From the NCBI GenBank assembly GCA_036567965.1, contig DATCTN010000015.1:62001-126000 (forward strand): a stretch of 64,000 bases of DNA, in the 5' to 3' direction. Position 1 is the stretch's first letter; every line of letters starts with the position of its first letter. Under the pieces are notes generated by a model. The model had not been told where the DNA came from. It made no database searches and was given only the letters and a program-made list of their open reading frames with translations. Below are positions 1-64,000 of this stretch, in pieces. This stretch comes from Candidatus Kryptoniota bacterium (GTDB lineage Bacteria; Bacteroidota; Ignavibacteria; Kryptoniales; JAKASW01). A program made the position numbers and the translations under genes.

Positions 1-6
1 ATCGGT

Positions 7-3000
7 CTATTTCAGCAAAAGCATCTTGCGAATCGCGGAGTAGTTCCCCGCCCGGGCTACACATAAATAGAGACCGCTTGATAGGGCACCTCCTTCGAAC
101 TTTACCGTGTAAGTTCCAGGTGATTGCTCTTCGTTGACTAAAGTCTCAACCACCTGCCCAAGAATGTCAAATACTTTCACGCTGACAATTTCCTTTTCCG
201 GGACGGCGTAGGTTATGGTAGTTGAAGGATTGAACGGATTCGGGTAATTCTGCGACAAACTGAATTCAGCAGGTATACCTCCACCTCTCGTTTGCACACC
301 AGTAACCCTGGTTCCGATGGCAAACCAGACAGGAAAAGCCGCATCAATGGAGTGTGATTGTGCGGTTCCGGAGCCCGTGAGCTGGTCGGACAGGAGCGGC
401 ATCTTGTCTATTCCGTCATGCAAAGCCGACTGGTAATCGACCAATGTATGATACGCGATAGTATCGTCGTCCGATGAATATGTCGGAAACCCGAGAACAT
501 TCTGCGGGCCGGAAACTATCCCCGAATTGCCTGTGTTGAAATCCGCTGCCATTACATAATCATTGCTGGCTTTCTCATCCAAGTAATCAAAAGTAAATCT
601 ATTTGTCGATGTTTTGGCAAAAGCGGGGTTAGCAAGATCAATCCCGCTTTGCTGAGGAAATACGTTCACCATTTTTCCCGAAGTAACATCGAGCAAATCG
701 ATATTCCAGTACCGTAGTGTGTCCCCTTGAGCTCCTGGAACTTGGTTGTAGCAATCGAAGAGCAACAGATTCCCGGTCGGATCAAACGACATTTCATCCG
801 CGTATAGGGCCGTCTTCGCTGGCGGTCCGTCGTAGGACTGGGTAGCTATCTTGAAGTCCTGTGCTTGCTGGGTGTTGAAATTATAATAATAGATCGTCGT
901 GTCGATATATATCGACGTCAATGCGATGCTGCTCAATCCAGGACCGATTGCCACGCTTTCCCAGACGCTGCTGGTATCTAAGAATGCCTCCTGGGGATTC
1001 CCGGGATTTGTATAGAGAGCACGAAGCTTGTGATCCCCATCGACAAAGATCACCAGGCTTCCGTCATCGGAAACTGCAGGACGATTTGACACCGTAGTGG
1101 TACTAAGAGCGGAGTAGTCGGAATTCGATTGGATGACTGTTTTCGCCATGTAAAGAGTGTTGGGGTCCGATGGTGAAGTATTCGTCACAAGGAGCCAATT
1201 GGGGCCCATGACTTGTGTCGGTGGAGGAGTCGGTGTGGCAACGCTGTCCGTTACTCCGACTGAACTCCAAGCGTTTTTTACCGCGGTGACCTGGCTGCTC
1301 GACTGACCGTAAAGCTCTCCCGCTGCGTTCACGGTCGCGATCCGCGCATCGACGAACTGCGAAGAACGTGTCAGATAATTTGTCAGCGCTTTATACCAGA
1401 TATGCGAGGCCGCCGACCTGCCAATTGAGCTCGCGACAAGGTACAGGGCATGATTCGGTATACCGCTGTTCGTATGCACGCCGCCATTGTCCTCTGTTGT
1501 GGATACGAACTCGCTCATCGCTGCAGGCTGCCAGCTCGCACTGCCGGCGCTTCCACCGTTATGAGGATTCGAAAGGTCGCGCAAAGCACCGGTCGGGTAA
1601 TCGACAAGGTCCTTCATTACCTGCTCACCGATTTGCCAATTGGATGTATCGACCATGACGGCAAACGCGTCGGAAATCGACTCGTTCAATGCGCCCGACT
1701 GATCGACATATTCCAGATTTGCGGAGTGCTGGGTGACACCGTGCGTCATTTCGTGTGCGGCAACATCAAGTCCGCCCGCGAGCGGATTGAACACCTGACC
1801 GCCGTCACCGTATGCCATCAGCCCACCGTTCCAGAAAGCGTTTGCCATCGAGGCTCCGTTCGACGTTACGTGTACCACGGAGTAGATGGTCATCCCGCTG
1901 TCGTCGATCGAGTTTCTTCCGAATGTCGTCCGGTAATAATTGTACGTGATCGCCGCGTTGAACTGCGCGGACACGGTAGACGCATCAGTCCACGTGTTAT
2001 TTGTTGATGTCACATAGTAAAATTGAGACTGCGACGACAGATCGGTACTCCGGAGATCGAGAGCCATGATCGCGCCGATGGCGTTATCGGGTATCTGCGA
2101 ATGTGCCGCATCGTACATGGCCTGCGACGCATCAAGCAGATAGTACGTTGATCCGACCTGGTACACACTGAAGCTCCTCGTCACGCCGTTCAGATCAACA
2201 CCGCTTCCCTGTACCGGTCCGTCATGGTCCACATTGTCGTATGATCGCAGGATTTTTCCGTCGACTCCGTCGATAAAATAATACCAGTCGTGATCGATTC
2301 CGGTTCTCACCTCGACGAACAACGCGAGATGCGGGACGTGAAAGGCGTCGACCCAAATGACCTTCCGCGCCGAAGGGCCGCCGTACCTCATCATCTTTTT
2401 AAATTGTGACTGAACGTCAGTAGACATCCCTTTGCCTTTGAGATCTGCGGTCGTGGTTTGAATACCGTCGGACTCAGATAAATGATATTGCGCGCCTGAA
2501 AGTGAAGTCGGCGACGGGACATAAACGCCGTTAAAAGAAAATACCTGGCCTGAGGTGTTCAAATGGACATAAGCGTCTTTCGCCCATACTTCTGTTCCGT
2601 TGTATCTTTGCTGGAATCTGACGTGCGTAAAACCTTCCTTATCCTGGCTGCTGCTTGTAAATGTAAACTCGTCATCGGGATTCTGTATCTTCAAGAGCTC
2701 CGCGTTCCGACGAAGAAACTGACGTGCAATGTTGATCGCCGTCGCTTTATCCGGAATACTTGCGGGTGCCTTTGTATCGACGACGAATTCCATATACCTC
2801 GGTGTTCCAAGTTCGCGGTTCCATTTAATCTTCGTCGGTGCGTTTCCGCTTACCGCCTGAATCTTCAAGGGGAATTTCTGGAAAAGGTTTGAACCGACAG
2901 AAGCTGTTTTCAAACTGTGACCGGTAGAATTTGTTGACACGCTTAGCCTCGATGTAAACGCTGCCAAGTTCTGTCCAGCCCGGAGCGCGGAAATTGGTTG

Positions 3001-3132
3001 ACGCGACAAATTCGAGACTGACTTGCCGCCGCCAGAATTCCCCTTTTTGAGACCATGAAGCCGAGTTTCCGAGTGCGCGGACGCGCCGAATCCAACAATC
3101 ACTACGAACAGACCATAGAGTAATCCTCTCAT
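7..3132 (-). CDS. Secreted M4 (thermolysin-like) metallopeptidase with type IX sorting tail
   Basis: Zinc endopeptidase, predicted to be exported. The N-terminus is a hydrophobic signal peptide (GLFVVIVGFGASAHS), followed by an FTP/PepSY-type propeptide region (about residues 60-300). The M4 catalytic domain carries HEMTH near residue 458 and the downstream NESISDAF segment that supplies the third zinc ligand. A middle region (about 640-940) looks like a WD40/TolB-type propeller. The last ~85 residues form a type A sorting domain (NYPNPFNP, VKVFDILGQ, final RKMLLLK), the signal for type IX secretion in Bacteroidota. At 1041 aa it is much longer than classical thermolysins because of the extra domains. 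The ATG is preceded by a strong GGGAGG ribosome-binding site. It lies downstream, on the same strand, of a sensor kinase/NtrC-type pair, but a 294-bp gap separates them, so co-regulation is only a possibility. Confidence 0.95.
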   Translation of the reverse strand: MRGLLYGLFVVIVGFGASAHSETRLHGLKKGNSGGGKSVSNLSRQPISALRAGQNLAAFTSRLSVSTNSTGHSLKTASVGSNLFQKFPLKIQAVSGNAPTKIKWNRELGTPRYMEFVVDTKAPASIPDKATAINIARQFLRRNAELLKIQNPDDEFTFTSSSQDKEGFTHVRFQQRYNGTEVWAKDAYVHLNTSGQVFSFNGVYVPSPTSLSGAQYHLSESDGIQTTTADLKGKGMSTDVQSQFKKMMRYGGPSARKVIWVDAFHVPHLALFVEVRTGIDHDWYYFIDGVDGKILRSYDNVDHDGPVQGSGVDLNGVTRSFSVYQVGSTYYLLDASQAMYDAAHSQIPDNAIGAIMALDLRSTDLSSQSQFYYVTSTNNTWTDASTVSAQFNAAITYNYYRTTFGRNSIDDSGMTIYSVVHVTSNGASMANAFWNGGLMAYGDGGQVFNPLAGGLDVAAHEMTHGVTQHSANLEYVDQSGALNESISDAFAVMVDTSNWQIGEQVMKDLVDYPTGALRDLSNPHNGGSAGSASWQPAAMSEFVSTTEDNGGVHTNSGIPNHALYLVASSIGRSAASHIWYKALTNYLTRSSQFVDARIATVNAAGELYGQSSSQVTAVKNAWSSVGVTDSVATPTPPPTQVMGPNWLLVTNTSPSDPNTLYMAKTVIQSNSDYSALSTTTVSNRPAVSDDGSLVIFVDGDHKLRALYTNPGNPQEAFLDTSSVWESVAIGPGLSSIALTSIYIDTTIYYYNFNTQQAQDFKIATQSYDGPPAKTALYADEMSFDPTGNLLLFDCYNQVPGAQGDTLRYWNIDLLDVTSGKMVNVFPQQSGIDLANPAFAKTSTNRFTFDYLDEKASNDYVMAADFNTGNSGIVSGPQNVLGFPTYSSDDDTIAYHTLVDYQSALHDGIDKMPLLSDQLTGSGTAQSHSIDAAFPVWFAIGTRVTGVQTRGGGIPAEFSLSQNYPNPFNPSTTITYAVPEKEIVSVKVFDILGQVVETLVNEEQSPGTYTVKFEGGALSSGLYLCVARAGNYSAIRKMLLLK

Positions 3133-3426
3133 AACGCCTCCCTTGTTGCAAAATAGTTGATTTCACCAACACACGGAGAAAATAGCCCTCTATCTGTGCT
3201 CATGATAATCTACAACCCTGACAAGCTTCTGGCAAGTGGACCGGGTAACCTTTCCCCGTGATGTGACGAGTGGCAAGGAGAAGGGTGTCAGAAGCAAGCG
3301 GGTAAACAAAGGCCACCGGTTTCTGATCGGGTGTCTGGTGTCCAGAGAATCCTAAACCCCTTGGGGCCCTTGCCGGTGACAAACTCCGCACCCGTCAGGA
3401 TGGCATGGTTGCAGAAGGCGGTTGCT
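3133..3426. other. Gene-free spacer with inverted repeats, unassigned
   Basis: This 294-bp stretch between the response regulator and the M4 protease carries no convincing gene. It is rich in short complementary segments: GCTTCTG at 3225-3231 pairs with CAGAAGC at 3289-3295, CACCGG near 3314 can pair with CCGGTG near 3373, GGGTG near 3329 with CACCC near 3389, and CCCCTTGGGG at 3357-3366 is a palindrome. On the minus strand a stretch reads as about 40 codons before hitting stops, so a decayed gene or dispersed repeat is an alternative to a structured RNA. I recognise no known RNA family (no RNase P, SRP or tmRNA signatures). Confidence 0.35.
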
Positions 3427-4791
3427 CTAACCTTGAATCAGATTGTATTCTTTGATCTTTCTGTAAAGAGTTTTTCTGTCTATCCCCAGAATTTGCGCCG
3501 CCTTGGATTGATGCCAGTTGGTACGCTGAAGTATTTTGACGATGTAACGCTTCTCGACTTCGGAAAGAGGCATGTTGTCTGCGGCAAGGTCGTCTATGAG
3601 GTCGCTCGATTTCATCTGGAAGAGGTGGTCGGGCAAATCTTTGCAGTCGATCACATCTCCTCCTGAGAGCGCTATGCTTCTCTCGATCACATTTTCAAGT
3701 TCGCGGACATTTCCCGGCCATGTGTAGCGGAGCAGACACGCAGATGCCTCTCTCGTAATTTGAACGTTTTGTTTCCCGAACTGTTCGCCGTACTTCTTGA
3801 GAAAGTGTTCGGTCAGGATCGGAATGTCCTCGGTTCGCTCGTGCAGGTCAGGCACATGGATGGAGATCACGTTCAGTCTATAGAAAAGATCTTCTCTGAA
3901 CTGGTCATGCTTTATCAATTCTTTCAGATCCCGGTGAGTCGCCGCGATAACACGCACATCGACCTTTTTTACGTCATCGCTTCCGACAGGTCTGACCTCG
4001 CCTGTCTCAACAACTCTCAGCAGTTTCGACTGTGAGCCAAGCGGCATGTCGCCGATTTCATCCAGGAACAACGTGCCGCCGTTAGCAGTTTCAAACAATC
4101 CGCGTCGGGAGCTTATCGCGCCGGTGAAGGCGCCTTTCTCGTGACCGAAGAGCTCACTCTCCAGAAGTGATTCCGGAATCGCGCTGCAATTGACAGTCAC
4201 AAGCGGCATCGCTTTGCGATCGCTGTTATAATGAATCGCTTTCGCGATCAATTCTTTTCCCGTCCCGCTCCTTCCAGTTATGAGTATATTACTCCGTGCA
4301 TGCGAGATTCTCTGTATCAGTGCGAAAATATCCTGCATCGCCTTACTCTTACCGATGATGTTGGAGAATGAATACTTGCGTTCCACCTCCTGCCGAAGGA
4401 ATTCCACTTCCCGCTGGAGGCGGCGCTGCTGTGTAGCGCGTTCAAGGAGCGCGAGGATCTCGTCGATGTTGAACGGTTTACTGACATAGTCGTATGCGCC
4501 CGCTTTCATCGCGTTCACTGCGGAGTCGACGGAGCCGAATGCGGTTATCATCACGACCATCGTATCCTTCTGAAGATCCCTGACGCGTTTCAGCAAATCC
4601 ATGCCCGAGGCCTTGGGCATTTGAATATCGGTAATTACTATATCGTAGTTCTTATCCTCGACAAGAGACATCGCTTTCAAGCTGTCTGAAGTCGTCTCGA
4701 CGGTGTATCCTGCTCGCCTGAGGAACTTCTCGAGCATCGAAAGCATGTTTACATCATCGTCGACCGCAAGGATTGAAATATCTGCTCTCAT
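3427..4791 (-). CDS. NtrC-family sigma-54 response regulator
   Basis: Two-component regulator that activates sigma-54 RNA polymerase. It has the standard three-part build. The receiver domain (1-120) carries acidic residues DDD at 11-13, phospho-acceptor D55 in VITDIQMP and K105 in VSKPF. The AAA+ domain (about 145-380) has Walker A GRSGTGKE at 173-180 and the sigma-54 contact loop GAFTGA at 220-225. A Fis-type helix-turn-helix (AAQILGIDRKTLYRKI) sits at the C-terminus. The length, 454 aa, is normal. It starts two bases after the upstream kinase ends, so the two are almost certainly co-translated as a cognate pair. Its targets are not visible; I found no clear GG-N10-GC sigma-54 promoter in the adjacent gaps. 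Confidence 0.96.
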   Translation of the reverse strand: MRADISILAVDDDVNMLSMLEKFLRRAGYTVETTSDSLKAMSLVEDKNYDIVITDIQMPKASGMDLLKRVRDLQKDTMVVMITAFGSVDSAVNAMKAGAYDYVSKPFNIDEILALLERATQQRRLQREVEFLRQEVERKYSFSNIIGKSKAMQDIFALIQRISHARSNILITGRSGTGKELIAKAIHYNSDRKAMPLVTVNCSAIPESLLESELFGHEKGAFTGAISSRRGLFETANGGTLFLDEIGDMPLGSQSKLLRVVETGEVRPVGSDDVKKVDVRVIAATHRDLKELIKHDQFREDLFYRLNVISIHVPDLHERTEDIPILTEHFLKKYGEQFGKQNVQITREASACLLRYTWPGNVRELENVIERSIALSGGDVIDCKDLPDHLFQMKSSDLIDDLAADNMPLSEVEKRYIVKILQRTNWHQSKAAQILGIDRKTLYRKIKEYNLIQG

Positions 4792-4793
4792 GT

Positions 4794-6809
4794 TTATGCC
4801 GGATTAGTGTATACTGGAAAAGTCAATTTGAATATCGTCCCTTTATCAACCTCACTTTCAACCGAGATTGTTCCCTTGTGGTCCTGGACGATTCTCTGTG
4901 CTATCGCCAGACCCAACCCGGTCCCCTTGCCAACTTCTTTGGTGGTGAAGAAAGGGTTGAATATCTTTTGAAGGTTTTCGGCAGGAATGCCGCACCCGGT
5001 ATCCGCAATCGAAACCTCAATGGTATTATCTTCCCGTCGGACGTTCCCGCGGGTCGAAATCGTCAGGATGCCGCCCCTTTCCATAGAGTGGATCGAATTC
5101 ACGATCAAATTTACAAAAACTTCCTGAAGTTGAGCTGCGTCCCCAAATACAAAAGGAAGCGTGTCGTCGAGCACGAGGCGAAGCTCGATAGACGACTTGT
5201 CGAGCTGGTTCTTCAGAAGCTGGAGCACATTTTGAATTTCTTCATTAATGCTGACTGGTTTTGCCCGCATTCTTTTCGGACGGGCGAAATCCAGAAGTTG
5301 TTGTATCAGTTTTGCGATCCTGTTTGTTTCGCCGACAATCATCCTCAGCTCGTCGTAGTCCCGTTCGCCGGATTTCATGTCCATCATCAGAAATTCGGCG
5401 TTCCCCAGGATTATGTTTAACGGGGTGCCGATTTCATGGGCGATCCCCGCGGAAATCTGACCGATGAAAGAAAGCTTCTCTGTTTGACGAAGCTCCAGCT
5501 CGTACTGCTTCAACTGGGTGACATCGCGCATGATCAGGGCGGTGCCTATGATAGTAAGCTGCTCATCCTTCAAGACGCTCCCCGTCAGGCTGATGGTTAC
5601 CCGCTGGCAAGTTTTCGTTTCGCACTCGAGCTCGAAATTTCTGACAATTCCCTCTTTCCTTATGCGCTGTAGAATCAACTCATCGTCACCTAGGAGCCTC
5701 TTCTCCTGCGGGAGGAGAATCGAGAAAGGCTGCTCTACTACTTCCCCCGATTGAAATCCGAATAGTTGTGCCGCGCCCTTATTCCACGAAACGATCATCC
5801 CCTGTATATCGAGGCCGACTATCGCGTCTGCGGAATTGTCCGTAAGCACAGAGATGTAATGCCCCTTCGAAGTCACCTCTTCTTCCAGGAGAAATCTTTT
5901 CAGGCCGTGGCCGAGCTGGTCCGCCATAGCGAGGAGAATGCTCAATCCTTCGTCCTGAAATTCGGCGACAGTACTTTCTCTCAATGGAACTGCGTGGTAT
6001 GAAAGGAGGAGGAGACCTATCAGGGAATCACCCGCGCACACGGGGAGAAGGAGAACGACCCTCCGGTTACCGAATACCTCTTGCATCACCGCATATCCCC
6101 GTCGTGCGCTGGACTCGTTCCCGAACTGGCTGGCCAACGCGTCCAGGAAAGTCCCGGTTGCAGAAGGGACCCGCTCCGGAATCGCGGACCGAAAATTCAG
6201 CTTTTTCGTAATTTGATCGAATGCGAAATACTCGACCGCATTCGATCTGGATTCTTCCGAAATTATTCCGATCGCGGCGCTGAGAGCTCCGTCGTATGTA
6301 CTGGCAGATCCGATCGCATTTGTAAATCGAAGCAGAGTTTCGCGTTGGCGCTCGATTACCTCGCGTCTTGACGCGCTCACCTCACTCTGATAGTTCTGGT
6401 ACGCATTGGCATATCTGTAAATTATCTCGTGGAAACATGCGTCGACCCGCCTTGAATACTCGAATATGTCGTCCTGACTTTTCATCTTCTCGCGAACAAC
6501 GGATATTATCGCGTCTTCACCGAGAAGAAATGTCTCGTGGACTGAAGACAATGTGAGGAGACCGTTGTAAGGCGGTTTGACAATTCGCTCTGTGAATTTA
6601 ATGAGCCGCGAGGGGTCGTTAACCTCGAGCAGGTCGGTTATACAATGAAGTAATTCGACAACCTGGCTCCTGTAGAACGGGATCTGATTGCTTCCGAAAT
6701 ATTTCGGGATGGAATTGATTGAAGCCAGCCATCTCTCGGCGATCAGCTCAAAATTTCCGCCGACAATACCGATCAGCTCATCGCTTCTCAGACTTGCGGT
6801 ACCGGTCAA
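4794..6809 (-). CDS. Cytoplasmic sensor histidine kinase (RsbRD-like/GAF/PAS/HisKA/HATPase)
   Basis: Sensor kinase for the adjacent NtrC-type regulator. No membrane segment or signal peptide is visible, so it probably senses a cytoplasmic signal. Order of domains: an all-helical N-terminal region (about 1-150) resembling the RsbRD/RsbR N-terminal sensor fold, a GAF-like region (about 165-310), a PAS domain (about 320-435; NSADAIVGLDIQG, then NKGAAQLFGF), a HisKA dimerisation domain with the phospho-accepting histidine in AGIAHEIGTPLN near residue 456, and a HATPase_c domain with N-box NLIVNSIHSM, G1 ADTGCGIP, and G2 GKGTGLGL. It starts with TTG immediately after the menG stop (TGA-A-TTG), pointing to translational coupling. 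The N-terminal domain assignment is by resemblance only. Confidence 0.93.
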   Translation of the reverse strand: MTGTASLRSDELIGIVGGNFELIAERWLASINSIPKYFGSNQIPFYRSQVVELLHCITDLLEVNDPSRLIKFTERIVKPPYNGLLTLSSVHETFLLGEDAIISVVREKMKSQDDIFEYSRRVDACFHEIIYRYANAYQNYQSEVSASRREVIERQRETLLRFTNAIGSASTYDGALSAAIGIISEESRSNAVEYFAFDQITKKLNFRSAIPERVPSATGTFLDALASQFGNESSARRGYAVMQEVFGNRRVVLLLPVCAGDSLIGLLLLSYHAVPLRESTVAEFQDEGLSILLAMADQLGHGLKRFLLEEEVTSKGHYISVLTDNSADAIVGLDIQGMIVSWNKGAAQLFGFQSGEVVEQPFSILLPQEKRLLGDDELILQRIRKEGIVRNFELECETKTCQRVTISLTGSVLKDEQLTIIGTALIMRDVTQLKQYELELRQTEKLSFIGQISAGIAHEIGTPLNIILGNAEFLMMDMKSGERDYDELRMIVGETNRIAKLIQQLLDFARPKRMRAKPVSINEEIQNVLQLLKNQLDKSSIELRLVLDDTLPFVFGDAAQLQEVFVNLIVNSIHSMERGGILTISTRGNVRREDNTIEVSIADTGCGIPAENLQKIFNPFFTTKEVGKGTGLGLAIAQRIVQDHKGTISVESEVDKGTIFKLTFPVYTNPA

Positions 6810-6810
6810 T

Positions 6811-7533
6811 TCACTTTTCTCCGTAATAAATTGTCGCGATGCCGAAAGTCAGCGATGTGGAGGAAATGTTTCTGAAATTGGCTTTCCTCAGTATTTCTTC
6901 AAAATCGCCGCCATCAGGAAATCCAGAAACAGAGCCCGGCAAGTATCGGTACGCTCCCGGATCTTTCGAGACCAATTTGCCGATGATGGGAAGTACCCGT
7001 GTGAAATAGAAAAGGTACGCCTCACGGATGCCTAATGATTTAGGCGTTGAGAATTCGAGGATTACGATTCTTCCACCTGTCTTCAGGACCCGGCGCATTT
7101 CAGAAAGTCCTCTCTCGAGATTTCCGAAATTCCTGACACCGAACGCAACCGCCGTTACATCGAAAGTGGATTCGGGGAACGGAAGAAGCTCGGCATCCGC
7201 CTGAATCAATTCGACACTACCGTCGAGACCGAGATTCTTCTTTTTCATTTCGAAATTTCTCAACATGGCTTCAGCAAAATCCACCGACACGATCCGCGCA
7301 GGCTTCTTGTTCGCGGCTTGAATAGATATATCGCCCGTACCGCACGCCACGTCGAGGAACCATTCGCCGTTCTTGAGTTGTGAAAGTCGCAAAGCTTGTC
7401 TACGCCAGTAAATGTCGATGCCCACGCTGAGGAAATGGTTGAGGAAATCGTACCGCTTGGAGATCGCGTTGAACATCCGCCTGACATACCGACTCTTCTG
7501 GTCCGGCGAACCGAAAGACTCAGTGGGCGGCAT
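6811..7533 (-). CDS. ubiE: Demethylmenaquinone methyltransferase
   Basis: SAM-dependent C-methyltransferase catalysing the last step of menaquinone synthesis (and ubiquinone in organisms that make it). The N-terminal FNAISKRYDFLNHFLSVGID is the family hallmark, followed by the SAM-binding motif I LDVACGTGDI, the VAFGVRNF segment, and the final FGIATIYYGEK. 240 aa is standard. In this lineage menaquinone is the expected quinone, so menG is an equally valid name. It overlaps the end of the upstream TPR gene by 14 bases and is followed within one base by the sensor kinase, so respiration-related quinone synthesis and the two-component system appear to share a transcript. Confidence 0.96.
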   Translation of the reverse strand: MPPTESFGSPDQKSRYVRRMFNAISKRYDFLNHFLSVGIDIYWRRQALRLSQLKNGEWFLDVACGTGDISIQAANKKPARIVSVDFAEAMLRNFEMKKKNLGLDGSVELIQADAELLPFPESTFDVTAVAFGVRNFGNLERGLSEMRRVLKTGGRIVILEFSTPKSLGIREAYLFYFTRVLPIIGKLVSKDPGAYRYLPGSVSGFPDGGDFEEILRKANFRNISSTSLTFGIATIYYGEK

Positions 7534-8530
7534 CGGTTTTCGATTTCAGGGCGGCAATTCGCTCCTTGTAGAAGTCCGCTTTTTCGGGTTTCTTAGTGAT
7601 TAGTATGGTGTAAGCTTCAATTGCCGTCTTTGTCTGCCCCTGTTGTTCAAAAATCAATGCGAGAGTGTCGGTGACAATTTCCGGCGAAAGTTCAATCCCT
7701 GAACTTTCGTCCCTTGGTCCTGCTTCGTCGACGGGACTTTTGTCCGACCGGATCGGTCCGGCGGCAACGAGCTCCCTTGCGAGCGTGTCGAGATCGAAAT
7801 CACCTTCTCCCGGACCGGGCTCAGGTTTCTCCGGCTCTACTACCGCTTTGGGGACCTCTTCGGCGCCGGGCTGAGCGTCCGACTCTCTTGACACCTTATC
7901 GATGATGGACTTCGCGATGCTCGATCCGGTTCGGTTTTTTAAGGGCTCCGATTTTGGCCGGCGCGGTTGGGGCAATTGAACGCCGAGCTTGCTTAACGAG
8001 TCGGTAAACCGCTTTTGCACTTTCGAAAGATCGTCGCCTACAATAGTATCGAGACCGGGAATCAGGAAATCATTCTCGTTTTTCCTGAGCGCATTTCTTT
8101 TCAGCGTTTCCCCGACTTTCTTCATGATGTCGGGGTCAGCTGACGTTCTCCGGAACTGAACGGCAAGTTTCTTTCCAATTAGATCGGCCTGTGCACGTGA
8201 TTCGAAATCCGACGAGACCCACTCCACTATTTTCGAACCAGGGTGAAGGTCCGCCGCCTTGAGGAGTTCCCTGTGCGCGTCGGTGAAGAGGCCGGCTTTC
8301 ATCATTGCCATCGCAAGAACCACATGTCCCGTAGAATACGCCGGGTGTGCGATCACGCCGCGCTGCGCTACCGACAGCGCTTCGCCGACCCTGTCGATCT
8401 CGACGTAAAAATAGGCAAGCATAGCGAAAAGTGAAGATGAAGGGTTTGCCTTAAGTCTATCTTCAAGATATTGAAGAAGCGCGATGTCCTTCCCGCCATA
8501 TTTGAACGTTACGTTTGCCACCTGCTCCAA
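7520..8530 (-). CDS. TPR-repeat protein, function unknown
   Basis: A 336-aa soluble protein with tetratricopeptide-type helical repeats in the first ~130 residues (LEDRLKANPSSSLFAMLAYF, then SVAQRGVIAHPAYSTGHVVL, then HRELLKAADLHPGSK) and one more near the C-terminus (ALIFEQQGQTKTAIEAYTIL). The middle (about 180-270) is low-complexity, rich in Pro, Glu and Lys, and likely disordered. There is no signal peptide. It probably acts as a scaffold; no enzymatic motif is visible. The start is a TTG preceded by AAGGA at good spacing. It overlaps ubiE/menG and sits downstream of the membrane glycosyltransferase, separated from it by about 150 bases. Confidence 0.8.
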   Translation of the reverse strand: MEQVANVTFKYGGKDIALLQYLEDRLKANPSSSLFAMLAYFYVEIDRVGEALSVAQRGVIAHPAYSTGHVVLAMAMMKAGLFTDAHRELLKAADLHPGSKIVEWVSSDFESRAQADLIGKKLAVQFRRTSADPDIMKKVGETLKRNALRKNENDFLIPGLDTIVGDDLSKVQKRFTDSLSKLGVQLPQPRRPKSEPLKNRTGSSIAKSIIDKVSRESDAQPGAEEVPKAVVEPEKPEPGPGEGDFDLDTLARELVAAGPIRSDKSPVDEAGPRDESSGIELSPEIVTDTLALIFEQQGQTKTAIEAYTILITKKPEKADFYKERIAALKSKTDAAH

Positions 8531-8679
8531 TGAATCCTTTTTCCGTTTACCGAACGAAACTCAAGAAGGATGCGCTCACGACAAAGCAATTGCGCGCCAT
8601 TCGATTGCGCCGGGCTCAGCAAGTGGCCGCAATAAATCTAATACCTGGTGGTCGACGAAGTTGCGAGCATGAACGCTCT

Positions 8680-10200
8680 TTACTTTGCCACCTGTTCAGC
8701 AACAGGCTTGACATTGGGAACCGCGCGCGCGACGGATTTCCTTGCCTCCCAGGCTTCTCTCAAAGACATGTACGACATTGTTCCGAAACCGGTGAAATAC
8801 AGAACCTGAAATGGAACCGCGGCAATTTCAAGATACGCTATCGACATCACAATGCCCGAGAGACAATAAAGAGCGAGGACGAACTCGGCGATAGAAACCC
8901 AATTAATTTTTTTCTGTGAGTATTTTTTGTCGGCCCACGGACCCACCTTTCGGGTGGCTCCATATTTGGGAGTGCGGACAAACTCTGATTTCTTGTTTAT
9001 CAATCCCTCAATAACTGCTTTCGTGTTGTTGACGGATAGACCCATACTCCCCGCCATGAAAACCGGGAACAGATAAATCCGCCTGCGCCAGTCTTCATAG
9101 ACATCCTTCTGGCTGTAAAGATAAAACATGAACGATCCGAAGAAAGCGAAGATAAATCCGCTCATCATCATAAATGTGGCGTCGTACTGGCCCGAATGCT
9201 TGATGAATACTATCGGCACCTGTAGAATGCCGATGAGAAGTACAAAAGGATAGACCATGCTGGCACAAAGATGGACGGTAGAATGCAATTTGATCCTGAG
9301 AGGAAGAGGAGACCTCCACACTTTTGGGAGAAGCTTCTTGGCGGCTTCAATCGCACCCTTTGTCCATCTGAACTGCTGCGATCGAAGACCGCTTATGTCC
9401 GCAGGTAGTTCTGCAGGCGAAGTATATTCTTTCATAAACACAAAACGCCAGCCTTTGAGCTGGGCCCTGTAACTCAAATCGAGATCTTCCGCGAGAGTGT
9501 CCGATTCCCATCCGCCCGCGTCATCGATACAGCTCCTCCGCCAGATCCCCGCCGTCCCGTTGAAGTTGATGAAGAAACCGGCCTTGTTTCGAACCTGCTG
9601 CTCAATTACAAAATGTCCATCGAGCGCAATCGCCTGGGCGCGAGTGAGCAAGGAGTAATCGCTGTTAATATGTTCCCACCGGGTCTGCACGAGACCGACC
9701 TTAGGATCGGAGAAATTCGGGAATGTTTTTCTCAGGAAATCGGGGCGCGGCATGAAATCGGCGTCAAAGATTGCGATGAATTCGCCTTTTGCCTTGAGAA
9801 GGCCGTAATTCAGCGCACCAGCTTTGTATCCCTGGCGATTTCCCCTTCGCAAATGCTGAACATCGAACCCCTGATTCGTCTTCTCAATTACCTTTTGCGA
9901 AATTATTGCCGACGTCTCATCGGTAGAATCATCAAGTATCTGGATCTCGAGTTTGTCTTTTGGATAATCGAGCGAGCACACCGCATCGATTGCGCGGTTC
10001 ACAACGTACAGCTCATTATAGACCGGCAGCTGGATGGTGACAGCCGGAAACTCTGTCATGACCGCGCTCCGGGAGATCTGACGGTTCCGGTACTTGAAAT
10101 AGTAATAGATCATCAGGAATCCGTTCGACCCAAATATGAACGGGAAGCTTAGTACCACTATATAAAAGATCAGTAATGCGTCTTCAACGCGGGGTGACAT
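8680..10200 (-). CDS. Membrane family 2 glycosyltransferase, cellulose synthase-like
   Basis: Processive-type glycosyltransferase, 506 aa. A leading membrane segment (LLIFYIVVLSFPFIFG) is followed by the GT-A domain with the catalytic signature set: LDDSTDET (nucleotide binding), DADF (metal), TLAEDLDLS (catalytic base) and QQFRWTKG (the QxxRW acceptor motif). At least four further hydrophobic segments follow (for example VYPFVLLIGILQVPIVF, FIFAFFGSFMFYLYS, IAEFVLALYCLSGIVMSIAYL). This architecture fits CESA/glucomannan-4-synthase-like enzymes making an extracellular or lipid-linked glycan; the sugar cannot be deduced. It lies just downstream of lptE, so an envelope role is a reasonable inference. 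Confidence 0.92.
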   Translation of the reverse strand: MSPRVEDALLIFYIVVLSFPFIFGSNGFLMIYYYFKYRNRQISRSAVMTEFPAVTIQLPVYNELYVVNRAIDAVCSLDYPKDKLEIQILDDSTDETSAIISQKVIEKTNQGFDVQHLRRGNRQGYKAGALNYGLLKAKGEFIAIFDADFMPRPDFLRKTFPNFSDPKVGLVQTRWEHINSDYSLLTRAQAIALDGHFVIEQQVRNKAGFFINFNGTAGIWRRSCIDDAGGWESDTLAEDLDLSYRAQLKGWRFVFMKEYTSPAELPADISGLRSQQFRWTKGAIEAAKKLLPKVWRSPLPLRIKLHSTVHLCASMVYPFVLLIGILQVPIVFIKHSGQYDATFMMMSGFIFAFFGSFMFYLYSQKDVYEDWRRRIYLFPVFMAGSMGLSVNNTKAVIEGLINKKSEFVRTPKYGATRKVGPWADKKYSQKKINWVSIAEFVLALYCLSGIVMSIAYLEIAAVPFQVLYFTGFGTMSYMSLREAWEARKSVARAVPNVKPVAEQVAK

Positions 10201-10227
10201 CTTTATGCCTTATACCTTTCTTTACAA

Positions 10228-10722
10228 TTACCAATTAGTTACTACTGCCAACAAAACATCTTCTGTCAACTTGTCCTCCGCCTGGCTCAAGCCCGCATCT
10301 CTGTTGGACGGACCCTGGCTTGGATCGTACTCTCCCCAATCAGAAAAATCTTTCGACCAGATAGTTTTCTGAGTCCTGAGATTCTGAAACCGGACCGACA
10401 CAGTCACTGTGATTTGCCATCGGCCGACCTGCTGGTTGCCCTGGATTGACGTCGGTTGCGACGCAACACTGTTCACAATTCCGATTATTGCCGCGTCTGC
10501 GGAGTTCATGTTTGTGACTTGCAGGGTATTGTCGGAGACGAGTTTCTGAGTCAACAAGTTTGTCAAGTTCAATCTTAAGTTCGGATCGCCGAAGCCGCTT
10601 TTATCGTCGAAAACCTGTACGGCTACCGTGCGCACGCCGGGCGGAAGGGATGCGCCCCGGAACGAGTAAGTACACCCGCCAAATGAGAGAAAAACCAGGA
10701 GAATAAGACAATTTCTCATCAA
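10228..10722 (-). CDS. lptE: LPS assembly lipoprotein LptE homologue
   Basis: Short (164 aa) outer-membrane lipoprotein. A signal peptide ends in a lipobox (LSFGGC, Cys at residue 16), followed by the family opening [19 protein letters not shown], then [25 protein letters not shown] and a C-terminal WGEYDPS region. These are typical of the LptE/DUF-type lipoproteins of Bacteroidota that plug and help fold the LptD barrel. The start ATG overlaps the stop of the upstream sigma-54 activator (ATGA), so the two are translationally coupled. Its LptD partner is encoded about 9 kb away on the other strand (19511-22051). The fit to LptE is by motif recognition and moderately strong. Confidence 0.88.
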
Positions 10723-11882
10723 ACATCCTTTAATTTATATTCCCGGAGCTTGCGATACAAAGACCTCAGACTGATGCCGAGCGCATCCGCCGCGAGCTTT
10801 TTGTTTCCGTGATACTTTTCTATGGCGGCCTGTATCATCCGTTTTTCCATCTCTTCGAGATTCAGACCATTCCGATCTGCTTGTTCGCCTTCATTGCCGT
10901 TGTACTCAGCGGGAAAGCGCGGGCCCGGAAGCGCAAGCTTTTTCTCGAGGGCAGTCGCCTCCACGGCGCCCTTGAGATCAACAATATCGTTCTTTATTTC
11001 CCACAACGCCCTGAGAATTAACTCGCGCTCGGATTCTTCCGGGGTTTTGCCAACCCGGACAGGGAGAAATTTTCCTCCACTTTCTGCATAATATGTGGCT
11101 CCCGACTTGGGAATATGTTTTTCGAGCACCGCGGCACTAACTTCACTGCCCCGTTCAAGCACGATCACACTTTCGACCAGGTTCTTCAACTCCCTCACAT
11201 TGCCCGGCCAATCATAACTCGTTAATAATTCAATCGCATCCTGGCTGAAGCCTCCGAACTTTATGTTGTTGCGTTCGGAAAATTCCTGAGAGAATTTCCG
11301 GACTAGCAAGGGGATATCCTCACGACGTTCGCGTAAAGGCGGAATAAACAGATTCACAGAGCGAAGCCGGAAATATAAATCCTGCCGGAAGTAACCTTTT
11401 GCAACCTCCTCCTCGAGACTCTTGTTAGACGCCGTCACTACTCGAACGTCCACTTTCTTCGGCAAAGAGGATCCCACTCTCATGAATTCGCCGGTCTCTA
11501 TAACCCGCAGGAGTTTCACCTGCGTAACCAGCGGCATGTCGCCGATCTCGTCGAGGAACAGTGTGCCACCATCCGCGATTTCGAAATATCCCTTCCGTGC
11601 CTCCACGGCACCAGTAAACGCCCCGCGCTGGTGACCGAACAACTCGGATTCCAATATACCTTCGGGAATCGCAGCGCAGTTCACTGCAACCATGGAGCGC
11701 TGTGACCGCGGGCTGGCGCCATGTATCGCTCGAGCAACCACTTCCTTACCGACGCCGCTTTCACCGCTGACAAGGACAGTCACGTCCGTCGCCGCCACTT
11801 GCATAACGGTAGCCACCACCTGTCGGATAGCTTCCGAAGCCCCGATAATTCCAAATTTTTCCTGAAATTCTTCAATTGTCAT
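10719..11882 (-). CDS. Sigma-54 activator lacking a receiver domain
   Basis: A 387-aa enhancer-binding protein that begins almost directly with the AAA+ domain: Walker A GESGVGKE at 40-47, the sigma-54 loop GAFTGA at 87-92, Walker B region [12 protein letters not shown], and the R-finger region around [21 protein letters not shown] Fis-type HTH closes the protein ([20 protein letters not shown]). There is no phospho-receiver, GAF or PAS domain, so unlike NtrC it cannot be switched by phosphorylation of its own receiver; PspF-like proteins of this build are controlled by a partner. A linker of about 90 residues (about 255-345) between AAA+ and HTH is unassigned. It is coupled to lptE downstream and follows the MBL hydrolase by 12 bases. 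Confidence 0.94.
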
Positions 11883-11894
11883 TTTGCATACTTC

Positions 11895-12656
11895 TCAGAC
11901 TTCAAATATTTGTCCATCGTGTACCATGTTAAGGTTGAAGACGCCGTGCTGCACCCGGAGTTCTTCGGTCCACTCACCTTCGGGTTCAAGTTCCCTCGGA
12001 ATGTGGGTAAAGAATATATTGCCGGCGGCCGATTTTGCCATCTCAGCAATCTCAACCATCGGCGGATGAGTTGCTTCGATCAGAGAAACAGAATTCATTT
12101 CGACAAACGACTTCACCTCATCGGTTGAATTGATGTCGCTGCTGAAGAAGAAAGTTCTATTTTTTTCCCGCACAATTATCGAAAAGCTCAGAGGAGATAT
12201 TCCGAACGACCCGGCATATTGGGCATATTTCTCGAGGTGACGCGTTTGATTAAACTCTAACTCACTTTCGCTCCCCACCGGCACCTTTCCAGTCCTAATA
12301 GGTATCAGATTGAAGTCGAAACTCATTCGTCCTTTGTAAATGAAAAGATTCGCCAGCCACAAATTGACAAACTCAAGTTGCGTATAAGGAATCCGAATGA
12401 CAATCGGTTCCTTTCTTCCCAGAACATGCATAGCGGTCAGAACGGCAGGTAGGCCGGCGCAGTGATCTGCATGCATATGCGATATGACTATTTCATTTAC
12501 AGAAGAGAGATCGACTCTTTGTGCCTGCAAAGCTCGAAGCTCGTCGGATCCGCAGTCGATCAATAAGCAGGACCCTTTCACTTCGACCATATAGCAGCTA
12601 TTAAAGCGGCCGGGGTTCGAGACGGCGGAGCCCGATCCGAGAACGGTGATCTTCAC
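11895..12656 (-). CDS. MBL-fold hydrolase, RNase Z-like
   Basis: Metallo-beta-lactamase-fold protein of 253 aa. The N-terminal LGSGSAVSNPGRFNSCYMVE is RNase Z/phosphodiesterase-like, and the metal-binding motif HMHADH (about residues 60-65) is intact; FFSSDI and FFTHIP supply later ligands. It lacks the long insertion typical of tRNase Z exosite domains, so the substrate is uncertain (tRNA 3'-processing, cyclic-nucleotide phosphodiesterase or another MBL activity). The start is a GTG overlapping the TGA of the SPOR-domain gene by four bases, indicating coupling in the miaB operon. Confidence 0.88.
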   Translation of the reverse strand: MKITVLGSGSAVSNPGRFNSCYMVEVKGSCLLIDCGSDELRALQAQRVDLSSVNEIVISHMHADHCAGLPAVLTAMHVLGRKEPIVIRIPYTQLEFVNLWLANLFIYKGRMSFDFNLIPIRTGKVPVGSESELEFNQTRHLEKYAQYAGSFGISPLSFSIIVREKNRTFFFSSDINSTDEVKSFVEMNSVSLIEATHPPMVEIAEMAKSAAGNIFFTHIPRELEPEGEWTEELRVQHGVFNLNMVHDGQIFEV

Positions 12657-13417
12657 ATTTCCACCACGATGCAGTCGACGGACCTGCTTTTCAATTCGCG
12701 CGCGTAATCTTCGGCAGCGTCGCGCGAGGAAAATGTGCCCGCGCTTACACCGTAAAGCGATCTCCCACCGGCGTCCTTCGTGAAAACGGTTCCTTCGATA
12801 CCATTGTCGCGCAAATCCCCGATAAAATTACGTGCATTCTCGAGAGTCGTGAAAACTCCCACCTGTACGATAAATTTCGTGGAAGCTCGTTCAGGTCCGT
12901 TGTCGGCAGCCGAAGTTGTAACCGACGGTGTGATTGGAGCCGACGCCCTAGCTGGTGTGATCAGCGAGTCTTCCAGACCGCTCGGGTCTGCCACCTCACC
13001 CGCGGTCGGATATTTTTTTAACTCGACATAGTCGGTTCTGGCAGATTGGTAATCCCCTGTTGCGTAATGATACTTGTAGAGCTTTAAGAGCGCCTCACCC
13101 GCGACAGGTCTGCCGTGATTTTCTGCGACAATTTCCTTGTACATGTCTGCAGCTTCGACAGCATCAGGGTCCAGAGCTGCATTCACGAACATCGCGTATG
13201 GATCCGACTGCTTCGAATCGCCAAGATATTTCCGTGCAAGATCGATGTTTCCGGCTTTGTAAGCCTCGAAAGCTCTCAGCGCGTTTTCATCTCCACCTTG
13301 TGGGCTCATCTGTGAGGAAGGGGGGCCGCTGCTGAAACGCTGGGCATCGGCATCATCCAGCAACAAGCTCAGAGTACATAAAATGATGAACAAGAAGTGA
13401 AACATTTGTCGGAGCAT
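12653..13417 (-). CDS. Exported SPOR-domain protein
   Basis: A 254-aa protein with an N-terminal signal peptide (FLFIILCTLSLLLDDADA), a helical TPR-like middle (about 45-130; EAYKAGNIDLARKYL) and a C-terminal SPOR domain (about 178-254; STKFIVQVGVFTTLENARNF, then SLYGVSAGTFSSRDAAEDYA). SPOR domains bind denuded glycan strands of septal peptidoglycan, so a role in division or cell-wall maintenance in the periplasm is likely. The gene begins one base after miaB ends and overlaps the MBL gene. Confidence 0.9.
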   Translation of the reverse strand: MLRQMFHFLFIILCTLSLLLDDADAQRFSSGPPSSQMSPQGGDENALRAFEAYKAGNIDLARKYLGDSKQSDPYAMFVNAALDPDAVEAADMYKEIVAENHGRPVAGEALLKLYKYHYATGDYQSARTDYVELKKYPTAGEVADPSGLEDSLITPARASAPITPSVTTSAADNGPERASTKFIVQVGVFTTLENARNFIGDLRDNGIEGTVFTKDAGGRSLYGVSAGTFSSRDAAEDYARELKSRSVDCIVVEM

Positions 13418-13418
13418 T

Positions 13419-14810
13419 CTAAACGGCCGGCCTTTCGATTTCTCCGAACAAGGTCGCCGAGGTCGCTCTGTTTATTCTTACGTTTAATTCTTCGCCGGGC
13501 GTGAAGGCGCCCGCAGGAAAAATGACCGTCTTATTCGTTCCGCTTCTGCCGCTGAACTGCTCGTCGGACTTCCTGCTTGGTCCGTCAACCATTACGCGAA
13601 GCGATTTACCTATCAGAGATCGATTGCACTCCAGAGAGATCCGCTGTTGGACGGAGATTATCTCGTTCAATCTCTTGCTCTTGACTTCGTCAGAGATATC
13701 GTCACCGAGAGCATACGCAGGTGTCCCTTCGCGAGGAGAGTACTTGAACATGTAAGCGCCGTCGTAACGAATCTCTTCCATTAGCTCTACGGTCTCTTTA
13801 TGCTCATCTTCGGTCTCTGTAGGAAAGCCTGCGATAATGTCGGTGGAGAGCGAAATGCCCGGGATCCGCTCGCGAATTCGCTTGACCAAACTGAGATAAT
13901 GCTCTTTGGTATAAGTTCTGTTCATCGCGTGAAGCACCCGATTTGAACCCGATTGCACCGGTAAATGCAGGTATTTGCAGAGATTGTCATGGCTCGCCAT
14001 CGTATCTATCAACTTATCGGACAGATCCTGGGGATGCGAAGTTGTGAATCTCACTCGGAGATGGGGGTTCACGCTCGCCACAGCGGCGAGAAGGTCAGCG
14101 AATTCGTTATCTCCGTCGTGATACGAATTTACATTCTGTCCGAGAAGCGTCACTTCGTGAAAACCCTGTCCGACAAGCTGCCTCACTTCGTTGACAACAC
14201 CGACGAGTGCTCTGCTTCTTTCGCGTCCTCGCGTGAAGGGTACTATGCAGAACGTGCAAAACTTGTCGCACCCGCGCATCACAGAAATCCACGCCGAAAT
14301 TCCTTCTGCCCTGAACGGGGTGATGTCATCGTAGGTTTCGGTACGCGACAGGCGTACACCGATTCCCTTCGCGCCGGAGAATGCGCCCTCCAAAAGCTGC
14401 GGGAGTTTCCTGTACTCGTCAGGTCCGACCACGATATCCACATTCTGCTTTTCTAGGAGTCCCGACCGAAGCCGCTCCGCCATGCAGCCGAGTACCCCTA
14501 CAACAAGACCCGGTCTCTCATTCTTCTGTTTCCGCAGAACGCTCAATCTCTGATGAATTTTCTCCTCGGCATGCTCCCTGACACTGCATGTATTGAGGAA
14601 GACGACATCCGCATCATCAATTACCTGAGTCGGTGAATACCCGGATTTGCTCATGATTCCGAGAACGATCTCAGTGTCTGCAAGATTCATCTGGCATCCA
14701 TACGTCTCCACATACACTTTCAATCTATTTTCAAGTATCTCTTGCACCATTTTTGTCACTCTAAGGTAAGTTTTCGTCAATAATTTAGGTTTTGAACCGG
14801 GAACAATCAA
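13419..14810 (-). CDS. miaB: tRNA 2-methylthio-N6-isopentenyladenosine synthase MiaB
   Basis: Radical-SAM methylthiotransferase that modifies A37 of tRNAs reading UNN codons. The UPF0004 domain begins VYVETYGCQMNLADTE and continues with NTCSVREHAEEK; the radical-SAM cluster motif is CDKFCTFC (CxxxCxxC, about residues 179-186), followed by VPFTRGRERSR. A C-terminal TRAM domain is present (about 395-460). The length as given is 463 aa; an internal ATG at 14748-14750 (MVQEILENRLKVYVE) would give a more usual N-terminus and may be the real start, since the first 20 residues are not conserved-looking. First gene of a co-directional run through SPOR, MBL, sigma-54 activator and lptE. Confidence 0.95.
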   Translation of the reverse strand: MIVPGSKPKLLTKTYLRVTKMVQEILENRLKVYVETYGCQMNLADTEIVLGIMSKSGYSPTQVIDDADVVFLNTCSVREHAEEKIHQRLSVLRKQKNERPGLVVGVLGCMAERLRSGLLEKQNVDIVVGPDEYRKLPQLLEGAFSGAKGIGVRLSRTETYDDITPFRAEGISAWISVMRGCDKFCTFCIVPFTRGRERSRALVGVVNEVRQLVGQGFHEVTLLGQNVNSYHDGDNEFADLLAAVASVNPHLRVRFTTSHPQDLSDKLIDTMASHDNLCKYLHLPVQSGSNRVLHAMNRTYTKEHYLSLVKRIRERIPGISLSTDIIAGFPTETEDEHKETVELMEEIRYDGAYMFKYSPREGTPAYALGDDISDEVKSKRLNEIISVQQRISLECNRSLIGKSLRVMVDGPSRKSDEQFSGRSGTNKTVIFPAGAFTPGEELNVRINRATSATLFGEIERPAV

Positions 14811-15167
14811 ACCATGAGACAGTGAGGCTGTAAAACCAAAGAATTATTAGGTGCTGGTGGATCATTACTAGTTGTTCCAACTCAAACGACAATCCAAACC
14901 AATCGCTACCTAACACTCTGGCCCTGAGAGACAGCCGCACCTCATTGCGATTCTATCGTCGATGTTGCATTCTCCCCTTCGACTCTACCCGCTTTAATCA
15001 AACCCGAGCCCACACGGTCCGGCGCGACATGGTCCAGTCGGTTCGATACACGCTGGCAATGATCCGTCGTCCAAATGGAGCATCGTGTTTTCGGAAACCT
15101 TAGTTTTTAGTGGGGATGGGATAGTGGACTATTTTCAAAGAGATGTGACATTGACGAATTCTCCCGC

Positions 15168-15280
15168 TGTCATTCCCCCCGCCCGCAGGGTTGACGGTCG
15201 GATCGTAGGGACGTGCTCTTAGCGAGAATCTATCTCCATTCTCAATTATGGATTCCCGATGGGAGCGTTCGGGAATGACA
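15168..15280. repeat. 113-bp element with 10-bp terminal inverted repeats
   Basis: TGTCATTCCC at 15168-15177 is exactly inverted at 15271-15280 (GGGAATGACA). A second, internal perfect inverted repeat ATTCCCGA/TCGGGAAT lies at 15252-15259 and 15269-15276, with a 9-base loop. The ATTCCC...GGGAAT core is the style of short interspersed repeats seen in many bacterial genomes. No clear target-site duplication flanks it. It is non-coding and reads as a MITE-like or REP-like unit; a T-rich run follows at 15281-15294, so it could also act as a terminator on the plus strand. Confidence 0.6.
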
Positions 15281-15565
15281 TTTGTATTTTTTTTGGAAGA
15301 TGATAGAGTACTCAACGATAGGACATTTCAGTAGCATCAGAGTAGCTCATTACCCGGCGTGAATCTCACTGAACTGCATTCTCTGTTCGGGACTCTCACG
15401 GTCGGAATAATACTACGAATGATCGTACAAGAAATCGAGACTGAAGGTTTCCCCGATCGTATCGACGACAGGATTCGGTCAACATCGGCACGAGGACTAT
15501 GCGTCAGATAAAACGGTTCCTTTGGTTCCGAGCTCTCCTCCTTCCCGACTTCGGAAATCAGGCCT

Positions 15566-15690
15566 CGAAAATAAAAGTGCCTGCTGGCTGGGAGCAGGCA
15601 CTGTTCAGCGGGGTACGCGGGAAGTCCCGAGATCCGAGACTTATTTCCCCGGGTAAATCAGAATTTTCCCCTCGACTAAAAACAATATAG
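15566..15690 (-). ncRNA. Candidate minus-strand small RNA ending in an intrinsic terminator
   Basis: A perfect 10-bp hairpin (15576-15585 with 15593-15602, 7-base loop) is followed on the minus strand by a U-rich tract (CTTTTATTTT, ending near 15566): a classical intrinsic terminator with no protein gene upstream on that strand. Upstream (higher coordinates) the minus strand has a TATATTG -10-like box near 15684-15690. The predicted transcript can fold as an outer GGGG/CCCC stem (near 15670 and 15611), a large internal bubble, and an upper GGGAA..GTC/GACTTCCC stem with a 4-nt bulge, which resembles 6S RNA architecture. The -35 region is weak, and the ends are approximate. Confidence 0.4.
15576..15602 (-). 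terminator. Strong intrinsic terminator hairpin (minus strand)
   Basis: Arms AGTGCCTGCT and AGCAGGCACT are perfectly complementary (10 bp) around a 7-base loop. The T-rich tract that makes it a terminator is on the minus-strand side, so it terminates leftward transcription. Confidence 0.75.
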
Positions 15691-15750
15691 TGATCCACGA
15701 TCTAGGATGAGATGATCGTTTTCACATTCTTGCTCGGCACTGGGCACGGT

Positions 15751-15779
15751 TTGTATTTTCCTGCGGCTTTAAATATCTT
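15751..15779 (+). promoter_or_regulatory. Sigma-70-type promoter for ddl operon
   Basis: TTGTAT at 15751-15756 and TATCTT at 15774-15779 are separated by exactly 17 bases. The predicted start of transcription is near 15786, leaving a leader of about 33 bases before the TTG start of ddl. Prediction by consensus only. Confidence 0.5.
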
Positions 15780-15818
15780 CACTATAGGTTTTTGAGGATC
15801 AATAAGTTAGGAGAATCT

Positions 15819-16838
15819 TTGAAAGTCGTTGTCCTGCTGGGTGGAAGCTCTCCGGAGCGCCTTGTTTCAATAGCGTCCGGGAGAGGAATAATCAAAGCTC
15901 TTCGAGAAGCGGGTCATCATGTAGTTGCAGTTGATCCTGCACTAGGCAGGAATCAAGTCTCCGAAGCTGAACTTCTGTCTCAGGGCATCGGCACGACACC
16001 GCCAGCTCAGGAGTTCCTAAACAAACTATCGCCGAGAAATTATCTTTCTGCAATTGAATCTGAATCCTTCGACAACGCGGACCTTGCATTCATCATCCTT
16101 CATGGGAGGTATGGTGAAGACGGAATTGTCCAGTCGCTCTTGGAATTGAGATCGATTCCATACACTGGTTCAGGGATAATGGCCAGCGCCGTCGCAATGG
16201 ACAAAGTCATGTCAAAAAAACTTTTCCTTCACCATAATATACCGACTGCTGAATGGTTCGATTACACAAAGACATCTCGGTCAAGGTCTGCCTCGATTAA
16301 AGAAAGCATATCGTCTTTGGGCTTTCCGAATGTCGTCAAACCAAACGACCAGGGATCGTCTGTCGCAATTACGATAGTAAATGACGAGACCGGATTGGAT
16401 CCTGCTCTCGATGAAGCGGAGAAATACTCGGATATCGTGCTGATCGAGAAATATATCCCGGGAGCCGAGTTAACCGTTTCAATTCTTGGAGACGAACCGC
16501 TTCCGGTGATCGAGATTCGTCCGCACGGAGGCTTCTATGACTACCACCACAAGTACACAAAAGGGATGACAGATTATCTTGTGCCTGCCCCGATCGAGAA
16601 ATCTCTTTCATTGAAACTCCAGGATCTTTCATTGATAACTTTCAAGGCGCTTGGTTGCAAAACTTTCGGGAGAGTAGACTTCAGGGTAGGAGAAGATGGA
16701 ATCCCTTACTGTCTTGAAGTGAACACGATTCCCGGAATGACCGAAACAAGCCTTGTTCCGAAAGCTGCGGCGGCGGCTGGGATTTCATTTGTCCAGGTGG
16801 TTTCCAGGATTGTCGAGTTGAGCACGGTCGGAAGATGA
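15819..16838 (+). CDS. ddl: D-alanine--D-alanine ligase
   Basis: ATP-grasp ligase that makes the D-Ala-D-Ala dipeptide for peptidoglycan. The N-terminal KVVVLLGGSSPERLVSIASG is the Ddl opening with the D-Ala binding Glu-Arg; LHGRYGEDG and the S-loop region IPYTGSG are family marks; the C-terminal ATP-grasp end shows RVDFRV, LEVNTIPGMTETSLVPKAA with Glu/Asn metal ligands. I prefer the TTG at 15819 because a TAGGAG ribosome-binding site lies five bases upstream and the protein then begins at the conserved MKVVVLLGG; a TTG 27 bases earlier (15792) would add nine non-conserved residues. The stop overlaps the next gene's ATG (ATGA). Cytoplasmic. Confidence 0.95.
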   Translation: MKVVVLLGGSSPERLVSIASGRGIIKALREAGHHVVAVDPALGRNQVSEAELLSQGIGTTPPAQEFLNKLSPRNYLSAIESESFDNADLAFIILHGRYGEDGIVQSLLELRSIPYTGSGIMASAVAMDKVMSKKLFLHHNIPTAEWFDYTKTSRSRSASIKESISSLGFPNVVKPNDQGSSVAITIVNDETGLDPALDEAEKYSDIVLIEKYIPGAELTVSILGDEPLPVIEIRPHGGFYDYHHKYTKGMTDYLVPAPIEKSLSLKLQDLSLITFKALGCKTFGRVDFRVGEDGIPYCLEVNTIPGMTETSLVPKAAAAAGISFVQVVSRIVELSTVGR

Positions 16839-17143
16839 AGACTCCTGACATTCAGAAGATCGTAAAGAAGTTCGGAAAGAGGAGTGCAATTATCATACTC
16901 GTTCTTTCCATAGGTTTTGTATACTTCCTTTTCGATTCAAGAGGTTTGATCCAGCGGTTGAGGCTGTCGGGTGAAAAGTCTTCACTAGAGAATCGGATAC
17001 GCCAGCTGGAGAGGGACAACTCCGAGATGCGCCTGGAGATACAGAGACTCCAGACCGACGATCGCGAAATTGAACGAATCGCCAGAGAGAAGTATTTTAT
17101 GCATAGAAATGGTGAAAAAATCATCAAAGTGGAACCAAAATAA
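16835..17143 (+). CDS. Septum formation initiator, FtsB/DivIC family
   Basis: Small bitopic membrane protein of 102 aa: a short basic N-terminus, one membrane segment (AIIILVLSIGFVYFLF, about residues 18-34), then a coiled coil (about 45-85; ENRIRQLERDNSEMRLEIQR), ending with the [20 protein letters not shown] motif typical of the FtsB/DivIC family. It belongs to the divisome subcomplex with FtsL and FtsQ. Coupled to ddl by a four-base overlap and overlapped at its 3' end by rarA, so wall-precursor synthesis, division and replication-stress functions sit on one transcript. Confidence 0.9.
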   Translation: MKTPDIQKIVKKFGKRSAIIILVLSIGFVYFLFDSRGLIQRLRLSGEKSSLENRIRQLERDNSEMRLEIQRLQTDDREIERIAREKYFMHRNGEKIIKVEPK

Positions 17144-18488
17144 CCCGGGCCGCCAAAGCCGCCAGGGTTCAGGTCTGTTCTCTCCTCCGAAGTCAGCAAT
17201 CCCGCTTGCCGAAAGAATCCGACCCAAGACGTTTGACGATTTTGTCGGACAGGATCATCTGGTCGGCAAGGATGGGACGCTTCGCAAGATGCTCGACAGC
17301 GGGACAATGCGCTCAATGATTTTGTGGGGACCGCCGGGTACCGGAAAGACGACACTCGCACGTCTTATTGCGGGAAAACTGCTGGCAGATTTCTTCCAGG
17401 TGAACGCGGTGTCATCGGGCGTGCAGGAGCTCCGCGAGATCATCGCGACCGCTGAGAAATCTCTCGAGGTCGGAAGAAGGACAATTCTCTTCATAGACGA
17501 AATCCACAGGTTCAATAAAGCTCAACAGGATGCGCTCCTCGAAAGCGTGGAGAACGGTTCCATAATCCTGATCGGCGCGACGACGGAAAACCCGTCGTTC
17601 GAAGTTATTTCCCCGCTCCTTTCCCGCTCACAGGTATATGTTCTGGAAATTCTCGCCGAGAAAGATTTGAGAACGATCCTCCGGCAGACGATAGCGCAGG
17701 ATGAAATAGTAAAGAAAGTTCAGGAGAGTCTCGGCGAAACCCCGATCCTCTCGCATGACGCCGAAGAAGAGATCGTTCGTCTATGCGGTGGAGATGCGCG
17801 GGTTATGCTGAACGCTCTCGAAGTCGCGATCGACCTTGCCGGAAAGAAGACTCCAGCTCAACTTGGAAAAGACATTATTAGAGAAGCTTACCAGATAAGA
17901 CATTATAAATACGACAGGACCGGAGAGGAACATTACAATTCTATTTCAGCTTTCATCAAGAGCGTGAGAGGGAGCGATCCCGACGCGGCAGTCTATTACC
18001 TCGCGAGGATGCTTGAAGCAGGCGAAGATCCGAAGTTCATCGCGCGCCGGCTGATCGTGCTCGCGTCAGAAGACATAGGAAATGCAGAACCGTACGCGCT
18101 AACGCTCGCGACAGCATGCTTCACGGCGGTGGATTATATAGGCATGCCCGAAGCCAGGATAATCCTTGCGCAGGCGACCACATATCTCTCAAGCTGTCCG
18201 AAGAGCAATGCGTCTTACATGTCAATCGAGAAGGCCGCCGGAGACGTGAGGGAACAACCTTATCTCCCGGTCCCGCTTCATTTAAGAAACGCGCCGACAA
18301 AATTGATGCAGGACCTCGGTTATCACAAGGATTATAGGTATGCCCACAGTTTCCAGGATCACTTCGTGGAACAACAGTATTTACCGGACGTACTCAAGGA
18401 TAAGCTTTATTATGAACCCACAGATATCGGAAGAGAATCGGTACTGAAGAAATATCTGGAATCGATCTGGAAAAAGAGAAAGAAATGA
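17109..18488 (+). CDS. rarA: Replication-associated recombination protein RarA (MgsA)
   Basis: AAA+ clamp-loader-like ATPase acting at stalled replication forks. Shows the family opening [20 protein letters not shown], Walker [12 protein letters not shown], Walker B/sensor [17 protein letters not shown], sensor 1 [11 protein letters not shown], and the C-terminal tetramerisation region ([17 protein letters not shown]; ending with LRNAPTKLM and the YLP motif). The start is chosen at ATG 17109 ([10 protein letters not shown]), inside the end of the ftsB-like gene (35-base overlap); a TTG at 17070 is possible. About 459 aa, as usual for the family. Confidence 0.95.
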
Positions 18489-18513
18489 CTTGGTTTGAGA
18501 AAGGACTTTTTTG

Positions 18514-19461
18514 ATGACTTACATAATCGGAGTTGATCTCGGCGGGACATACATCAAAGCGGGAGCGGTAACGAGAGACGGAGAGATCCTGTACGAGACA
18601 TCGATACCTTCTCAAGCGGAAGTCAGTCCTCAGGCGGTGGTGGTGCAGATTGCAAAAGCAGTCGCGGCGGTGAAGGAGAACCAGGCGGGAAATCAACTGG
18701 AGGGTGTGGGGATCGGGTCGCCGGGGATGGTGGACCTCGACGGCGGGACTGTAAAATATCCGCCGAACTTTTCGAACTGGACGACCTTCAGGCTTGGCGA
18801 GGAGACCGCGAAGAAGATCGGCGGGCATGTGGAGGTAGAGAACGACGCAAACGCGGCTGCAGTAGGCGAATTGAAGTTTGGTGCAGGTAAAGGTTTGAAG
18901 AATTTCATTATGATCACTCTCGGGACCGGAGTCGGCGGCGGGTTCATAGTGGACGGAAAGGCGTTTAGAGGAGAGCTGGGAGGCGCGGGAGAAATCGGGC
19001 ACACCACGATCAATTTCGACGGACCCAAATGCAACTGCGGCAACCGCGGATGCGTCGAAGCATATGTCGGACAGCGGCATCTTTCACGTCGAGTCGGCGA
19101 GCAGTTGAAGTCGCATCCGGACTCGCTCATCAATAAAATGATCGGAGGAGATATCGAAAAGCTGGAGCCGAAAATCATCAGCGAGGCAGCTGCAAATGGC
19201 GACAGGTTTGCCCTCTCGGTCTGGAAGGAAACGGGTATGTACGTGGGTGTGGCGGTCGCCTCGGCTTGCAACTTATTCGATATAGGCACGGTCATCGTGG
19301 GAGGTGGAGTCGCGAATGCCGGTAAACCACTTTTTGATTCGATCGAAGAAACAGCAAAATGGAGAATGCTCCCGCCGCTCAGAGAGCGATTTAAACTCAT
19401 TCAGGCAAAACTCGAGAACTCCGCCGGAATACTCGGGGCAGCAGCCCTGATCGCGAAATAG
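18514..19461 (+). CDS. ROK-family sugar kinase (glucokinase-like)
   Basis: A 315-aa ROK protein. N-terminal ATP-binding motif GVDLGGTYIKAG, the substrate-side ENDANAAA segment, the GTGVGGGFIVDG loop with GELGGAGEIGHTTI (the catalytic-zone Glu-His), and the zinc motif CNCGNRGCVEAY are all present. No N-terminal DNA-binding domain, so it is an enzyme rather than a NagC-type repressor. Glucokinase is the commonest activity; ManNAc or fructose kinase cannot be excluded. The ATG at 18514 is preceded by a GAGAAAGGA ribosome-binding site, 25 bases after rarA. Confidence 0.92.
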   Translation: MTYIIGVDLGGTYIKAGAVTRDGEILYETSIPSQAEVSPQAVVVQIAKAVAAVKENQAGNQLEGVGIGSPGMVDLDGGTVKYPPNFSNWTTFRLGEETAKKIGGHVEVENDANAAAVGELKFGAGKGLKNFIMITLGTGVGGGFIVDGKAFRGELGGAGEIGHTTINFDGPKCNCGNRGCVEAYVGQRHLSRRVGEQLKSHPDSLINKMIGGDIEKLEPKIISEAAANGDRFALSVWKETGMYVGVAVASACNLFDIGTVIVGGGVANAGKPLFDSIEETAKWRMLPPLRERFKLIQAKLENSAGILGAAALIAK

Positions 19462-19510
19462 AATCGGGTATCATACTGGAAGGACCATCTCCGCAGGTTC
19501 TTGATCCATC

Positions 19511-22051
19511 GTGAAAGAATCTTTTATCATATTGCTCATTCTCATCGCTTGCTCATCCGGCAATGCGCAGGATACGACTGCCGTGAAACCAAAGGCTCCC
19601 GCCGACACTACGACTTCCAAGAACGACATCGATTCGCTCGTTACATACAGCGCGATGGATTCTGTGGTGTATTCGATCTCGACGAGGCAAATGATACTCT
19701 ACAAAAAGGGGGACATGAAATACAAGGATTTCAAGCTCGACGCGGGAGAGATCAACATCAACTGGGACACATCGATCCTTACGGCGGAAGGTATTAAGGA
19801 CACATCCGACAAGACCGTGGAGGAACCGATATTCAACGACGCGGGAGAAGTGTATCAGGGATCCCACGTCACGTATGATTTCAAAACACAGAGAGGGCGC
19901 GTGAACGTCGCGAACACGGAGATCGATAAGAACTATTACCACGGCCAGTATGTCAAGAAATTCGCAAAAGATGTCCTCTATGTCGACAACGGAAGATTTA
20001 CCACCTGCGATAAGACAGATCCTGATTTTTATTTTCAGAGCTCCAGGATGAAGCTGGTAGTGAACGACCGGATCGTGGCGGAGCCGATCATCTTTTATAT
20101 ACAGGGCGTCCCTATATTCGCACTTCCCTTCGGAGTTTTTCCCAGCAAGGCGGGCCGCAGGAGCGGGATCATCACGCCATCGTTTGGTGAGAGCGCGAAC
20201 AGCGGAAGATACCTCTCTCATATCGGTTACTTCTGGGCCATCAACGATTATTCCGATCTAACAACGACCGCGGACTGGTACACCAGAGGCGGATATGTGT
20301 TGAGAAGCGGTCTGAGATATTCGATGAGGTACTATTTCATCGGGAACATCTACGGGGCGTACAGCGACCGGACCACAGGTGAGCCGAGCGACCCGTACGT
20401 TAATCCGTCTTACCTTGGAAGGACTGAAGACAAGGAATGGAACCTACAGTTCACGCACGACCAGACTATCGATCCGGAGACTCGTTTAGTGGCGAACTTC
20501 AACATGAGTTCGGGAAACTATTTCAAAACCACCAGCTACGATTACAACGAAATACTTCAGCAGAATCTCGTTTCTGATGCTACCCTTTTCAGAACCTGGG
20601 AGGGTTCGGGCAACAGCATGTCGATCAACATTCACAGGGATCAGAATCTCCAGAACGGATCGATCTCGGCAAATCTTCCAAGTTTGTCCTTTTCGCACTC
20701 ACAGAGTTACCCGTTCAAAACCGCGGAGCATGAGAACGCGTTACCTGACCAACTTTCATGGTACGAGCTGATAGGATATTCTTATTCCGGGAGTTTTCTC
20801 AACACGACCGCCAAGACTTTCAATACCACGGATTCTACGTTTGACAGATCCGCATCGTACGGACTGCATCACTCGATTTCGATAAGTGCTGCACCAAAAG
20901 CAGGAGTCATTACCATTTCTCCGTTCGTTTCTTTTTCAGACAACATGTACCCTTCCCGTATGGTCGTCGGAAGCGACTTCATGAGCTATCAAGGAAGGGA
21001 CAGCACCGTATACGTGAAGCAGCGTGGCTTTTACAACGTCGGCTATTTCAACACCGGCGTCTCCGCGAGCACGAGACTCTTCGGAATAATGCAGCCGAAC
21101 ATCCTAGGGATAACGGCTTTCAGACATACGCTTCAACCAAGCCTGACGTTTACCTATCAGCCCGATTTCTCGAAACCGTTCTGGAATTACTATGGCCAAT
21201 ACACTTCCGTCGTCAACGGGAGCGTCAACAAGTATTCATATTTTCAGGGCTCGTCGTACCTATTCGGCGGTGCTCCTGCCGGGACCGGAGCTTCACTCGG
21301 GGTCGGGATCACGAACAATTTCGAGATGAAGACTCGCACGAGCGACACCTCGCAGGCCGAGAATAAAATTCAGCTCCTGAATCTCGGCATGAATTTCAAT
21401 TATAATTTCGCCGCCGACTCTCTGAGACTGTCCGAACTCGGTCTCTCATATAGGACTAACATCGCGAACAAGATCGACATCGGTGGAAGCAGCTCCTTCA
21501 ATTTTTACAAATTCGATCCTGGCATAGGTACACGAGTCAACCAGTTCCTATGGTCGAGCGGTCACACACCGGATATGACCGATTTTGAGCTTAGTGTATC
21601 GACGAACCTCCAAGGCCAGAAGAAAAAAAGGGAATCAACTCAGGCTCCTTCTGAGGATTCCGTCAAAGCTGAAAAACAGTACAATAACTTTTACCAACAG
21701 GTAGAGGAACCCGACCTGAACATTCCCTGGAACCTGAACCTGGGATTCGATTACGGCATTTCCAAATCCGATCCGAGATTTCCGTCGAAGCACGCCAGCT
21801 TGAGGTTCGATCTCGGATTCAACCTCACAGAAAACTGGAAGATCGGGTTCACCGGCGGATACGATATAATACAAAAGCAGGTGGAGGTACCGACAGTAAC
21901 GGTCTATCGCGATCTCCACTGCTGGGAGATGAACCTACGGTGGAACCCGATCGGGTACTATCGCGGTTTTAATCTTGAAATAAGGATCAAAGCTCCGCAA
22001 CTTCAGGATATAAAGATCACGAAGAGAGAGGATACGCTGGTTGGAGAATGA
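19511..22051 (+). CDS. lptD: LPS assembly outer-membrane protein LptD
   Basis: Outer-membrane beta-barrel (846 aa) that inserts LPS into the outer leaflet. A signal peptide (FIILLILIACSSGNAQ) precedes an OstA-like beta-jellyroll domain (about 45-210; SISTRQMILYKKGDMKY, YVDNGRFTTCDKTDPDFYF), then the LptD barrel, which begins after GVPIFALPFGVFPSKAGRRSGIITPSFG and is dominated by alternating aromatic strands to the C-terminus. PFGVFP...RSGI/LLP is the signature junction. The start codon appears to be GTG. The end overlaps the following acetyltransferase by 11 bases. The lptE homologue sits in a separate, divergent operon about 9 kb away. Confidence 0.93.
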   Translation: MKESFIILLILIACSSGNAQDTTAVKPKAPADTTTSKNDIDSLVTYSAMDSVVYSISTRQMILYKKGDMKYKDFKLDAGEININWDTSILTAEGIKDTSDKTVEEPIFNDAGEVYQGSHVTYDFKTQRGRVNVANTEIDKNYYHGQYVKKFAKDVLYVDNGRFTTCDKTDPDFYFQSSRMKLVVNDRIVAEPIIFYIQGVPIFALPFGVFPSKAGRRSGIITPSFGESANSGRYLSHIGYFWAINDYSDLTTTADWYTRGGYVLRSGLRYSMRYYFIGNIYGAYSDRTTGEPSDPYVNPSYLGRTEDKEWNLQFTHDQTIDPETRLVANFNMSSGNYFKTTSYDYNEILQQNLVSDATLFRTWEGSGNSMSINIHRDQNLQNGSISANLPSLSFSHSQSYPFKTAEHENALPDQLSWYELIGYSYSGSFLNTTAKTFNTTDSTFDRSASYGLHHSISISAAPKAGVITISPFVSFSDNMYPSRMVVGSDFMSYQGRDSTVYVKQRGFYNVGYFNTGVSASTRLFGIMQPNILGITAFRHTLQPSLTFTYQPDFSKPFWNYYGQYTSVVNGSVNKYSYFQGSSYLFGGAPAGTGASLGVGITNNFEMKTRTSDTSQAENKIQLLNLGMNFNYNFAADSLRLSELGLSYRTNIANKIDIGGSSSFNFYKFDPGIGTRVNQFLWSSGHTPDMTDFELSVSTNLQGQKKKRESTQAPSEDSVKAEKQYNNFYQQVEEPDLNIPWNLNLGFDYGISKSDPRFPSKHASLRFDLGFNLTENWKIGFTGGYDIIQKQVEVPTVTVYRDLHCWEMNLRWNPIGYYRGFNLEIRIKAPQLQDIKITKREDTLVGE

Positions 22052-22565
22052 CATAAAGATCCGTCGCGCGAAGGTGGGCGACGTACAGCAGATAGTCACT
22101 CTGATAAATTCATACGCCGAAAAGGGCGAGATGCTGTATAGGTCTCAGAGCCAGGTGCTCCAGCAGGTGCGGAACTACTTCGTCGCGGCAAAGGACGGAG
22201 AAGAGAAAGACTCGCCCGATCTGATTCTCGCGTGCGGCTCGCTGGACATTACGTGGAACGATCTCGCCGAGCTACGATCTCTTGCCGTCAGCGAAAGCGC
22301 TCAGGGGCGCGGTCTCGGGTCGCTTGTCGTGGAAGCACTCATGGACGACGCGCTCGAGCTCGGGTTGAAACATGTATTCGCTTTGACATACAAGCCTCAC
22401 TTTTTTGAGAGACTCGGATTCAAAACGATAGACAAGCAGCAGCTCCCTCACAAGGTATGGAGCATCTGCATAGACTGCCTGAAGTTCCCCGTCTGCGATG
22501 AGGTCGCTATACAGATAGAAGTTGAAGACTGGACAAAACGGAAAGTAGCTCCGGAAGCTAAGTAG
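22041..22565 (+). CDS. Short ArgA-like GNAT acetyltransferase
   Basis: A 174-aa GNAT protein. The acetyl-CoA pyrophosphate loop is SAQGRGLGSLVVEAL, and the C-terminus YKPHFFERLGFKTIDKQQLP, HKVW, then CIDCLKFPVCDEVA is the pattern of the acetyltransferase domain of N-acetylglutamate synthase (short ArgA type), which starts arginine biosynthesis. No amino-acid-kinase domain is attached. The TTG start is inside the end of lptD with AGAGAGGA upstream. The stop directly abuts the stop of the next, convergent gene (no intergenic base), which is unusually tight. No arginine genes are nearby, so the substrate is inferred only. Confidence 0.85.
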   Translation: MENDIKIRRAKVGDVQQIVTLINSYAEKGEMLYRSQSQVLQQVRNYFVAAKDGEEKDSPDLILACGSLDITWNDLAELRSLAVSESAQGRGLGSLVVEALMDDALELGLKHVFALTYKPHFFERLGFKTIDKQQLPHKVWSICIDCLKFPVCDEVAIQIEVEDWTKRKVAPEAK

Positions 22566-23681
22566 TTATTCCGCGGTTTCCCCGACCGCAATCGCGGCAA
22601 GCCTTCTCTTGCGCGACCTGTATGTCTCGATCCCGTAGACCATCCCGACCATCAGCGAAATCACCACGCAGGCAAGGAGAATCGCGATAAATGGGTTCGT
22701 GCCTTCGGGAATAAGCTGGTACAGTCCGAGATTTATCGGCGATCCATAGACGATCATGAGATGGACAACGTAGACTGTAAGCGAGCTCCGCCCTATCGCA
22801 GGCATGATTTTGGGAAATCGCCCGAAACTTAAACTGATGTATCCGATCGCGGCTGCGGCAAGTGTGATGAGTCCGAACCTCAGGAAATTTATCGCGGGGA
22901 GAACCCGCCAGAATTCGCTTTCAGGCGATACAAACAAAGTCTGAATCGGAAACGCGACCACGAATAGGGTGATAGAGGCAAGCGACGCCCTCAGGAAATT
23001 TCTTGAAAGCATCCTCCCGCGCTCATGCATGGGCAGAGATATTGAGGCCGCTCCAAATGCCGCGCCGGCAAAAAGATATGCCGAGAACGGGAAGAATGTG
23101 AAATACGATCCTGAACGGTACGTAAGGTAGGGATACAAGACCGGCTGCAGAAAATTTTCCCACTTCACCTGTTCCAGCAAAGGTGCGGCGACAAGCGACA
23201 GTACGGATGCAGCAACCAGCAGCCGGAGCAAGTTCTTCTCTCTTCTCGCGATCAGGGATATAATGAGGATTACGAGAAGCGAAAGCGAAATGACGTGAAG
23301 GGCATCGACGAGCGAGAATACCTTCCACTCGTCGGCGGTGACGCTCGAGGGGTTGTAAAGAATTTGTAGCGGCATGTGAAGCGCGTATCCCAGGAATAGA
23401 AGTATCGCGATTCTCCTGCTGCGGCGGAATTTCGATCTCCTCGAAATGGCGAGCATTCCCCCGTTACTTTTGACGGTTGCGACTATGAAGGCGAGACCCG
23501 CAGAAAAGAAAAAGAACGGCGCCGTGAGCCCCCGGCAAAATGTCCACAGCTGGAACAGTAAGCTCGAGCTGTCCTTATATATCGGACTAAGAACGGCGTC
23601 AACAGTGTGTCCTTCGATCATCAGAACCACTCCGAAGGCGCGAATTATATCCAGCAGAACAAGTCTATTACTTTTTTCCAT
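22566..23681 (-). CDS. DUF1624/HGSNAT-type membrane acyltransferase
   Basis: Polytopic membrane protein of 371 aa with about ten hydrophobic segments. The N-terminal RLVLLDIIRAFGVVLMIEGH followed by a first-loop His is the pattern of the heparan-alpha-glucosaminide N-acetyltransferase-like (DUF1624) family, which transfer acyl groups across membranes to sugars; TAPFFFFSAGLAF and SSLTVYVVHLMIVYGSP are further family-like segments. The C-terminal tail is basic (YRSRKRRLAA). The substrate is unknown; nearby envelope glycan genes suggest surface polysaccharide modification, an inference. It ends base-to-base with the convergent acetyltransferase gene. Confidence 0.78.
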   Translation of the reverse strand: MEKSNRLVLLDIIRAFGVVLMIEGHTVDAVLSPIYKDSSSLLFQLWTFCRGLTAPFFFFSAGLAFIVATVKSNGGMLAISRRSKFRRSRRIAILLFLGYALHMPLQILYNPSSVTADEWKVFSLVDALHVISLSLLVILIISLIARREKNLLRLLVAASVLSLVAAPLLEQVKWENFLQPVLYPYLTYRSGSYFTFFPFSAYLFAGAAFGAASISLPMHERGRMLSRNFLRASLASITLFVVAFPIQTLFVSPESEFWRVLPAINFLRFGLITLAAAAIGYISLSFGRFPKIMPAIGRSSLTVYVVHLMIVYGSPINLGLYQLIPEGTNPFIAILLACVVISLMVGMVYGIETYRSRKRRLAAIAVGETAE

Positions 23682-23804
23682 TTCGAATATTCAATCTAAG
23701 ATTCTGTTCGCATCACTTCAATGTAAGACGCAGCTCCAACGCTTTGGTTGAACGCTGAATCAGGAAATATCTTTCGCCCTTTGCCCTCTGACATGTTCAC
23801 GCGC

Positions 23805-23829
23805 AATTTCCCGGTCGATACCGGAAATT
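23805..23829 (-). terminator. Hairpin at the end of the thioredoxin-fold gene
   Basis: AATTTCCCGGT (23805-23815) and ACCGGAAATT (23820-23829) are complementary with one bulged C and a 4-base loop. The stem includes the gene's stop codon. There is no U-tract, so a structural 3' end or a weak terminator is the most that can be said. Confidence 0.4.
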
Positions 23830-24349
23830 ATTTCGCGTGGACTCCCTGAGAATCTAGATATTCTTTGTAACCCATCTTTTTGTATGCATCTTCGGCAATA
23901 TATTTCAACACGCCTATGAAAGTATCCGGCTTCATGTATCCCGGGGCCATCGTGATCGGGTGCCCGTTCGAATCCAGGAAGATCGTCGTTGGATAGCCAT
24001 CTACTCCAAATGCACCTGCGATTTGAGCTTGAGTAACTTGCTGCGAGTCAACAGTCTCTTTCGCGTCGCTCTCGGCGTTGAGTTTCACAAGAACGTAATT
24101 TGACAACAGGTAATCCTTCACGCCCTGATCGCTGTAGGTATCGCTTTCCATCTTCTTGCACCAACCGCACCAGTCGGTGTATACGTCTATGAGGATCTTC
24201 TTGTGCGACTCCGCGGCTTGCCTGATGCCCTCGGTATAATTAGTCCATCGGAGATCACCGCCGCTTTCTTTAACGGCATTCATTCTGGGTCCTGTGTTAG
24301 TAAAAAGTAGTGTAAAGCCACAGAGCAACGAGACTAAAGCTGAATTCAT
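23828..24349 (-). CDS. Exported thioredoxin-fold protein
   Basis: Predicted periplasmic thioredoxin-like protein, about 173 aa. The start is placed at the ATG at 24349 (MNSALVSLLCGFTLLF) because GAGG lies at good spacing upstream and the protein then opens with a signal peptide; a longer reading from 24418 would intrude into the upstream gene. The active site is WCGWCKKM, a CxxC of the Thioredoxin_7/DsbD-gamma style, preceded by KKILIDVYTD, and a cis-Pro segment follows (YPTTIFLDSNG). Likely role: disulfide reduction or isomerisation in the envelope. Downstream of the Eis-like gene on the same strand. Confidence 0.88.
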   Translation of the reverse strand: MNSALVSLLCGFTLLFTNTGPRMNAVKESGGDLRWTNYTEGIRQAAESHKKILIDVYTDWCGWCKKMESDTYSDQGVKDYLLSNYVLVKLNAESDAKETVDSQQVTQAQIAGAFGVDGYPTTIFLDSNGHPITMAPGYMKPDTFIGVLKYIAEDAYKKMGYKEYLDSQGVHAK

Positions 24350-24365
24350 TTCTGCCTCGACTTTG

Positions 24366-25580
24366 CTAAAAAATGTCGAACTGATATATAAACGGTGAAG
24401 GACCCCTGAAAAGTTCACTTATCTTCGCTGCAACTGCGGTATCGCCCCTGGCGAATCCGTATTTGAGGGCGTCCAGTGGATTTAAGAAGCCTGAATAAAT
24501 CTGGGAGAAGATCTCTATGTCTGTTTCGAACTGCGCAGGCTCTCTTCCTTCTTCCACGACAGTCTCACCGGAATGAAGGTGAACTTTGAAGACCCTCGAG
24601 TTAAGCTGAAGGTTGCCGTCGCTCACTTTCAGCACGAAATCCACCTGCGGTTCGAAGTTATGGTTCAACAGCTTCAGTGCAGCCGGTATGTTGATGACCC
24701 TCAGCATAAAGCCCGATGCAAGAGTCGCGAACGATTTGTATTCGAAAAAGAGTCGGTCGAAAGACTGTTCGCGAGGTTCCTTCAGGAAAATATGGACCGG
24801 GTAGTCATAAGGTGCGAGGAACTTGAGTCGCGTGATCTGATCTCCGAGCGCGCCGATGAAGCCCCAGAGCCCGCGGTGAGCGGAAGACTCGAGTCCGACA
24901 AACTCTTTTATGTTTATTACCGGCTCAGATGAAGAATCTTTGTAAAGCTCGTAAACAACGTAACCTTTTATCTCTCCGTCGTCATATACATACGCGTCCT
25001 TGAATTTCGGCAGCACAACGAGATCCCAGAAATTGTCGTTCCGCATTGGTGTGAACCGCCCGTGACGCTCGATGTATTGCTGAAGAACTCTCTTCACTTT
25101 CGATCTGTCCGACTTGACAAACGGGCGAACGTGAGATCGTTCCGCGAATGGGGAAATATTGTTGGGAGAGAATTCATACGAAAAGGTGTTCCCTACGTAA
25201 GCGTATCCGAACTTCTTGTAGAAATGGTGCTTGAAAGGAAAAAGCATCGAGATCGGGTAATCCATTTCATACATTCGCTTCAGAGCGTCTTGCATCAGTG
25301 TTTCGGCGATTCCTCCCCTGCGGGCTTCCGGCTGCACCGCGACCGCGGCAATCCCGGCCATAGGCATTCTCACTCCGAGCGAGCAAACCTCAAACGGAGT
25401 AATTCGCAAACAGCCGAGGACTCCTCCCGCCTTTTCTTCTGCGACGTACATATCTGAAAGCGTGTACCGAGGATTACTTTCGATGCTGACTCGTATGACT
25501 GACGTATCTTCAAGGAAGGACTTCGAAAGAAGTCCTGCAATCGCGTCCGCGTCGCCGCTGTTCGCCTGCCTGATTATCAT
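24366..25580 (-). CDS. Eis-like GNAT acetyltransferase
   Basis: A 404-aa protein built like the Eis (enhanced intracellular survival) family: an N-terminal GNAT domain (1-150; acetyl-CoA loop QPEARRGGIAETLMQDAL, then FPFKHHFYKKFGYAYVG), a central second GNAT-like domain, and a C-terminal SCP2-like domain (about 300-404). The C-terminal residue region ends FIYQFDIF, with the terminal carboxylate used as catalytic base in known Eis enzymes. Eis proteins acetylate amines, including aminoglycosides, but many environmental members have unknown substrates; resistance should not be assumed. The start overlaps the stop of the heptosyltransferase gene by four bases. Confidence 0.87.
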   Translation of the reverse strand: MIIRQANSGDADAIAGLLSKSFLEDTSVIRVSIESNPRYTLSDMYVAEEKAGGVLGCLRITPFEVCSLGVRMPMAGIAAVAVQPEARRGGIAETLMQDALKRMYEMDYPISMLFPFKHHFYKKFGYAYVGNTFSYEFSPNNISPFAERSHVRPFVKSDRSKVKRVLQQYIERHGRFTPMRNDNFWDLVVLPKFKDAYVYDDGEIKGYVVYELYKDSSSEPVINIKEFVGLESSAHRGLWGFIGALGDQITRLKFLAPYDYPVHIFLKEPREQSFDRLFFEYKSFATLASGFMLRVINIPAALKLLNHNFEPQVDFVLKVSDGNLQLNSRVFKVHLHSGETVVEEGREPAQFETDIEIFSQIYSGFLNPLDALKYGFARGDTAVAAKISELFRGPSPFIYQFDIF

Positions 25581-26671
25581 TCCGCCCCCTTGTTTATAGA
25601 AACCGCCTCCGTCTTGTCCAGGATGTCCCTCGTCGCCTCGTACACCCTTTCAACTGTAATTCCTTCTTCCTTTTCTCCGAACGTGCAAATATGCGGATCG
25701 CCAGGACATCTGAGCTGGCAGAACCCGTCAGGCGGAAGTATTACACTCGACCGGTTTCCTTTCGGTCCCCACAACTCCGGCGAGCAAGCCGTGAGCGGAC
25801 AGAACATCGACACTGTTGCGACACCAAGAGCTGCCGCGATATGCATCGGACCGGTGCTCGAGGAAACGAAGACACTTAGACGTGAGATTACTGCCGCCAG
25901 CTTTCGAATCGATAATTCGCCAAACGATGTTGCAATTCTTTTGCCGCTTTGACGGCTGAAATTTTTCTCGAGTGATTTTTCTTCAGGCGAGCCGGTCACA
26001 AGAACCTGGACATCATTATCTGCAAGTTTGTTCATCAACTCAAGATACTTCTCCGTATTCCAATTCGGCGCCGAGCGTCCGCTTCCTGGATGAATCCCGA
26101 CAATTGGCCGTCTGCAATCCAGTCTCTTTTCCTCAAGATATTTTACCGCCTCGTTACGTTCCGATTCATCCAGAAAAATTTCCAGCTTGATCGCTTGAAT
26201 TTTCCCATCGGTATTATTCGTCCCTGCTATTCTTCGGACAAGATCAAGCATATACTCGGATTCGTGGCGAAGAGGATTGTAATTATTTCTCGAGACACCG
26301 TGAGTAAACGTGATAACTTCGTAAAGAATGTGCCCGACCCCCAGACGGTAAGGTATCCCGGCGAGAAAGAGCATGTATGCAAGACGTTTTGTGGGCATCA
26401 GGAGAAGTGCGGTATCGAATTCGTACGAACGAATCACACCGACCTGCCGCCAGAAATCCTGCGGCCTGCCGAGCCTCGCGTCATCGTGAATAATCACGTC
26501 TATATTCGGATTTCGATATAGAAGCGGGCTCGTATATGAAGATACCATCGCTCCAATGAACGCTCCGGGGATCAAAGTCCTCAGCGATCGGTAAACCGGA
26601 GTGGACAGGACAACGTCACCGACCCTGTCAGGCCGGACCACGAGGATTCTCTTGTGATTTCTCTTGAACAA
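25577..26671 (-). CDS. Glycosyltransferase family 9 (LPS heptosyltransferase-like)
   Basis: GT9 enzyme, 364 aa, GT-B fold. N-terminal RILVVRPDRVGDVVLSTPVY is the heptosyltransferase opening, HESEYMLDLV the mid motif, and the C-terminal donor domain carries GIHPGSGRSAPNW and SSSTGPMHIAAALGVATVSMF, where ADP-heptose is bound. Works at the inner-membrane cytoplasmic face in LPS core assembly, in keeping with LptD/LptE here. The start is TTG (MFKRNHKRILVV) with no clear ribosome-binding site. A cysteine-rich stretch near the end (CQLRCPGDPHICTFG) is unusual for the core fold and may bind metal. Confidence 0.9.
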   Translation of the reverse strand: MFKRNHKRILVVRPDRVGDVVLSTPVYRSLRTLIPGAFIGAMVSSYTSPLLYRNPNIDVIIHDDARLGRPQDFWRQVGVIRSYEFDTALLLMPTKRLAYMLFLAGIPYRLGVGHILYEVITFTHGVSRNNYNPLRHESEYMLDLVRRIAGTNNTDGKIQAIKLEIFLDESERNEAVKYLEEKRLDCRRPIVGIHPGSGRSAPNWNTEKYLELMNKLADNDVQVLVTGSPEEKSLEKNFSRQSGKRIATSFGELSIRKLAAVISRLSVFVSSSTGPMHIAAALGVATVSMFCPLTACSPELWGPKGNRSSVILPPDGFCQLRCPGDPHICTFGEKEEGITVERVYEATRDILDKTEAVSINKGAE

Positions 26672-26793
26672 GGTCAGCTGATTCCGACTCGATACATTAT
26701 GATAATAAATATACGGATTTGGTGAGTATGATTCATCCGGATGGAAGCTTCCAGGAATTCCGTCGATGCAAACCCGATTGTTATATTTATCAC
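26672..26793. other. Divergent intergenic region, left part
   Basis: AT-rich spacer between the leftward glycosyltransferase and the rightward small-RNA promoter. A TATTATCATAATG-like AT run on the minus strand near 26695-26710 could serve the glycosyltransferase promoter, but no good -35 box is visible. No gene. Confidence 0.4.
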
Positions 26794-26822
26794 TTGCATT
26801 AAGAAAGGGGCACTTTTATATT
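26794..26822 (+). promoter_or_regulatory. Near-consensus sigma-70 promoter
   Basis: TTGCAT (26794-26799), a spacer of exactly 17 bases, and TATATT (26817-26822). The predicted transcript starts near 26829, not at the peptidase gene but just ahead of two hairpins and a terminator, so it looks dedicated to a short RNA. Confidence 0.65.
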
Positions 26823-26828
26823 AAATCG

Positions 26829-26915
26829 AATTTCGACGAGGATCCCACCCTACCCCAAGAATCCTCGGACTATCCGTACCGACCTGCTGGCTACCCCACA
26901 GCGGGTCGGTTTTTT
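26829..26915 (+). ncRNA. Candidate small RNA with two hairpins sharing a CTACCCCA loop
   Basis: A compact unit of about 87 nt: near-consensus promoter, hairpin 1 (CGAGGAT 26837-26843 with ATCCTCG 26861-26867, 17-base loop), hairpin 2 (26878-26889 with 26899-26910, 12-bp with one wobble, 9-base loop) and a run of six T. Both loops contain the same 8-mer CTACCCCA (26850-26857 and 26891-26898). C-rich loops are the known seed form by which sRNAs pair with purine-rich ribosome-binding sites. No protein is encoded. It could instead be an attenuated leader for the M24 peptidase starting 67 bases downstream. No known family recognised. Confidence 0.6.
26878..26915 (+). terminator. Intrinsic terminator of the candidate small RNA
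   Basis: 12-bp GC-rich stem (ACCGACCTGCTG with CAGCGGGTCGGT, one T-G wobble) and an immediate T6 tract at 26910-26915. Textbook rho-independent form on the plus strand, 66 bases ahead of the M24 peptidase start. Confidence 0.85.
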
Positions 26916-26981
26916 ATTGTGGTACACTCTCTTTGAATCAACCGCTTAATTTTTATAACTTGTGCAAAACCCGGAGCATTC

Positions 26982-28160
26982 ATGGACCTCCAGAAGATTC
27001 AGACAGCAATCGGTGCCGCCGGACTCAACGGCTGGCTCTTTTTCGATTTTCACAACCGCGACCACCTCGGACTGAAGATACTCGGGATCAGCCAGAAGGG
27101 GCTCGCTACACGAAGATGGTACTATTACATTCCCGCAATCGGAGAGCCGGTCAGGCTCGTCCACAGGGTAGAGCCCGAAAAGCTCGACCATTTGCCGGGA
27201 AAGAAATTCAGCTACTCTAGCTGGCGGGAACTCCACGCGAACCTGAAAGAGATCCTAGGCAAGCCTTCAAGGATAGCGATGCAGTATTCACCACAGAACG
27301 CTATCCCCTATGTTTCAATAGCTGACGGCGGAACCATAGAACTGATAAAGGGAATGGGCCATGAAGTGGTTTCTTCCGCGGACCTCATACAGCAGTTCGA
27401 AGCAGTACTCGGCGAAAAGGCAATAAGGTCGCACATCAAAGCGGGAAAACTGATCGACAAGATACTCGACGAAGCATTCAACGAAATCCGCAAATCTCTC
27501 ACGACAAAGAAATACAAGACCGAATATGAAATTCAGCAATTCATCTGGAAGAGGTTTGCGGCAAACGGCCTGGTCGCGGACGAGCCGCCGATCGTCGGAG
27601 TGAACGATCATCCCGCGAATCCGCACTTTGCCCCGACGCCGAAGAATTCCAGGAAAATGAAACCGGGGGACAAATTTCTCATCGACCTCTGGGCGAAGCT
27701 CGACAAGCCCGGCTCGATATACTATGACATAACATGGAGCGCGTTCATCGGGGACGATCCGCCGGACGAGTATGTCAAATGTTTTCACGTCGTGCGTGAC
27801 GCGCGGCGAGCGGGATTCAAATTCCTTAACGATCGACTTGCGGATGGAAGGCAGGTCGCCGGCTGGGAAGTGGATGACGTTTGCAGAAACGTGGTCAAGC
27901 AGAGCGGGTACGGTGAGTACTTCACTCATCGCACCGGTCACTCCATCGGCGAAGAAGTTCACGGCAACGGCGGGAACATAGACAATTTCGAGACACAGGA
28001 CACGAGGGTCATAGTGCCAGGTTGCCTATTCTCTCTCGAGCCGGGAATTTACATGCAGGGCAAGATGGGAGTTCGTTCCGAGTTGAACGTGTATGTCGGC
28101 GACATGCAGAAAGCGTCCGTTACCGGCCGCGAGCAGGCCGAGCTTGTCCTCATCCACTGA
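26982..28160 (+). CDS. M24 family metallopeptidase (Xaa-Pro aminopeptidase-like)
   Basis: Cytoplasmic two-metal peptidase of 392 aa. The N-terminal creatinase-like domain covers about 1-165; the pita-bread catalytic domain then carries the ligands: Asp in KFLIDLWAKL and in YYDITW, His in HRTGHSIGEEVHGNG (about 317-331), Glu in SLEPGIY (about 353) and Glu in VRSELNVYV (about 366). All five are intact. Family members remove an N-terminal residue preceding proline. It precedes a DPP-IV-type peptidase by 47 bases, so the pair probably degrades proline-containing peptides together. Confidence 0.92.
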   Translation: MDLQKIQTAIGAAGLNGWLFFDFHNRDHLGLKILGISQKGLATRRWYYYIPAIGEPVRLVHRVEPEKLDHLPGKKFSYSSWRELHANLKEILGKPSRIAMQYSPQNAIPYVSIADGGTIELIKGMGHEVVSSADLIQQFEAVLGEKAIRSHIKAGKLIDKILDEAFNEIRKSLTTKKYKTEYEIQQFIWKRFAANGLVADEPPIVGVNDHPANPHFAPTPKNSRKMKPGDKFLIDLWAKLDKPGSIYYDITWSAFIGDDPPDEYVKCFHVVRDARRAGFKFLNDRLADGRQVAGWEVDDVCRNVVKQSGYGEYFTHRTGHSIGEEVHGNGGNIDNFETQDTRVIVPGCLFSLEPGIYMQGKMGVRSELNVYVGDMQKASVTGREQAELVLIH

Positions 28161-28207
28161 TTGATTCTTGGTCTAACAATCGACGAACTAAATCCGGAAG
28201 GTCCTTT

Positions 28208-30403
28208 ATGATCAGCTTGAAGAAAGTCGTGCCAGTCTTCGCGGTCCTCTTGCTTTTCACGGGCACATCACTCGCCCAGCTCAAGAACCTGACTCTCAAC
28301 GACATATTCATGTCGGACAAGTTCAAATTAAAGACCCTCTCCGTCGACTGGCTCCCAGGTGAAGACGCATACACGTTTACGAAATTCGATTCTGCGACTA
28401 ATGCCGAGCAAATCTGGACCCACGATATCAAGACCGGTGAAGAGAAGACGCTTCTCTCGTACGCCGAGCTCAACAGTCAGGTCTCCGACTTTTCATCGCA
28501 CGTCTCGGCTTACTTTTACTCGCCCGACAAGAAATACATTTTGTTTACTGGAGCACTTCGCGCGAGAAGGCTGAAGACCGGCGGAAATTTTTATCTTTAT
28601 GATACAGGAACAAAGAGACTTCAGCTTGTCTCAGGAGTATCCGATCCGGAGGAACAGAAGATAATTGAATTTTCTCCCGACGGGACGAAGATTAGTTACG
28701 TCAAAGATAACAACCTTTATGTCTACGACATCGCGACTGCCTCCACCAAACAACTGACTACAGACGGAAACGAAAACATTATCAACGGGAATTTCGACTG
28801 GGTGTACGAAGAGGAATTTGAAATAATAAACGGGTACGAGTGGTCACCCGACAGCAAGTACATCGCGTATTGGAGACTCGATCAGAGCAAAGTACCAATA
28901 TACCGGATCACCGATTTCATGCCGACTTATCTGAAAATTGAAGAGCAGCATTATCCATACGCCGGTTATCCAAATTCAAGCGTTAAGATCGGTTTGACCG
29001 ATGTAGCGAGCGGTAAAACGTCGTGGGTCAATACCGGAAACGACAGCGATTTCTATATCCCAAGGATTGAGTGGACTTCCGATCCAAAGAGCCTTGCCGT
29101 CGAAAAACTTAACAGGCTTCAAAATCATCTTGATATTCTGGTGGCCGATCGCGAAACAGGAGACGCGAATTCGATCCTCATTGAAGATGACAAAGATTAT
29201 CTTGAAGTAAACAACGACCTCACATTCCTGAAGGACGGAAAGGGTTTTATCTGGGAAAGCGAGAGAAGCGGCAATAACCATTTGTATCTATTCGACATGC
29301 AGGGTCGCCAGAAGGTGGAACTGACAAAGGGCAAATATGATGTCGCGGCACTCGCATATGTCGACGAGGTCCACGGTAAGGTTTATTACACGTCGTCCGA
29401 AACAAGTCCGATGCAGAGAGAGCTGTACGTCGTCGATCTGGACGGGAAAAACAAAAAAGAATTGACGAGGGAAGCAGGCGTTCACAACATTGACTTCTCG
29501 CCTCTGGGAGATTATTACATAGATTCTTACTCGACGTTTACGATGCCTCCGTCGTGGAAACTTTACCTCAGCGATGGAAAATATGTTTCAACTCTGGCGG
29601 AAAATGAGAAAGATCAGCTTGGGGGTTACTCTAAAGGCGAATCCAGCTTCATCCAGGCAGAGACGACGGATAATGAAAAGCTGAACGCGTGGATGATAAA
29701 GCCGGCTAACTTCGACACGTCGAAAAAATATCCCGTTCTCTTTTACGTGTACGGCGGACCGGGCAGCCAGACAGTGATGGATTCATACGGCTACACGAAT
29801 TACTTATGGTACCAGTACCTCGCGGAGCAGGGCTACATTATCTTCAGCATCGACAACCGCGGAACTGGCGCAAGGGGAAAAGACTTCAGACAGATCACTT
29901 ACAAGAATCTCGGCTATTATGAATCGATGGACCAGGCAGAGGCCGCGAAATATCTCGCGAAAACTTACGCTTATGTCGATGCTTCCAGGATCGGCATCTG
30001 GGGGTGGAGCTACGGCGGGTATATGACGAGCCTGACAGTATTCAAATACGGCGACGTCTTCAAGCTCGGTGTAGCTGTCGCGCCAGTGACATCATGGAAG
30101 CTTTACGATACAATTTATACGGAACGTTACATGCAGACACCGGATTTGAATCCAAAAGGGTATGAAGAAAGCGCGCCTCAAGTGTACGCCGATCAACTCA
30201 AAAGAAAATTCCTCGTGATCCAGGGAACTGCCGACGATAACGTCCACTGGCAGAATTCCATTCAACTTGTAGACAAACTTGAAAATGCGAACAAGCAATT
30301 CTCATTGATGTACTATCCCGGTAAGGACCATGGCATAGGGGGGAAAATAACGCGCGATAATTTATTCACCCACATTACAGAGTACATCCTTCAGAATTTG
30401 TAA
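28208..30403 (+). CDS. Exported S9 dipeptidyl peptidase IV-type peptidase
   Basis: Serine peptidase, 731 aa, cleaving dipeptides after proline or alanine. Signal peptide VVPVFAVLLLFTGTSLAQ, a beta-propeller (about 50-470; the Glu pair for substrate amino-terminus binding is in DWVYEEEFE), then the alpha/beta-hydrolase domain with nucleophile Ser in GWSYGGYM (about 601), Asp in GTADDNVHW (about 675) and His in GKDHGI (about 707). I take the ATG at 28208, preceded by GGAAGG; an upstream in-frame reading begins inside the previous gene and lacks a signal peptide. Likely periplasmic or outer-membrane anchored, feeding peptides to the M24 enzyme. Confidence 0.95.
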   Translation: MISLKKVVPVFAVLLLFTGTSLAQLKNLTLNDIFMSDKFKLKTLSVDWLPGEDAYTFTKFDSATNAEQIWTHDIKTGEEKTLLSYAELNSQVSDFSSHVSAYFYSPDKKYILFTGALRARRLKTGGNFYLYDTGTKRLQLVSGVSDPEEQKIIEFSPDGTKISYVKDNNLYVYDIATASTKQLTTDGNENIINGNFDWVYEEEFEIINGYEWSPDSKYIAYWRLDQSKVPIYRITDFMPTYLKIEEQHYPYAGYPNSSVKIGLTDVASGKTSWVNTGNDSDFYIPRIEWTSDPKSLAVEKLNRLQNHLDILVADRETGDANSILIEDDKDYLEVNNDLTFLKDGKGFIWESERSGNNHLYLFDMQGRQKVELTKGKYDVAALAYVDEVHGKVYYTSSETSPMQRELYVVDLDGKNKKELTREAGVHNIDFSPLGDYYIDSYSTFTMPPSWKLYLSDGKYVSTLAENEKDQLGGYSKGESSFIQAETTDNEKLNAWMIKPANFDTSKKYPVLFYVYGGPGSQTVMDSYGYTNYLWYQYLAEQGYIIFSIDNRGTGARGKDFRQITYKNLGYYESMDQAEAAKYLAKTYAYVDASRIGIWGWSYGGYMTSLTVFKYGDVFKLGVAVAPVTSWKLYDTIYTERYMQTPDLNPKGYEESAPQVYADQLKRKFLVIQGTADDNVHWQNSIQLVDKLENANKQFSLMYYPGKDHGIGGKITRDNLFTHITEYILQNL

Positions 30404-30412
30404 TCTGACCCC

Positions 30413-30436
30413 GGGGGCTTGCCTGGTCAGGCCCCC
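30413..30436 (+). terminator. Intrinsic terminator after the DPP-IV-type gene
   Basis: GGGGGCTTG (30413-30421) pairs with CAGGCCCCC (30428-30436) around a 6-base loop, nine pairs with one G-U. The following bases (TCTTCACTTT) are pyrimidine-rich but not a full T-run. It lies 10 bases after the stop codon. Confidence 0.7.
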
Positions 30437-30490
30437 TCTTCACTTTCGCCAATGGATTTTTGGCAGCTACTCATTTTAATCCTTACTGAC

Positions 30491-30572
30491 ATCCCGAACT
30501 CGTTTCGGGGTCGAGCAATAGATGCTGAACCAATCCCGAACAGAAGCACTTCGGGACAGGGTTCAGCATGAC
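30491..30572. repeat. Nested palindromic intergenic repeat
   Basis: Two adjacent hairpins. The first is CCCGAA..TTCGGG within 30493-30509. The second is nested: ATGCTGAACC (30522-30531) with GGTTCAGCAT (30560-30569), enclosing TCCCGAA (30534-30540) with TTCGGGA (30550-30556). The core text (TGCTGAAC...GTTCAGCA with CCCGAA/TTCGGG) has the form of interspersed palindromic repeats that occur in many copies between genes in Bacteroidota. Non-coding; may stabilise or terminate mRNA between the peptidase and radA. Confidence 0.6.
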
Positions 30573-30638
30573 GAGCAGCGGAAAAATGAATCGCCACCAA
30601 ATTTTTCTCTCAGTCACCCTTTGTTAAATTGAATTGCA

Positions 30639-31994
30639 ATGTCCAAACAGACAATCCGTTTCGCGTGTCAGAACTGCGGTTACATTTCACCGCGCTGGGT
30701 CGGCAAATGTCCGGAGTGCGGCGAGTGGAACAGCTTCGTCGAGGAATTGATGAGCGAGAGCCGCCAGACGAGGTCGGATGAGCGCAAATCGAAAATTGAA
30801 ATAGTCCCGTTGAGTGATGTCGAAGCCGCGGAAGGCGAGAGACATTCAACGGGCATAGAAGAATTCGACCGAGTGCTGGGCGGGGGACTCATGCCCGGCT
30901 CGATCGTCCTGATCGCGGGAGATCCTGGCGTCGGGAAGTCAACCCTTATGCTCCAGCTCGCGCGAAACGAGAAGCTCGGGAAGATTCTTTACGTCACCGG
31001 CGAGGAATCGCGCGCACAGGTGCGAGTCCGTGCTGAGCGACTCGGAATGAAGAGCCTTGATAACCTATTCGTGCTTGCAGAAACCGACCTTGAGTCTATC
31101 CTGAAGGCGGTGGCCGATTTCAATCCTCCGATTCTAATCGTAGACTCAATCCAGACGGTCTATCATCCTGATGTCATGTCCGCGCCCGGAAGTGTAAGCC
31201 AGGTCCGCGAATGCTCGGCAAAACTGGCGCAGATGGCGAAACTCACAGGGACAGCCGTATTTGTAATCGGTCACGTAACGAAAGACGGTGTCGCTGCCGG
31301 CCCGAAGGTACTTGAGCACATCGTCGATACGGTGCTTCAGCTTGAAGGCGAGAGGCATTACTCTTTCCGCATTCTCCGTGCATACAAGAACAGGTTCGGT
31401 TCCACGAACGAGATAGGAATTTTCGAAATGCGGGAAACCGGCATGGTGGAAGTTGAGAACCCATCCGAGATATTTCTCTCCGAGAGAAGTTACGGCGCGA
31501 GCGGGTCGACCGTGACTGCGGCAATCGAAGGTACGCGCCCGCTGCTTCTCGAAATGCAGGCGCTCGTTACACCGACTGGATACACCGTTCCTCAGAGGAC
31601 GTCGACCGGTCTGGATTACCGCAGATTGAACATCATACTCGCGGTGATTGAAAAGAGAATAGGAATCAAGCTCGGCGGGTTCGATGTATTCCTTAACATC
31701 GCCGGTGGCGTGAGAATAGACGAGCCGGCTGTCGATCTCGCGTCGGCGATTTCAGTTATATCGAGTTACAAAGATATTCCTGTCGACTCCGGCACTCTCG
31801 TCGTGGGCGAAGTCGGACTCGCGGGCGAAGTGAGAAGCGTCAGCCAGATCGAACGTCGCGTACAGGAAGCCGCCAAGCTCGGATTCACAAGAGCGATCGT
31901 GCCGCACGCAAATTTCAAGGGAGTGAAATCAAAACTCGAGATAGAAGTGATTGAGGTTCAAAAATTATCAGAAGCGGCAAAGCTTCTCATTTAA
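30639..31994 (+). CDS. radA: DNA repair protein RadA (Sms)
   Basis: RecA-like branch-migration helicase, 451 aa. The N-terminal zinc finger has Cys at 10, 13, 24 and 27 (CQNCGY...CPECGEW), followed by Walker A GDPGVGKSTLML (about 93-103), the RadA-specific KNRFG motif (about 250) and a C-terminal Lon-like domain (about 290-451; LNIAGGVRIDEPAVDLA) that stabilises the hexamer but lacks protease activity in known members. No obvious ribosome-binding site precedes the ATG. Confidence 0.97.
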   Translation: MSKQTIRFACQNCGYISPRWVGKCPECGEWNSFVEELMSESRQTRSDERKSKIEIVPLSDVEAAEGERHSTGIEEFDRVLGGGLMPGSIVLIAGDPGVGKSTLMLQLARNEKLGKILYVTGEESRAQVRVRAERLGMKSLDNLFVLAETDLESILKAVADFNPPILIVDSIQTVYHPDVMSAPGSVSQVRECSAKLAQMAKLTGTAVFVIGHVTKDGVAAGPKVLEHIVDTVLQLEGERHYSFRILRAYKNRFGSTNEIGIFEMRETGMVEVENPSEIFLSERSYGASGSTVTAAIEGTRPLLLEMQALVTPTGYTVPQRTSTGLDYRRLNIILAVIEKRIGIKLGGFDVFLNIAGGVRIDEPAVDLASAISVISSYKDIPVDSGTLVVGEVGLAGEVRSVSQIERRVQEAAKLGFTRAIVPHANFKGVKSKLEIEVIEVQKLSEAAKLLI

Positions 31995-32037
31995 TACCGA
32001 TAGAGAAGCGAACCCGTAAGAAGGTTAAAACACTCGA

Positions 32038-32283
32038 ATGAAGATTGTAGGATTGATAGGTCTGATGGCTATAGTCGCGTGCTGGATCCCGCAGACTCTT
32101 GAAGTCATAAAGACAAGGCGATCCGACATGAAGCTCTCTTTCCTTCTTCTATATTTTGCCGGAAGCATCGCTCTGACAGTGTACGCGGCCGGCGATCCCA
32201 TCTTCGTCACGCTCAACCTTCTTACGACGATCGGCAGCGCAATAAATCTCTACTTCAAATTCTTTCCCGCCCGCAGCGAATGA
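32038..32283 (+). CDS. SemiSWEET-type transporter
   Basis: An 81-aa membrane protein with three hydrophobic segments: VGLIGLMAIVACWIPQTLEV, LSFLLLYFAGSIALTVYAAG and FVTLNLLTTIGSAINLYFKF. The proline-glutamine pair in WIPQT after helix 1 is the PQ-loop signature; three-helix bacterial members dimerise to form sugar-permeable channels equivalent to half of a eukaryotic SWEET. Substrate unknown. It follows radA by 43 bases and precedes rdgB, a context that gives no functional clue. Confidence 0.85.
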   Translation: MKIVGLIGLMAIVACWIPQTLEVIKTRRSDMKLSFLLLYFAGSIALTVYAAGDPIFVTLNLLTTIGSAINLYFKFFPARSE

Positions 32284-32290
32284 AGCCTCA

Positions 32291-32343
32291 CCTCTTTCTC
32301 CTCGCTCCTGTCTCCTTTCTCCCGTTTCCCTTCTCCTCTTCCC
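32291..32343 (+). other. 53-base polypyrimidine leader ahead of rdgB
   Basis: Fifty of 53 bases are C or T (three G, no A), ending 20 bases before the rdgB ATG. No Shine-Dalgarno purine motif lies between it and the start. It could be an S1-type ribosome entry segment or simply a low-complexity slippage tract; it could also form triplex DNA under supercoiling. Confidence 0.5.
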
Positions 32344-32363
32344 ATTTCACCCATCCTTTGTAA

Positions 32364-33017
32364 ATGAAGCTCGTCCTCGCCACACATAATCGTCATAAGG
32401 TAGAAGAGATCAGAGACATTCTGTCGGGTGCTCCGGGGGAATTGCGCGGACGTATTGAGATTTTGTCACTCGATTCATTTCCTGAAATCGGCGAGATCGA
32501 AGAGGACGGGGAGACACTCGAAGAGAATGCCCGAAAGAAAGCTCGTGCAGTCTTCAACTTTATTCAAAACTCCCCGAAGAGGTCCTTACGGACAAAACCG
32601 AAAATTGACAATTTCATTTCCCTCGCGGACGATACAGGCCTTGAGGTGGACGCCCTCGGTGGAAGACCAGGCGTCTACTCGGCAAGATTCTCCGGGGAGA
32701 ATGCAACTTACGCACAGAATAACGAGAAACTTCTCGGCGAGTTGAAAGGCATCCCTTACGAAAGGCGCACTGCAAGATTCAGATGCGCGATTTCGATGAT
32801 CGGTGAACGGATCGATGAGATCGCAATCGGAGAAGTGCCCGGAAAAATATTGGACTCACCTCGTGGAAGAAACGGTTTCGGGTATGATCCCCTTTTCGTG
32901 CCGGACGGGTACGACAAGACTTATGCGGAGATGGATTCTGATTTGAAGAACAGATTGAGCCATCGCGCAAGGGCACTACTTGAGGCAAAGAGGATCCTTC
33001 GCCGGCTGAGCGCTTAA
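32364..33017 (+). CDS. rdgB: XTP/dITP diphosphatase (RdgB/HAM1)
   Basis: House-cleaning pyrophosphatase hydrolysing non-canonical purine nucleoside triphosphates. Motifs: N-terminal LVLATHNRHKVEEI (substrate loop), DDTGLEVDALGGRPGVYSAR, catalytic-site RFRCAISMIG, and GFGYDPLFVPDGYDKTYAEM with SHRARAL at the end. 217 aa, a little longer than usual because of a basic insertion of about 20 residues (QNSPKRSLRTKPKI) between the Glu-rich first part and the DDTGLE motif. No purine ribosome-binding site upstream. Confidence 0.95.
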   Translation: MKLVLATHNRHKVEEIRDILSGAPGELRGRIEILSLDSFPEIGEIEEDGETLEENARKKARAVFNFIQNSPKRSLRTKPKIDNFISLADDTGLEVDALGGRPGVYSARFSGENATYAQNNEKLLGELKGIPYERRTARFRCAISMIGERIDEIAIGEVPGKILDSPRGRNGFGYDPLFVPDGYDKTYAEMDSDLKNRLSHRARALLEAKRILRRLSA

Positions 33018-33238
33018 AGATGGCACTGAGATCATAAAAGTATTCATGGAGATGCCTTACCGCGACATGAAGTGAGTTCGGACATGGACTCACGCTCTCT
33101 GACATACGATGCAGAATTTCTCACACCTAAAGTCCGGTGCTTCCCGTCCCAGTTCCGAACCGAATCCGGAGGTGCGGACCGCTCTTCGTTGCAAATTCTG
33201 CGGGTCGAACATAAATTTATAAAAATCAGGAGCCGAAG
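33018..33238. other. Gene-free spacer with a foldable leader for the nucleoside kinase
   Basis: No open frame with a ribosome-binding site. It contains a long-range fold: GCAGAATTT (33111-33119) with AAATTCTGC (33193-33201), inside it CACCT (33125-33129) with AGGTG (33171-33175) and CCGG (33135-33138) with CCGG (33167-33170). The element ends 37 bases before the kinase ATG. Confidence 0.4.
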
Positions 33239-33943
33239 ATGAACGCGTCAGAGATTCGCAATTCACCGAAAAGCTCCCTGGGCACTACATCGGCCGGCAG
33301 AAAGGTGTTCGTCTCAATCGCGGGTAATATCGGGAGCGGAAAATCTTCTCTGACACGACTTCTCGCGAATCATTTCAACTGGATCCCATTCTTTGAATCT
33401 GTCGACGACAACCCATACTTGAGCGACTTTTACGCCGACATGAAGCGCTGGTCATTTCACCTACAGGTCTATTTCCTTTCGAACCGCTTTACAAACCACA
33501 AGAAGATAATCGAGATGCCCGAGCCCGTCGTGCAGGACAGATCGATTTACGAGGACGTGGAGATTTTCGCGCGTAACCTTCACGAGATGGGAAATATGGA
33601 TGCCAGAGACTACCGGAACTACCGGGAACTGTTCAACATCATGGTCGGGTATCTTAAACCTCCCGATCTGATGATCTATCTTCGGGCGAGTGTAGACACT
33701 CTTCTCAAACAAATCAGGCTTCGGGGGAGAAGTTACGAACAGAGCATAAGCAAAGACTACCTGGAGCGTCTGAACGTCAGCTATGAAGACTGGACCGCAG
33801 GGTACAATATCGGGAGACTTCTCACAATCGAATCCGATGAAATAGATTTCGTCAATAACGGCGATCACCTGAGCGACATCATAAAGAAAGTTGCGAACGC
33901 CCTTCAACTTCATGAGTCGGAAGCGGCCCGGCGCGCGCGGTAA
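33239..33943 (+). CDS. Deoxynucleoside kinase family protein
   Basis: A 234-aa kinase of the dCK/dGK family (deoxyadenosine/deoxyguanosine kinase type), salvaging deoxynucleosides to monophosphates. P-loop IAGNIGSGKSSLTRLL (about 27-42), the substrate-binding ESVDDNPYLSDFY segment, the DRS motif in QDRSIYED, and the lid region LRGRSYEQSISKDYL. The start ATG has AGGAG seven bases upstream. It starts 221 bases after rdgB; together they handle nucleotide pools (salvage and clean-up). Confidence 0.92.
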   Translation: MNASEIRNSPKSSLGTTSAGRKVFVSIAGNIGSGKSSLTRLLANHFNWIPFFESVDDNPYLSDFYADMKRWSFHLQVYFLSNRFTNHKKIIEMPEPVVQDRSIYEDVEIFARNLHEMGNMDARDYRNYRELFNIMVGYLKPPDLMIYLRASVDTLLKQIRLRGRSYEQSISKDYLERLNVSYEDWTAGYNIGRLLTIESDEIDFVNNGDHLSDIIKKVANALQLHESEAARRAR

Positions 33944-33961
33944 CAAGCGGATCACTTGCTG

Positions 33962-35602
33962 ATGCGGTTAAAGCCCGACTTTCTTTTCAAGAACGGAAAA
34001 TTTTGGACCGGATCTGCGGCAGCTCCGTCAGCTAATTTTCTTTCAGCTAGTGGCGGCAGAATTTTGGAAGTGGGGACACTCGCGAATCCATCTGAGAACA
34101 ATTCCGGAGTCGTAGTCGATCTTCGCGGACATTTCGCGATGCCAGGGTTCATAGACGCACACACGCATTTCGGAATGGGCGGCGCGTCGCTTCGACAGAT
34201 CGACCTGCGGGATTCGAAAAGTGAAAAGGAGATGTCAGCCCGCATAAAAGATTTTGTTAAGTCCCATCCTGCAGGGAAATGGCTGGTCGGAGGTAACTGG
34301 GACCACGAGAACTGGAAAAGCCGGACGATTCCGTCGAAGGAACTAATCGATCCTTTCACTTCGTCGACGCCGGTTTTCCTTGACAGGCTCGACAGTCACA
34401 TGGCGCTCGTAAACAGCCGCGCGCTCCAGATAGCAGGAATTACAAGAGACACCCCAGACCCGAATGGGGGTGTCATAGTCCGCGATTCCAACGGCGAGCC
34501 CACAGGCATCATGAAAGACTCTGCCAGAGAATTGGTCGCTGGGATGATTCCTGAACCTTCTGAAGACGAGTGCATTTTCGATTTGAAGCGTGCCATGAAG
34601 CATGCGAGTAGTCTAGGAGTCACGACAGTTCATGACATCTCGCCGCAGCGCCACCTCAACGCCATACGAGTATTAAAGAGAAGAGGCGAACTTACTGTCC
34701 GCTTCTATTTTGTTCCCCCGCTGTCCGACTATATGTCACTGGTCGATCAGGGAATTGAAGCGGCGCGCGGACAGGTATGTGACGAGTGGTTGAACCTCGG
34801 TGCTGTCAAAGCCTTTGCCGACGGCTCGCTTGGCTCCGGAACGGCATGGTTCTTCGAACCGTACGAGGATGACAAAACGAATTCCGGAATTGCGACCGAC
34901 TTGATGTCGAGCGGTGAGCTTGAGAAACTCGCAATAATTGCGGACCGGAATCATATCCAGCTCGCGATCCATGCTATCGGCGACAAAGCTGTGAGCGGTG
35001 TACTCGACCTGTTCGAGAAGATCCGTCACGAAAATCCGCCGTGGGAAAGAAGATTCAGAATTGAACATGCCCAGCATGTGCGCGAGGCGGATTTCTCAAG
35101 ATTCAAGGAGCTTGATGTGATTGCTTCCGTTCAACCGTATCACTGCATCGACGATGGCCGGTGGGCCGAAAGGGTTATCGGGACCGGTCGTGCAAGGACG
35201 ACATATGCGTTCAGGAGTTTCCTTGCTCACCGTGTCGCGCTTGCATTCGGCACAGACTGGCCCGTGGCGCCTTTGAACCCGCTCCAGGGAATTTATGCAG
35301 CTGTGACCAGAGCGACGACAGACGGAAAAAACCCGGACGGATGGATAGCGGAACAAAAAATTGGAGTTGAGGACGCGTTGAGGTCGTACACTCTCGGCGC
35401 GGCGTATGCGTGTTTTTGTGAAAACGACCGCGGCACACTCGAGGAGGGAAAGCTTGCGGATTTTGTCGTGCTCTCCCGTAGCCCGCTAGAAACGAGACCC
35501 GATGAGATCAAAGACATCAAGGTCCTGATGACGGTGGCAGGTGGGAAGATTATTTTTGCGGATGATGAATTTTCGGAGAACCATGAGCGCCAGACCAGCT
35601 GA
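33962..35602 (+). CDS. YtcJ-type amidohydrolase
   Basis: About 546-aa metal-dependent hydrolase of the amidohydrolase superfamily, group 3. N-terminal composite domain opens DFLFKNGKFWTG; metal-site FIDAHTHFGMGG gives the first HxH; the central His residues are in IAIHAIGD-like QLAIHAIGDKAVSG and RIEHAQHV; the last metal Asp is in FGTDWPVAPLNPLQGIYAAV. No signal peptide. Family members hydrolyse various N-acyl or cyclic amides; substrate undefined. I prefer the ATG at 33962 over the TTG at 33956. recG begins within its 3' end. Confidence 0.9.
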   Translation: MRLKPDFLFKNGKFWTGSAAAPSANFLSASGGRILEVGTLANPSENNSGVVVDLRGHFAMPGFIDAHTHFGMGGASLRQIDLRDSKSEKEMSARIKDFVKSHPAGKWLVGGNWDHENWKSRTIPSKELIDPFTSSTPVFLDRLDSHMALVNSRALQIAGITRDTPDPNGGVIVRDSNGEPTGIMKDSARELVAGMIPEPSEDECIFDLKRAMKHASSLGVTTVHDISPQRHLNAIRVLKRRGELTVRFYFVPPLSDYMSLVDQGIEAARGQVCDEWLNLGAVKAFADGSLGSGTAWFFEPYEDDKTNSGIATDLMSSGELEKLAIIADRNHIQLAIHAIGDKAVSGVLDLFEKIRHENPPWERRFRIEHAQHVREADFSRFKELDVIASVQPYHCIDDGRWAERVIGTGRARTTYAFRSFLAHRVALAFGTDWPVAPLNPLQGIYAAVTRATTDGKNPDGWIAEQKIGVEDALRSYTLGAAYACFCENDRGTLEEGKLADFVVLSRSPLETRPDEIKDIKVLMTVAGGKIIFADDEFSENHERQTS

Positions 35603-37748
35603 GAGACCTCAGTCTCTTTCGGTCATGGACGTCCAGTATGTCAAGGGCGTTGGTCCGAAGCGCTCCGAGGCGCTCGAGGGAGTCGGCATCAGAAACGCGT
35701 TCGATCTGCTCAATTACTTTCCAAGAAGATATCTCGACAGGAGCCGCATCCTGAAGATTGCGGATGCTCACTCAGCGCTTCTGATTCCGGACGAGGTCAC
35801 GTTTGTCGGAAGGATCAGGTCCATTCAACCGGTCGGCCGCGGCAGGAGGTTTCTTTTTGTCAAACTTGCAGATGAGACCGGATCGATCCGATGCGTGTGG
35901 TTTAACGGCGTGCAGTACTTCATCCACGCATTCGAGGAAGGAGAGTTAATCGCGTTCTCAGGCCACGTCACGGCTTACCAGGGGCAGCCATGTCTGGTGC
36001 ATCCTGACTACGACCACCTCGAAGACCAATCGGATGAGGAGTTTCTACACACGGGAGGAATTATCCCGGTCTATCCGACAACCGAGGGATTGAGAAGGGT
36101 CGGTCTCGACTCGAGGGGGCTGCGCAGGACGATCCGGAAACTCGTTGACGCACTTGACGATTTCATATTCCCCGACGATCCACTTCCTCAACCGGTAGTA
36201 ACGACTCATTCGCTCATGTCGCTGAGAGATGCAATCGCATCGATCCACTTCCCAAGCGACGCGATACAACTCGACAGGGCGCAGCGCAGATTCAAGTTCG
36301 AAGAGTTGTTTTACCTTCAGCTTCTACTCGCGATAAGGAGAAATTTGATTGTCCACTCCGCGGGAATACCGATGAGGACTGACAGCGAGCTCATCCGTAA
36401 GACGATATCCGAACTTCTCCCTTTCAAATTGACAGAATCTCAGAAGAAAGTTCTGCGCGAAATTCTATCGGACCTGAAACTCGATCATCCAATGCACAGG
36501 CTTCTTCAGGGAGACGTCGGCAGCGGAAAAACAATCGTCGCACTTCTCGCGATCCTGATCGCGGTAGAAAACGGCTATCAAGCTGCATTCATGGCGCCGA
36601 CGGAGATACTCGCCGCGCAACACTACGAAACAATCCGGAACTACCTCAATTCACATAAGATAGCATCTGCACTCCTTATCGGCGGACAAAAGAAGGATGT
36701 TCGTGCAGACATTTATTCAGGTATCGAGAGCGGAAAGACACCTATCATAGTTGGCACCCATGCTTTGATCCAGGAAAACGTAAAATTCTCGAAACTCGGA
36801 TTAATAGTTGTGGACGAGCAGCATCGGTTCGGAGTGGTCCAACGGATGACCCTCCAGGAGAAGGGGAGGAACCCGCACCTTCTCGTGATGACAGCAACCC
36901 CAATCCCGAGAACTCTCTCGCTCACGATCTACGGCGACCTGGATGTGTCAGTCATAGACGAGATGCCGGGAGGGAGAAAGAAAATCAAAACAGCGCTCAG
37001 GGGAGAATCGTCGAGGAGCAATGTGTATGGGTTCATTCGCGAACAGGTGCTTGCCGGAAGACAGGTGTTCATCGTCTACCCGCTTGTCACCGAAACGGAA
37101 AAGTCGGACTTAAAGGCCGCCACCCAAAGCTTCATAAAGCTGAGAGACGAAATTTTCCGCGGCTTCAAAGTGGGATTGATCCACGGTCAAATGACTGAGA
37201 CCGAAAAGAACGATATCATGCTGGCATTCAAGGGGAATGCGATAAATATCCTGGTAGCCACTACCGTAATTGAAGTGGGGATCGACGTGCCCAATGCCAC
37301 GGTAATGGTGATCGAGCACGCCGACCGGTTCGGTCTAAGCCAGCTTCATCAGCTGCGAGGGCGGATCGGTAGAGGGGTTCACCAGTCGTTTTGCATTCTG
37401 ATGACCCAGGATAAACTTCTTGAAGAGAAGAAACTGGAAACGCGCGAAGAGGCGACGGCATTTCAGCGGCTCAAGTTATTCACGTCGACGACCGACGGTT
37501 TCAAAATAGCTGAGTATGATCTTGCAATCCGCGGACCGGGAGAATTTTTCGGGACCAAGCAGAGCGGGCTTCCACCTCTGAGGCTGTCTGATTTGATAAG
37601 GGATCGTGAGATTATCCTGCAGGCGAGGAAAGCCGCGTTTAAGATCGCGGATGTCGACCCGCATCTCCGCAGCCCCCAGCATCAGGGTCTTAGGGAGGTG
37701 CTCCTGAGAAATTACAAGGACAGTCTGGAGTTCTTGAAGGCCAACTGA
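35583..37748 (+). CDS. recG: ATP-dependent DNA helicase RecG
   Basis: Fork-remodelling helicase, about 721 aa. N-terminal wedge/OB domain (opening VQYVKGVGPKRSEALEGVGI; OB region FVGRIRSIQPVGRGRRFLFV), motif I GDVGSGKTIVALLA (about 309-322), motif II DEQH (about 411), motif III TATPIPRT, motif VI QLRGRIGRG, and the C-terminal TRG-like region. The start ATG at 35583 has GGAG at good spacing and overlaps the amidohydrolase by 20 bases; two earlier in-frame starts lie deeper inside that gene. Confidence 0.96.
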   Translation: MSARPAERPQSLSVMDVQYVKGVGPKRSEALEGVGIRNAFDLLNYFPRRYLDRSRILKIADAHSALLIPDEVTFVGRIRSIQPVGRGRRFLFVKLADETGSIRCVWFNGVQYFIHAFEEGELIAFSGHVTAYQGQPCLVHPDYDHLEDQSDEEFLHTGGIIPVYPTTEGLRRVGLDSRGLRRTIRKLVDALDDFIFPDDPLPQPVVTTHSLMSLRDAIASIHFPSDAIQLDRAQRRFKFEELFYLQLLLAIRRNLIVHSAGIPMRTDSELIRKTISELLPFKLTESQKKVLREILSDLKLDHPMHRLLQGDVGSGKTIVALLAILIAVENGYQAAFMAPTEILAAQHYETIRNYLNSHKIASALLIGGQKKDVRADIYSGIESGKTPIIVGTHALIQENVKFSKLGLIVVDEQHRFGVVQRMTLQEKGRNPHLLVMTATPIPRTLSLTIYGDLDVSVIDEMPGGRKKIKTALRGESSRSNVYGFIREQVLAGRQVFIVYPLVTETEKSDLKAATQSFIKLRDEIFRGFKVGLIHGQMTETEKNDIMLAFKGNAINILVATTVIEVGIDVPNATVMVIEHADRFGLSQLHQLRGRIGRGVHQSFCILMTQDKLLEEKKLETREEATAFQRLKLFTSTTDGFKIAEYDLAIRGPGEFFGTKQSGLPPLRLSDLIRDREIILQARKAAFKIADVDPHLRSPQHQGLREVLLRNYKDSLEFLKAN

Positions 37749-37749
37749 A

Positions 37750-37773
37750 GGGCTGCGCAAGTCGTCGCAGCCC
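37750..37773. terminator. Hairpin between convergent recG and DUF4097-like genes
   Basis: GGGCTGCG (37750-37757) and CGCAGCCC (37766-37773) are perfectly complementary with an 8-base loop, directly after the recG stop and 17 bases before the convergent gene's stop. Only short T-runs follow, so it could serve both directions weakly. Confidence 0.65.
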
Positions 37774-37790
37774 ATCGTTATTTCAGAAGA

Positions 37791-38501
37791 CTACTTCCTG
37801 GGTTCTACTTCAAAATAGACGTTCCCGCTCCCGGCGTAAGCATTTATCTTCTCCCCTCCGCCATGCATGGTCCCCTTCAGGTGATCACCTTTAGAGATTT
37901 CACTTGAGAAGCACAGGTCCCACAACCGTTCAGCGGGGAGGAATTGAACTCCACCGATTCCGGATGTGGAAGCGTCGATGGTCGCGGCGATATCGCAGGG
38001 CACTCTCAGCCACACGCTTCCGGCCTCGGCCGACAAGTCTACTCCCTTCGTGTTGCGCGATACAACGGCATTAATGTTTCCCAGCTGTGTTTTAGTCCGG
38101 AGCGAATAAGAAGAATCACGAGGCAGTCTTATTGTGAAACTCGCGTTTTTCAATCTGGCTTCCTGTGCTTCACTTGTTCCGTCGTACCATGCGGTCAGGG
38201 TCACCTGATTCCTAAAATAATCGTGCGTGAAATGAATCCTGGATATGTCTTCCGGGGTCCCCTCGACCGTCATCTCGATCTGAACGTCTTTGCCGTCATA
38301 CTCTCCGATATTAATATTTCCCATTTCTGTGTCGAGCAGTATCAAGGTACCGGATTCAATCTTAAGTGATTTTTCGATCGTCTCCGTGCTCACGCGATTA
38401 TCCGGGTATTTCCACTCATTATGATTTCCCGGACCGCCACTTCCCCCTGCTCCCGACAGGAACATCGCTTGAGCAAGGAAGGCGACTGTCAATAGGTTCA
38501 T
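37791..38501 (-). CDS. Exported DUF4097-like beta-helical protein
   Basis: A 236-aa exported protein, signal peptide LLTVAFLAQAMFLSGAGG. The body is a series of short beta-strands of the DUF4097/DUF2807 adhesin style: LILLDTEMGNINIGEYDGKD, SYSLRTKTQLGNINAVVSR, KGVDLSAEAGSVWLRVPCDI, and the ending INAYAGSGNVYFEVEP. Such proteins form a right-handed beta-helix in the envelope; function not known. Convergent with recG and divergent from the MDR oxidoreductase. Confidence 0.75.
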   Translation of the reverse strand: MNLLTVAFLAQAMFLSGAGGSGGPGNHNEWKYPDNRVSTETIEKSLKIESGTLILLDTEMGNINIGEYDGKDVQIEMTVEGTPEDISRIHFTHDYFRNQVTLTAWYDGTSEAQEARLKNASFTIRLPRDSSYSLRTKTQLGNINAVVSRNTKGVDLSAEAGSVWLRVPCDIAATIDASTSGIGGVQFLPAERLWDLCFSSEISKGDHLKGTMHGGGEKINAYAGSGNVYFEVEPRK

Positions 38502-38702
38502 GACTCTCTCCTCTCCGTTTTTCTTTATCGTGATACAGCGATTCAGTTACTCAGACTCGTGCTCGCTTTCCGTGCTACGTGAATGGCCGAATTAAGTTTC
38601 ATCGTCTCAAAAGGGGATCGGATTGCGCGGAAATTCTTTCCCGGTGAATTTGACTTTCAGTTCTCCATCCGATACTTTCTTGCATAACTGTCAGGGGAAG
38701 TC

Positions 38703-39719
38703 ATGAGAAAAGAGTCTTACAGGATAACGAAGGCCGGATCTCTGAATAATCTTGTTCTGGTCGATGAAGAACTCCGGGAACCGGCGGATAACGAGGTCGC
38801 GGTCGACGTCAAGGCGATCGGACTGAACTTCGCGGATATCTTTACGATCTTTGGTTTGTATCGTGCTGCGCCGAAATCCGATTTCATTCCCGGGATAGAA
38901 TTCAGCGGAGCGGTCGCGGCCAGGGGAAAACTGGTCACAAGCGTCGACGTTGGCGAGAGAGTAATGGGTTCAATAAGGTTTGGAGCTTACACCACACGTC
39001 TCAACATCGACAGCAGGTACGTAATGAGAATGCCTGACGACTGGACCTTTGAGCAAGGAGCTTCATTTATAGTGCAGGCTCTTACCGCATATTACGCTCT
39101 TTTCACGCTCGGGAATCTGCAGCCGCGGCAGACAGTGCTGATTCACAGTGCAGCTGGCGGTGTAGGAATATATGCCAACCGGATCGCAAAGAAATTCACG
39201 GCGTACACCATCGGTACGGTCGGCAACGCGGCCAAGATCAACATCCTCAAGGAAGAGGCATATGATGATGTCATCGTAAGGAGCCGCAATTTCAGCCGCG
39301 ACCTTGAACAGAAACTTGACGGAAGAGAACTCGATCTTGTGCTTGATTCGATTGGAGGAAGATTCCAGAAGGAGAGTTTCAAATTCCTCGCGGCTTCAGG
39401 AAGAATGGTGTCGTACGGGCTTTCAGACTACGCTTCTCCTGCAAGCAGACCGGATTACTTCAGACTGCTCAGACGGTTCATGTCGAGACCAAGGTACGAC
39501 TCGATGGAACTGATCGAGTCCAACAAATCGATATTGGGATTCAATCTAATATGGCTCTACAACAGGGTTGAACAGCTCAAGGACATGCTGTGCGAAATCC
39601 AGGCACTTGGACTTGAAAAGCCTTTCGTCGGCCTGGTCTTTCCTTTCGATCAACTGAAGGCGGCGATCAGCACATTTCAATCAGGGAAGACGGTCGGCAA
39701 GGTAGTCGTGAAGGTTTGA
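38703..39719 (+). CDS. MDR oxidoreductase (quinone reductase/VAT-1-like)
   Basis: Zinc-independent medium-chain dehydrogenase of 338 aa. The N-terminal GroES-like domain contains GLNFADIFTIFGLYRAAPKS and IPGIEFSGAVAARG; the nucleotide-binding loop is IHSAAGGVGIYANRIAK (about 151-167), typical of NADPH-dependent quinone oxidoreductases. The cysteines of the structural zinc site are absent. The closest style is the synaptic vesicle VAT-1/quinone reductase branch. Stands alone between two minus-strand units. Confidence 0.88.
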   Translation: MRKESYRITKAGSLNNLVLVDEELREPADNEVAVDVKAIGLNFADIFTIFGLYRAAPKSDFIPGIEFSGAVAARGKLVTSVDVGERVMGSIRFGAYTTRLNIDSRYVMRMPDDWTFEQGASFIVQALTAYYALFTLGNLQPRQTVLIHSAAGGVGIYANRIAKKFTAYTIGTVGNAAKINILKEEAYDDVIVRSRNFSRDLEQKLDGRELDLVLDSIGGRFQKESFKFLAASGRMVSYGLSDYASPASRPDYFRLLRRFMSRPRYDSMELIESNKSILGFNLIWLYNRVEQLKDMLCEIQALGLEKPFVGLVFPFDQLKAAISTFQSGKTVGKVVVKV

Positions 39720-39752
39720 CCGAGTTCTTCCCGCTTAAGTCTTTTCCCGGAA

Positions 39753-40781
39753 TTATTTAGACTTATAGAATCGAACGACCGCAGGTACCAGGTATTCTTC
39801 AAACGCTCTCTCGAAATCATATTCCGCCTTCCATCCCCAATCATTCCTTGCCTGCGAGTCGTCGACATTTTCCGGCCAAGTGTCGAGGATAACCTGCCGC
39901 TTGAGGTCCGGCTTGAAGATTACCTTTGACGAAGGGAATGCCTGTGTCACGCGGTCATTCAGTTCTCCTGCAGACGGACAGAACGAGCCGACGTTGTACA
40001 CCTGTCTTCCGAGTTTTTCTTTTGGGGCGGCTTCGAGTTTGAGCAGGGCGTTAATCGCGTCCGGCATAGCCATGAATGGAATTCTCGTGTCATCCCTCAC
40101 AAAACAGGAGTACGGCTCGCCCTTCGCCGCCTGGTGCAGCATCTCGGGTGCGAAGTCGCTCGTCCCGCCCGTCGGCAGCGTAACAGCGCTTATCAAACCC
40201 GGAAATCTCACCGACCGGAAATCAACCTTGACACCCGACGAGTCCGAATGGGCATCCAGCTGCCTGTAGAACCTCGTGTAGTATCTCCCGAGACTCTCGC
40301 AATACAATTTATTTATTCCGTACATGGTCCGTGGATTCGTCCACTCGTCTTCTCTGATTCGGCCGGCACTATGTTTTGTCGGAAGATCCGGCAAACCGTA
40401 AACAGCAATCGAGCTCGGATATATGAACTTCACTTCTTTTCCCTGGAGACGAGATTGGGTTATAGCCATCTCGAGGAGATTCAATGTGCCGTCGACATTC
40501 ACTTTGTGTGCGATCGTCGGTTGCCGCTCCGCGCGCGTAGAAAGAAGCGCGGCGAGATGATACACCGCGTCGAAGTCGTGCCCGGTCGAAAGCGAGTCAA
40601 CGAACCGGTTGTCAAGGATGTCTCCCGTATATGCCTTGAAGCATTTCTTGCGCGTTTCTTCATCAAGAGTATTAAGGTCCATTGCTACCACCCGCATACC
40701 GTCGTGTTCTGCGAAATGAGAAATCAGACCGTGACCTATTTCTCCGTTTGCCCCCGTAATCAATATTGTCTTGTTTTCCAT
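39753..40781 (-). CDS. L-threonine 3-dehydrogenase, SDR (epimerase-like) type
   Basis: Extended SDR of 342 aa. The NAD-binding motif is ILITGANGEIGHGLIS; the catalytic set is Ser in YPSSIAVYG plus YGINK (YxxxK). The segment RFPGLISAVTLPTGGTSDFA, followed by MPDAINALLKL, matches the short-chain threonine dehydrogenases described from Bacteroidota and archaea rather than sugar epimerases, which lack the PTGGTSDFA-type loop. It would oxidise threonine to 2-amino-3-ketobutyrate. AAGGAGAC provides the ribosome-binding site. A kbl (KBL) partner is not in the window. Confidence 0.85.
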   Translation of the reverse strand: MENKTILITGANGEIGHGLISHFAEHDGMRVVAMDLNTLDEETRKKCFKAYTGDILDNRFVDSLSTGHDFDAVYHLAALLSTRAERQPTIAHKVNVDGTLNLLEMAITQSRLQGKEVKFIYPSSIAVYGLPDLPTKHSAGRIREDEWTNPRTMYGINKLYCESLGRYYTRFYRQLDAHSDSSGVKVDFRSVRFPGLISAVTLPTGGTSDFAPEMLHQAAKGEPYSCFVRDDTRIPFMAMPDAINALLKLEAAPKEKLGRQVYNVGSFCPSAGELNDRVTQAFPSSKVIFKPDLKRQVILDTWPENVDDSQARNDWGWKAEYDFERAFEEYLVPAVVRFYKSK

Positions 40782-41019
40782 TATGTCTCCTTTTGAGAGA
40801 ATGACTTGAAATTGCTCTCACCGGATGTGAAGTCGATAATGCAATTCGGCCCTTGAACTTTCGGTCTCAAGCCGGTTAAGATAATTCCTTGAACCCGAGT
40901 CAAGCAATTCATTTCGCGATCACACGGAAAGAGATGTCGAGTTGATCGGTAAGATGTCGGCAAAGCAGGTGAATCAGACCCGTGAATGAGCTCAGAAGAC
41001 CAATCTATATACGGTCTTT
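40782..41019. other. Spacer between aldehyde and threonine dehydrogenase genes
   Basis: 238 bases with no supported gene. A 6-bp hairpin TGAGAG/CTCTCA sits at about 40791-40818, just ahead of the threonine dehydrogenase ribosome-binding site, and AAGACC/GGTCTT lies near the end of the aldehyde dehydrogenase gene; both are weak. Confidence 0.35.
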
Positions 41020-42522
41020 TCAGCTTTTGGGAACGACCACATCGTACCACGCGCGTTTCTCCCGCGGTACGCCGTCGTCGATATGGATATGCTTGACTTC
41101 CATGTATTCTTCGATCCCGATCCGACCGAACTCTCTTCCGATCCCGCTTTGCTTGTAGCCGCCGAAAGGCGCGCGCTCATTCAGGAGATGCCACTCGTTG
41201 ATCCAGACCGTTCCGGCCTTGAGCCTGTCGGCAATTTTTCGGGCCCGCTCCAAATTCCTGCTCCATACTCCGGCAGCAAGGCCGTATGCCACATCGTTCG
41301 AGAGAGACACCGCCTCATCATCGGTTTTAAATTTGGTCACGACGAGTACCGGCCCGAAGATCTCCTCCTGTGAAATCCTTGACCGGTTATCGACACCGAC
41401 GAAGATTGTCGGCTCGACGAAGAACCCGTTCTTTAGTTCAGGTGCTTTAGGAATTCCGCCGCCGATAGCGAGCAGGTAATTTTCTTTCCGACCGCTGCTT
41501 ATGTAATCAAGGACTTTCTGCTGTTGCTTCTTCGAGATGAGCGGTCCGATGTCCGTATCCGCGCTCATTGGATCCCCGAGTTTCATTTTGGCCGCGCGTT
41601 CCGAAAGCGTCGCGACAAATTCGTCATGTATTTTCTCATGGAGGAAAAGGCGAGTTGCCGCCTCACAACACTGGCCGGAATGGTAGAACATTCCGTAGAG
41701 AGAGCCGTCGATCGCGACATTCATGTCCGCGTCATCCAGAACTATGTTTGCGGATTTTCCGCCGCATTCGAGCGTGACGCGTTTGAGATCGTCCGAAGCG
41801 ATCTGCATGATTTTCTTTCCGACGGCAGTTGAGCCGGTGAACGCGATCTTATCGACGTCCGGATGCCTGACGAGACTCTCTCCCGCATCGTTCCCGTAGC
41901 CGGGCAGAACATTCACCACTCCAGGCGGAATTCCCGACGCGTCAATTATCTTCGCGAGTTCCATCGCGGTAGCCGGAGTGAGCTCAGATGGTTTAAGGAC
42001 GATGGTACATCCAGCTGCAAGCGCCGGCCCGATTTTCCACGCTGCCATCTTTAGAGGGAAATTCCAGGGGATGATCGCGCCGACAACTCCGACGGGTTCG
42101 TATCTTAAAATATTCCTGGCATATCCCGGTTTAGAAATCTCGATCATCTCGCGCTCATTTTCGCCGACTGCAAGCTTCGAGAATATATTGAATGCTCTCG
42201 CGCTCAGAAAAACATCCTCTCTTGCTTTCTTCAAGGTGGAACCCGAATCGAGGACTTCGAGCTCGACAAGCTCCGCCGCTTTTTCATTTATCAAGTCGGA
42301 TATCTTCTTCAGGTATTTCGCGCGTTCATCAGCCGGAATCTCTGTCCACACTCCCGAGTGGAACGCTCGCCGCGCAGCTTTAACAGCGAGATCGATATCA
42401 TCCGCTTTCGCTGTCGAAAACTTTGCAACTACCGAACCGTCAAAGGGGTTAATTGATTCCGCGGTTTCTCCTCCGGCCGAGTCGACAAACTTACCGTCTA
42501 TATAGAGTCCGTATTCTTTCAT
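41020..42522 (-). CDS. NAD(P)-dependent aldehyde dehydrogenase
   Basis: 500-aa aldehyde dehydrogenase of the broad ALDH superfamily (betaine/gamma-aminobutyraldehyde style). NAD-site IIPWNFPLKMAAWKIGPALA, FTGSTAVGKKIM, catalytic Glu in LECGGKSANIV (about 252), nucleophilic Cys in HSGQCCEAATR (about 286), and the C-terminal GYKQSGIGREFG. All key residues present. Substrate not deducible; possible roles are in the amino-acid or CoA-ester catabolism encoded alongside. Follows the DinB-fold gene by three bases, so co-transcribed. Confidence 0.93.
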   Translation of the reverse strand: MKEYGLYIDGKFVDSAGGETAESINPFDGSVVAKFSTAKADDIDLAVKAARRAFHSGVWTEIPADERAKYLKKISDLINEKAAELVELEVLDSGSTLKKAREDVFLSARAFNIFSKLAVGENEREMIEISKPGYARNILRYEPVGVVGAIIPWNFPLKMAAWKIGPALAAGCTIVLKPSELTPATAMELAKIIDASGIPPGVVNVLPGYGNDAGESLVRHPDVDKIAFTGSTAVGKKIMQIASDDLKRVTLECGGKSANIVLDDADMNVAIDGSLYGMFYHSGQCCEAATRLFLHEKIHDEFVATLSERAAKMKLGDPMSADTDIGPLISKKQQQKVLDYISSGRKENYLLAIGGGIPKAPELKNGFFVEPTIFVGVDNRSRISQEEIFGPVLVVTKFKTDDEAVSLSNDVAYGLAAGVWSRNLERARKIADRLKAGTVWINEWHLLNERAPFGGYKQSGIGREFGRIGIEEYMEVKHIHIDDGVPREKRAWYDVVVPKS

Positions 42523-42525
42523 TAA

Positions 42526-43002
42526 TTACCGGATTTTATGTTTGCGTTTAATGCTCTCGATCTGTTTCGTGTGATGTTCCGAATGTTCAATCGCATCTTC
42601 CAGGAGGTCTTTCAGGCTGACCTTACCATTCTCGCTGTGAATCCCGAACCTCTCGAAGTCCTTTTCTTGCAGGCTCTTGAGGATCGGCACCATCGCGGCG
42701 CGAAGCGTGTAAAAAAGGGCGACGGAATTTTCGGCCGACAAATTCTCATAAGAAGACCTTTTTGCCCATTTATCCTGGTCGAACGCCATAAGGAGTGGAG
42801 TGTCTTCCGATAGCACTTTCTTCATGCGGTGTACCATATTCAGTTCCGAATCCGCCAGGTGATTAATTTGCTGCCTTATGCTCCACTTTCCGGGAGATAA
42901 ACGCCTGTCGAGTTGAGATTCATTCAGTCCGTCAACAGCGGCGATAAGGTCACCGGGTCCGTTCTCGTATTTCCGGATAAGGGCCAGAGTTTTTGATTTC
43001 AT
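42526..43002 (-). CDS. DinB-fold putative metalloenzyme
   Basis: 158-aa four-helix-bundle protein of the DinB/YfiT superfamily. The three-His metal-site pattern is visible: H in INHLADSELN (about 48) and the pair in EHSEHHTKQI (about 139-143). WSIRQQINHLADSE is the typical second-helix motif. Members include thiol S-transferases (bacillithiol, mycothiol) and proteins of unknown function. Sits three bases upstream of the aldehyde dehydrogenase. Confidence 0.85.
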   Translation of the reverse strand: MKSKTLALIRKYENGPGDLIAAVDGLNESQLDRRLSPGKWSIRQQINHLADSELNMVHRMKKVLSEDTPLLMAFDQDKWAKRSSYENLSAENSVALFYTLRAAMVPILKSLQEKDFERFGIHSENGKVSLKDLLEDAIEHSEHHTKQIESIKRKHKIR

Positions 43003-43031
43003 TTCAATCCTCCTTTATGATTCTTCAATCG

Positions 43032-43517
43032 CTACGGCTTAATGATGGTCAGGAGAATTATCACAAGGACCAGTACCCAGTTCATAATGAATAACCCGGT
43101 CTGCCTGGAGTTTAAGACGGACAACTGAGAGTTTGCATCTTCAGGAGGGTTGAGCTGGTTCAGCTGGTCAAGAAGCATTGCGCGGGCTTTTGCCGTCTTC
43201 GGGCTGATCACCATCCCCATGATGAGGAGAGCAATAAAAATCAGGAGCTTCAACGCGAGCCACCATGCCTTTCCAAAAAGGTCCCAGATAGTAATGTTCA
43301 GAGTGATCATATTACCGATGCCGCTGAGGATAAGCACCAGGGCTCCGAATGGCGACAACAGGCCGATGTTTCGGAGTAGCTTTGCAGCGTGGACCTTCGC
43401 GCGTACGTCGTTCTCCCATCTGAAATTTGCCTCGATTATAGGTCCGGCAAAGAGCAGAGTGAATATCATCCCGACGCCGATCAGATGAAAGAAGAGAGAA
43501 ACAAAAAACCAGTTCAT
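43032..43517 (-). CDS. Small integral membrane protein (DUF2269-like)
   Basis: 161 aa with four hydrophobic segments: FFVSLFFHLIGVGMIFTLLF, NIGLLSPFGALVLILSG, WWLALKLLIFIALLIMGMVI and FIMNWVLVLVIILLTII. The first helix begins with a His in FHLIGVG, typical of this group. A soluble loop of about 45 residues (about 105-140) precedes the last helix. The family is uncharacterised; a haem or quinone link has only been guessed for relatives. Between the thiolase and the DinB-fold gene, closely spaced, so part of the same transcript. Confidence 0.72.
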   Translation of the reverse strand: MNWFFVSLFFHLIGVGMIFTLLFAGPIIEANFRWENDVRAKVHAAKLLRNIGLLSPFGALVLILSGIGNMITLNITIWDLFGKAWWLALKLLIFIALLIMGMVISPKTAKARAMLLDQLNQLNPPEDANSQLSVLNSRQTGLFIMNWVLVLVIILLTIIKP

Positions 43518-43530
43518 AATTTTCTCCGGT

Positions 43531-44739
43531 TCAAGTTAATTTTATTATGGTGGTAATCCCCTGACCGACACCGATGCACATGGTTGCAAGTCCGAAACCG
43601 GTTTTTCTCTTCTTCATTTCGTGAATCAGTGTCGTCAAAATTCTCGCGCCGCTTGCGCCAAGGGGATGTCCCAGCGCGATGGCGCCGCCGTTCACGTTGG
43701 TGATAGACCGGTCGAATCCGATCTCCACTATCACGGCAAGAGACTGTGCAGCGAATGCTTCGTTGAGTTCTATGAGCCCGATGTCAGCCAGCTTGAGACC
43801 TGCCTTCTCAAGTGCCCGACGGGTAGCGGGTACCGGACCGATGCCCATATATCGCGGGTCGACCCCGGCGGTTCCGCTCGACACGAATTCCGCAACAGGT
43901 TCAAGCCCGTTCGCGACGCAGAATTTCTCGGAGCAAAGCAGAACGGCCGATGCGCCGTCGTTCAATCCGGACGAGTTGCCCGCCGTAACAGTACCATGTT
44001 CCCTGAACGCAGGTTTTAGCTTGGACATTTTTTCCGCGCTCGTGTCGCGTCTCGGACCTTCATCATCAGCAACCGTAATTTCCTTATCACCTGAAATCCT
44101 GACCTCGACAAGTTCATCGTGAAATTTTCCGGCATCCTGCGCAGCCACCGCGCGCCGATGACTTTCGAGGGCAAACTCATCCTGCGCCTCCCTGCTAATC
44201 CGATATTTACCCGCAAGATTCTCGGCTGTCTCTCCCATACTCTCAAGGGGAAACCTGGACGCGAGTGCAGGATTCGGAAATCGCCAGCCCAAGGCGGTAT
44301 CGTAAGCGGTAAGGTTGCCGAACAGTGCCTTCCCCGAAACATTCTTCGGGATTACATACGGTGCGCGGGACATGCTCTCGACGCCTCCGGCGACCACGCA
44401 GTCCGCGTCGCCAGTTCCGATCATCCGTGCGGCCGAATTGACCGCCTCGAGGCTCGAACCACAAAGCCGGTTGACGGTGTAAGCGGGCACTTCGCATGGA
44501 AATTCTGCCAGGAGAACAGCCATCCGCGCGACGTTCCGGTTATCCTCTCCCGCCTGATTCGCACACCCAAGCACGACATCGTCGATGTTTCGCGGATCGA
44601 TGCCCGACTTCCCGATAATCCCACGAAGGACAAGAGCGGCGAGGTCGTCCGGCCTGACAGCGCTCAGCACTCCGCCATACTTCCCGACGGGAGTCCTGAC
44701 TGAAGATACGATGAAAGCAGGCCTGATAGATCGTGCCAT
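43531..44739 (-). CDS. Acetyl-CoA acetyltransferase-type thiolase
   Basis: 402-aa thiolase. Nucleophilic Cys in [17 protein letters not shown] (about 91), His in [13 protein letters not shown] (about 352), and the second Cys in [12 protein letters not shown] (about 382). N-terminal [20 protein letters not shown]. Degrades 3-ketoacyl-CoA or, in the phenylacetate pathway, 3-oxoadipyl-CoA. The neighbours (3-hydroxyacyl-CoA dehydrogenase, PaaG-like isomerase, enoyl-CoA hydratase) make a PaaJ-like role plausible, but fatty-acid oxidation is equally possible. ATG at 44739 preferred over the TTG just before it. Confidence 0.93.
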
Positions 44740-44829
44740 CAATTTGAAAACAGGTTTTTCATGAAATTAATTTCAGGTGAATGGCGAGTGAGAAATGAAA
44801 TCGATTTGGACTTAAAAGGGGGCGCCGCA

Positions 44830-45372
44830 CTACTTGTTCTGCATGTTGTTCTCAGAAACAATTTTCCTTAAGCCATCAAGATCTATCATATCAAAGAGTG
44901 CGTAGAGCGGTTTAGTGTTTGAAATGAACATACCGGTGATCTCCACCAGGAATCTCCGCGCAACGAGAAACTGAAGTTTACCCTGATGGGCCACCGTATC
45001 GTAGCTCTCAAGGACCTTCGTGTCCTTGTGCATTGTCGTCCGCTCATAACCGGTTTCGGTTTCCCTGTCCATGTCGCCTGAAATTGTGGGAGAGATCGAC
45101 ATGTATGACGGAAGGTTCAGCATGTCGGTGATTTTCACAGAGATACTGCTGACGCTTGAGTCTGTAGTATAAATGTAATTCACCTGAGCCCACGAGGATG
45201 AAAAGCCCATCATGCTCGATGTTTCCCCGGTAGGTCTGGCTCTCTTGTAAACCTCGTAATCAGCCTGCGGAAGAAATTGCTGCAGCTCGCGGAAGTTTAT
45301 GATCTGAGGCTGTGCGAGGGCATTAACTGAAACAAAAATCAGAAACAGAAGAGAATTGCGTGCTCTTTGCAT
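44830..45372 (-). CDS. Exported protein of unknown function
   Basis: 180-aa secreted protein; signal peptide SLLFLIFVSVNALAQP at the N-terminus. The mature part (ELQQFLPQ, then ASVSSISVKITDMLNLPS-like segment, then TGYERTTMHKDT) has no recognised family. I start at the ATG at 45372, which gives the signal peptide; a longer reading from 45492 would overlap the upstream 3-hydroxyacyl-CoA dehydrogenase. Lies between the dehydrogenase and thiolase in the CoA cluster, so it may be an envelope protein carried in that transcript. Confidence 0.7.
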   Translation of the reverse strand: MQRARNSLLFLIFVSVNALAQPQIINFRELQQFLPQADYEVYKRARPTGETSSMMGFSSSWAQVNYIYTTDSSVSSISVKITDMLNLPSYMSISPTISGDMDRETETGYERTTMHKDTKVLESYDTVAHQGKLQFLVARRFLVEITGMFISNTKPLYALFDMIDLDGLRKIVSENNMQNK

Positions 45373-45385
45373 AAGAAACTCCGTT

Positions 45386-46591
45386 TCAACTGGACAACAA
45401 GCTGCTCGGCCTGTAAGCGTCGCCGTTGGAGCGTCGCATGATCTGGAGAAACTCCGCGATGAGGTATTTCCCGACGCGTTCTGAAAACTCAATCGGTCCC
45501 AGCGGGTAATTCGTCCCGAGCTTCATTGCGAGGTCTATGTCCTCTTCACCCGCGACTCCCTCCTCAAGCATGAAGAACGCTTCGTTCACGATCATGGATA
45601 CCGTCCTCGCGAGTATGAGCCGCTGGCTGTCGTTTAAATGGTTTTTAGTCTCGATTCTCCCGCTGATCTTGTGAGCCATCTCGCGGAGAGATTCGCTTAT
45701 CGATCCTTCTCGGCGGTCAATCTTGAGAGCGACTTTAGGAGACTTCTCGTCGTAAGTATAAAACCCGGAGCCGGATTTTCGCCCGAGGAATCCCGATTCC
45801 ACCATTTTTTGCTGAAGTAATACGGGACGAAAGCGCGGCTCGTGGAAGAATTGTTCGTAAATGGATTTCGATACGTGGAAATTCACATCGATGCCGACAA
45901 GATCCAGGAGACGGAACGGGCCCATCGGGAAGTTCGCCGCCTCGAACGCGTAATCGATCTCTTCCACACTTCCCATTCTTTCGGAAAGAAACCGGAGCGG
46001 TTCAAGATAGAAATGCCGCGCGCATCGGTTAACCACGAAACCGGGAGTGTCGCGCGCTACTATAGGAGTCTTGCCTATCTGGCGTACGATTTGTGAAAGC
46101 TCTACCAGGATTTCATCCGCGAGGAAATCGGTTTTGACAACTTCTACGAGTTTCATTTTGTGTGCGGGATTGAAGAAATGAAGACCGGCTATTCTGTTCT
46201 TGTGCACGCTCCCGCTCGCGATTGCACCGATGGACAGGCTCGACGTGTTGGAAGTCAGAGGGACGTCGGCGGAACAGATCTGATCAAGCTTTGAAAACAG
46301 TCCCTGCTTGACGAGCAAGTCTTCGGTTACCGCCTCGATGACGAGATGCACCTCCGAGAAATCCGAGAGCTCTGTTCTGGGATGGATCCGGGCGATGGAA
46401 GCCTGGGCGTCTTCGGGTTTCGTTCTTTCCTTTTCCACGTCTCTCTGAAATTCGGTCCCGATGACCTCGAGCGACCTGGCGACTATCTCCTTGGAGACAT
46501 CGTAGAGAAGCACTTCCCAACCGCTTCGTGAGAAGGCCATCGCGATTCCGGCGCCCATGGTGCCGGTGCCGACTATTCCGACGGCTTTCAT
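45386..46591 (-). CDS. 3-hydroxyacyl-CoA dehydrogenase
   Basis: NAD-dependent dehydrogenase of 401 aa. N-terminal Rossmann motif VGIVGTGTMGAGIAMAF, the catalytic His region in GLHFFNPAHKMKLVEVV, then the substrate part RDTPGFVVNRCARHFYLEPL; a second C-terminal domain repeats the fold (about 300-401; EEDIDLAMKLGTNYPLGPIE). This two-domain form is like PaaH or 3-hydroxybutyryl-CoA dehydrogenase. Starts exactly where the PaaA-like gene ends (one-base overlap). Confidence 0.93.
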   Translation of the reverse strand: MKAVGIVGTGTMGAGIAMAFSRSGWEVLLYDVSKEIVARSLEVIGTEFQRDVEKERTKPEDAQASIARIHPRTELSDFSEVHLVIEAVTEDLLVKQGLFSKLDQICSADVPLTSNTSSLSIGAIASGSVHKNRIAGLHFFNPAHKMKLVEVVKTDFLADEILVELSQIVRQIGKTPIVARDTPGFVVNRCARHFYLEPLRFLSERMGSVEEIDYAFEAANFPMGPFRLLDLVGIDVNFHVSKSIYEQFFHEPRFRPVLLQQKMVESGFLGRKSGSGFYTYDEKSPKVALKIDRREGSISESLREMAHKISGRIETKNHLNDSQRLILARTVSMIVNEAFFMLEEGVAGEEDIDLAMKLGTNYPLGPIEFSERVGKYLIAEFLQIMRRSNGDAYRPSSLLSS

Positions 46592-47457
46592 CAGCCTGAG
46601 ATCACTCCGTCCTCTTCAATCCGTTCCCATTCGGCTTTCCAATTGGGAAGGTGAAGTCCCCACTCGCCGCATTTCAATCTGACTTCTTCTGAAAACGCTT
46701 TTCTCACATCGTCGTTGTCTCTTTGCTTCAATCCGTATTTCCTGTAAACCTGGTTGCGATTTGTTTTCGGCTTTCCGAATATGTTCATCGTACGCGGGTA
46801 CCATCTTTCGAGTGCGGACTGGATCTCCGCCCTGGTCGGCTTGTCGAGGGCCATCTTCTTCACCCAGTAATCGCCGTGGTTGACATGCATCATTTCTTCC
46901 TTGAAGATGCGTTCGATCTCCCTCTTCCACGGGCCGTAAGTAGACTTTTTCACGTCTTCAAGCTGGTGACCCGCGCCGCGGTCCATGCAGAACTGAAACA
47001 TCACAAAATCGGCCCATGAGTCTATCGGATAATAAAAAATATTTACTCTCCTGTCGTCAGCAGCTCGCCTGTCCTTCAGGTCGTCGCCCTTAGTCTCGAT
47101 GCGGAGGGTATAGTCATGCTTCGATACGTGCGAGTCGACATCGATGCCGATGTCTTCAAGAAGTCTGTACATCGCGCGCGCGTGACGGACTTCATCTTTC
47201 ACGATATTAGCGACGGCAAGTTTCTCCTCGGTTGTCGGCGCCTGCATGATCCAGGGAACGTAGCCGAATGCGCCGGCGAGTTCAGAGTCCGCCTGCTGCA
47301 GCATTAGATTGACGAGGTTGAGATAATAATCATCGCTCATCTCGTCGGTTGTCTCAATCGATTCACCCTTTCTAAATTTCTCCAACATCCGATTTTCGCG
47401 CTCACTGTTGGCGAGACGCGACGGATTCCTGTATGACAGAGGATTTGTGTCCGTCAT
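46591..47457 (-). CDS. PaaA-like diiron oxygenase component
   Basis: 288 aa, ferritin-like. It resembles PaaA, the catalytic subunit of phenylacetyl-CoA 1,2-epoxidase: metal-ligand sets are SELAGAFGYVPWI, KDEVRHARAMYRLL (ExxH), and FKEEMMHVNHG (ExxH), and it has the PaaA-style NIFYYPIDSWADF, STYGPWKREIERI. The other epoxidase subunits (PaaB, C, D, E) are not in the window. So either they are encoded elsewhere or this belongs to a PaaA-like subfamily working with different partners. Between PaaG-like and 3-hydroxyacyl-CoA dehydrogenase genes. Confidence 0.85.
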   Translation of the reverse strand: MTDTNPLSYRNPSRLANSERENRMLEKFRKGESIETTDEMSDDYYLNLVNLMLQQADSELAGAFGYVPWIMQAPTTEEKLAVANIVKDEVRHARAMYRLLEDIGIDVDSHVSKHDYTLRIETKGDDLKDRRAADDRRVNIFYYPIDSWADFVMFQFCMDRGAGHQLEDVKKSTYGPWKREIERIFKEEMMHVNHGDYWVKKMALDKPTRAEIQSALERWYPRTMNIFGKPKTNRNQVYRKYGLKQRDNDDVRKAFSEEVRLKCGEWGLHLPNWKAEWERIEEDGVISG

Positions 47458-47529
47458 GATTTCTTCCTCTCTATCTTTTGCGTCACGGCTTGTAGGCCGC
47501 GGCCGCGCCTTTCTCCGGAACTCAGGCGG

Positions 47530-48309
47530 TCATCTTCCCCTGAATTTCGGGGACCGTTTTTCAACAAATGCCCGGATCGCTTCGCTCGAATCGTCCGTTC
47601 GTCCGGCAATTTCCTGCAAGTACGTCTCGTATTCAAGGCTTTCCTCGAGCGATCTTCCGGAGGAACGGTTCATCATTTTCTTAATCATCGAGTATGCCAC
47701 GGTCGGGCCGCTGGCAAACTGGTGCAATATTTTTCCTGACTCGGAGGCAAACGCGTCGGATGCGAAAACCCTGTTGACAAGTCCCAATTGGAGCGCTTCA
47801 TCTGCTGCGACGTCATTTCCGAGAGCGGCCAGTTCGAACGCCTTCTTCTGTCCGATGATTGCCGGGAGGAAGAAGCTCGAGCCGGAGTCCGGCACCAGTC
47901 CGATTTTCACGAAAGCCTGTATGAATTTCGCGTCCGAACTCATGATTATGAAATCGCATGCCAGGGCGAGGCTCATTCCAGCGCCGGCGGCCACTCCGTT
48001 CACAAGCGCGACAACCGGCTTACGCATCGAGGTAATCTGCCGGATGATCGGATTATACCGCCGCCTCAGCGAATCTGCGAATGACCTTCCGGGCGAAACT
48101 TCTTTCAGATCCTGTCCCGCGGAGAATGCGCGCCCGTTCCCCGTGATGGAGACACACCTGACATTTTCGTCCTTTGAAAAATCTCTGAGGACTGAAAATA
48201 TTTCTTCGGTCATCTCCTCGTTAAATGCGTTGAGCGAGTCGGGCCTGTTCAGCGTCAGTCGACCGACTCCTTCGCCCGACTCAACGAGGATAGTCTGGAG
48301 TTCAGCCAT
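47530..48309 (-). CDS. Enoyl-CoA isomerase/hydratase, PaaG-like
   Basis: 259-aa crotonase. The oxyanion-hole segments GRAFSAGQDLKEV and GVAAGAGMSLALACDF are present. The two catalytic Glu residues of hydratases are absent; instead there is Asp in KIGLVPDSGSS, as in PaaG (2-(1,2-epoxydihydrophenyl)acetyl-CoA isomerase), and YNPIIRQITSMRKPVVALVN and AKFIQAF are PaaG-like too. The ATG at 48309 is used (MAELQTILVES); an upstream reading would extend into the pseudouridine synthase gene. Its position beside the PaaA-like gene supports the assignment. Confidence 0.86.
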   Translation of the reverse strand: MAELQTILVESGEGVGRLTLNRPDSLNAFNEEMTEEIFSVLRDFSKDENVRCVSITGNGRAFSAGQDLKEVSPGRSFADSLRRRYNPIIRQITSMRKPVVALVNGVAAGAGMSLALACDFIIMSSDAKFIQAFVKIGLVPDSGSSFFLPAIIGQKKAFELAALGNDVAADEALQLGLVNRVFASDAFASESGKILHQFASGPTVAYSMIKKMMNRSSGRSLEESLEYETYLQEIAGRTDDSSEAIRAFVEKRSPKFRGR

Positions 48310-49099
48310 GGGCATAAGCCGGTGTGCCCGGGAGTTTAAATTTCCGAAGATAGTTGAGTACCGAACGCATATCCTTCGGGAGTTCGGACTCAAACGTAAC
48401 CCGCTTGCCGGATTTGGGATCCATGAATGAAATCGACTCCGCGTGAAGTGCTGTCCTCGAGAGAAGCGGTTTCTCGTCGCCTTCGGAGAAATAGCGCGAT
48501 TTGACCTGGGAAAGGAAGAATGGCCTGCCGTCCCCGTAAACCTTATCGCACATTACCGGAAGTCCAATAGACGCGAGGTGTACCCTGATCTGATGAGTTC
48601 TCCCGCTTTCGGGTTTTGCTTCCACAAGGGCGTACCCATTGAACATTTCGACGACCTTGTAATTTGTAACCGAAGGTTTCCCGTGTTTCTTGTTAATCTT
48701 CATAACGCCCGGATGTGTCTGGCTTTCAGAAATGGGGGCCTCTATTTTCCCCTCGGCCTCATCGGGATTCCCAACCGCGATCGCGACGTATCTCTTTTCA
48801 ACTTCCCTTCCTTCAAACTGGGTGTTAAGTGCCGCATGAGTTTCGGCGTTCTTCGCGAATATTATCGTCCCGCTTGTTTCCTTGTCTATCCGGTGTACCA
48901 CGAAGATCTCGCCGAATTCCTCCTTCAGCATGTTATACAGGTTTATCAGCGATTGGTTGTACCTGTCGGGAAGCACGAGAAGATGGGCCGGTTTATTGAT
49001 CACGATGATGTTATCATCTTCGAACACGATCTCGCCGTTCCTCGATCTTATCACGAAATCAAGTTTTCGCTTCATGGGACCACTCATTCCAGAAATCAT
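48302..49099 (-). CDS. RluA-family pseudouridine synthase
   Basis: 265-aa pseudouridine synthase. Catalytic Asp in VVHRIDKETSGTIIFAKN (HRIDxxTSG), N-terminal KPAHLLVLPD, C-terminal GRTHQIRVHLASIGLPVMCD. No S4 domain, which RluD/RluC possess; the form is closer to RluA/TruC-sized enzymes acting on rRNA or tRNA. It lies inside the CoA cluster: its ATG overlaps the stop of the enoyl-CoA hydratase (ATGA) after GGAAAGGAAA, and its end overlaps the PaaG-like start. So it is tightly co-translated with catabolic genes it has no known link to. Confidence 0.9.
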   Translation of the reverse strand: MISGMSGPMKRKLDFVIRSRNGEIVFEDDNIIVINKPAHLLVLPDRYNQSLINLYNMLKEEFGEIFVVHRIDKETSGTIIFAKNAETHAALNTQFEGREVEKRYVAIAVGNPDEAEGKIEAPISESQTHPGVMKINKKHGKPSVTNYKVVEMFNGYALVEAKPESGRTHQIRVHLASIGLPVMCDKVYGDGRPFFLSQVKSRYFSEGDEKPLLSRTALHAESISFMDPKSGKRVTFESELPKDMRSVLNYLRKFKLPGTPAYAHG

Positions 49100-49887
49100 T
49101 TTCCTTTCCAGCGGGGTTTCCGTTTTTCCGAAAACGCTTTCATACCTTCCTTCTGATCCTCGCTCGAAAAGAGCATATAGAAATTTTTTCGTTCAAACTC
49201 GAGACCTTCCTTGAGCGGCAGCTCGAAGCTTTTCAGCACGGATTCCTTCGCAAGTTTCACAGCTGACGCCGGCTTCGAGGCAATGAGAAGCGCGAGCTTC
49301 TTCGCTTCATCGAGAAGAAGTTCGTCGGGTACGACTTTATTGACCAGGCCGCGCAGCGCTGCTTCTTCCGCGCCGATAGTCTCTCCGGTCAGAACTATTT
49401 CCATCGCCCTGTATTTTCCAACAGTTCTCGCGAGCCTTTGGGTTCCTCCCGCTCCCGGGATTACACCGATATTGATCTCCGGCTGTCCGAACTTCGCCGA
49501 CTCGGAGGCGATAATAATGTCGCACGTCATCGCAAGCTCGCAGCCGCCACCGAGAGCGAAGCCGCTCACTGCGGCAATGATCGGCTTCTTGATTCGTCTT
49601 ATCCTTTCCCAGACACTGAAGTTGTCACGGGTGAGCATTTCAATGGTTCCCGATTCGGCCATCTCTTTTATATCTGCACCTGCTGCGAACGCTTTCTCGT
49701 TCCCCGTTATCACAATGCAATTGATTTTCGTATCCGCGTCGAGTTCTTCGAGACAATTTGCGAGCTCAATCATCAGCCCGTGATTTAGCGCGTTGAGCAC
49801 TTCGGGACGATGAAGCTGCACAATAGCAATTGGTTCTTCTATGGTGAGGATGACGCTTTGGCCAACAGGATACTTCCGAGTCTCCAT
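49096..49887 (-). CDS. Enoyl-CoA hydratase (crotonase)
   Basis: About 263 aa. Both catalytic Glu residues are present: GFALGGGCELAM and FGQPEINIGVIPGAGGTQ. Oxyanion-hole residues in KAFAAGADIKEM. A classic short-chain enoyl-CoA hydratase, PaaF-like in this context, hydrating trans-2-enoyl-CoA. The ATG at 49887 has GGAG five bases upstream. First gene of the leftward CoA-catabolism unit and divergent from the alpha-2-macroglobulin gene. Confidence 0.94.
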   Translation of the reverse strand: METRKYPVGQSVILTIEEPIAIVQLHRPEVLNALNHGLMIELANCLEELDADTKINCIVITGNEKAFAAGADIKEMAESGTIEMLTRDNFSVWERIRRIKKPIIAAVSGFALGGGCELAMTCDIIIASESAKFGQPEINIGVIPGAGGTQRLARTVGKYRAMEIVLTGETIGAEEAALRGLVNKVVPDELLLDEAKKLALLIASKPASAVKLAKESVLKSFELPLKEGLEFERKNFYMLFSSEDQKEGMKAFSEKRKPRWKGK

Positions 49888-50156
49888 CAACGCTCCGATG
49901 TTGGTGTGCACGCAAATTTAGATCGGACTTAAAAAAGAAACAAGAGTAGGCGCTGGATAGTGACGGAAGAATCGGAACTCCACATTCAAAGAAAATCAGG
50001 TTGAGAGGATTCCGCACGAAGATGTGTGAAGTCCGGCCTAATGTAATATTGCCCAAATTCAGAACGGCAGGATTGCAATTTCGGCCAAAACAGTTGTTCC
50101 TTGAATCCTTTCCTTTTAATTTCCTCGCATATCATATCAATTGATGGGTGGCTGAA
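49888..50156. other. Divergent promoter region
   Basis: Intergenic region between the leftward enoyl-CoA hydratase and the rightward alpha-2-macroglobulin gene. AT-rich near both starts; no boxed promoter stands out and no gene is supported. GGGTGG at 50146-50151 may serve as the ribosome-binding site for the A2M ATG. Confidence 0.45.
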
Positions 50157-53100
50157 ATGAAAAGGTCTGCTCTTTTTTTGTTCGCTGTCCTGTCATATCT
50201 CCCCGGGACAGTTACTTCACAACAAACGAATGAACCGTTGAGAGTCCTTTCCGCGACTCCGAGCGGGGCGACAGAGACCCGCGACCAGTCTCACGCAATC
50301 GTCGTCATCTTCAACAAGGCGATGGTTCCACTTCAGGAAGTCCCGGTGGGCGAAGGGTCGGGTCCGCTTGTCATCGAGCCGCAAATAAAGGGACGGTATC
50401 GATGGCTTGGAACGACCACGCTGACATTCTGGCCGAACGACACCCTCCCCTATGCAACTGCGTACACCGCGCGTGTGCCGGCCGGAACAAAGGCGCTGGA
50501 CGGGAGCACGCTCAGCCAGGATTACACCTGGACATTCGAAACGCCTCGTCCACAATTAATCAGAACACTCCCCAGGGACAATGCAACGTATATACGGCCG
50601 GAGACAAAGATTTATTTACAGTTCAACGAGCCGATGGATCCGTCGCGTGCCGCGCCATACATATCGATAATGAAATCCAACGGCACCGTCCTGATGACGG
50701 TTCCGTCACAGGTTAGGTATCCAACTGGCGACGAGCTCGACAAGTTCGGATGGGACAACCTCGCGAAAAATATTCTGCTCGTCGTTCCGACGGACAAGCT
50801 GGAAGGTGGATCCAAGTACTTCGTTCAACTTAAGGCAGGACTTCCCGGTGTCGTGGGGAATCTCGGGCTCGCGGCTGACAAGGTTATTACATTTTCGACT
50901 CCGGGCGATTTCAAATTCGAGGGTTTAAGTAGTGAGAGCATCAGACCTGATGGAGCTCTGACACTCGTGTTCTCAAACCCGGTTGACATGAAGGAGCTGG
51001 TACAGCATTTATCGTTCAGTCCGGGAATCGAGATTCCGTCCGAATATTCCGAAGGGTATTACGGAACGCGGACGCGCACGTCGCTTTATCTCGATTTCTT
51101 GCCGGACACAACCTATTCCCTTAAGATCGACGGCGCGTTGAAGGATGAATTTGGAAATTCCCTGGGACAGGATATATCCGTTTCTTTCTCGACGGGTTCA
51201 TACACCTCGAGGCTCTACATGGCAGGCGGCGAAGGAACCATTGAGGCGTATGGCAAGATGCGATATCCGATTGCCGTAAGAAATTTGGAGAGTTTCAGAC
51301 TGCGGCTGGCATCGATTCCTGTAGACAGCGTTATACCTTACTTCATATCCGGTCATTTCGACCAGTGGGTAAATGTGGACCGGAAAGTGGATTTGAAGAT
51401 TAAGAACAACACCCTCTCGCATATCACGTTCAAAGCCGACGAACCGTTGGGCGGAAAGAAGTTCGGGTTTATCGGTGCAGAAATCAGCGAGCCGGTACCG
51501 GCTATCAACGACTTCGGACCTTCGAGCGCATTTCTGCAGGTGACGAGTCTCGGGATTACAGCCAAGTTTTCGCCGGAAAATAATCTCGTCTGGGTCACAC
51601 ATTTGCAGGATACGAAACCGGTAGCAGGTGCCGAGGTACAGGTAAGGGACGATCAAAACAGAGTTCTGTGGAAAGGCTCGACCGATACTTCAGGGCTTGC
51701 AACAACACCGGGTTGGGGTACACTCGGAATGAAACCGAAAGAGTATCAACAGCCTCGCATATGGATCTTCGCACGCGAGGGGGAAGACTGGGCTTTTACA
51801 CGAAATGAAGAAGGAACCGGTATCGATCCATGGAGATTCGGCATCAATTACGACTGGCGCCCCCAATACCAGAGCCTCTCGGGCACTGTATTCACTGACC
51901 GGGGTTTGTACCGGGCCGGCGAGGAGGTCCAGATTAAGGGAATCGTCAGACAAAGAATATCGGATGACTGGAAATTGCCGGTAGGAAGAAAAGTCCTCGT
52001 CGCAGTAATGGACCCGATGAACGAAGAGGTCCAAACCGACACGATGACCGTCTCTCCTTTCGGATCATTCGATCTCTCCTTCGAGATGAGTCCCAACGCT
52101 CATCTCGGCGACTACAGGATACATGTCTTCACCAGGAAGTCGGGGCTCGAGTACGGAGGTTCCGAATACGATTACGAAGACGAAGATCAGAAGAAGAGTC
52201 CTGAAGGGATGATCGAAGTCGCGTCGGGTAGTTTCCGTGTCGAAGCATTTCGACCCGCTGAATCCGAAGTGAGCGTACGTTTCCTCGCAAACGGCACTCC
52301 CGATCAGCCGTCTTATACGATGGGCGACACCGCACGCGGAACTATTTCGGCGAGGTATCTTTTCGGCGCGCCGATGAGGAACGACAAGGTATCATGGGCA
52401 CTCCGTGCGTTTCCAGGATCATTCGATCCGCCCGGTTATCCGGATTACTCATTCGGTCCATCATGGTGGGACGTAGAAAGAAGCGAGACGATGCTCGCAT
52501 CAGTCGACACGACACTCGATGACCACGGAATGCTTGCGATCAGTTTTCCCATTGGAAAGGATCGGCTCAAGGGGACGCAGAATCTTCTTCTCGAGGCGAC
52601 TGCCACCTCTCAAAGCAGACGAAGTGTGACAGGAAGGGCGAGTGTTTTGCTTCACGGTGGACAATTCTATATCGGCATAAGAGAGTCCAATTTCTTCAAC
52701 AAGCTCGGCGACACTTTGCGTTTCGATCTAATTGCGTCGCGGCCAGACGGATCGCTTATCCAGGGAGAAGACCTTCATGTCTCGATTGTAAAGCGGCAGT
52801 GGATCTCGGTCCGAAGGGCAGAGACCGACGGCCGTTACTACTGGCAGACGGACAAGATTGATTCAATCTTGCAGGATTTCACAGTACCGTCCGGCAGTTC
52901 CCCGCGAGAAGGAGAATACGTTCCCAAGCATGCCGGATATTACCTGATAAACGTTCGCTCGACGGATTCGATGGGCAACCCGATAGAATCAGGAAACGAC
53001 TTCTATGTGACGGGTTCCAGCTACATTGCCTGGCAGCGCTCCGATGATGACCGTATCGATCTTGTCTCAGATCGGAAAAGCTACAAGCCATTCGACGTTG

Positions 53101-55829
53101 CGCACGTGATGGTTAAATCTCCTTACGAGAACGCGCGAGCGCTGGTGACGGTCGAACGCGACGGAATATTGAGGCAGTGGACAACGACGCTCGTCGGGAG
53201 TGCACCCGACATAAGGATTCCAATCACAAAGAGTGATCTTCCGAATATCTTCGTATCGGTGGTCCTCCTACAGGGCCGTGTAGCAGTACAGGAAGTGAAC
53301 GCGCGGGGCGAGGACATCGGGCGGCCGTCATTCAAGATCGGGTATATTAACCTTCCGGTGGATGCCGGGACTCAACACCTGGGTGTTTCGGTTGTGACAG
53401 ATAAGGACAACTATCACCCCGGTGACTCTGTAGAAGTTTCGATTAATGTTAAGAATGCTTCAGGCGCAGGGACCGCAGCAGAAGTTGTGCTTAGCGTCGC
53501 CGACATGGGTGTACTTAATCTCATCAACTACGCTTTGCCCGACCCCTTCGAGACTTTCTTCGGACCGCGAGAGCTCGGCGTGACAACGTCTGAGACGATC
53601 GTCCATCTTGTCCAGCAGCGTTCCTACGGTGAAAAAGGAGAAGATGAAGGCGGCGGCGGAATGTCGCTTTCAGAAATTCAGATGAGAGGCGATTTCAGAT
53701 TTACCGCTTATTGGAAGGCGTCAATTATCACGGACGAAAAAGGAACGGCGAAAATCAGATTCAAACTCCCGGACAACCTGAGCCAGTTCAAAGTCATGGC
53801 CGTCGCGTTGACGATGGGTTCCGAATTCGGATGCGGGACAAGCACGTTCCGTGTGAACAAGGAATTCCTGCTTCAGGCTGCGTTGCCGAGATTCGCGCGC
53901 GTCGGCGACAGGTTCAGCGCCGGGGTTCTCGCTACAAACTACTCCAAAGAGCCCGGCACCGTTGTCCTCCTCGCTTCCGTGGACAAGAACCTGATTCTTT
54001 CGGGAAAGGATACGATGACGTTTTCACTGGAACCTGGCGCGAGCAAAGAGATCAGATTCGATTATCAGGCACCGGAGCAAATCGGTCCAGCGACTTTCAA
54101 CTTCCAGGCGGCGATGGGAAAGTTCACCGACGGACTGACCATCACAATTCCTGTTGAAGTCCCAAGGATGAAGGAATCGGACGCACTTTACGAGAGCACC
54201 CAGGATTCCGCGAATGAATCGATAATCGTTCCGCAGGATATTCATCCTGGTCTCGGAGAAATCCAGCTTACGGCGGCATCCACAGCACTCGGCGGGTTGG
54301 AGAACAGCGTTAATTACCTGATCACGTATCCTTACGGCTGTCTTGAGCAGAGACTCTCCTGCGTCCTTCCCATAATACTCGGGGAAGACATGGTCAAGGC
54401 TTTCAAGCTGAACGTTCTCGAAGGAAAAGACATGAGGGCAGTCGCGCAGGGTGTCATCGACGAGATTTCCCGTTTCCAGACGGGCGATGGCGGCTTCGCA
54501 TACTGGAAAGGCGACCCGTACTCCTATCCATATCTCACTGGTTACGCGGTAATGGTTCTCGGCAAGGCGGTGGATCGGGGATACAGCGTTGACAAGGAAG
54601 TTTTGGATAATGCCGTAAAATACTGCAGCAATTATCTGAGAGACATTCAGAATCAAAAGTACGTTCCTGGCGGAGAGCCGTGCCGCCTGGCGACCCGGGC
54701 GTTGATTGTCTACGCGCTTGCCTGTGTCGGCCATCCGGAGCCGGCGTATGTCGAACAGCTGTACGTCTCGAGGAACACGCTTCCGCTCTTTGCGAAAGCT
54801 TTCCTTCTCGAGGCCATACACAAAGGAAACGGAAATTCAGGAGCGATGTTCGGCATGCAAAACGAGATTACGAGAGCTCTCCTGAACATGGCCAAGTTCG
54901 ATGGGACAACGGCGCATTTCGAAGAACCCGACTGGGAGGGACTGAAGTGGGTCTTCAGCACAAACACGAGGACGACCGCGATAATACTTCAGGCGCTGCT
55001 CGAGACCGGATATCGCGATCCGTTCCTTGCGAAAGTCACAAGCTGGATCATGCGCGAAGGCAAGATCGGGAGATGGCGATCGACACAGGAAAATATTTAC
55101 GTAGTTGCAGCGCTGTCGGATTATTTCTCTGCCTTCGAGAAAGAGAATCCGGATTTCACCGCCCACATTTCGATTGCAGGCCGGAAAATCCTGGACTCGA
55201 TGTTCAAGGGACGAGAGTTCAAGACAGTGGCGGAGTCTGTGCCCCTTGGCGAGTTCACGAAGGACAAAGCTCTACCCATCAGCATTAAGAAAAGCGGCGC
55301 CGGGAGACTCTACTACGGCATCCGAATGAATTACTATCCGAAGAGAGACACGCTCTACCGCGATGAAGGAATCGCAGTACTGAAGGTGATCACGACGGCA
55401 GACGGCAAGCCGGCACAGAAATCGGCAGACGGAGAGTATTTGCTTTCAGCCGGATCGATGTACAAAGTGACCATCACAGTTGTGGTGGCGCAGGAGAGAA
55501 ATTTTGTGGTAGTCGACGATCCGATACCTGCGGGTACTGAAACCGTGAATCTGACCTTCGACACCGAAAGCGGATTTCTCAGTGAGGGCCTGGATAATCC
55601 TGACGAATATGAAACCGAATACTGGTCGGGCGGATTCAACCATGTCGAACAGAAAGACGACCGCGTGCTTCTTTTCGCGAATACCCTTGACGCGGGAACA
55701 CATTATCATTCTTATCTGGTGCGGGCCGCGACGTACGGGACATTCTCGATGCCGTCGACCCACGCGGAAGAGATGTATGCACCGGACGTTTTCGGTCAGA
55801 CTGTGCACGGGACAGTGATCGTTAAATGA
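50157..55829 (+). CDS. Bacterial alpha-2-macroglobulin
   Basis: About 1890-aa exported protease trap. Signal peptide SALFLFAVLSYLPGTVTSQ, two N-terminal Ig-like (Big_5-type) domains, a chain of macroglobulin domains, the bait/MG7-10 region, and the thioester domain with the CLEQ motif intact (YPYGCLEQRL, about residue 1394), followed by a receptor-like C-terminal domain. Such proteins are covalent traps for proteases at the cell envelope, typically encoded with PBP1C, which is next here with a four-base overlap (TGA within ATGAGA). No lipobox Cys is visible right after the signal peptide, so anchoring is unclear. Confidence 0.95.
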   Translation: MKRSALFLFAVLSYLPGTVTSQQTNEPLRVLSATPSGATETRDQSHAIVVIFNKAMVPLQEVPVGEGSGPLVIEPQIKGRYRWLGTTTLTFWPNDTLPYATAYTARVPAGTKALDGSTLSQDYTWTFETPRPQLIRTLPRDNATYIRPETKIYLQFNEPMDPSRAAPYISIMKSNGTVLMTVPSQVRYPTGDELDKFGWDNLAKNILLVVPTDKLEGGSKYFVQLKAGLPGVVGNLGLAADKVITFSTPGDFKFEGLSSESIRPDGALTLVFSNPVDMKELVQHLSFSPGIEIPSEYSEGYYGTRTRTSLYLDFLPDTTYSLKIDGALKDEFGNSLGQDISVSFSTGSYTSRLYMAGGEGTIEAYGKMRYPIAVRNLESFRLRLASIPVDSVIPYFISGHFDQWVNVDRKVDLKIKNNTLSHITFKADEPLGGKKFGFIGAEISEPVPAINDFGPSSAFLQVTSLGITAKFSPENNLVWVTHLQDTKPVAGAEVQVRDDQNRVLWKGSTDTSGLATTPGWGTLGMKPKEYQQPRIWIFAREGEDWAFTRNEEGTGIDPWRFGINYDWRPQYQSLSGTVFTDRGLYRAGEEVQIKGIVRQRISDDWKLPVGRKVLVAVMDPMNEEVQTDTMTVSPFGSFDLSFEMSPNAHLGDYRIHVFTRKSGLEYGGSEYDYEDEDQKKSPEGMIEVASGSFRVEAFRPAESEVSVRFLANGTPDQPSYTMGDTARGTISARYLFGAPMRNDKVSWALRAFPGSFDPPGYPDYSFGPSWWDVERSETMLASVDTTLDDHGMLAISFPIGKDRLKGTQNLLLEATATSQSRRSVTGRASVLLHGGQFYIGIRESNFFNKLGDTLRFDLIASRPDGSLIQGEDLHVSIVKRQWISVRRAETDGRYYWQTDKIDSILQDFTVPSGSSPREGEYVPKHAGYYLINVRSTDSMGNPIESGNDFYVTGSSYIAWQRSDDDRIDLVSDRKSYKPFDVAHVMVKSPYENARALVTVERDGILRQWTTTLVGSAPDIRIPITKSDLPNIFVSVVLLQGRVAVQEVNARGEDIGRPSFKIGYINLPVDAGTQHLGVSVVTDKDNYHPGDSVEVSINVKNASGAGTAAEVVLSVADMGVLNLINYALPDPFETFFGPRELGVTTSETIVHLVQQRSYGEKGEDEGGGGMSLSEIQMRGDFRFTAYWKASIITDEKGTAKIRFKLPDNLSQFKVMAVALTMGSEFGCGTSTFRVNKEFLLQAALPRFARVGDRFSAGVLATNYSKEPGTVVLLASVDKNLILSGKDTMTFSLEPGASKEIRFDYQAPEQIGPATFNFQAAMGKFTDGLTITIPVEVPRMKESDALYESTQDSANESIIVPQDIHPGLGEIQLTAASTALGGLENSVNYLITYPYGCLEQRLSCVLPIILGEDMVKAFKLNVLEGKDMRAVAQGVIDEISRFQTGDGGFAYWKGDPYSYPYLTGYAVMVLGKAVDRGYSVDKEVLDNAVKYCSNYLRDIQNQKYVPGGEPCRLATRALIVYALACVGHPEPAYVEQLYVSRNTLPLFAKAFLLEAIHKGNGNSGAMFGMQNEITRALLNMAKFDGTTAHFEEPDWEGLKWVFSTNTRTTAIILQALLETGYRDPFLAKVTSWIMREGKIGRWRSTQENIYVVAALSDYFSAFEKENPDFTAHISIAGRKILDSMFKGREFKTVAESVPLGEFTKDKALPISIKKSGAGRLYYGIRMNYYPKRDTLYRDEGIAVLKVITTADGKPAQKSADGEYLLSAGSMYKVTITVVVAQERNFVVVDDPIPAGTETVNLTFDTESGFLSEGLDNPDEYETEYWSGGFNHVEQKDDRVLLFANTLDAGTHYHSYLVRAATYGTFSMPSTHAEEMYAPDVFGQTVHGTVIVK

Positions 55830-58273
55830 GAAGGCTGATCAGACTTCTCAGGCTAAGACCTCTTGAAAGCGGCGTGATGATTGCCGCTGCCGCTTTCATT
55901 TTTTCTTTTTTTGTTCCAATACCAGAGGAAGATCTGTCGCCTCTTCCAGTAATATCCATGCGCATCACAGACAGAAACGACAGAACCCTGAGAGAGGTCC
56001 TGTCTGACCAAGGAGGAAGAGCGTACTGGCTCCGCCCGGATGAAATTCCAAAACACTTGATCGATGCTACGATCGCAGCTGAGGACAGGTATTTCTATTC
56101 GCACCCCGGGATAAATCCATTCTCAATTGCGAGAGCTTTCGTCCAGGATATCAGGTCAAGACGGTTTGTCGCCGGCGGATCGACGATCACCCAGCAGGTT
56201 GTGAGAAACATATACCATGAGCCGCGGACAATATTCGGGAAGATGATCGAGGGCTGGCGGGCAATCCGGCTGGAGAAGACTATCTCCAAAAAGGACATCA
56301 TCGTCGAGTATCTCAACCGCGTTCCCTACGGAAACGGCACATACGGGATTGAGGCGGCATCGCGCCTCTACTTTGGAATGCCTGCAGCTCACCTATCTCT
56401 CGCACAGTCCGCATTCCTCGCCGGCCTTCCAAATTCACCTAGTATGTCCAATCCATACAAGGGAATCGACAAAGCAAAGAGACGACAGCTGATCATTCTT
56501 AAGCGAATGCTCTCGGAAAATTACATCACGAAAGAGGAATGCGGGCGTGCAGCGGACGAACGAATAATTTTGCAGGATCCCGACCGCCAGCTGAGGGCCC
56601 CGCATTTTACTGAGATGGTTCTGAACTCAATTCCCGCGGACGAACGGTCCCGGATCTCTTCGATCAGAACTACGCTCGACTACGAGATCCAAAACACGGT
56701 AGAGATTCTTCTCAAGGGACATATTGCGTCTCTCCGGAAGTCACATGTCACAAACGGATCGGTTGTTGTCATTGACAATTTGACGGGTGAAGTGATAGCT
56801 CTCGCGGGATCGGTGGACTATTTCGATTCACTTCATGACGGTCAGTTCAACGGTGCTCTGGCGAAGAGGCAGCCTGGCTCGGCGCTGAAGCCGTTCGTGT
56901 ACGGCCTAGCGTTGGAAGCAGGAATGACCGCTGCAGAAGTGCTCCCGGACATCCCTTTCGCCGCTCCGACCCAAAACGGCACTTTCGTTCCGCAAAACTA
57001 CGACAGAAGGTTTCACGGGCCGGTCAGGTTAAGGACGGCGCTCGGCTGTTCGTACAATGTCCCCGCGGTGAGGGTGGCTGACAAGCTCGGGCTTGATGCC
57101 GTCCTCGCGAAATTTCACGACGCCGGCCTGGCATCGCTCGACAGGCCCGCGTCATACTACGGTCTCGGCCTTGCGCTTGGAGATGGTGAAGTGACGCTTC
57201 TTGAGCTGACAAGAGCGTACTCCATGCTGGCACGCAGCGGGAATTATATTCCGGATAAAATCATACTCGCAATAAGAAACATTAACGGAGTCGAGAAACC
57301 TTTCACCTCACCCGACAGTTCCGTGCCGGCTGGAGTCGCGAGGAGCGTGTTCTCACCGCAAGTGGCTTACATCATCACGAGCATACTCAGCGACGAGGAC
57401 GCCCGCGCCCCGGCATTCGGGATAGATTCGCCGGTGAGTCTGCCGTTCCCCTGCGCCGTGAAAACGGGAACTTCCAAGGACTATAAAGACAATTGGACGG
57501 TTGGATTTACACCCAGATGGACGGTCGGCGTATGGGCAGGCAACTTCGACGCTAAACCGATGCGAACCATTTCAGGGATTACCGGTGCCGGTATGCTATT
57601 CAGGGATGTCATGCTTTACCTCGAACAATCGGGGAACTGGTCGGGCTTCCGTGTTCCAGAGGGGATCGTTCACGTGAAAGTCTGTGCGCTCTCAGGAAAA
57701 CTCCCGGGGAACGCGTGTACCGGCACCATGGATGAAGTGTTCATTCGAGGAACTGAACCGACTGAAACGTGCGACATGCACCTGAAGATTCTTGTAGATG
57801 CACGGACAGGAGAGCCCGCCCGTGGGCCGATCCGCGGAAGATCGCTTCTGACAGAGACCATCGAGGTACTGCCGCCCAGCTATGATTCCTGGCTCGAGCA
57901 GCGGGAGGAGGGACGCCGCAATCGGCTTCCGGTACCAGGACCGCGTGCGCGTCTCGGGACGCCGGTCAGTTCGACCGGGGATCTTCAGCGGCCGGCTGCC
58001 GTCGAGTTCGGAATCTCAGCGCCGGAAAATGGAGCGGTCTTCAAAATCGATCCGTCACTCAGAAGAGAATTTCAAATGCTGGATGTGGCTGTCGTCGCCG
58101 GTCCAGCGTACCATGATGTCAAACTGCTCGTCGACGGCAAATTGTACGCTGAATTATCGGATACCAAGATAGCGCGCTGGGCATTGTTACCGGGAGGACA
58201 CGCGTTCAGCATCATCGCCGAAAGAAAAAACAAGACCGTGAGAAGTTCAACCGTGCGGATTACCGTGAACTAG
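55826..58273 (+). CDS. pbpC: Penicillin-binding protein 1C
   Basis: Bifunctional-type peptidoglycan polymerase, 815 aa. One N-terminal membrane anchor (VMIAAAAFIFSFFVPIP). The transglycosylase domain carries Glu in AAEDRYFYSHPG, GGSTITQQVVRN and RKTISKKDIIVEYLN. The transpeptidase domain carries nucleophile Ser in KRQPGSALKPF (about 352), SYNVPAVR, and KTGTSKDYKDNW (about 545). A C-terminal PBP1C-specific domain follows (about 720-815). Overlaps the A2M gene by four bases; A2M and PBP1C are commonly paired, suggesting the trap protects the cell when PBP1C repairs wall damage. Confidence 0.95.
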   Translation: MRRLIRLLRLRPLESGVMIAAAAFIFSFFVPIPEEDLSPLPVISMRITDRNDRTLREVLSDQGGRAYWLRPDEIPKHLIDATIAAEDRYFYSHPGINPFSIARAFVQDIRSRRFVAGGSTITQQVVRNIYHEPRTIFGKMIEGWRAIRLEKTISKKDIIVEYLNRVPYGNGTYGIEAASRLYFGMPAAHLSLAQSAFLAGLPNSPSMSNPYKGIDKAKRRQLIILKRMLSENYITKEECGRAADERIILQDPDRQLRAPHFTEMVLNSIPADERSRISSIRTTLDYEIQNTVEILLKGHIASLRKSHVTNGSVVVIDNLTGEVIALAGSVDYFDSLHDGQFNGALAKRQPGSALKPFVYGLALEAGMTAAEVLPDIPFAAPTQNGTFVPQNYDRRFHGPVRLRTALGCSYNVPAVRVADKLGLDAVLAKFHDAGLASLDRPASYYGLGLALGDGEVTLLELTRAYSMLARSGNYIPDKIILAIRNINGVEKPFTSPDSSVPAGVARSVFSPQVAYIITSILSDEDARAPAFGIDSPVSLPFPCAVKTGTSKDYKDNWTVGFTPRWTVGVWAGNFDAKPMRTISGITGAGMLFRDVMLYLEQSGNWSGFRVPEGIVHVKVCALSGKLPGNACTGTMDEVFIRGTEPTETCDMHLKILVDARTGEPARGPIRGRSLLTETIEVLPPSYDSWLEQREEGRRNRLPVPGPRARLGTPVSSTGDLQRPAAVEFGISAPENGAVFKIDPSLRREFQMLDVAVVAGPAYHDVKLLVDGKLYAELSDTKIARWALLPGGHAFSIIAERKNKTVRSSTVRITVN

Positions 58274-58460
58274 CGCTTGATAGTCTGCTGCCGGTACTGC
58301 GATCGCTGCGATTCTTCGAAATACGTTTATCTTCCTTCGTATCGGGAGATCCGGCCGATCAGAGAGGCGCCCGCCAATTCTTTTACCCCTCAAATTATTT
58401 TCGCTTCCCCGAACCAACGGCGCGCAAAATTGCTCTCCCGACTTTCCTTTCTCCTGATCT

Positions 58461-60713
58461 TCAGATTCCCCAACTTAGCGACAAGTTGAAGATTGTCGGG
58501 AGCTGGTACACTACGTCGCCGGTAATATTGTTAATGTAGAACACATTTCTTTTGTTGTACGCGTTGACCAGCGTACCCTGGAGCGTGAAGTGTGCCGGAT
58601 CGATCTCAAAATCGTACGACGCGCTCAGGTCGAGACTTTGATAACCCGGAAGCCTTGATGTGTTCAGGCTGCCGAATAAGACCTGGCTGGATAGGGCCTG
58701 GCCGGTGTAATCAGGCAAGTTGTGGGGATTAATTTGAGCGAGCCCGAAATATCCGTCGACCGGAGTATACGGAAGCCCGCCCGAGAACTTCCACCTCGCT
58801 CTCAGCCAGAACTTCCTGAGCAGCTGCATGCCCGCGGAGATGTTCAACTGATGGCGAAGGTCATATCGTGGGAAATATGTCAAGCCGTCGAACATTCTAG
58901 TTGTGCGGCTGAATGAATAGCTCCCTTCAAGATAAGAGCTCTCCCCTGCGTCGTATCTGAAACTCACGTCCGCACCGTACGCTTCTCCCCTTCCGAATAT
59001 GAAGTCGTTCTCATATTCGTACACCTTGTCCCGGTTAACCGCAACTAAATTCCTGAAATCCTTGTAGTAAACTTCTATTCTTGCGGAAGTGAGAACGTTT
59101 GGATTCAATTTGACCCCCAGTACGTACTGAGTCGATTGCTCATCCCCGCTCCCTTCAGGAAGAGGAGCGATGACGTCGAAAGGAGTGAATACCATATTTT
59201 CGTCGTTCAGATTCATCAGTCTCTGGTGATAGATCCCACATGTGGCATAGACGGAAACGGGTTCTCCGAAATCGTACCCGAGCGTAATCCGGGGTTCCGC
59301 TATGTAACCATTCGGCTCACCGGCGAGGTCCTCGAATGCCCTCTGGAGATCTGATCGGAGTCCCAGCTCGAATGATAGTCCGCCTGCAAAATGGAAATTG
59401 TATTTTGCCCAGACCTGCGGTTCGGTCTCCGAGAGCGATTGCTGTATCACGGTGCCGTACTTATTAGTAAAAGTGTAATTATACGTGGGGAAATTGAATA
59501 ACAGTCCGATGTTGAACTCGTTCCGAGCTATCGAATACGACGTTACCTCCGCGTACAACGAGGGGCTCGACACTTCGCTGAGCTGGTAGCTGAGATACTG
59601 TGCATCTTTCGGAAGTTGCTCCGCCTTGTATGTTGAAGTCGAGATCGAAAATCTCATGTCGTACTGGTCGCCTACTAGATAGCTGCCGGAAACCGCTGCG
59701 GAGTTGTTGGTCCACCTGAAATCCGGCTCGGAGCTGTTGGAACCGGAGATCATATCCGCATTAGTCAGGAATTCTGCGGAGACATGTCCCGTTCCAAATG
59801 ATTCCACTGTGGCTTTTGCAAAACCGTCGTAGAAGTCGAAAGGGAGTCCGAGTCCATAGAATTTTTGAAGAGCGTCCTGGAACAACGGGCGGCGGTAAAA
59901 TAGCACGAAGCTTGTGTTTCCTCCCGACGAAAACGGACCGGTTAGAGAAAAATCCGACGAGAGAAGGTCGAGCGTGCCCTTCGCTCTGTAATTGTATCTA
60001 TCGCCGTCGATCGTCTGAATGTCGAATACTGACGACAGTCTTCCGCCATACTGCGCCTGGAATCCTCCGGTACTGAAATCCGCGACCTTAACTATCATCG
60101 GGTCCACAAAACTAAACAACCCGAACGCATGCGACAGGTTGTAGATCTGCATGCCGTCGATGAGAACAAGGTTCTGATCCGGACCTCCTCCCCTTACATA
60201 GTACTGGCTGGAAATTCCGCTGACTGTGACGACACCCGGAAGCTGCGTGACATATTGTACAACGTCATTCTTGAACATGCCGACATTTCTCTGCAGTTCT
60301 CCGGAAGTTATAATCGTTGTGCCCGCGACTTTCGCACCGCCGACGTATGACTCTCCGGTGACCTCAACAGCCGGCATTGTCTTGGGAGACTCAGGGATCG
60401 CGAGGCGAACGGTAGTCGATTCCTTCAACGAATCAGGGAGTTCGAAATCTTTCGACCTGTAACCGATGGCCGACGCGCGCAGTCTCGTCTGCTCCGGCTT
60501 GACATTTCTCAAGAAGAAGTAGCCGTTGATGTCCGCAACTGTTCCTATGGAGGTGCCGACGATGGAGACGGTCGCGTAAGGAATTCGCTCTCCGCTCGCG
60601 CTGTCGACTACCGATCCTTTTATTGTCACGCTCCTTCCTTGTCCAAAGGTTCCATCCGGATGGAGTAATACCAAAATAAAAAGGACTGAGATCGAAAGGA
60701 GTTTCTTCCTCAA
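58461..60713 (-). CDS. TonB-dependent receptor with CarboxypepD_reg domain
   Basis: Outer-membrane receptor, 750 aa. Signal peptide LLSISVLFILVLLHPDGTFG, a CarboxypepD_reg-like domain (about 28-110; KGSVVDSASGERIPYATVSI), a plug domain (about 115-230; QYVTQLPGVVTVSGISSQYY, VLIDGMQIYN), then a long beta-barrel ending NLSLSWGI with the terminal aromatic-type strand. Takes up an unidentified large ligand powered by TonB. It is coupled by a four-base TTGA overlap to the DUF4249 lipoprotein upstream, a usual pairing in Bacteroidota. TTG start. Confidence 0.93.
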   Translation of the reverse strand: MRKKLLSISVLFILVLLHPDGTFGQGRSVTIKGSVVDSASGERIPYATVSIVGTSIGTVADINGYFFLRNVKPEQTRLRASAIGYRSKDFELPDSLKESTTVRLAIPESPKTMPAVEVTGESYVGGAKVAGTTIITSGELQRNVGMFKNDVVQYVTQLPGVVTVSGISSQYYVRGGGPDQNLVLIDGMQIYNLSHAFGLFSFVDPMIVKVADFSTGGFQAQYGGRLSSVFDIQTIDGDRYNYRAKGTLDLLSSDFSLTGPFSSGGNTSFVLFYRRPLFQDALQKFYGLGLPFDFYDGFAKATVESFGTGHVSAEFLTNADMISGSNSSEPDFRWTNNSAAVSGSYLVGDQYDMRFSISTSTYKAEQLPKDAQYLSYQLSEVSSPSLYAEVTSYSIARNEFNIGLLFNFPTYNYTFTNKYGTVIQQSLSETEPQVWAKYNFHFAGGLSFELGLRSDLQRAFEDLAGEPNGYIAEPRITLGYDFGEPVSVYATCGIYHQRLMNLNDENMVFTPFDVIAPLPEGSGDEQSTQYVLGVKLNPNVLTSARIEVYYKDFRNLVAVNRDKVYEYENDFIFGRGEAYGADVSFRYDAGESSYLEGSYSFSRTTRMFDGLTYFPRYDLRHQLNISAGMQLLRKFWLRARWKFSGGLPYTPVDGYFGLAQINPHNLPDYTGQALSSQVLFGSLNTSRLPGYQSLDLSASYDFEIDPAHFTLQGTLVNAYNKRNVFYINNITGDVVYQLPTIFNLSLSWGI

Positions 60714-61636
60714 AACAGGAAAATCCTTGTCGTGTCGACCGCTGCACCTGCTACTATACCTTCTCCCAGGCCGTTGAAGATGTTCGAGAAAATGATCTTG
60801 TCTGTCCGCATCGACAGCGGATCGAGTTCGCGGTTCGACGTAATGTAAAACCTGTAAAGAGGATCGTCGATCTGAGTGACAACAATGTCCGTGTAGAAAT
60901 GGACCCGCTTCAAATTCCCCCCGAGAGCTTGGGCTGATTTGAATGCGCTGGCGTAATCTGAAATTGAGAATTCTTCGTCCGTGTTTCCCGCCGTCGCTTC
61001 GCGGAATGGGTCGGGTGAGGTCTGTTGATTGATCGGGATGATGTCGCTTTGAAAATTCCCGCTGCTGTCGAAGCCCCTGTATTCAACGTAAAGCCGGGCA
61101 AACTCGGCCCTCGTCGAACCGGAAAGCAGTACATTGAAGACCAGTGGTGTGGTAGCGATTGCCGGGCGGCGAAGATCTGAATAAGTCGATAGATCCGGAA
61201 CCGTCACATTGCTCCCCGGAACACTTACCGGGGCGACAGCCGGCGGATAACCATTCTTGAGAACCGACAGAGTGTAATTCCCGAAAGGCATTACCTCGGT
61301 CTGAACGAAGTAAAAGGAAACAGTGTCGCCGTCTATCACTCCGGTCGTGTCGATGAGGGTGATATCCGGTCCTGATCCTCCGCTCAGTACGACGGTAGCG
61401 CCATGTACCGGTTCACCGACGCTGTCCGACTGCGATCCCTTGACTGATGTCACCCTGACGTACACGTCCTTCGAGTTCGCGATGAGGATGGAATAAACAA
61501 CAAGCTTCGGTGTAATATTCACATCCGGCTTGAACGGGCTGTTGCAGCCCGACGACAAAATCGAAAGAACCGCCAGCAGAACTGCGGTTGCGCCGCGAAG
61601 TTTGCCACCTGCTTTATAGATCGAATCCGCGTTCAA
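60710..61636 (-). CDS. DUF4249 lipoprotein
   Basis: 308 aa; signal peptide and lipobox LSILSSGC (Cys at about residue 31), then NSPFKPDVNITPKLVVYSIL and VYVRVTSVKG, followed by Ig-like beta-strand regions. These are marks of the DUF4249 lipoproteins that accompany TonB-dependent receptors in Bacteroidota and probably sit as surface partners of the receptor. No SusD-type helical fold. TTG start; its stop overlaps the receptor start (TTGA). Confidence 0.88.
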   Translation of the reverse strand: MNADSIYKAGGKLRGATAVLLAVLSILSSGCNSPFKPDVNITPKLVVYSILIANSKDVYVRVTSVKGSQSDSVGEPVHGATVVLSGGSGPDITLIDTTGVIDGDTVSFYFVQTEVMPFGNYTLSVLKNGYPPAVAPVSVPGSNVTVPDLSTYSDLRRPAIATTPLVFNVLLSGSTRAEFARLYVEYRGFDSSGNFQSDIIPINQQTSPDPFREATAGNTDEEFSISDYASAFKSAQALGGNLKRVHFYTDIVVTQIDDPLYRFYITSNRELDPLSMRTDKIIFSNIFNGLGEGIVAGAAVDTTRIFLF

Positions 61637-61658
61637 TTCATTCGACCCGAGTATATGT

Positions 61659-63785
61659 TCACTTGAGGAGCAGCATTCTTCTGGTTTCTGTGATTGCGGG
61701 ACCAGATCCCGTGAGAACTATAATCCGGTAGAAATACACTCCGCTTGCATACTCCCGGCCGTCGAACCTTACATCATGTTCACCAGCCAACTCTAATCCG
61801 TTGACAAGAGTTGTAATCTCTCTTCCGATGAGATCATACACTTTCAAGGTGACAAAGCTATTGGCTGGTAACTTATAGCTGATCACTGTCGCTGGATTAA
61901 ACGGATTTGGAAAATTCTGTTTGAGAGAATAGACGCGTGGAGTTGTCCGTATCGCTGCGGTGATCACACCTGTGCTCCGAAAAACTCCGCTATCCGTCCC
62001 GGCATACAGGTATCCCTGAGGATCCATTAGAATTGATAAGACATTCTGATCGGTCAAACCTTGGTCGACGTTCGTCCATGTTTCCCCGCGGTCCGTCGAA
62101 ATAAAGACACCCCGGTCCAGCGTTCCCGCAAAATAATTGCCTTCTTGATTCACGAGGAAGGATGAAATGTCCGAGTTGCCAAGCGATGGAATGTGGGTCC
62201 AATCGACCCCTTCGTTATCCGAGTAATATGCACCGGACGAATCTGTCCCTGCAAACATTCTTCCGCCAGGGTCAATTTGAAGGACTCTCACCGTGTTAAA
62301 CATTAGCGGTGATGACAATCCGACCTGGTTCCAGAAATTTCCGCCGTCCGTCGTTTGAAAAACTCCGTCAAACATCGTTCCCGCGTAGATCGACCCGTCG
62401 GAGCCGGCAGACAGGCAGTATATGTTCGTTGACGGCAGGGAAATGTCGTTCGGTCGCGACCAGTCGTGCCCGCCGTTCGAAGAAGAAACTACGCTGCCGG
62501 TAGAGCTGACAAACATTTGATCAATCCGTGTTTCAATGAGATCAAAAGACCAGCCGGGATAAAGTGTGTTCCATGATCGCCCCGAATCCGACGAGTAGAA
62601 AGATCCGCCGGAAGTTGACGCATAGATGCGCCCCAGGAAGGACGAGGACCGAATGCTGTAGACACTTCCGTAATTCAATCCGTTGCTGACGCGAATCCAG
62701 GTCCCGGGAGCGGCGGGCTTGTAGATTCCGTCGTTCGTTCCGGCATAAAAATTTCCAGCCTGGTCGCGGCCCAGGGAGAGAACCTGACTCGGTACAATTC
62801 CGCACTGAGCCCAGTCCTCGTTTGCCGCATCAAGCTTGAAGACCCCGTTCCGCTCTGTGATAACGTACTCTGTCGTGCCGGGTTCATACCAGGCCGCGGC
62901 AACGTTAACCTCCGACAAGGCGGGAGTCACCTGGGTCCAGTAGCCATGAGCAAGTATGTACTTGTAGTCCCCGGAATTTGTTGCGGCAATCAGATCACCT
63001 GAGTGATCGGTAAAAAGACTCGCCACATTCGCGCTTGGCAAACCCAGTACGTCTCTCGTCCAATTTGAGTCCTTCGGAACCGCTGAAAGGATACCCGATG
63101 GAACCAGGATGAACATTCGGCCGTTTCCGGCGCGCGCAATCGACAGGATCGATGTCAATTCAAGTCCGTACAGATGCCATGTCCTCCCGCTGTCGGATGA
63201 GATGTAGACTCCACCTCCGTACGGCGGCTTGGTCCGCGGCCAGATCGCCTGAAGTCCGGCATAAATATTCCCAAGACTGTCTTCGGCAATCGAAAGCACA
63301 CTCACCGGATCCGATGTGACTATCGAGGAAGACCAGCTGTCTCCGCGGTCAGTTGAGATGGAAACGCTTTGAGTTCCTCCCACACAAAGACGATCTCCTG
63401 AGATGATCGTCGCGATTTGCGCTCCACCCGGAAGATTGGTCCTCGTCCACGACTCACCTTCGTCTGTGGTCCTGAAGAAGCCGGGAAAGACGTTGCTTCC
63501 CGTGTAAAGAACATTCGAAGAGTCCACTGCAAAAGTCGAGAGGTACGCCCAGTTAAGTCCGGTGTTCACAGCTTCCCATGTCGAACCTTTGTCTGTCGAA
63601 CGAAACACACCTGCAGTCTGCGTAGCCGCAAACACATACCCCGGCGCGTCCACGGTCAATATCATTACGTTGCCAGAATATGGCCCCTTAACAGCGGTCC
63701 ATGAGATTGACTGCGCCGATGATCGGGAATAACTGCACAGCCAGCAAATCAAAATCAGCTGGGCAGCCCAAGAGTAACTTTTCAA
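61659..63785 (-). CDS. Type IX-exported beta-propeller (BNR/YCF48-like) protein
   Basis: 708 aa. Signal peptide LILICWLCSYSRSSAQS, then about a dozen repeats with Asp-box style motifs (STDKGSTWEAV, TTDEGESWTR, STDRGDSWSS, SSDSGRTWHL, SSDSGRSWNT, TTDGGNFWNQ, STDRGETWTN), predicted to form one or two beta-propellers. The end carries the type IX sorting domain (NFPNPFNPATVISYKLPA, VYDLIGREITTL, RRMLLLK). Function unknown; Asp-box proteins include sialidases, but no catalytic residues are recognisable and most relatives are ligand-binding or structural. Same strand as the DUF4249 and TonB genes, 22 bases upstream of DUF4249. Confidence 0.88.
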   Translation of the reverse strand: MKSYSWAAQLILICWLCSYSRSSAQSISWTAVKGPYSGNVMILTVDAPGYVFAATQTAGVFRSTDKGSTWEAVNTGLNWAYLSTFAVDSSNVLYTGSNVFPGFFRTTDEGESWTRTNLPGGAQIATIISGDRLCVGGTQSVSISTDRGDSWSSSIVTSDPVSVLSIAEDSLGNIYAGLQAIWPRTKPPYGGGVYISSDSGRTWHLYGLELTSILSIARAGNGRMFILVPSGILSAVPKDSNWTRDVLGLPSANVASLFTDHSGDLIAATNSGDYKYILAHGYWTQVTPALSEVNVAAAWYEPGTTEYVITERNGVFKLDAANEDWAQCGIVPSQVLSLGRDQAGNFYAGTNDGIYKPAAPGTWIRVSNGLNYGSVYSIRSSSFLGRIYASTSGGSFYSSDSGRSWNTLYPGWSFDLIETRIDQMFVSSTGSVVSSSNGGHDWSRPNDISLPSTNIYCLSAGSDGSIYAGTMFDGVFQTTDGGNFWNQVGLSSPLMFNTVRVLQIDPGGRMFAGTDSSGAYYSDNEGVDWTHIPSLGNSDISSFLVNQEGNYFAGTLDRGVFISTDRGETWTNVDQGLTDQNVLSILMDPQGYLYAGTDSGVFRSTGVITAAIRTTPRVYSLKQNFPNPFNPATVISYKLPANSFVTLKVYDLIGREITTLVNGLELAGEHDVRFDGREYASGVYFYRIIVLTGSGPAITETRRMLLLK

Positions 63786-63899
63786 TCCCTGCAGCTTTCT
63801 TTCGCTATTACTCGGAAAAATTACACGACAGGATTCGATAATTTGAATATTGAAGATTCCGCTAAGATTATCAAGCAGCGAGGCTGCGGAAGGATGTAC

Positions 63900-64000
63900 T
63901 CAAACCGCCGTTGCTCGTTGTCCAAACACCGCCGTCCCTATCCTTACAATCGTCGCACCTTCTTCGACTGCTATTTCGTAATCGCCTGACATTCCCATCG
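63900..64000 (-). CDS. YggS-family PLP protein, C-terminal fragment (cut by window edge)
   Basis: Only the last ~32 residues are in the window. They read [20 protein letters not shown] followed by GTAVFG, the C-terminal signature of the YggS/PROSC pyridoxal-phosphate homeostasis proteins, then a short tail and stop (TGA). The gene runs off the right edge on the minus strand. The 114-base gap before the propeller gene contains nothing notable. Confidence 0.88.

Follow-up and report, generated by a model that had tools for sequence, protein, structure and literature searches.

The unit between positions 26,794 and 26,915 of the window (the whole 64-kb stretch of DNA analyzed here) is almost certainly a stand-alone small RNA gene equipped with both a promoter and a terminator, and its product is very probably a new regulatory RNA acting through two identical C-rich loops. 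The RNA apparently represents a new family of a known functional kind, preserved almost unchanged throughout a genus whose orthologous proteins are ~70% identical and which belongs to an uncultured Bacteroidota-related lineage without Hfq (absent from 13/13 genus genomes). No described small RNA for this lineage was found in the literature.

The features of the gene and its neighbors are collected in Table 1. The preliminary description had reported a promoter with ideal spacing and a non-coding unit ending in a terminator, and both reports were confirmed: the TTGCAT-N17-TATATT pair is present and its elements are conserved across the genus, the terminator (26878-26915) is formed by a 12-bp stem followed by T6, and the unit is not spanned by any conserved reading frame. 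In the -35 region, CTTGCATT is kept in 12 of the 13 copies amid diverging surroundings (the ectopic copy described below has CTTGCGTT); the -10 element is TATATT in most copies and TAAATT in three, whereas the spacer between the two elements is variable in sequence. All copies carry T6 or a longer T tract at the 3' end. The TTGCAT/TATATT pair is absent from the list returned by a scan for TTGACA/TATAAT promoters. Nonetheless, the form TTGnnn-N16-18-TATATT is probably an ordinary promoter form in the genus, since it is about ten times denser in intergenic than in coding DNA (200 vs 20 per Mb in 1.53 Mb from five genus genomes); in the same sample, the only occurrence of TTGCAT-N16-18-TATATT is that at the small RNA.

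Table 1. Features of the small RNA gene and of the neighboring genes in the window
Feature	Position	Strand	Details
Glycosyltransferase family 9 gene, divergent upstream neighbor	25577..26671	-	PF01075, E = 4.9e-22
-35 element TTGCAT	26794..26799	+	part of the TTGCAT-N17-TATATT promoter
-10 element TATATT	26817..26822	+	17 nt from the -35 element
Small RNA, predicted ~88 nt	26828..26915	+	5' end predicted from the distance to the -10 element
Hairpin 1	26837..26867	+	7-bp stem, 26837-26843 with 26861-26867; from the fold
Hairpin 1 loop	within 26837..26867	+	17 nt, C-rich, CCCACCCTACCCCAAGA
First CTACCCCA	26850..26857	+	unpaired in loop 1
Linker GACTATCCGT	26868..26877	+	invariant in 13/13 copies, mostly unpaired
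Hairpin 2, terminator stem-loop	26878..26910	+	12 bp, 9-nt loop GCTACCCCA; from the fold
Second CTACCCCA	26891..26898	+	in the terminator loop
Intrinsic terminator T tract	26910..26915	+	first T also base-pairs
M24 metallopeptidase gene, downstream neighbor	26982..28160	+	PF00557, E = 6.9e-37

In other species (loci L002-L012, compared with L001), approximately 10 extra bases (GAGTTTAATA) follow the -10 box, ahead of the conserved core. This insertion is a near-repeat of the 5' end of the small RNA, which may be longer at its 5' end in the species that carry it.

The small RNA folds as two hairpins with an energy of -32.8 kcal/mol (z = -4.06, with none of 200 shuffled sequences equally stable), whereas the opposite (-) strand reaches a z-score of only -2.35. 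The two hairpins with an identical loop 8-mer, noticed at first inspection, are borne out by this fold, as both copies of CTACCCCA are unpaired with probabilities of 88-100% in the fold ensemble. Within the 64-kb window the octamer is confined to the small RNA loops, with one copy in each (two occurrences, compared with 0.58 expected). On both strands of 1.53 Mb from five genomes it was found 18 times, and 10 of these occurrences are the two loops of the small RNA; the same sample contains no other terminator with a CTACCCCA loop on a 7-bp stem.

A BLAST search against 61 genomes identified the small RNA in 12 of the 13 genus genomes with 95-100% identity. In the thirteenth genome (G005) the contig breaks inside the neighboring M24 gene, of which it retains the C-terminal half alone, so that the site of the small RNA is unassembled there. 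Of the 88 positions, only about five vary, and a single 1-nt insertion was observed. Pairwise comparison of 11 syntenic copies gave mean identities of 98.5% for the RNA, 33% upstream of it, and 36% downstream of the terminator, and the median identity of orthologous proteins between sampled genus genomes is 69-72%. Hairpin 1 is invariant at every base, the sole exception being one nucleotide inserted into its loop in the ectopic copy. The pairing in hairpin 1 is consequently supported by fold energy alone; of the compensatory stem changes that the preliminary description had proposed to look for, the terminator stem provides one, from U-A to A-U. The 5' segment and the linker, both mostly unpaired, are as invariant as the loops. 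The statement that the stems differ holds between the two hairpins of one RNA and fails between species, and the accompanying claim that the loop but not the stems is maintained is contradicted by the alignment, in which stems and linker are equally invariant. As judged from these sequences, the invariance of stems and linker is more than loop pairing alone would require.

As far as sampled, the family appears to be restricted to one genus. The window has no family match in Rfam 15, where the best sub-threshold scores are 12-15 bits, in agreement with the earlier impression that no known family fits; the RNA is apparently undescribed. The 6C family, whose 6C/B11 members are known from Actinobacteria, gave no Rfam match up to E = 10, and the sX13 covariance model (RF02232) scored 13.1 bits (E = 1.9) against a gathering score of 50. 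A covariance search of 294 class and 396 phylum genomes, of the kind proposed in the preliminary description, returned weak matches outside the genus, none of them a credible homologue. The best of these matches (G379, E = 9.5e-5) falls within a reading frame of 451 codons and is devoid of twin loops, and in the other outside-genus alignments displayed stem pairs are broken or a loop is lost. Candidates from two motif scans were likewise rejected: matches to two CTACCCCA copies followed by a T run in 84,980 species genomes, when from outside the genus and folded, did not present the octamer in two separate loops, and a looser scan of the class yielded, beyond the genus copies, sequences judged by eye to be unrelated. 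Plasmids, phages, and viral contigs contain no match to the small RNA.

The architecture resembles several described systems. The sX13 RNA of Xanthomonas is ~100 nt long, intergenic, strongly structured, and Hfq-independent, with CCCC in each apical loop, and its targets carry GGGG near their start codons (PMC3771888). The present RNA shares the strong structure, the similar length, the C-motif in apical loops, the intergenic location, and the probable independence from Hfq; it differs in having two stems rather than three, and no clear enrichment of GGGG near start codons is seen in the genus. The mycobacterial RNAs B11/6C use C-rich loops, including that of the intrinsic terminator, to pair with G-tracts near ribosome-binding sites (PMC12395582). 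Two C-rich loops with one in the terminator are also found here, but B11 has three stem-loops, and the C runs of B11/6C comprise 6-9 nt. Of the two stem-loops with at least six C by which 6C/B11 RNAs are recognized, the small RNA has the two stem-loops, and the longest C run in either of its CUACCCCA loops is four. In Listeria, the C-containing motif of LhrC1-5 is redundant, being found both in loop A and in the terminator loop, and either copy can bind the same mRNA (PMC4132741). The similarity to LhrC lies in a repeated C-containing motif with one copy in the terminator loop, whereas the LhrC motif is UCCC with U-runs in an unrelated sequence present in five copies per genome; in the small RNA, the linker holds no motif copy, and most genomes have one gene. 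The presence of its own promoter and terminator, together with a repeated unpaired C-rich motif that includes the terminator loop, and the match of this architecture (twin C-rich loops, one in the terminator) to sX13, 6C/B11, and LhrC are the reasons for its assignment to the C-rich-loop type.

By analogy with these systems, we lean toward a trans-acting, Hfq-independent sRNA of the C-rich-loop type, a reading that is somewhat favored rather than established. A housekeeping-type promoter would drive transcription of an ~88-nt RNA, and hairpin 2 would terminate it. In the predicted fold, both hairpins expose the same unpaired CUACCCCA, one copy being in the terminator loop, and either copy could pair loop-first with G-rich (UGGGGU-like) stretches of a few mRNAs, so that translation or stability of these targets would be blocked without Hfq. 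If such pairing is confirmed, the twin C-rich-loop design has arisen independently once more, in addition to Xanthomonas, mycobacteria, and Listeria, which would argue that Hfq-independent sRNAs have repeatedly converged on it.

The searches for complementary mRNA sites pointed to no regulon, and no conserved mRNA target was found by start-codon motif, RBS-zone, or duplex-energy searches. The sequence TGGGGTAG is no more frequent than a reversed-pattern control in the 18 nt before ATG, and an apparent depletion of this sequence disappeared after correction for oligonucleotide composition (obs/exp 0.9). With simple ORF calls and approximate starts, which make the target statistics less powerful, GGGGT was found in the -20..-4 zone of 4 of 1301 genes, compared with 9 and 2 in upstream zones; the counts for GGGG, also subject to approximate start codons, are 41 of 1301 genes, and 30 and 40 in the upstream control zones. 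Pairing with GGGGU-type ribosome-binding sites, as originally suggested, is so far not supported, as neither UGGGGUAG nor GGGGU is enriched at start codons. In duplex energies with start regions, for which start codons are again approximate, the real loop 1 performs no better than shuffled loops and loop 2 performs slightly better. A search for the complement of loop 1 with up to two mismatches revealed no regulon. Approximately 10 copies of UGGGGUAG are present on both strands of 1.5 Mb, which is about the number predicted from composition; hence a regulon based on the full-length octamer must be small, or only the ACCCC core pairs.

The most serious rival is a protein-binding RNA, in which the two identical loops would act as a bivalent binding site and thereby titrate or scaffold an RNA-binding protein, e.g., the single RRM protein of these genomes. 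We regard this as possible, although unlikely. It is a serious rival because the conservation covers the entire small RNA, with stems and linker no more variable than the loops, and two identical loops suit bivalent binding; the lack of enrichment of complementary mRNA sites is also in its favor. CsrA is the classic titrated protein, but a CsrA-titrating RNA was rejected as an explanation, as the loops contain no GGA and CsrA was not found in the window's own genome (G000) although the small RNA is present there. Exactly one RRM-domain protein is encoded in each of the 13 genomes (e.g., G000:C10:52166-52375), and we know of no RRM protein that binds the loop motif. In Bacteroides, the RRM protein RbpB binds sRNAs, including FopS and GibS (PMC11697453). 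These are, like the RNA studied here, small RNAs of a Bacteroidota species; however, the described RbpB ligand FopS has another design, with a single-stranded 5' seed and one terminator hairpin, and no Rfam match to such families was obtained. The stronger version, in which the RNA is chiefly a bivalent protein binder whose CUACCCCA loops recruit or titrate, e.g., the RRM protein so that many mRNAs are controlled indirectly, appears less probable still. If true, a lineage without Hfq would employ a Csr-like principle in which C-rich loops serve as the code.

The pairing determinant could also be the invariant 5' end or the linker (GGACUAUCCGUA) instead of the C-rich loops, given that both segments are mostly unpaired and as invariant as the loops. 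We consider this improbable, as two identical exposed octamers are unlikely to arise by accident, even though loop function is itself putative.

The genomic context bears on a further reading, in which the element is a cis-acting leader or attenuator of the downstream M24 peptidase gene. In most genomes the small RNA sits between the divergent glycosyltransferase-9 gene and the M24 gene, which follows it in nearly all genomes, a point in favor of this reading. However, the distance to the M24 start codon varies between 51 and 227 bp depending on the species, and relatives in the same order have the M24 gene without the small RNA. Moreover, one genome (G002, 5% contamination) contains a second copy (L099, 9425-9513, on G002:C81) on a contig without an M24 gene, where it adjoins mercury-resistance genes; the contig encodes MerR, MerT, a redoxin, an AAA/DUF4143 protein, and a fragment of a Crp-like regulator. 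Besides the insertion in loop 1, this copy has a C-to-A change in loop 2 that results in ATACCCCA, and it retains promoter and terminator. It suggests either mobility of the RNA cassette or an origin of the contig in another species. The small RNA is considered an autonomous gene because the ectopic copy keeps its signals without M24 and the order relatives have M24 only. No antiterminator was seen, since the 5' arm of the terminator pairs only weakly with the RNA upstream of it (-5.3 kcal/mol, compared with -22.8 kcal/mol for the terminator). The leader reading is already largely refuted by the variable distance, the ectopic copy, and the order relatives, and we hold it to be very improbable.

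That the element is merely a double terminator ending a longer read-through transcript, the alternative named in the preliminary description, is rejected as extremely unlikely despite the textbook terminator in hairpin 2, given the conserved promoter directly before the element, the ectopic copy, an upstream gene that points away in nearly all genomes, and loops and linker that a terminator would not hold invariant at ~70% protein identity.

Two observations concern other regulators of the genus. CsrA was found in 10 of the 13 genomes, and the window's own genome, where it was not found, is 100% complete. The 6S RNA is a single hairpin of ~185 nt with an open center. Identity of the small RNA with 6S RNA (RF00013) was rejected, as length and fold differ and a separate 6S candidate is present in 5 of 6 genomes tested. 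The candidate in the window's own genome (G000:C31:482914-483127) scores 37.5 bits, which is below the Rfam gathering score, and those in related genomes score up to 49.8.
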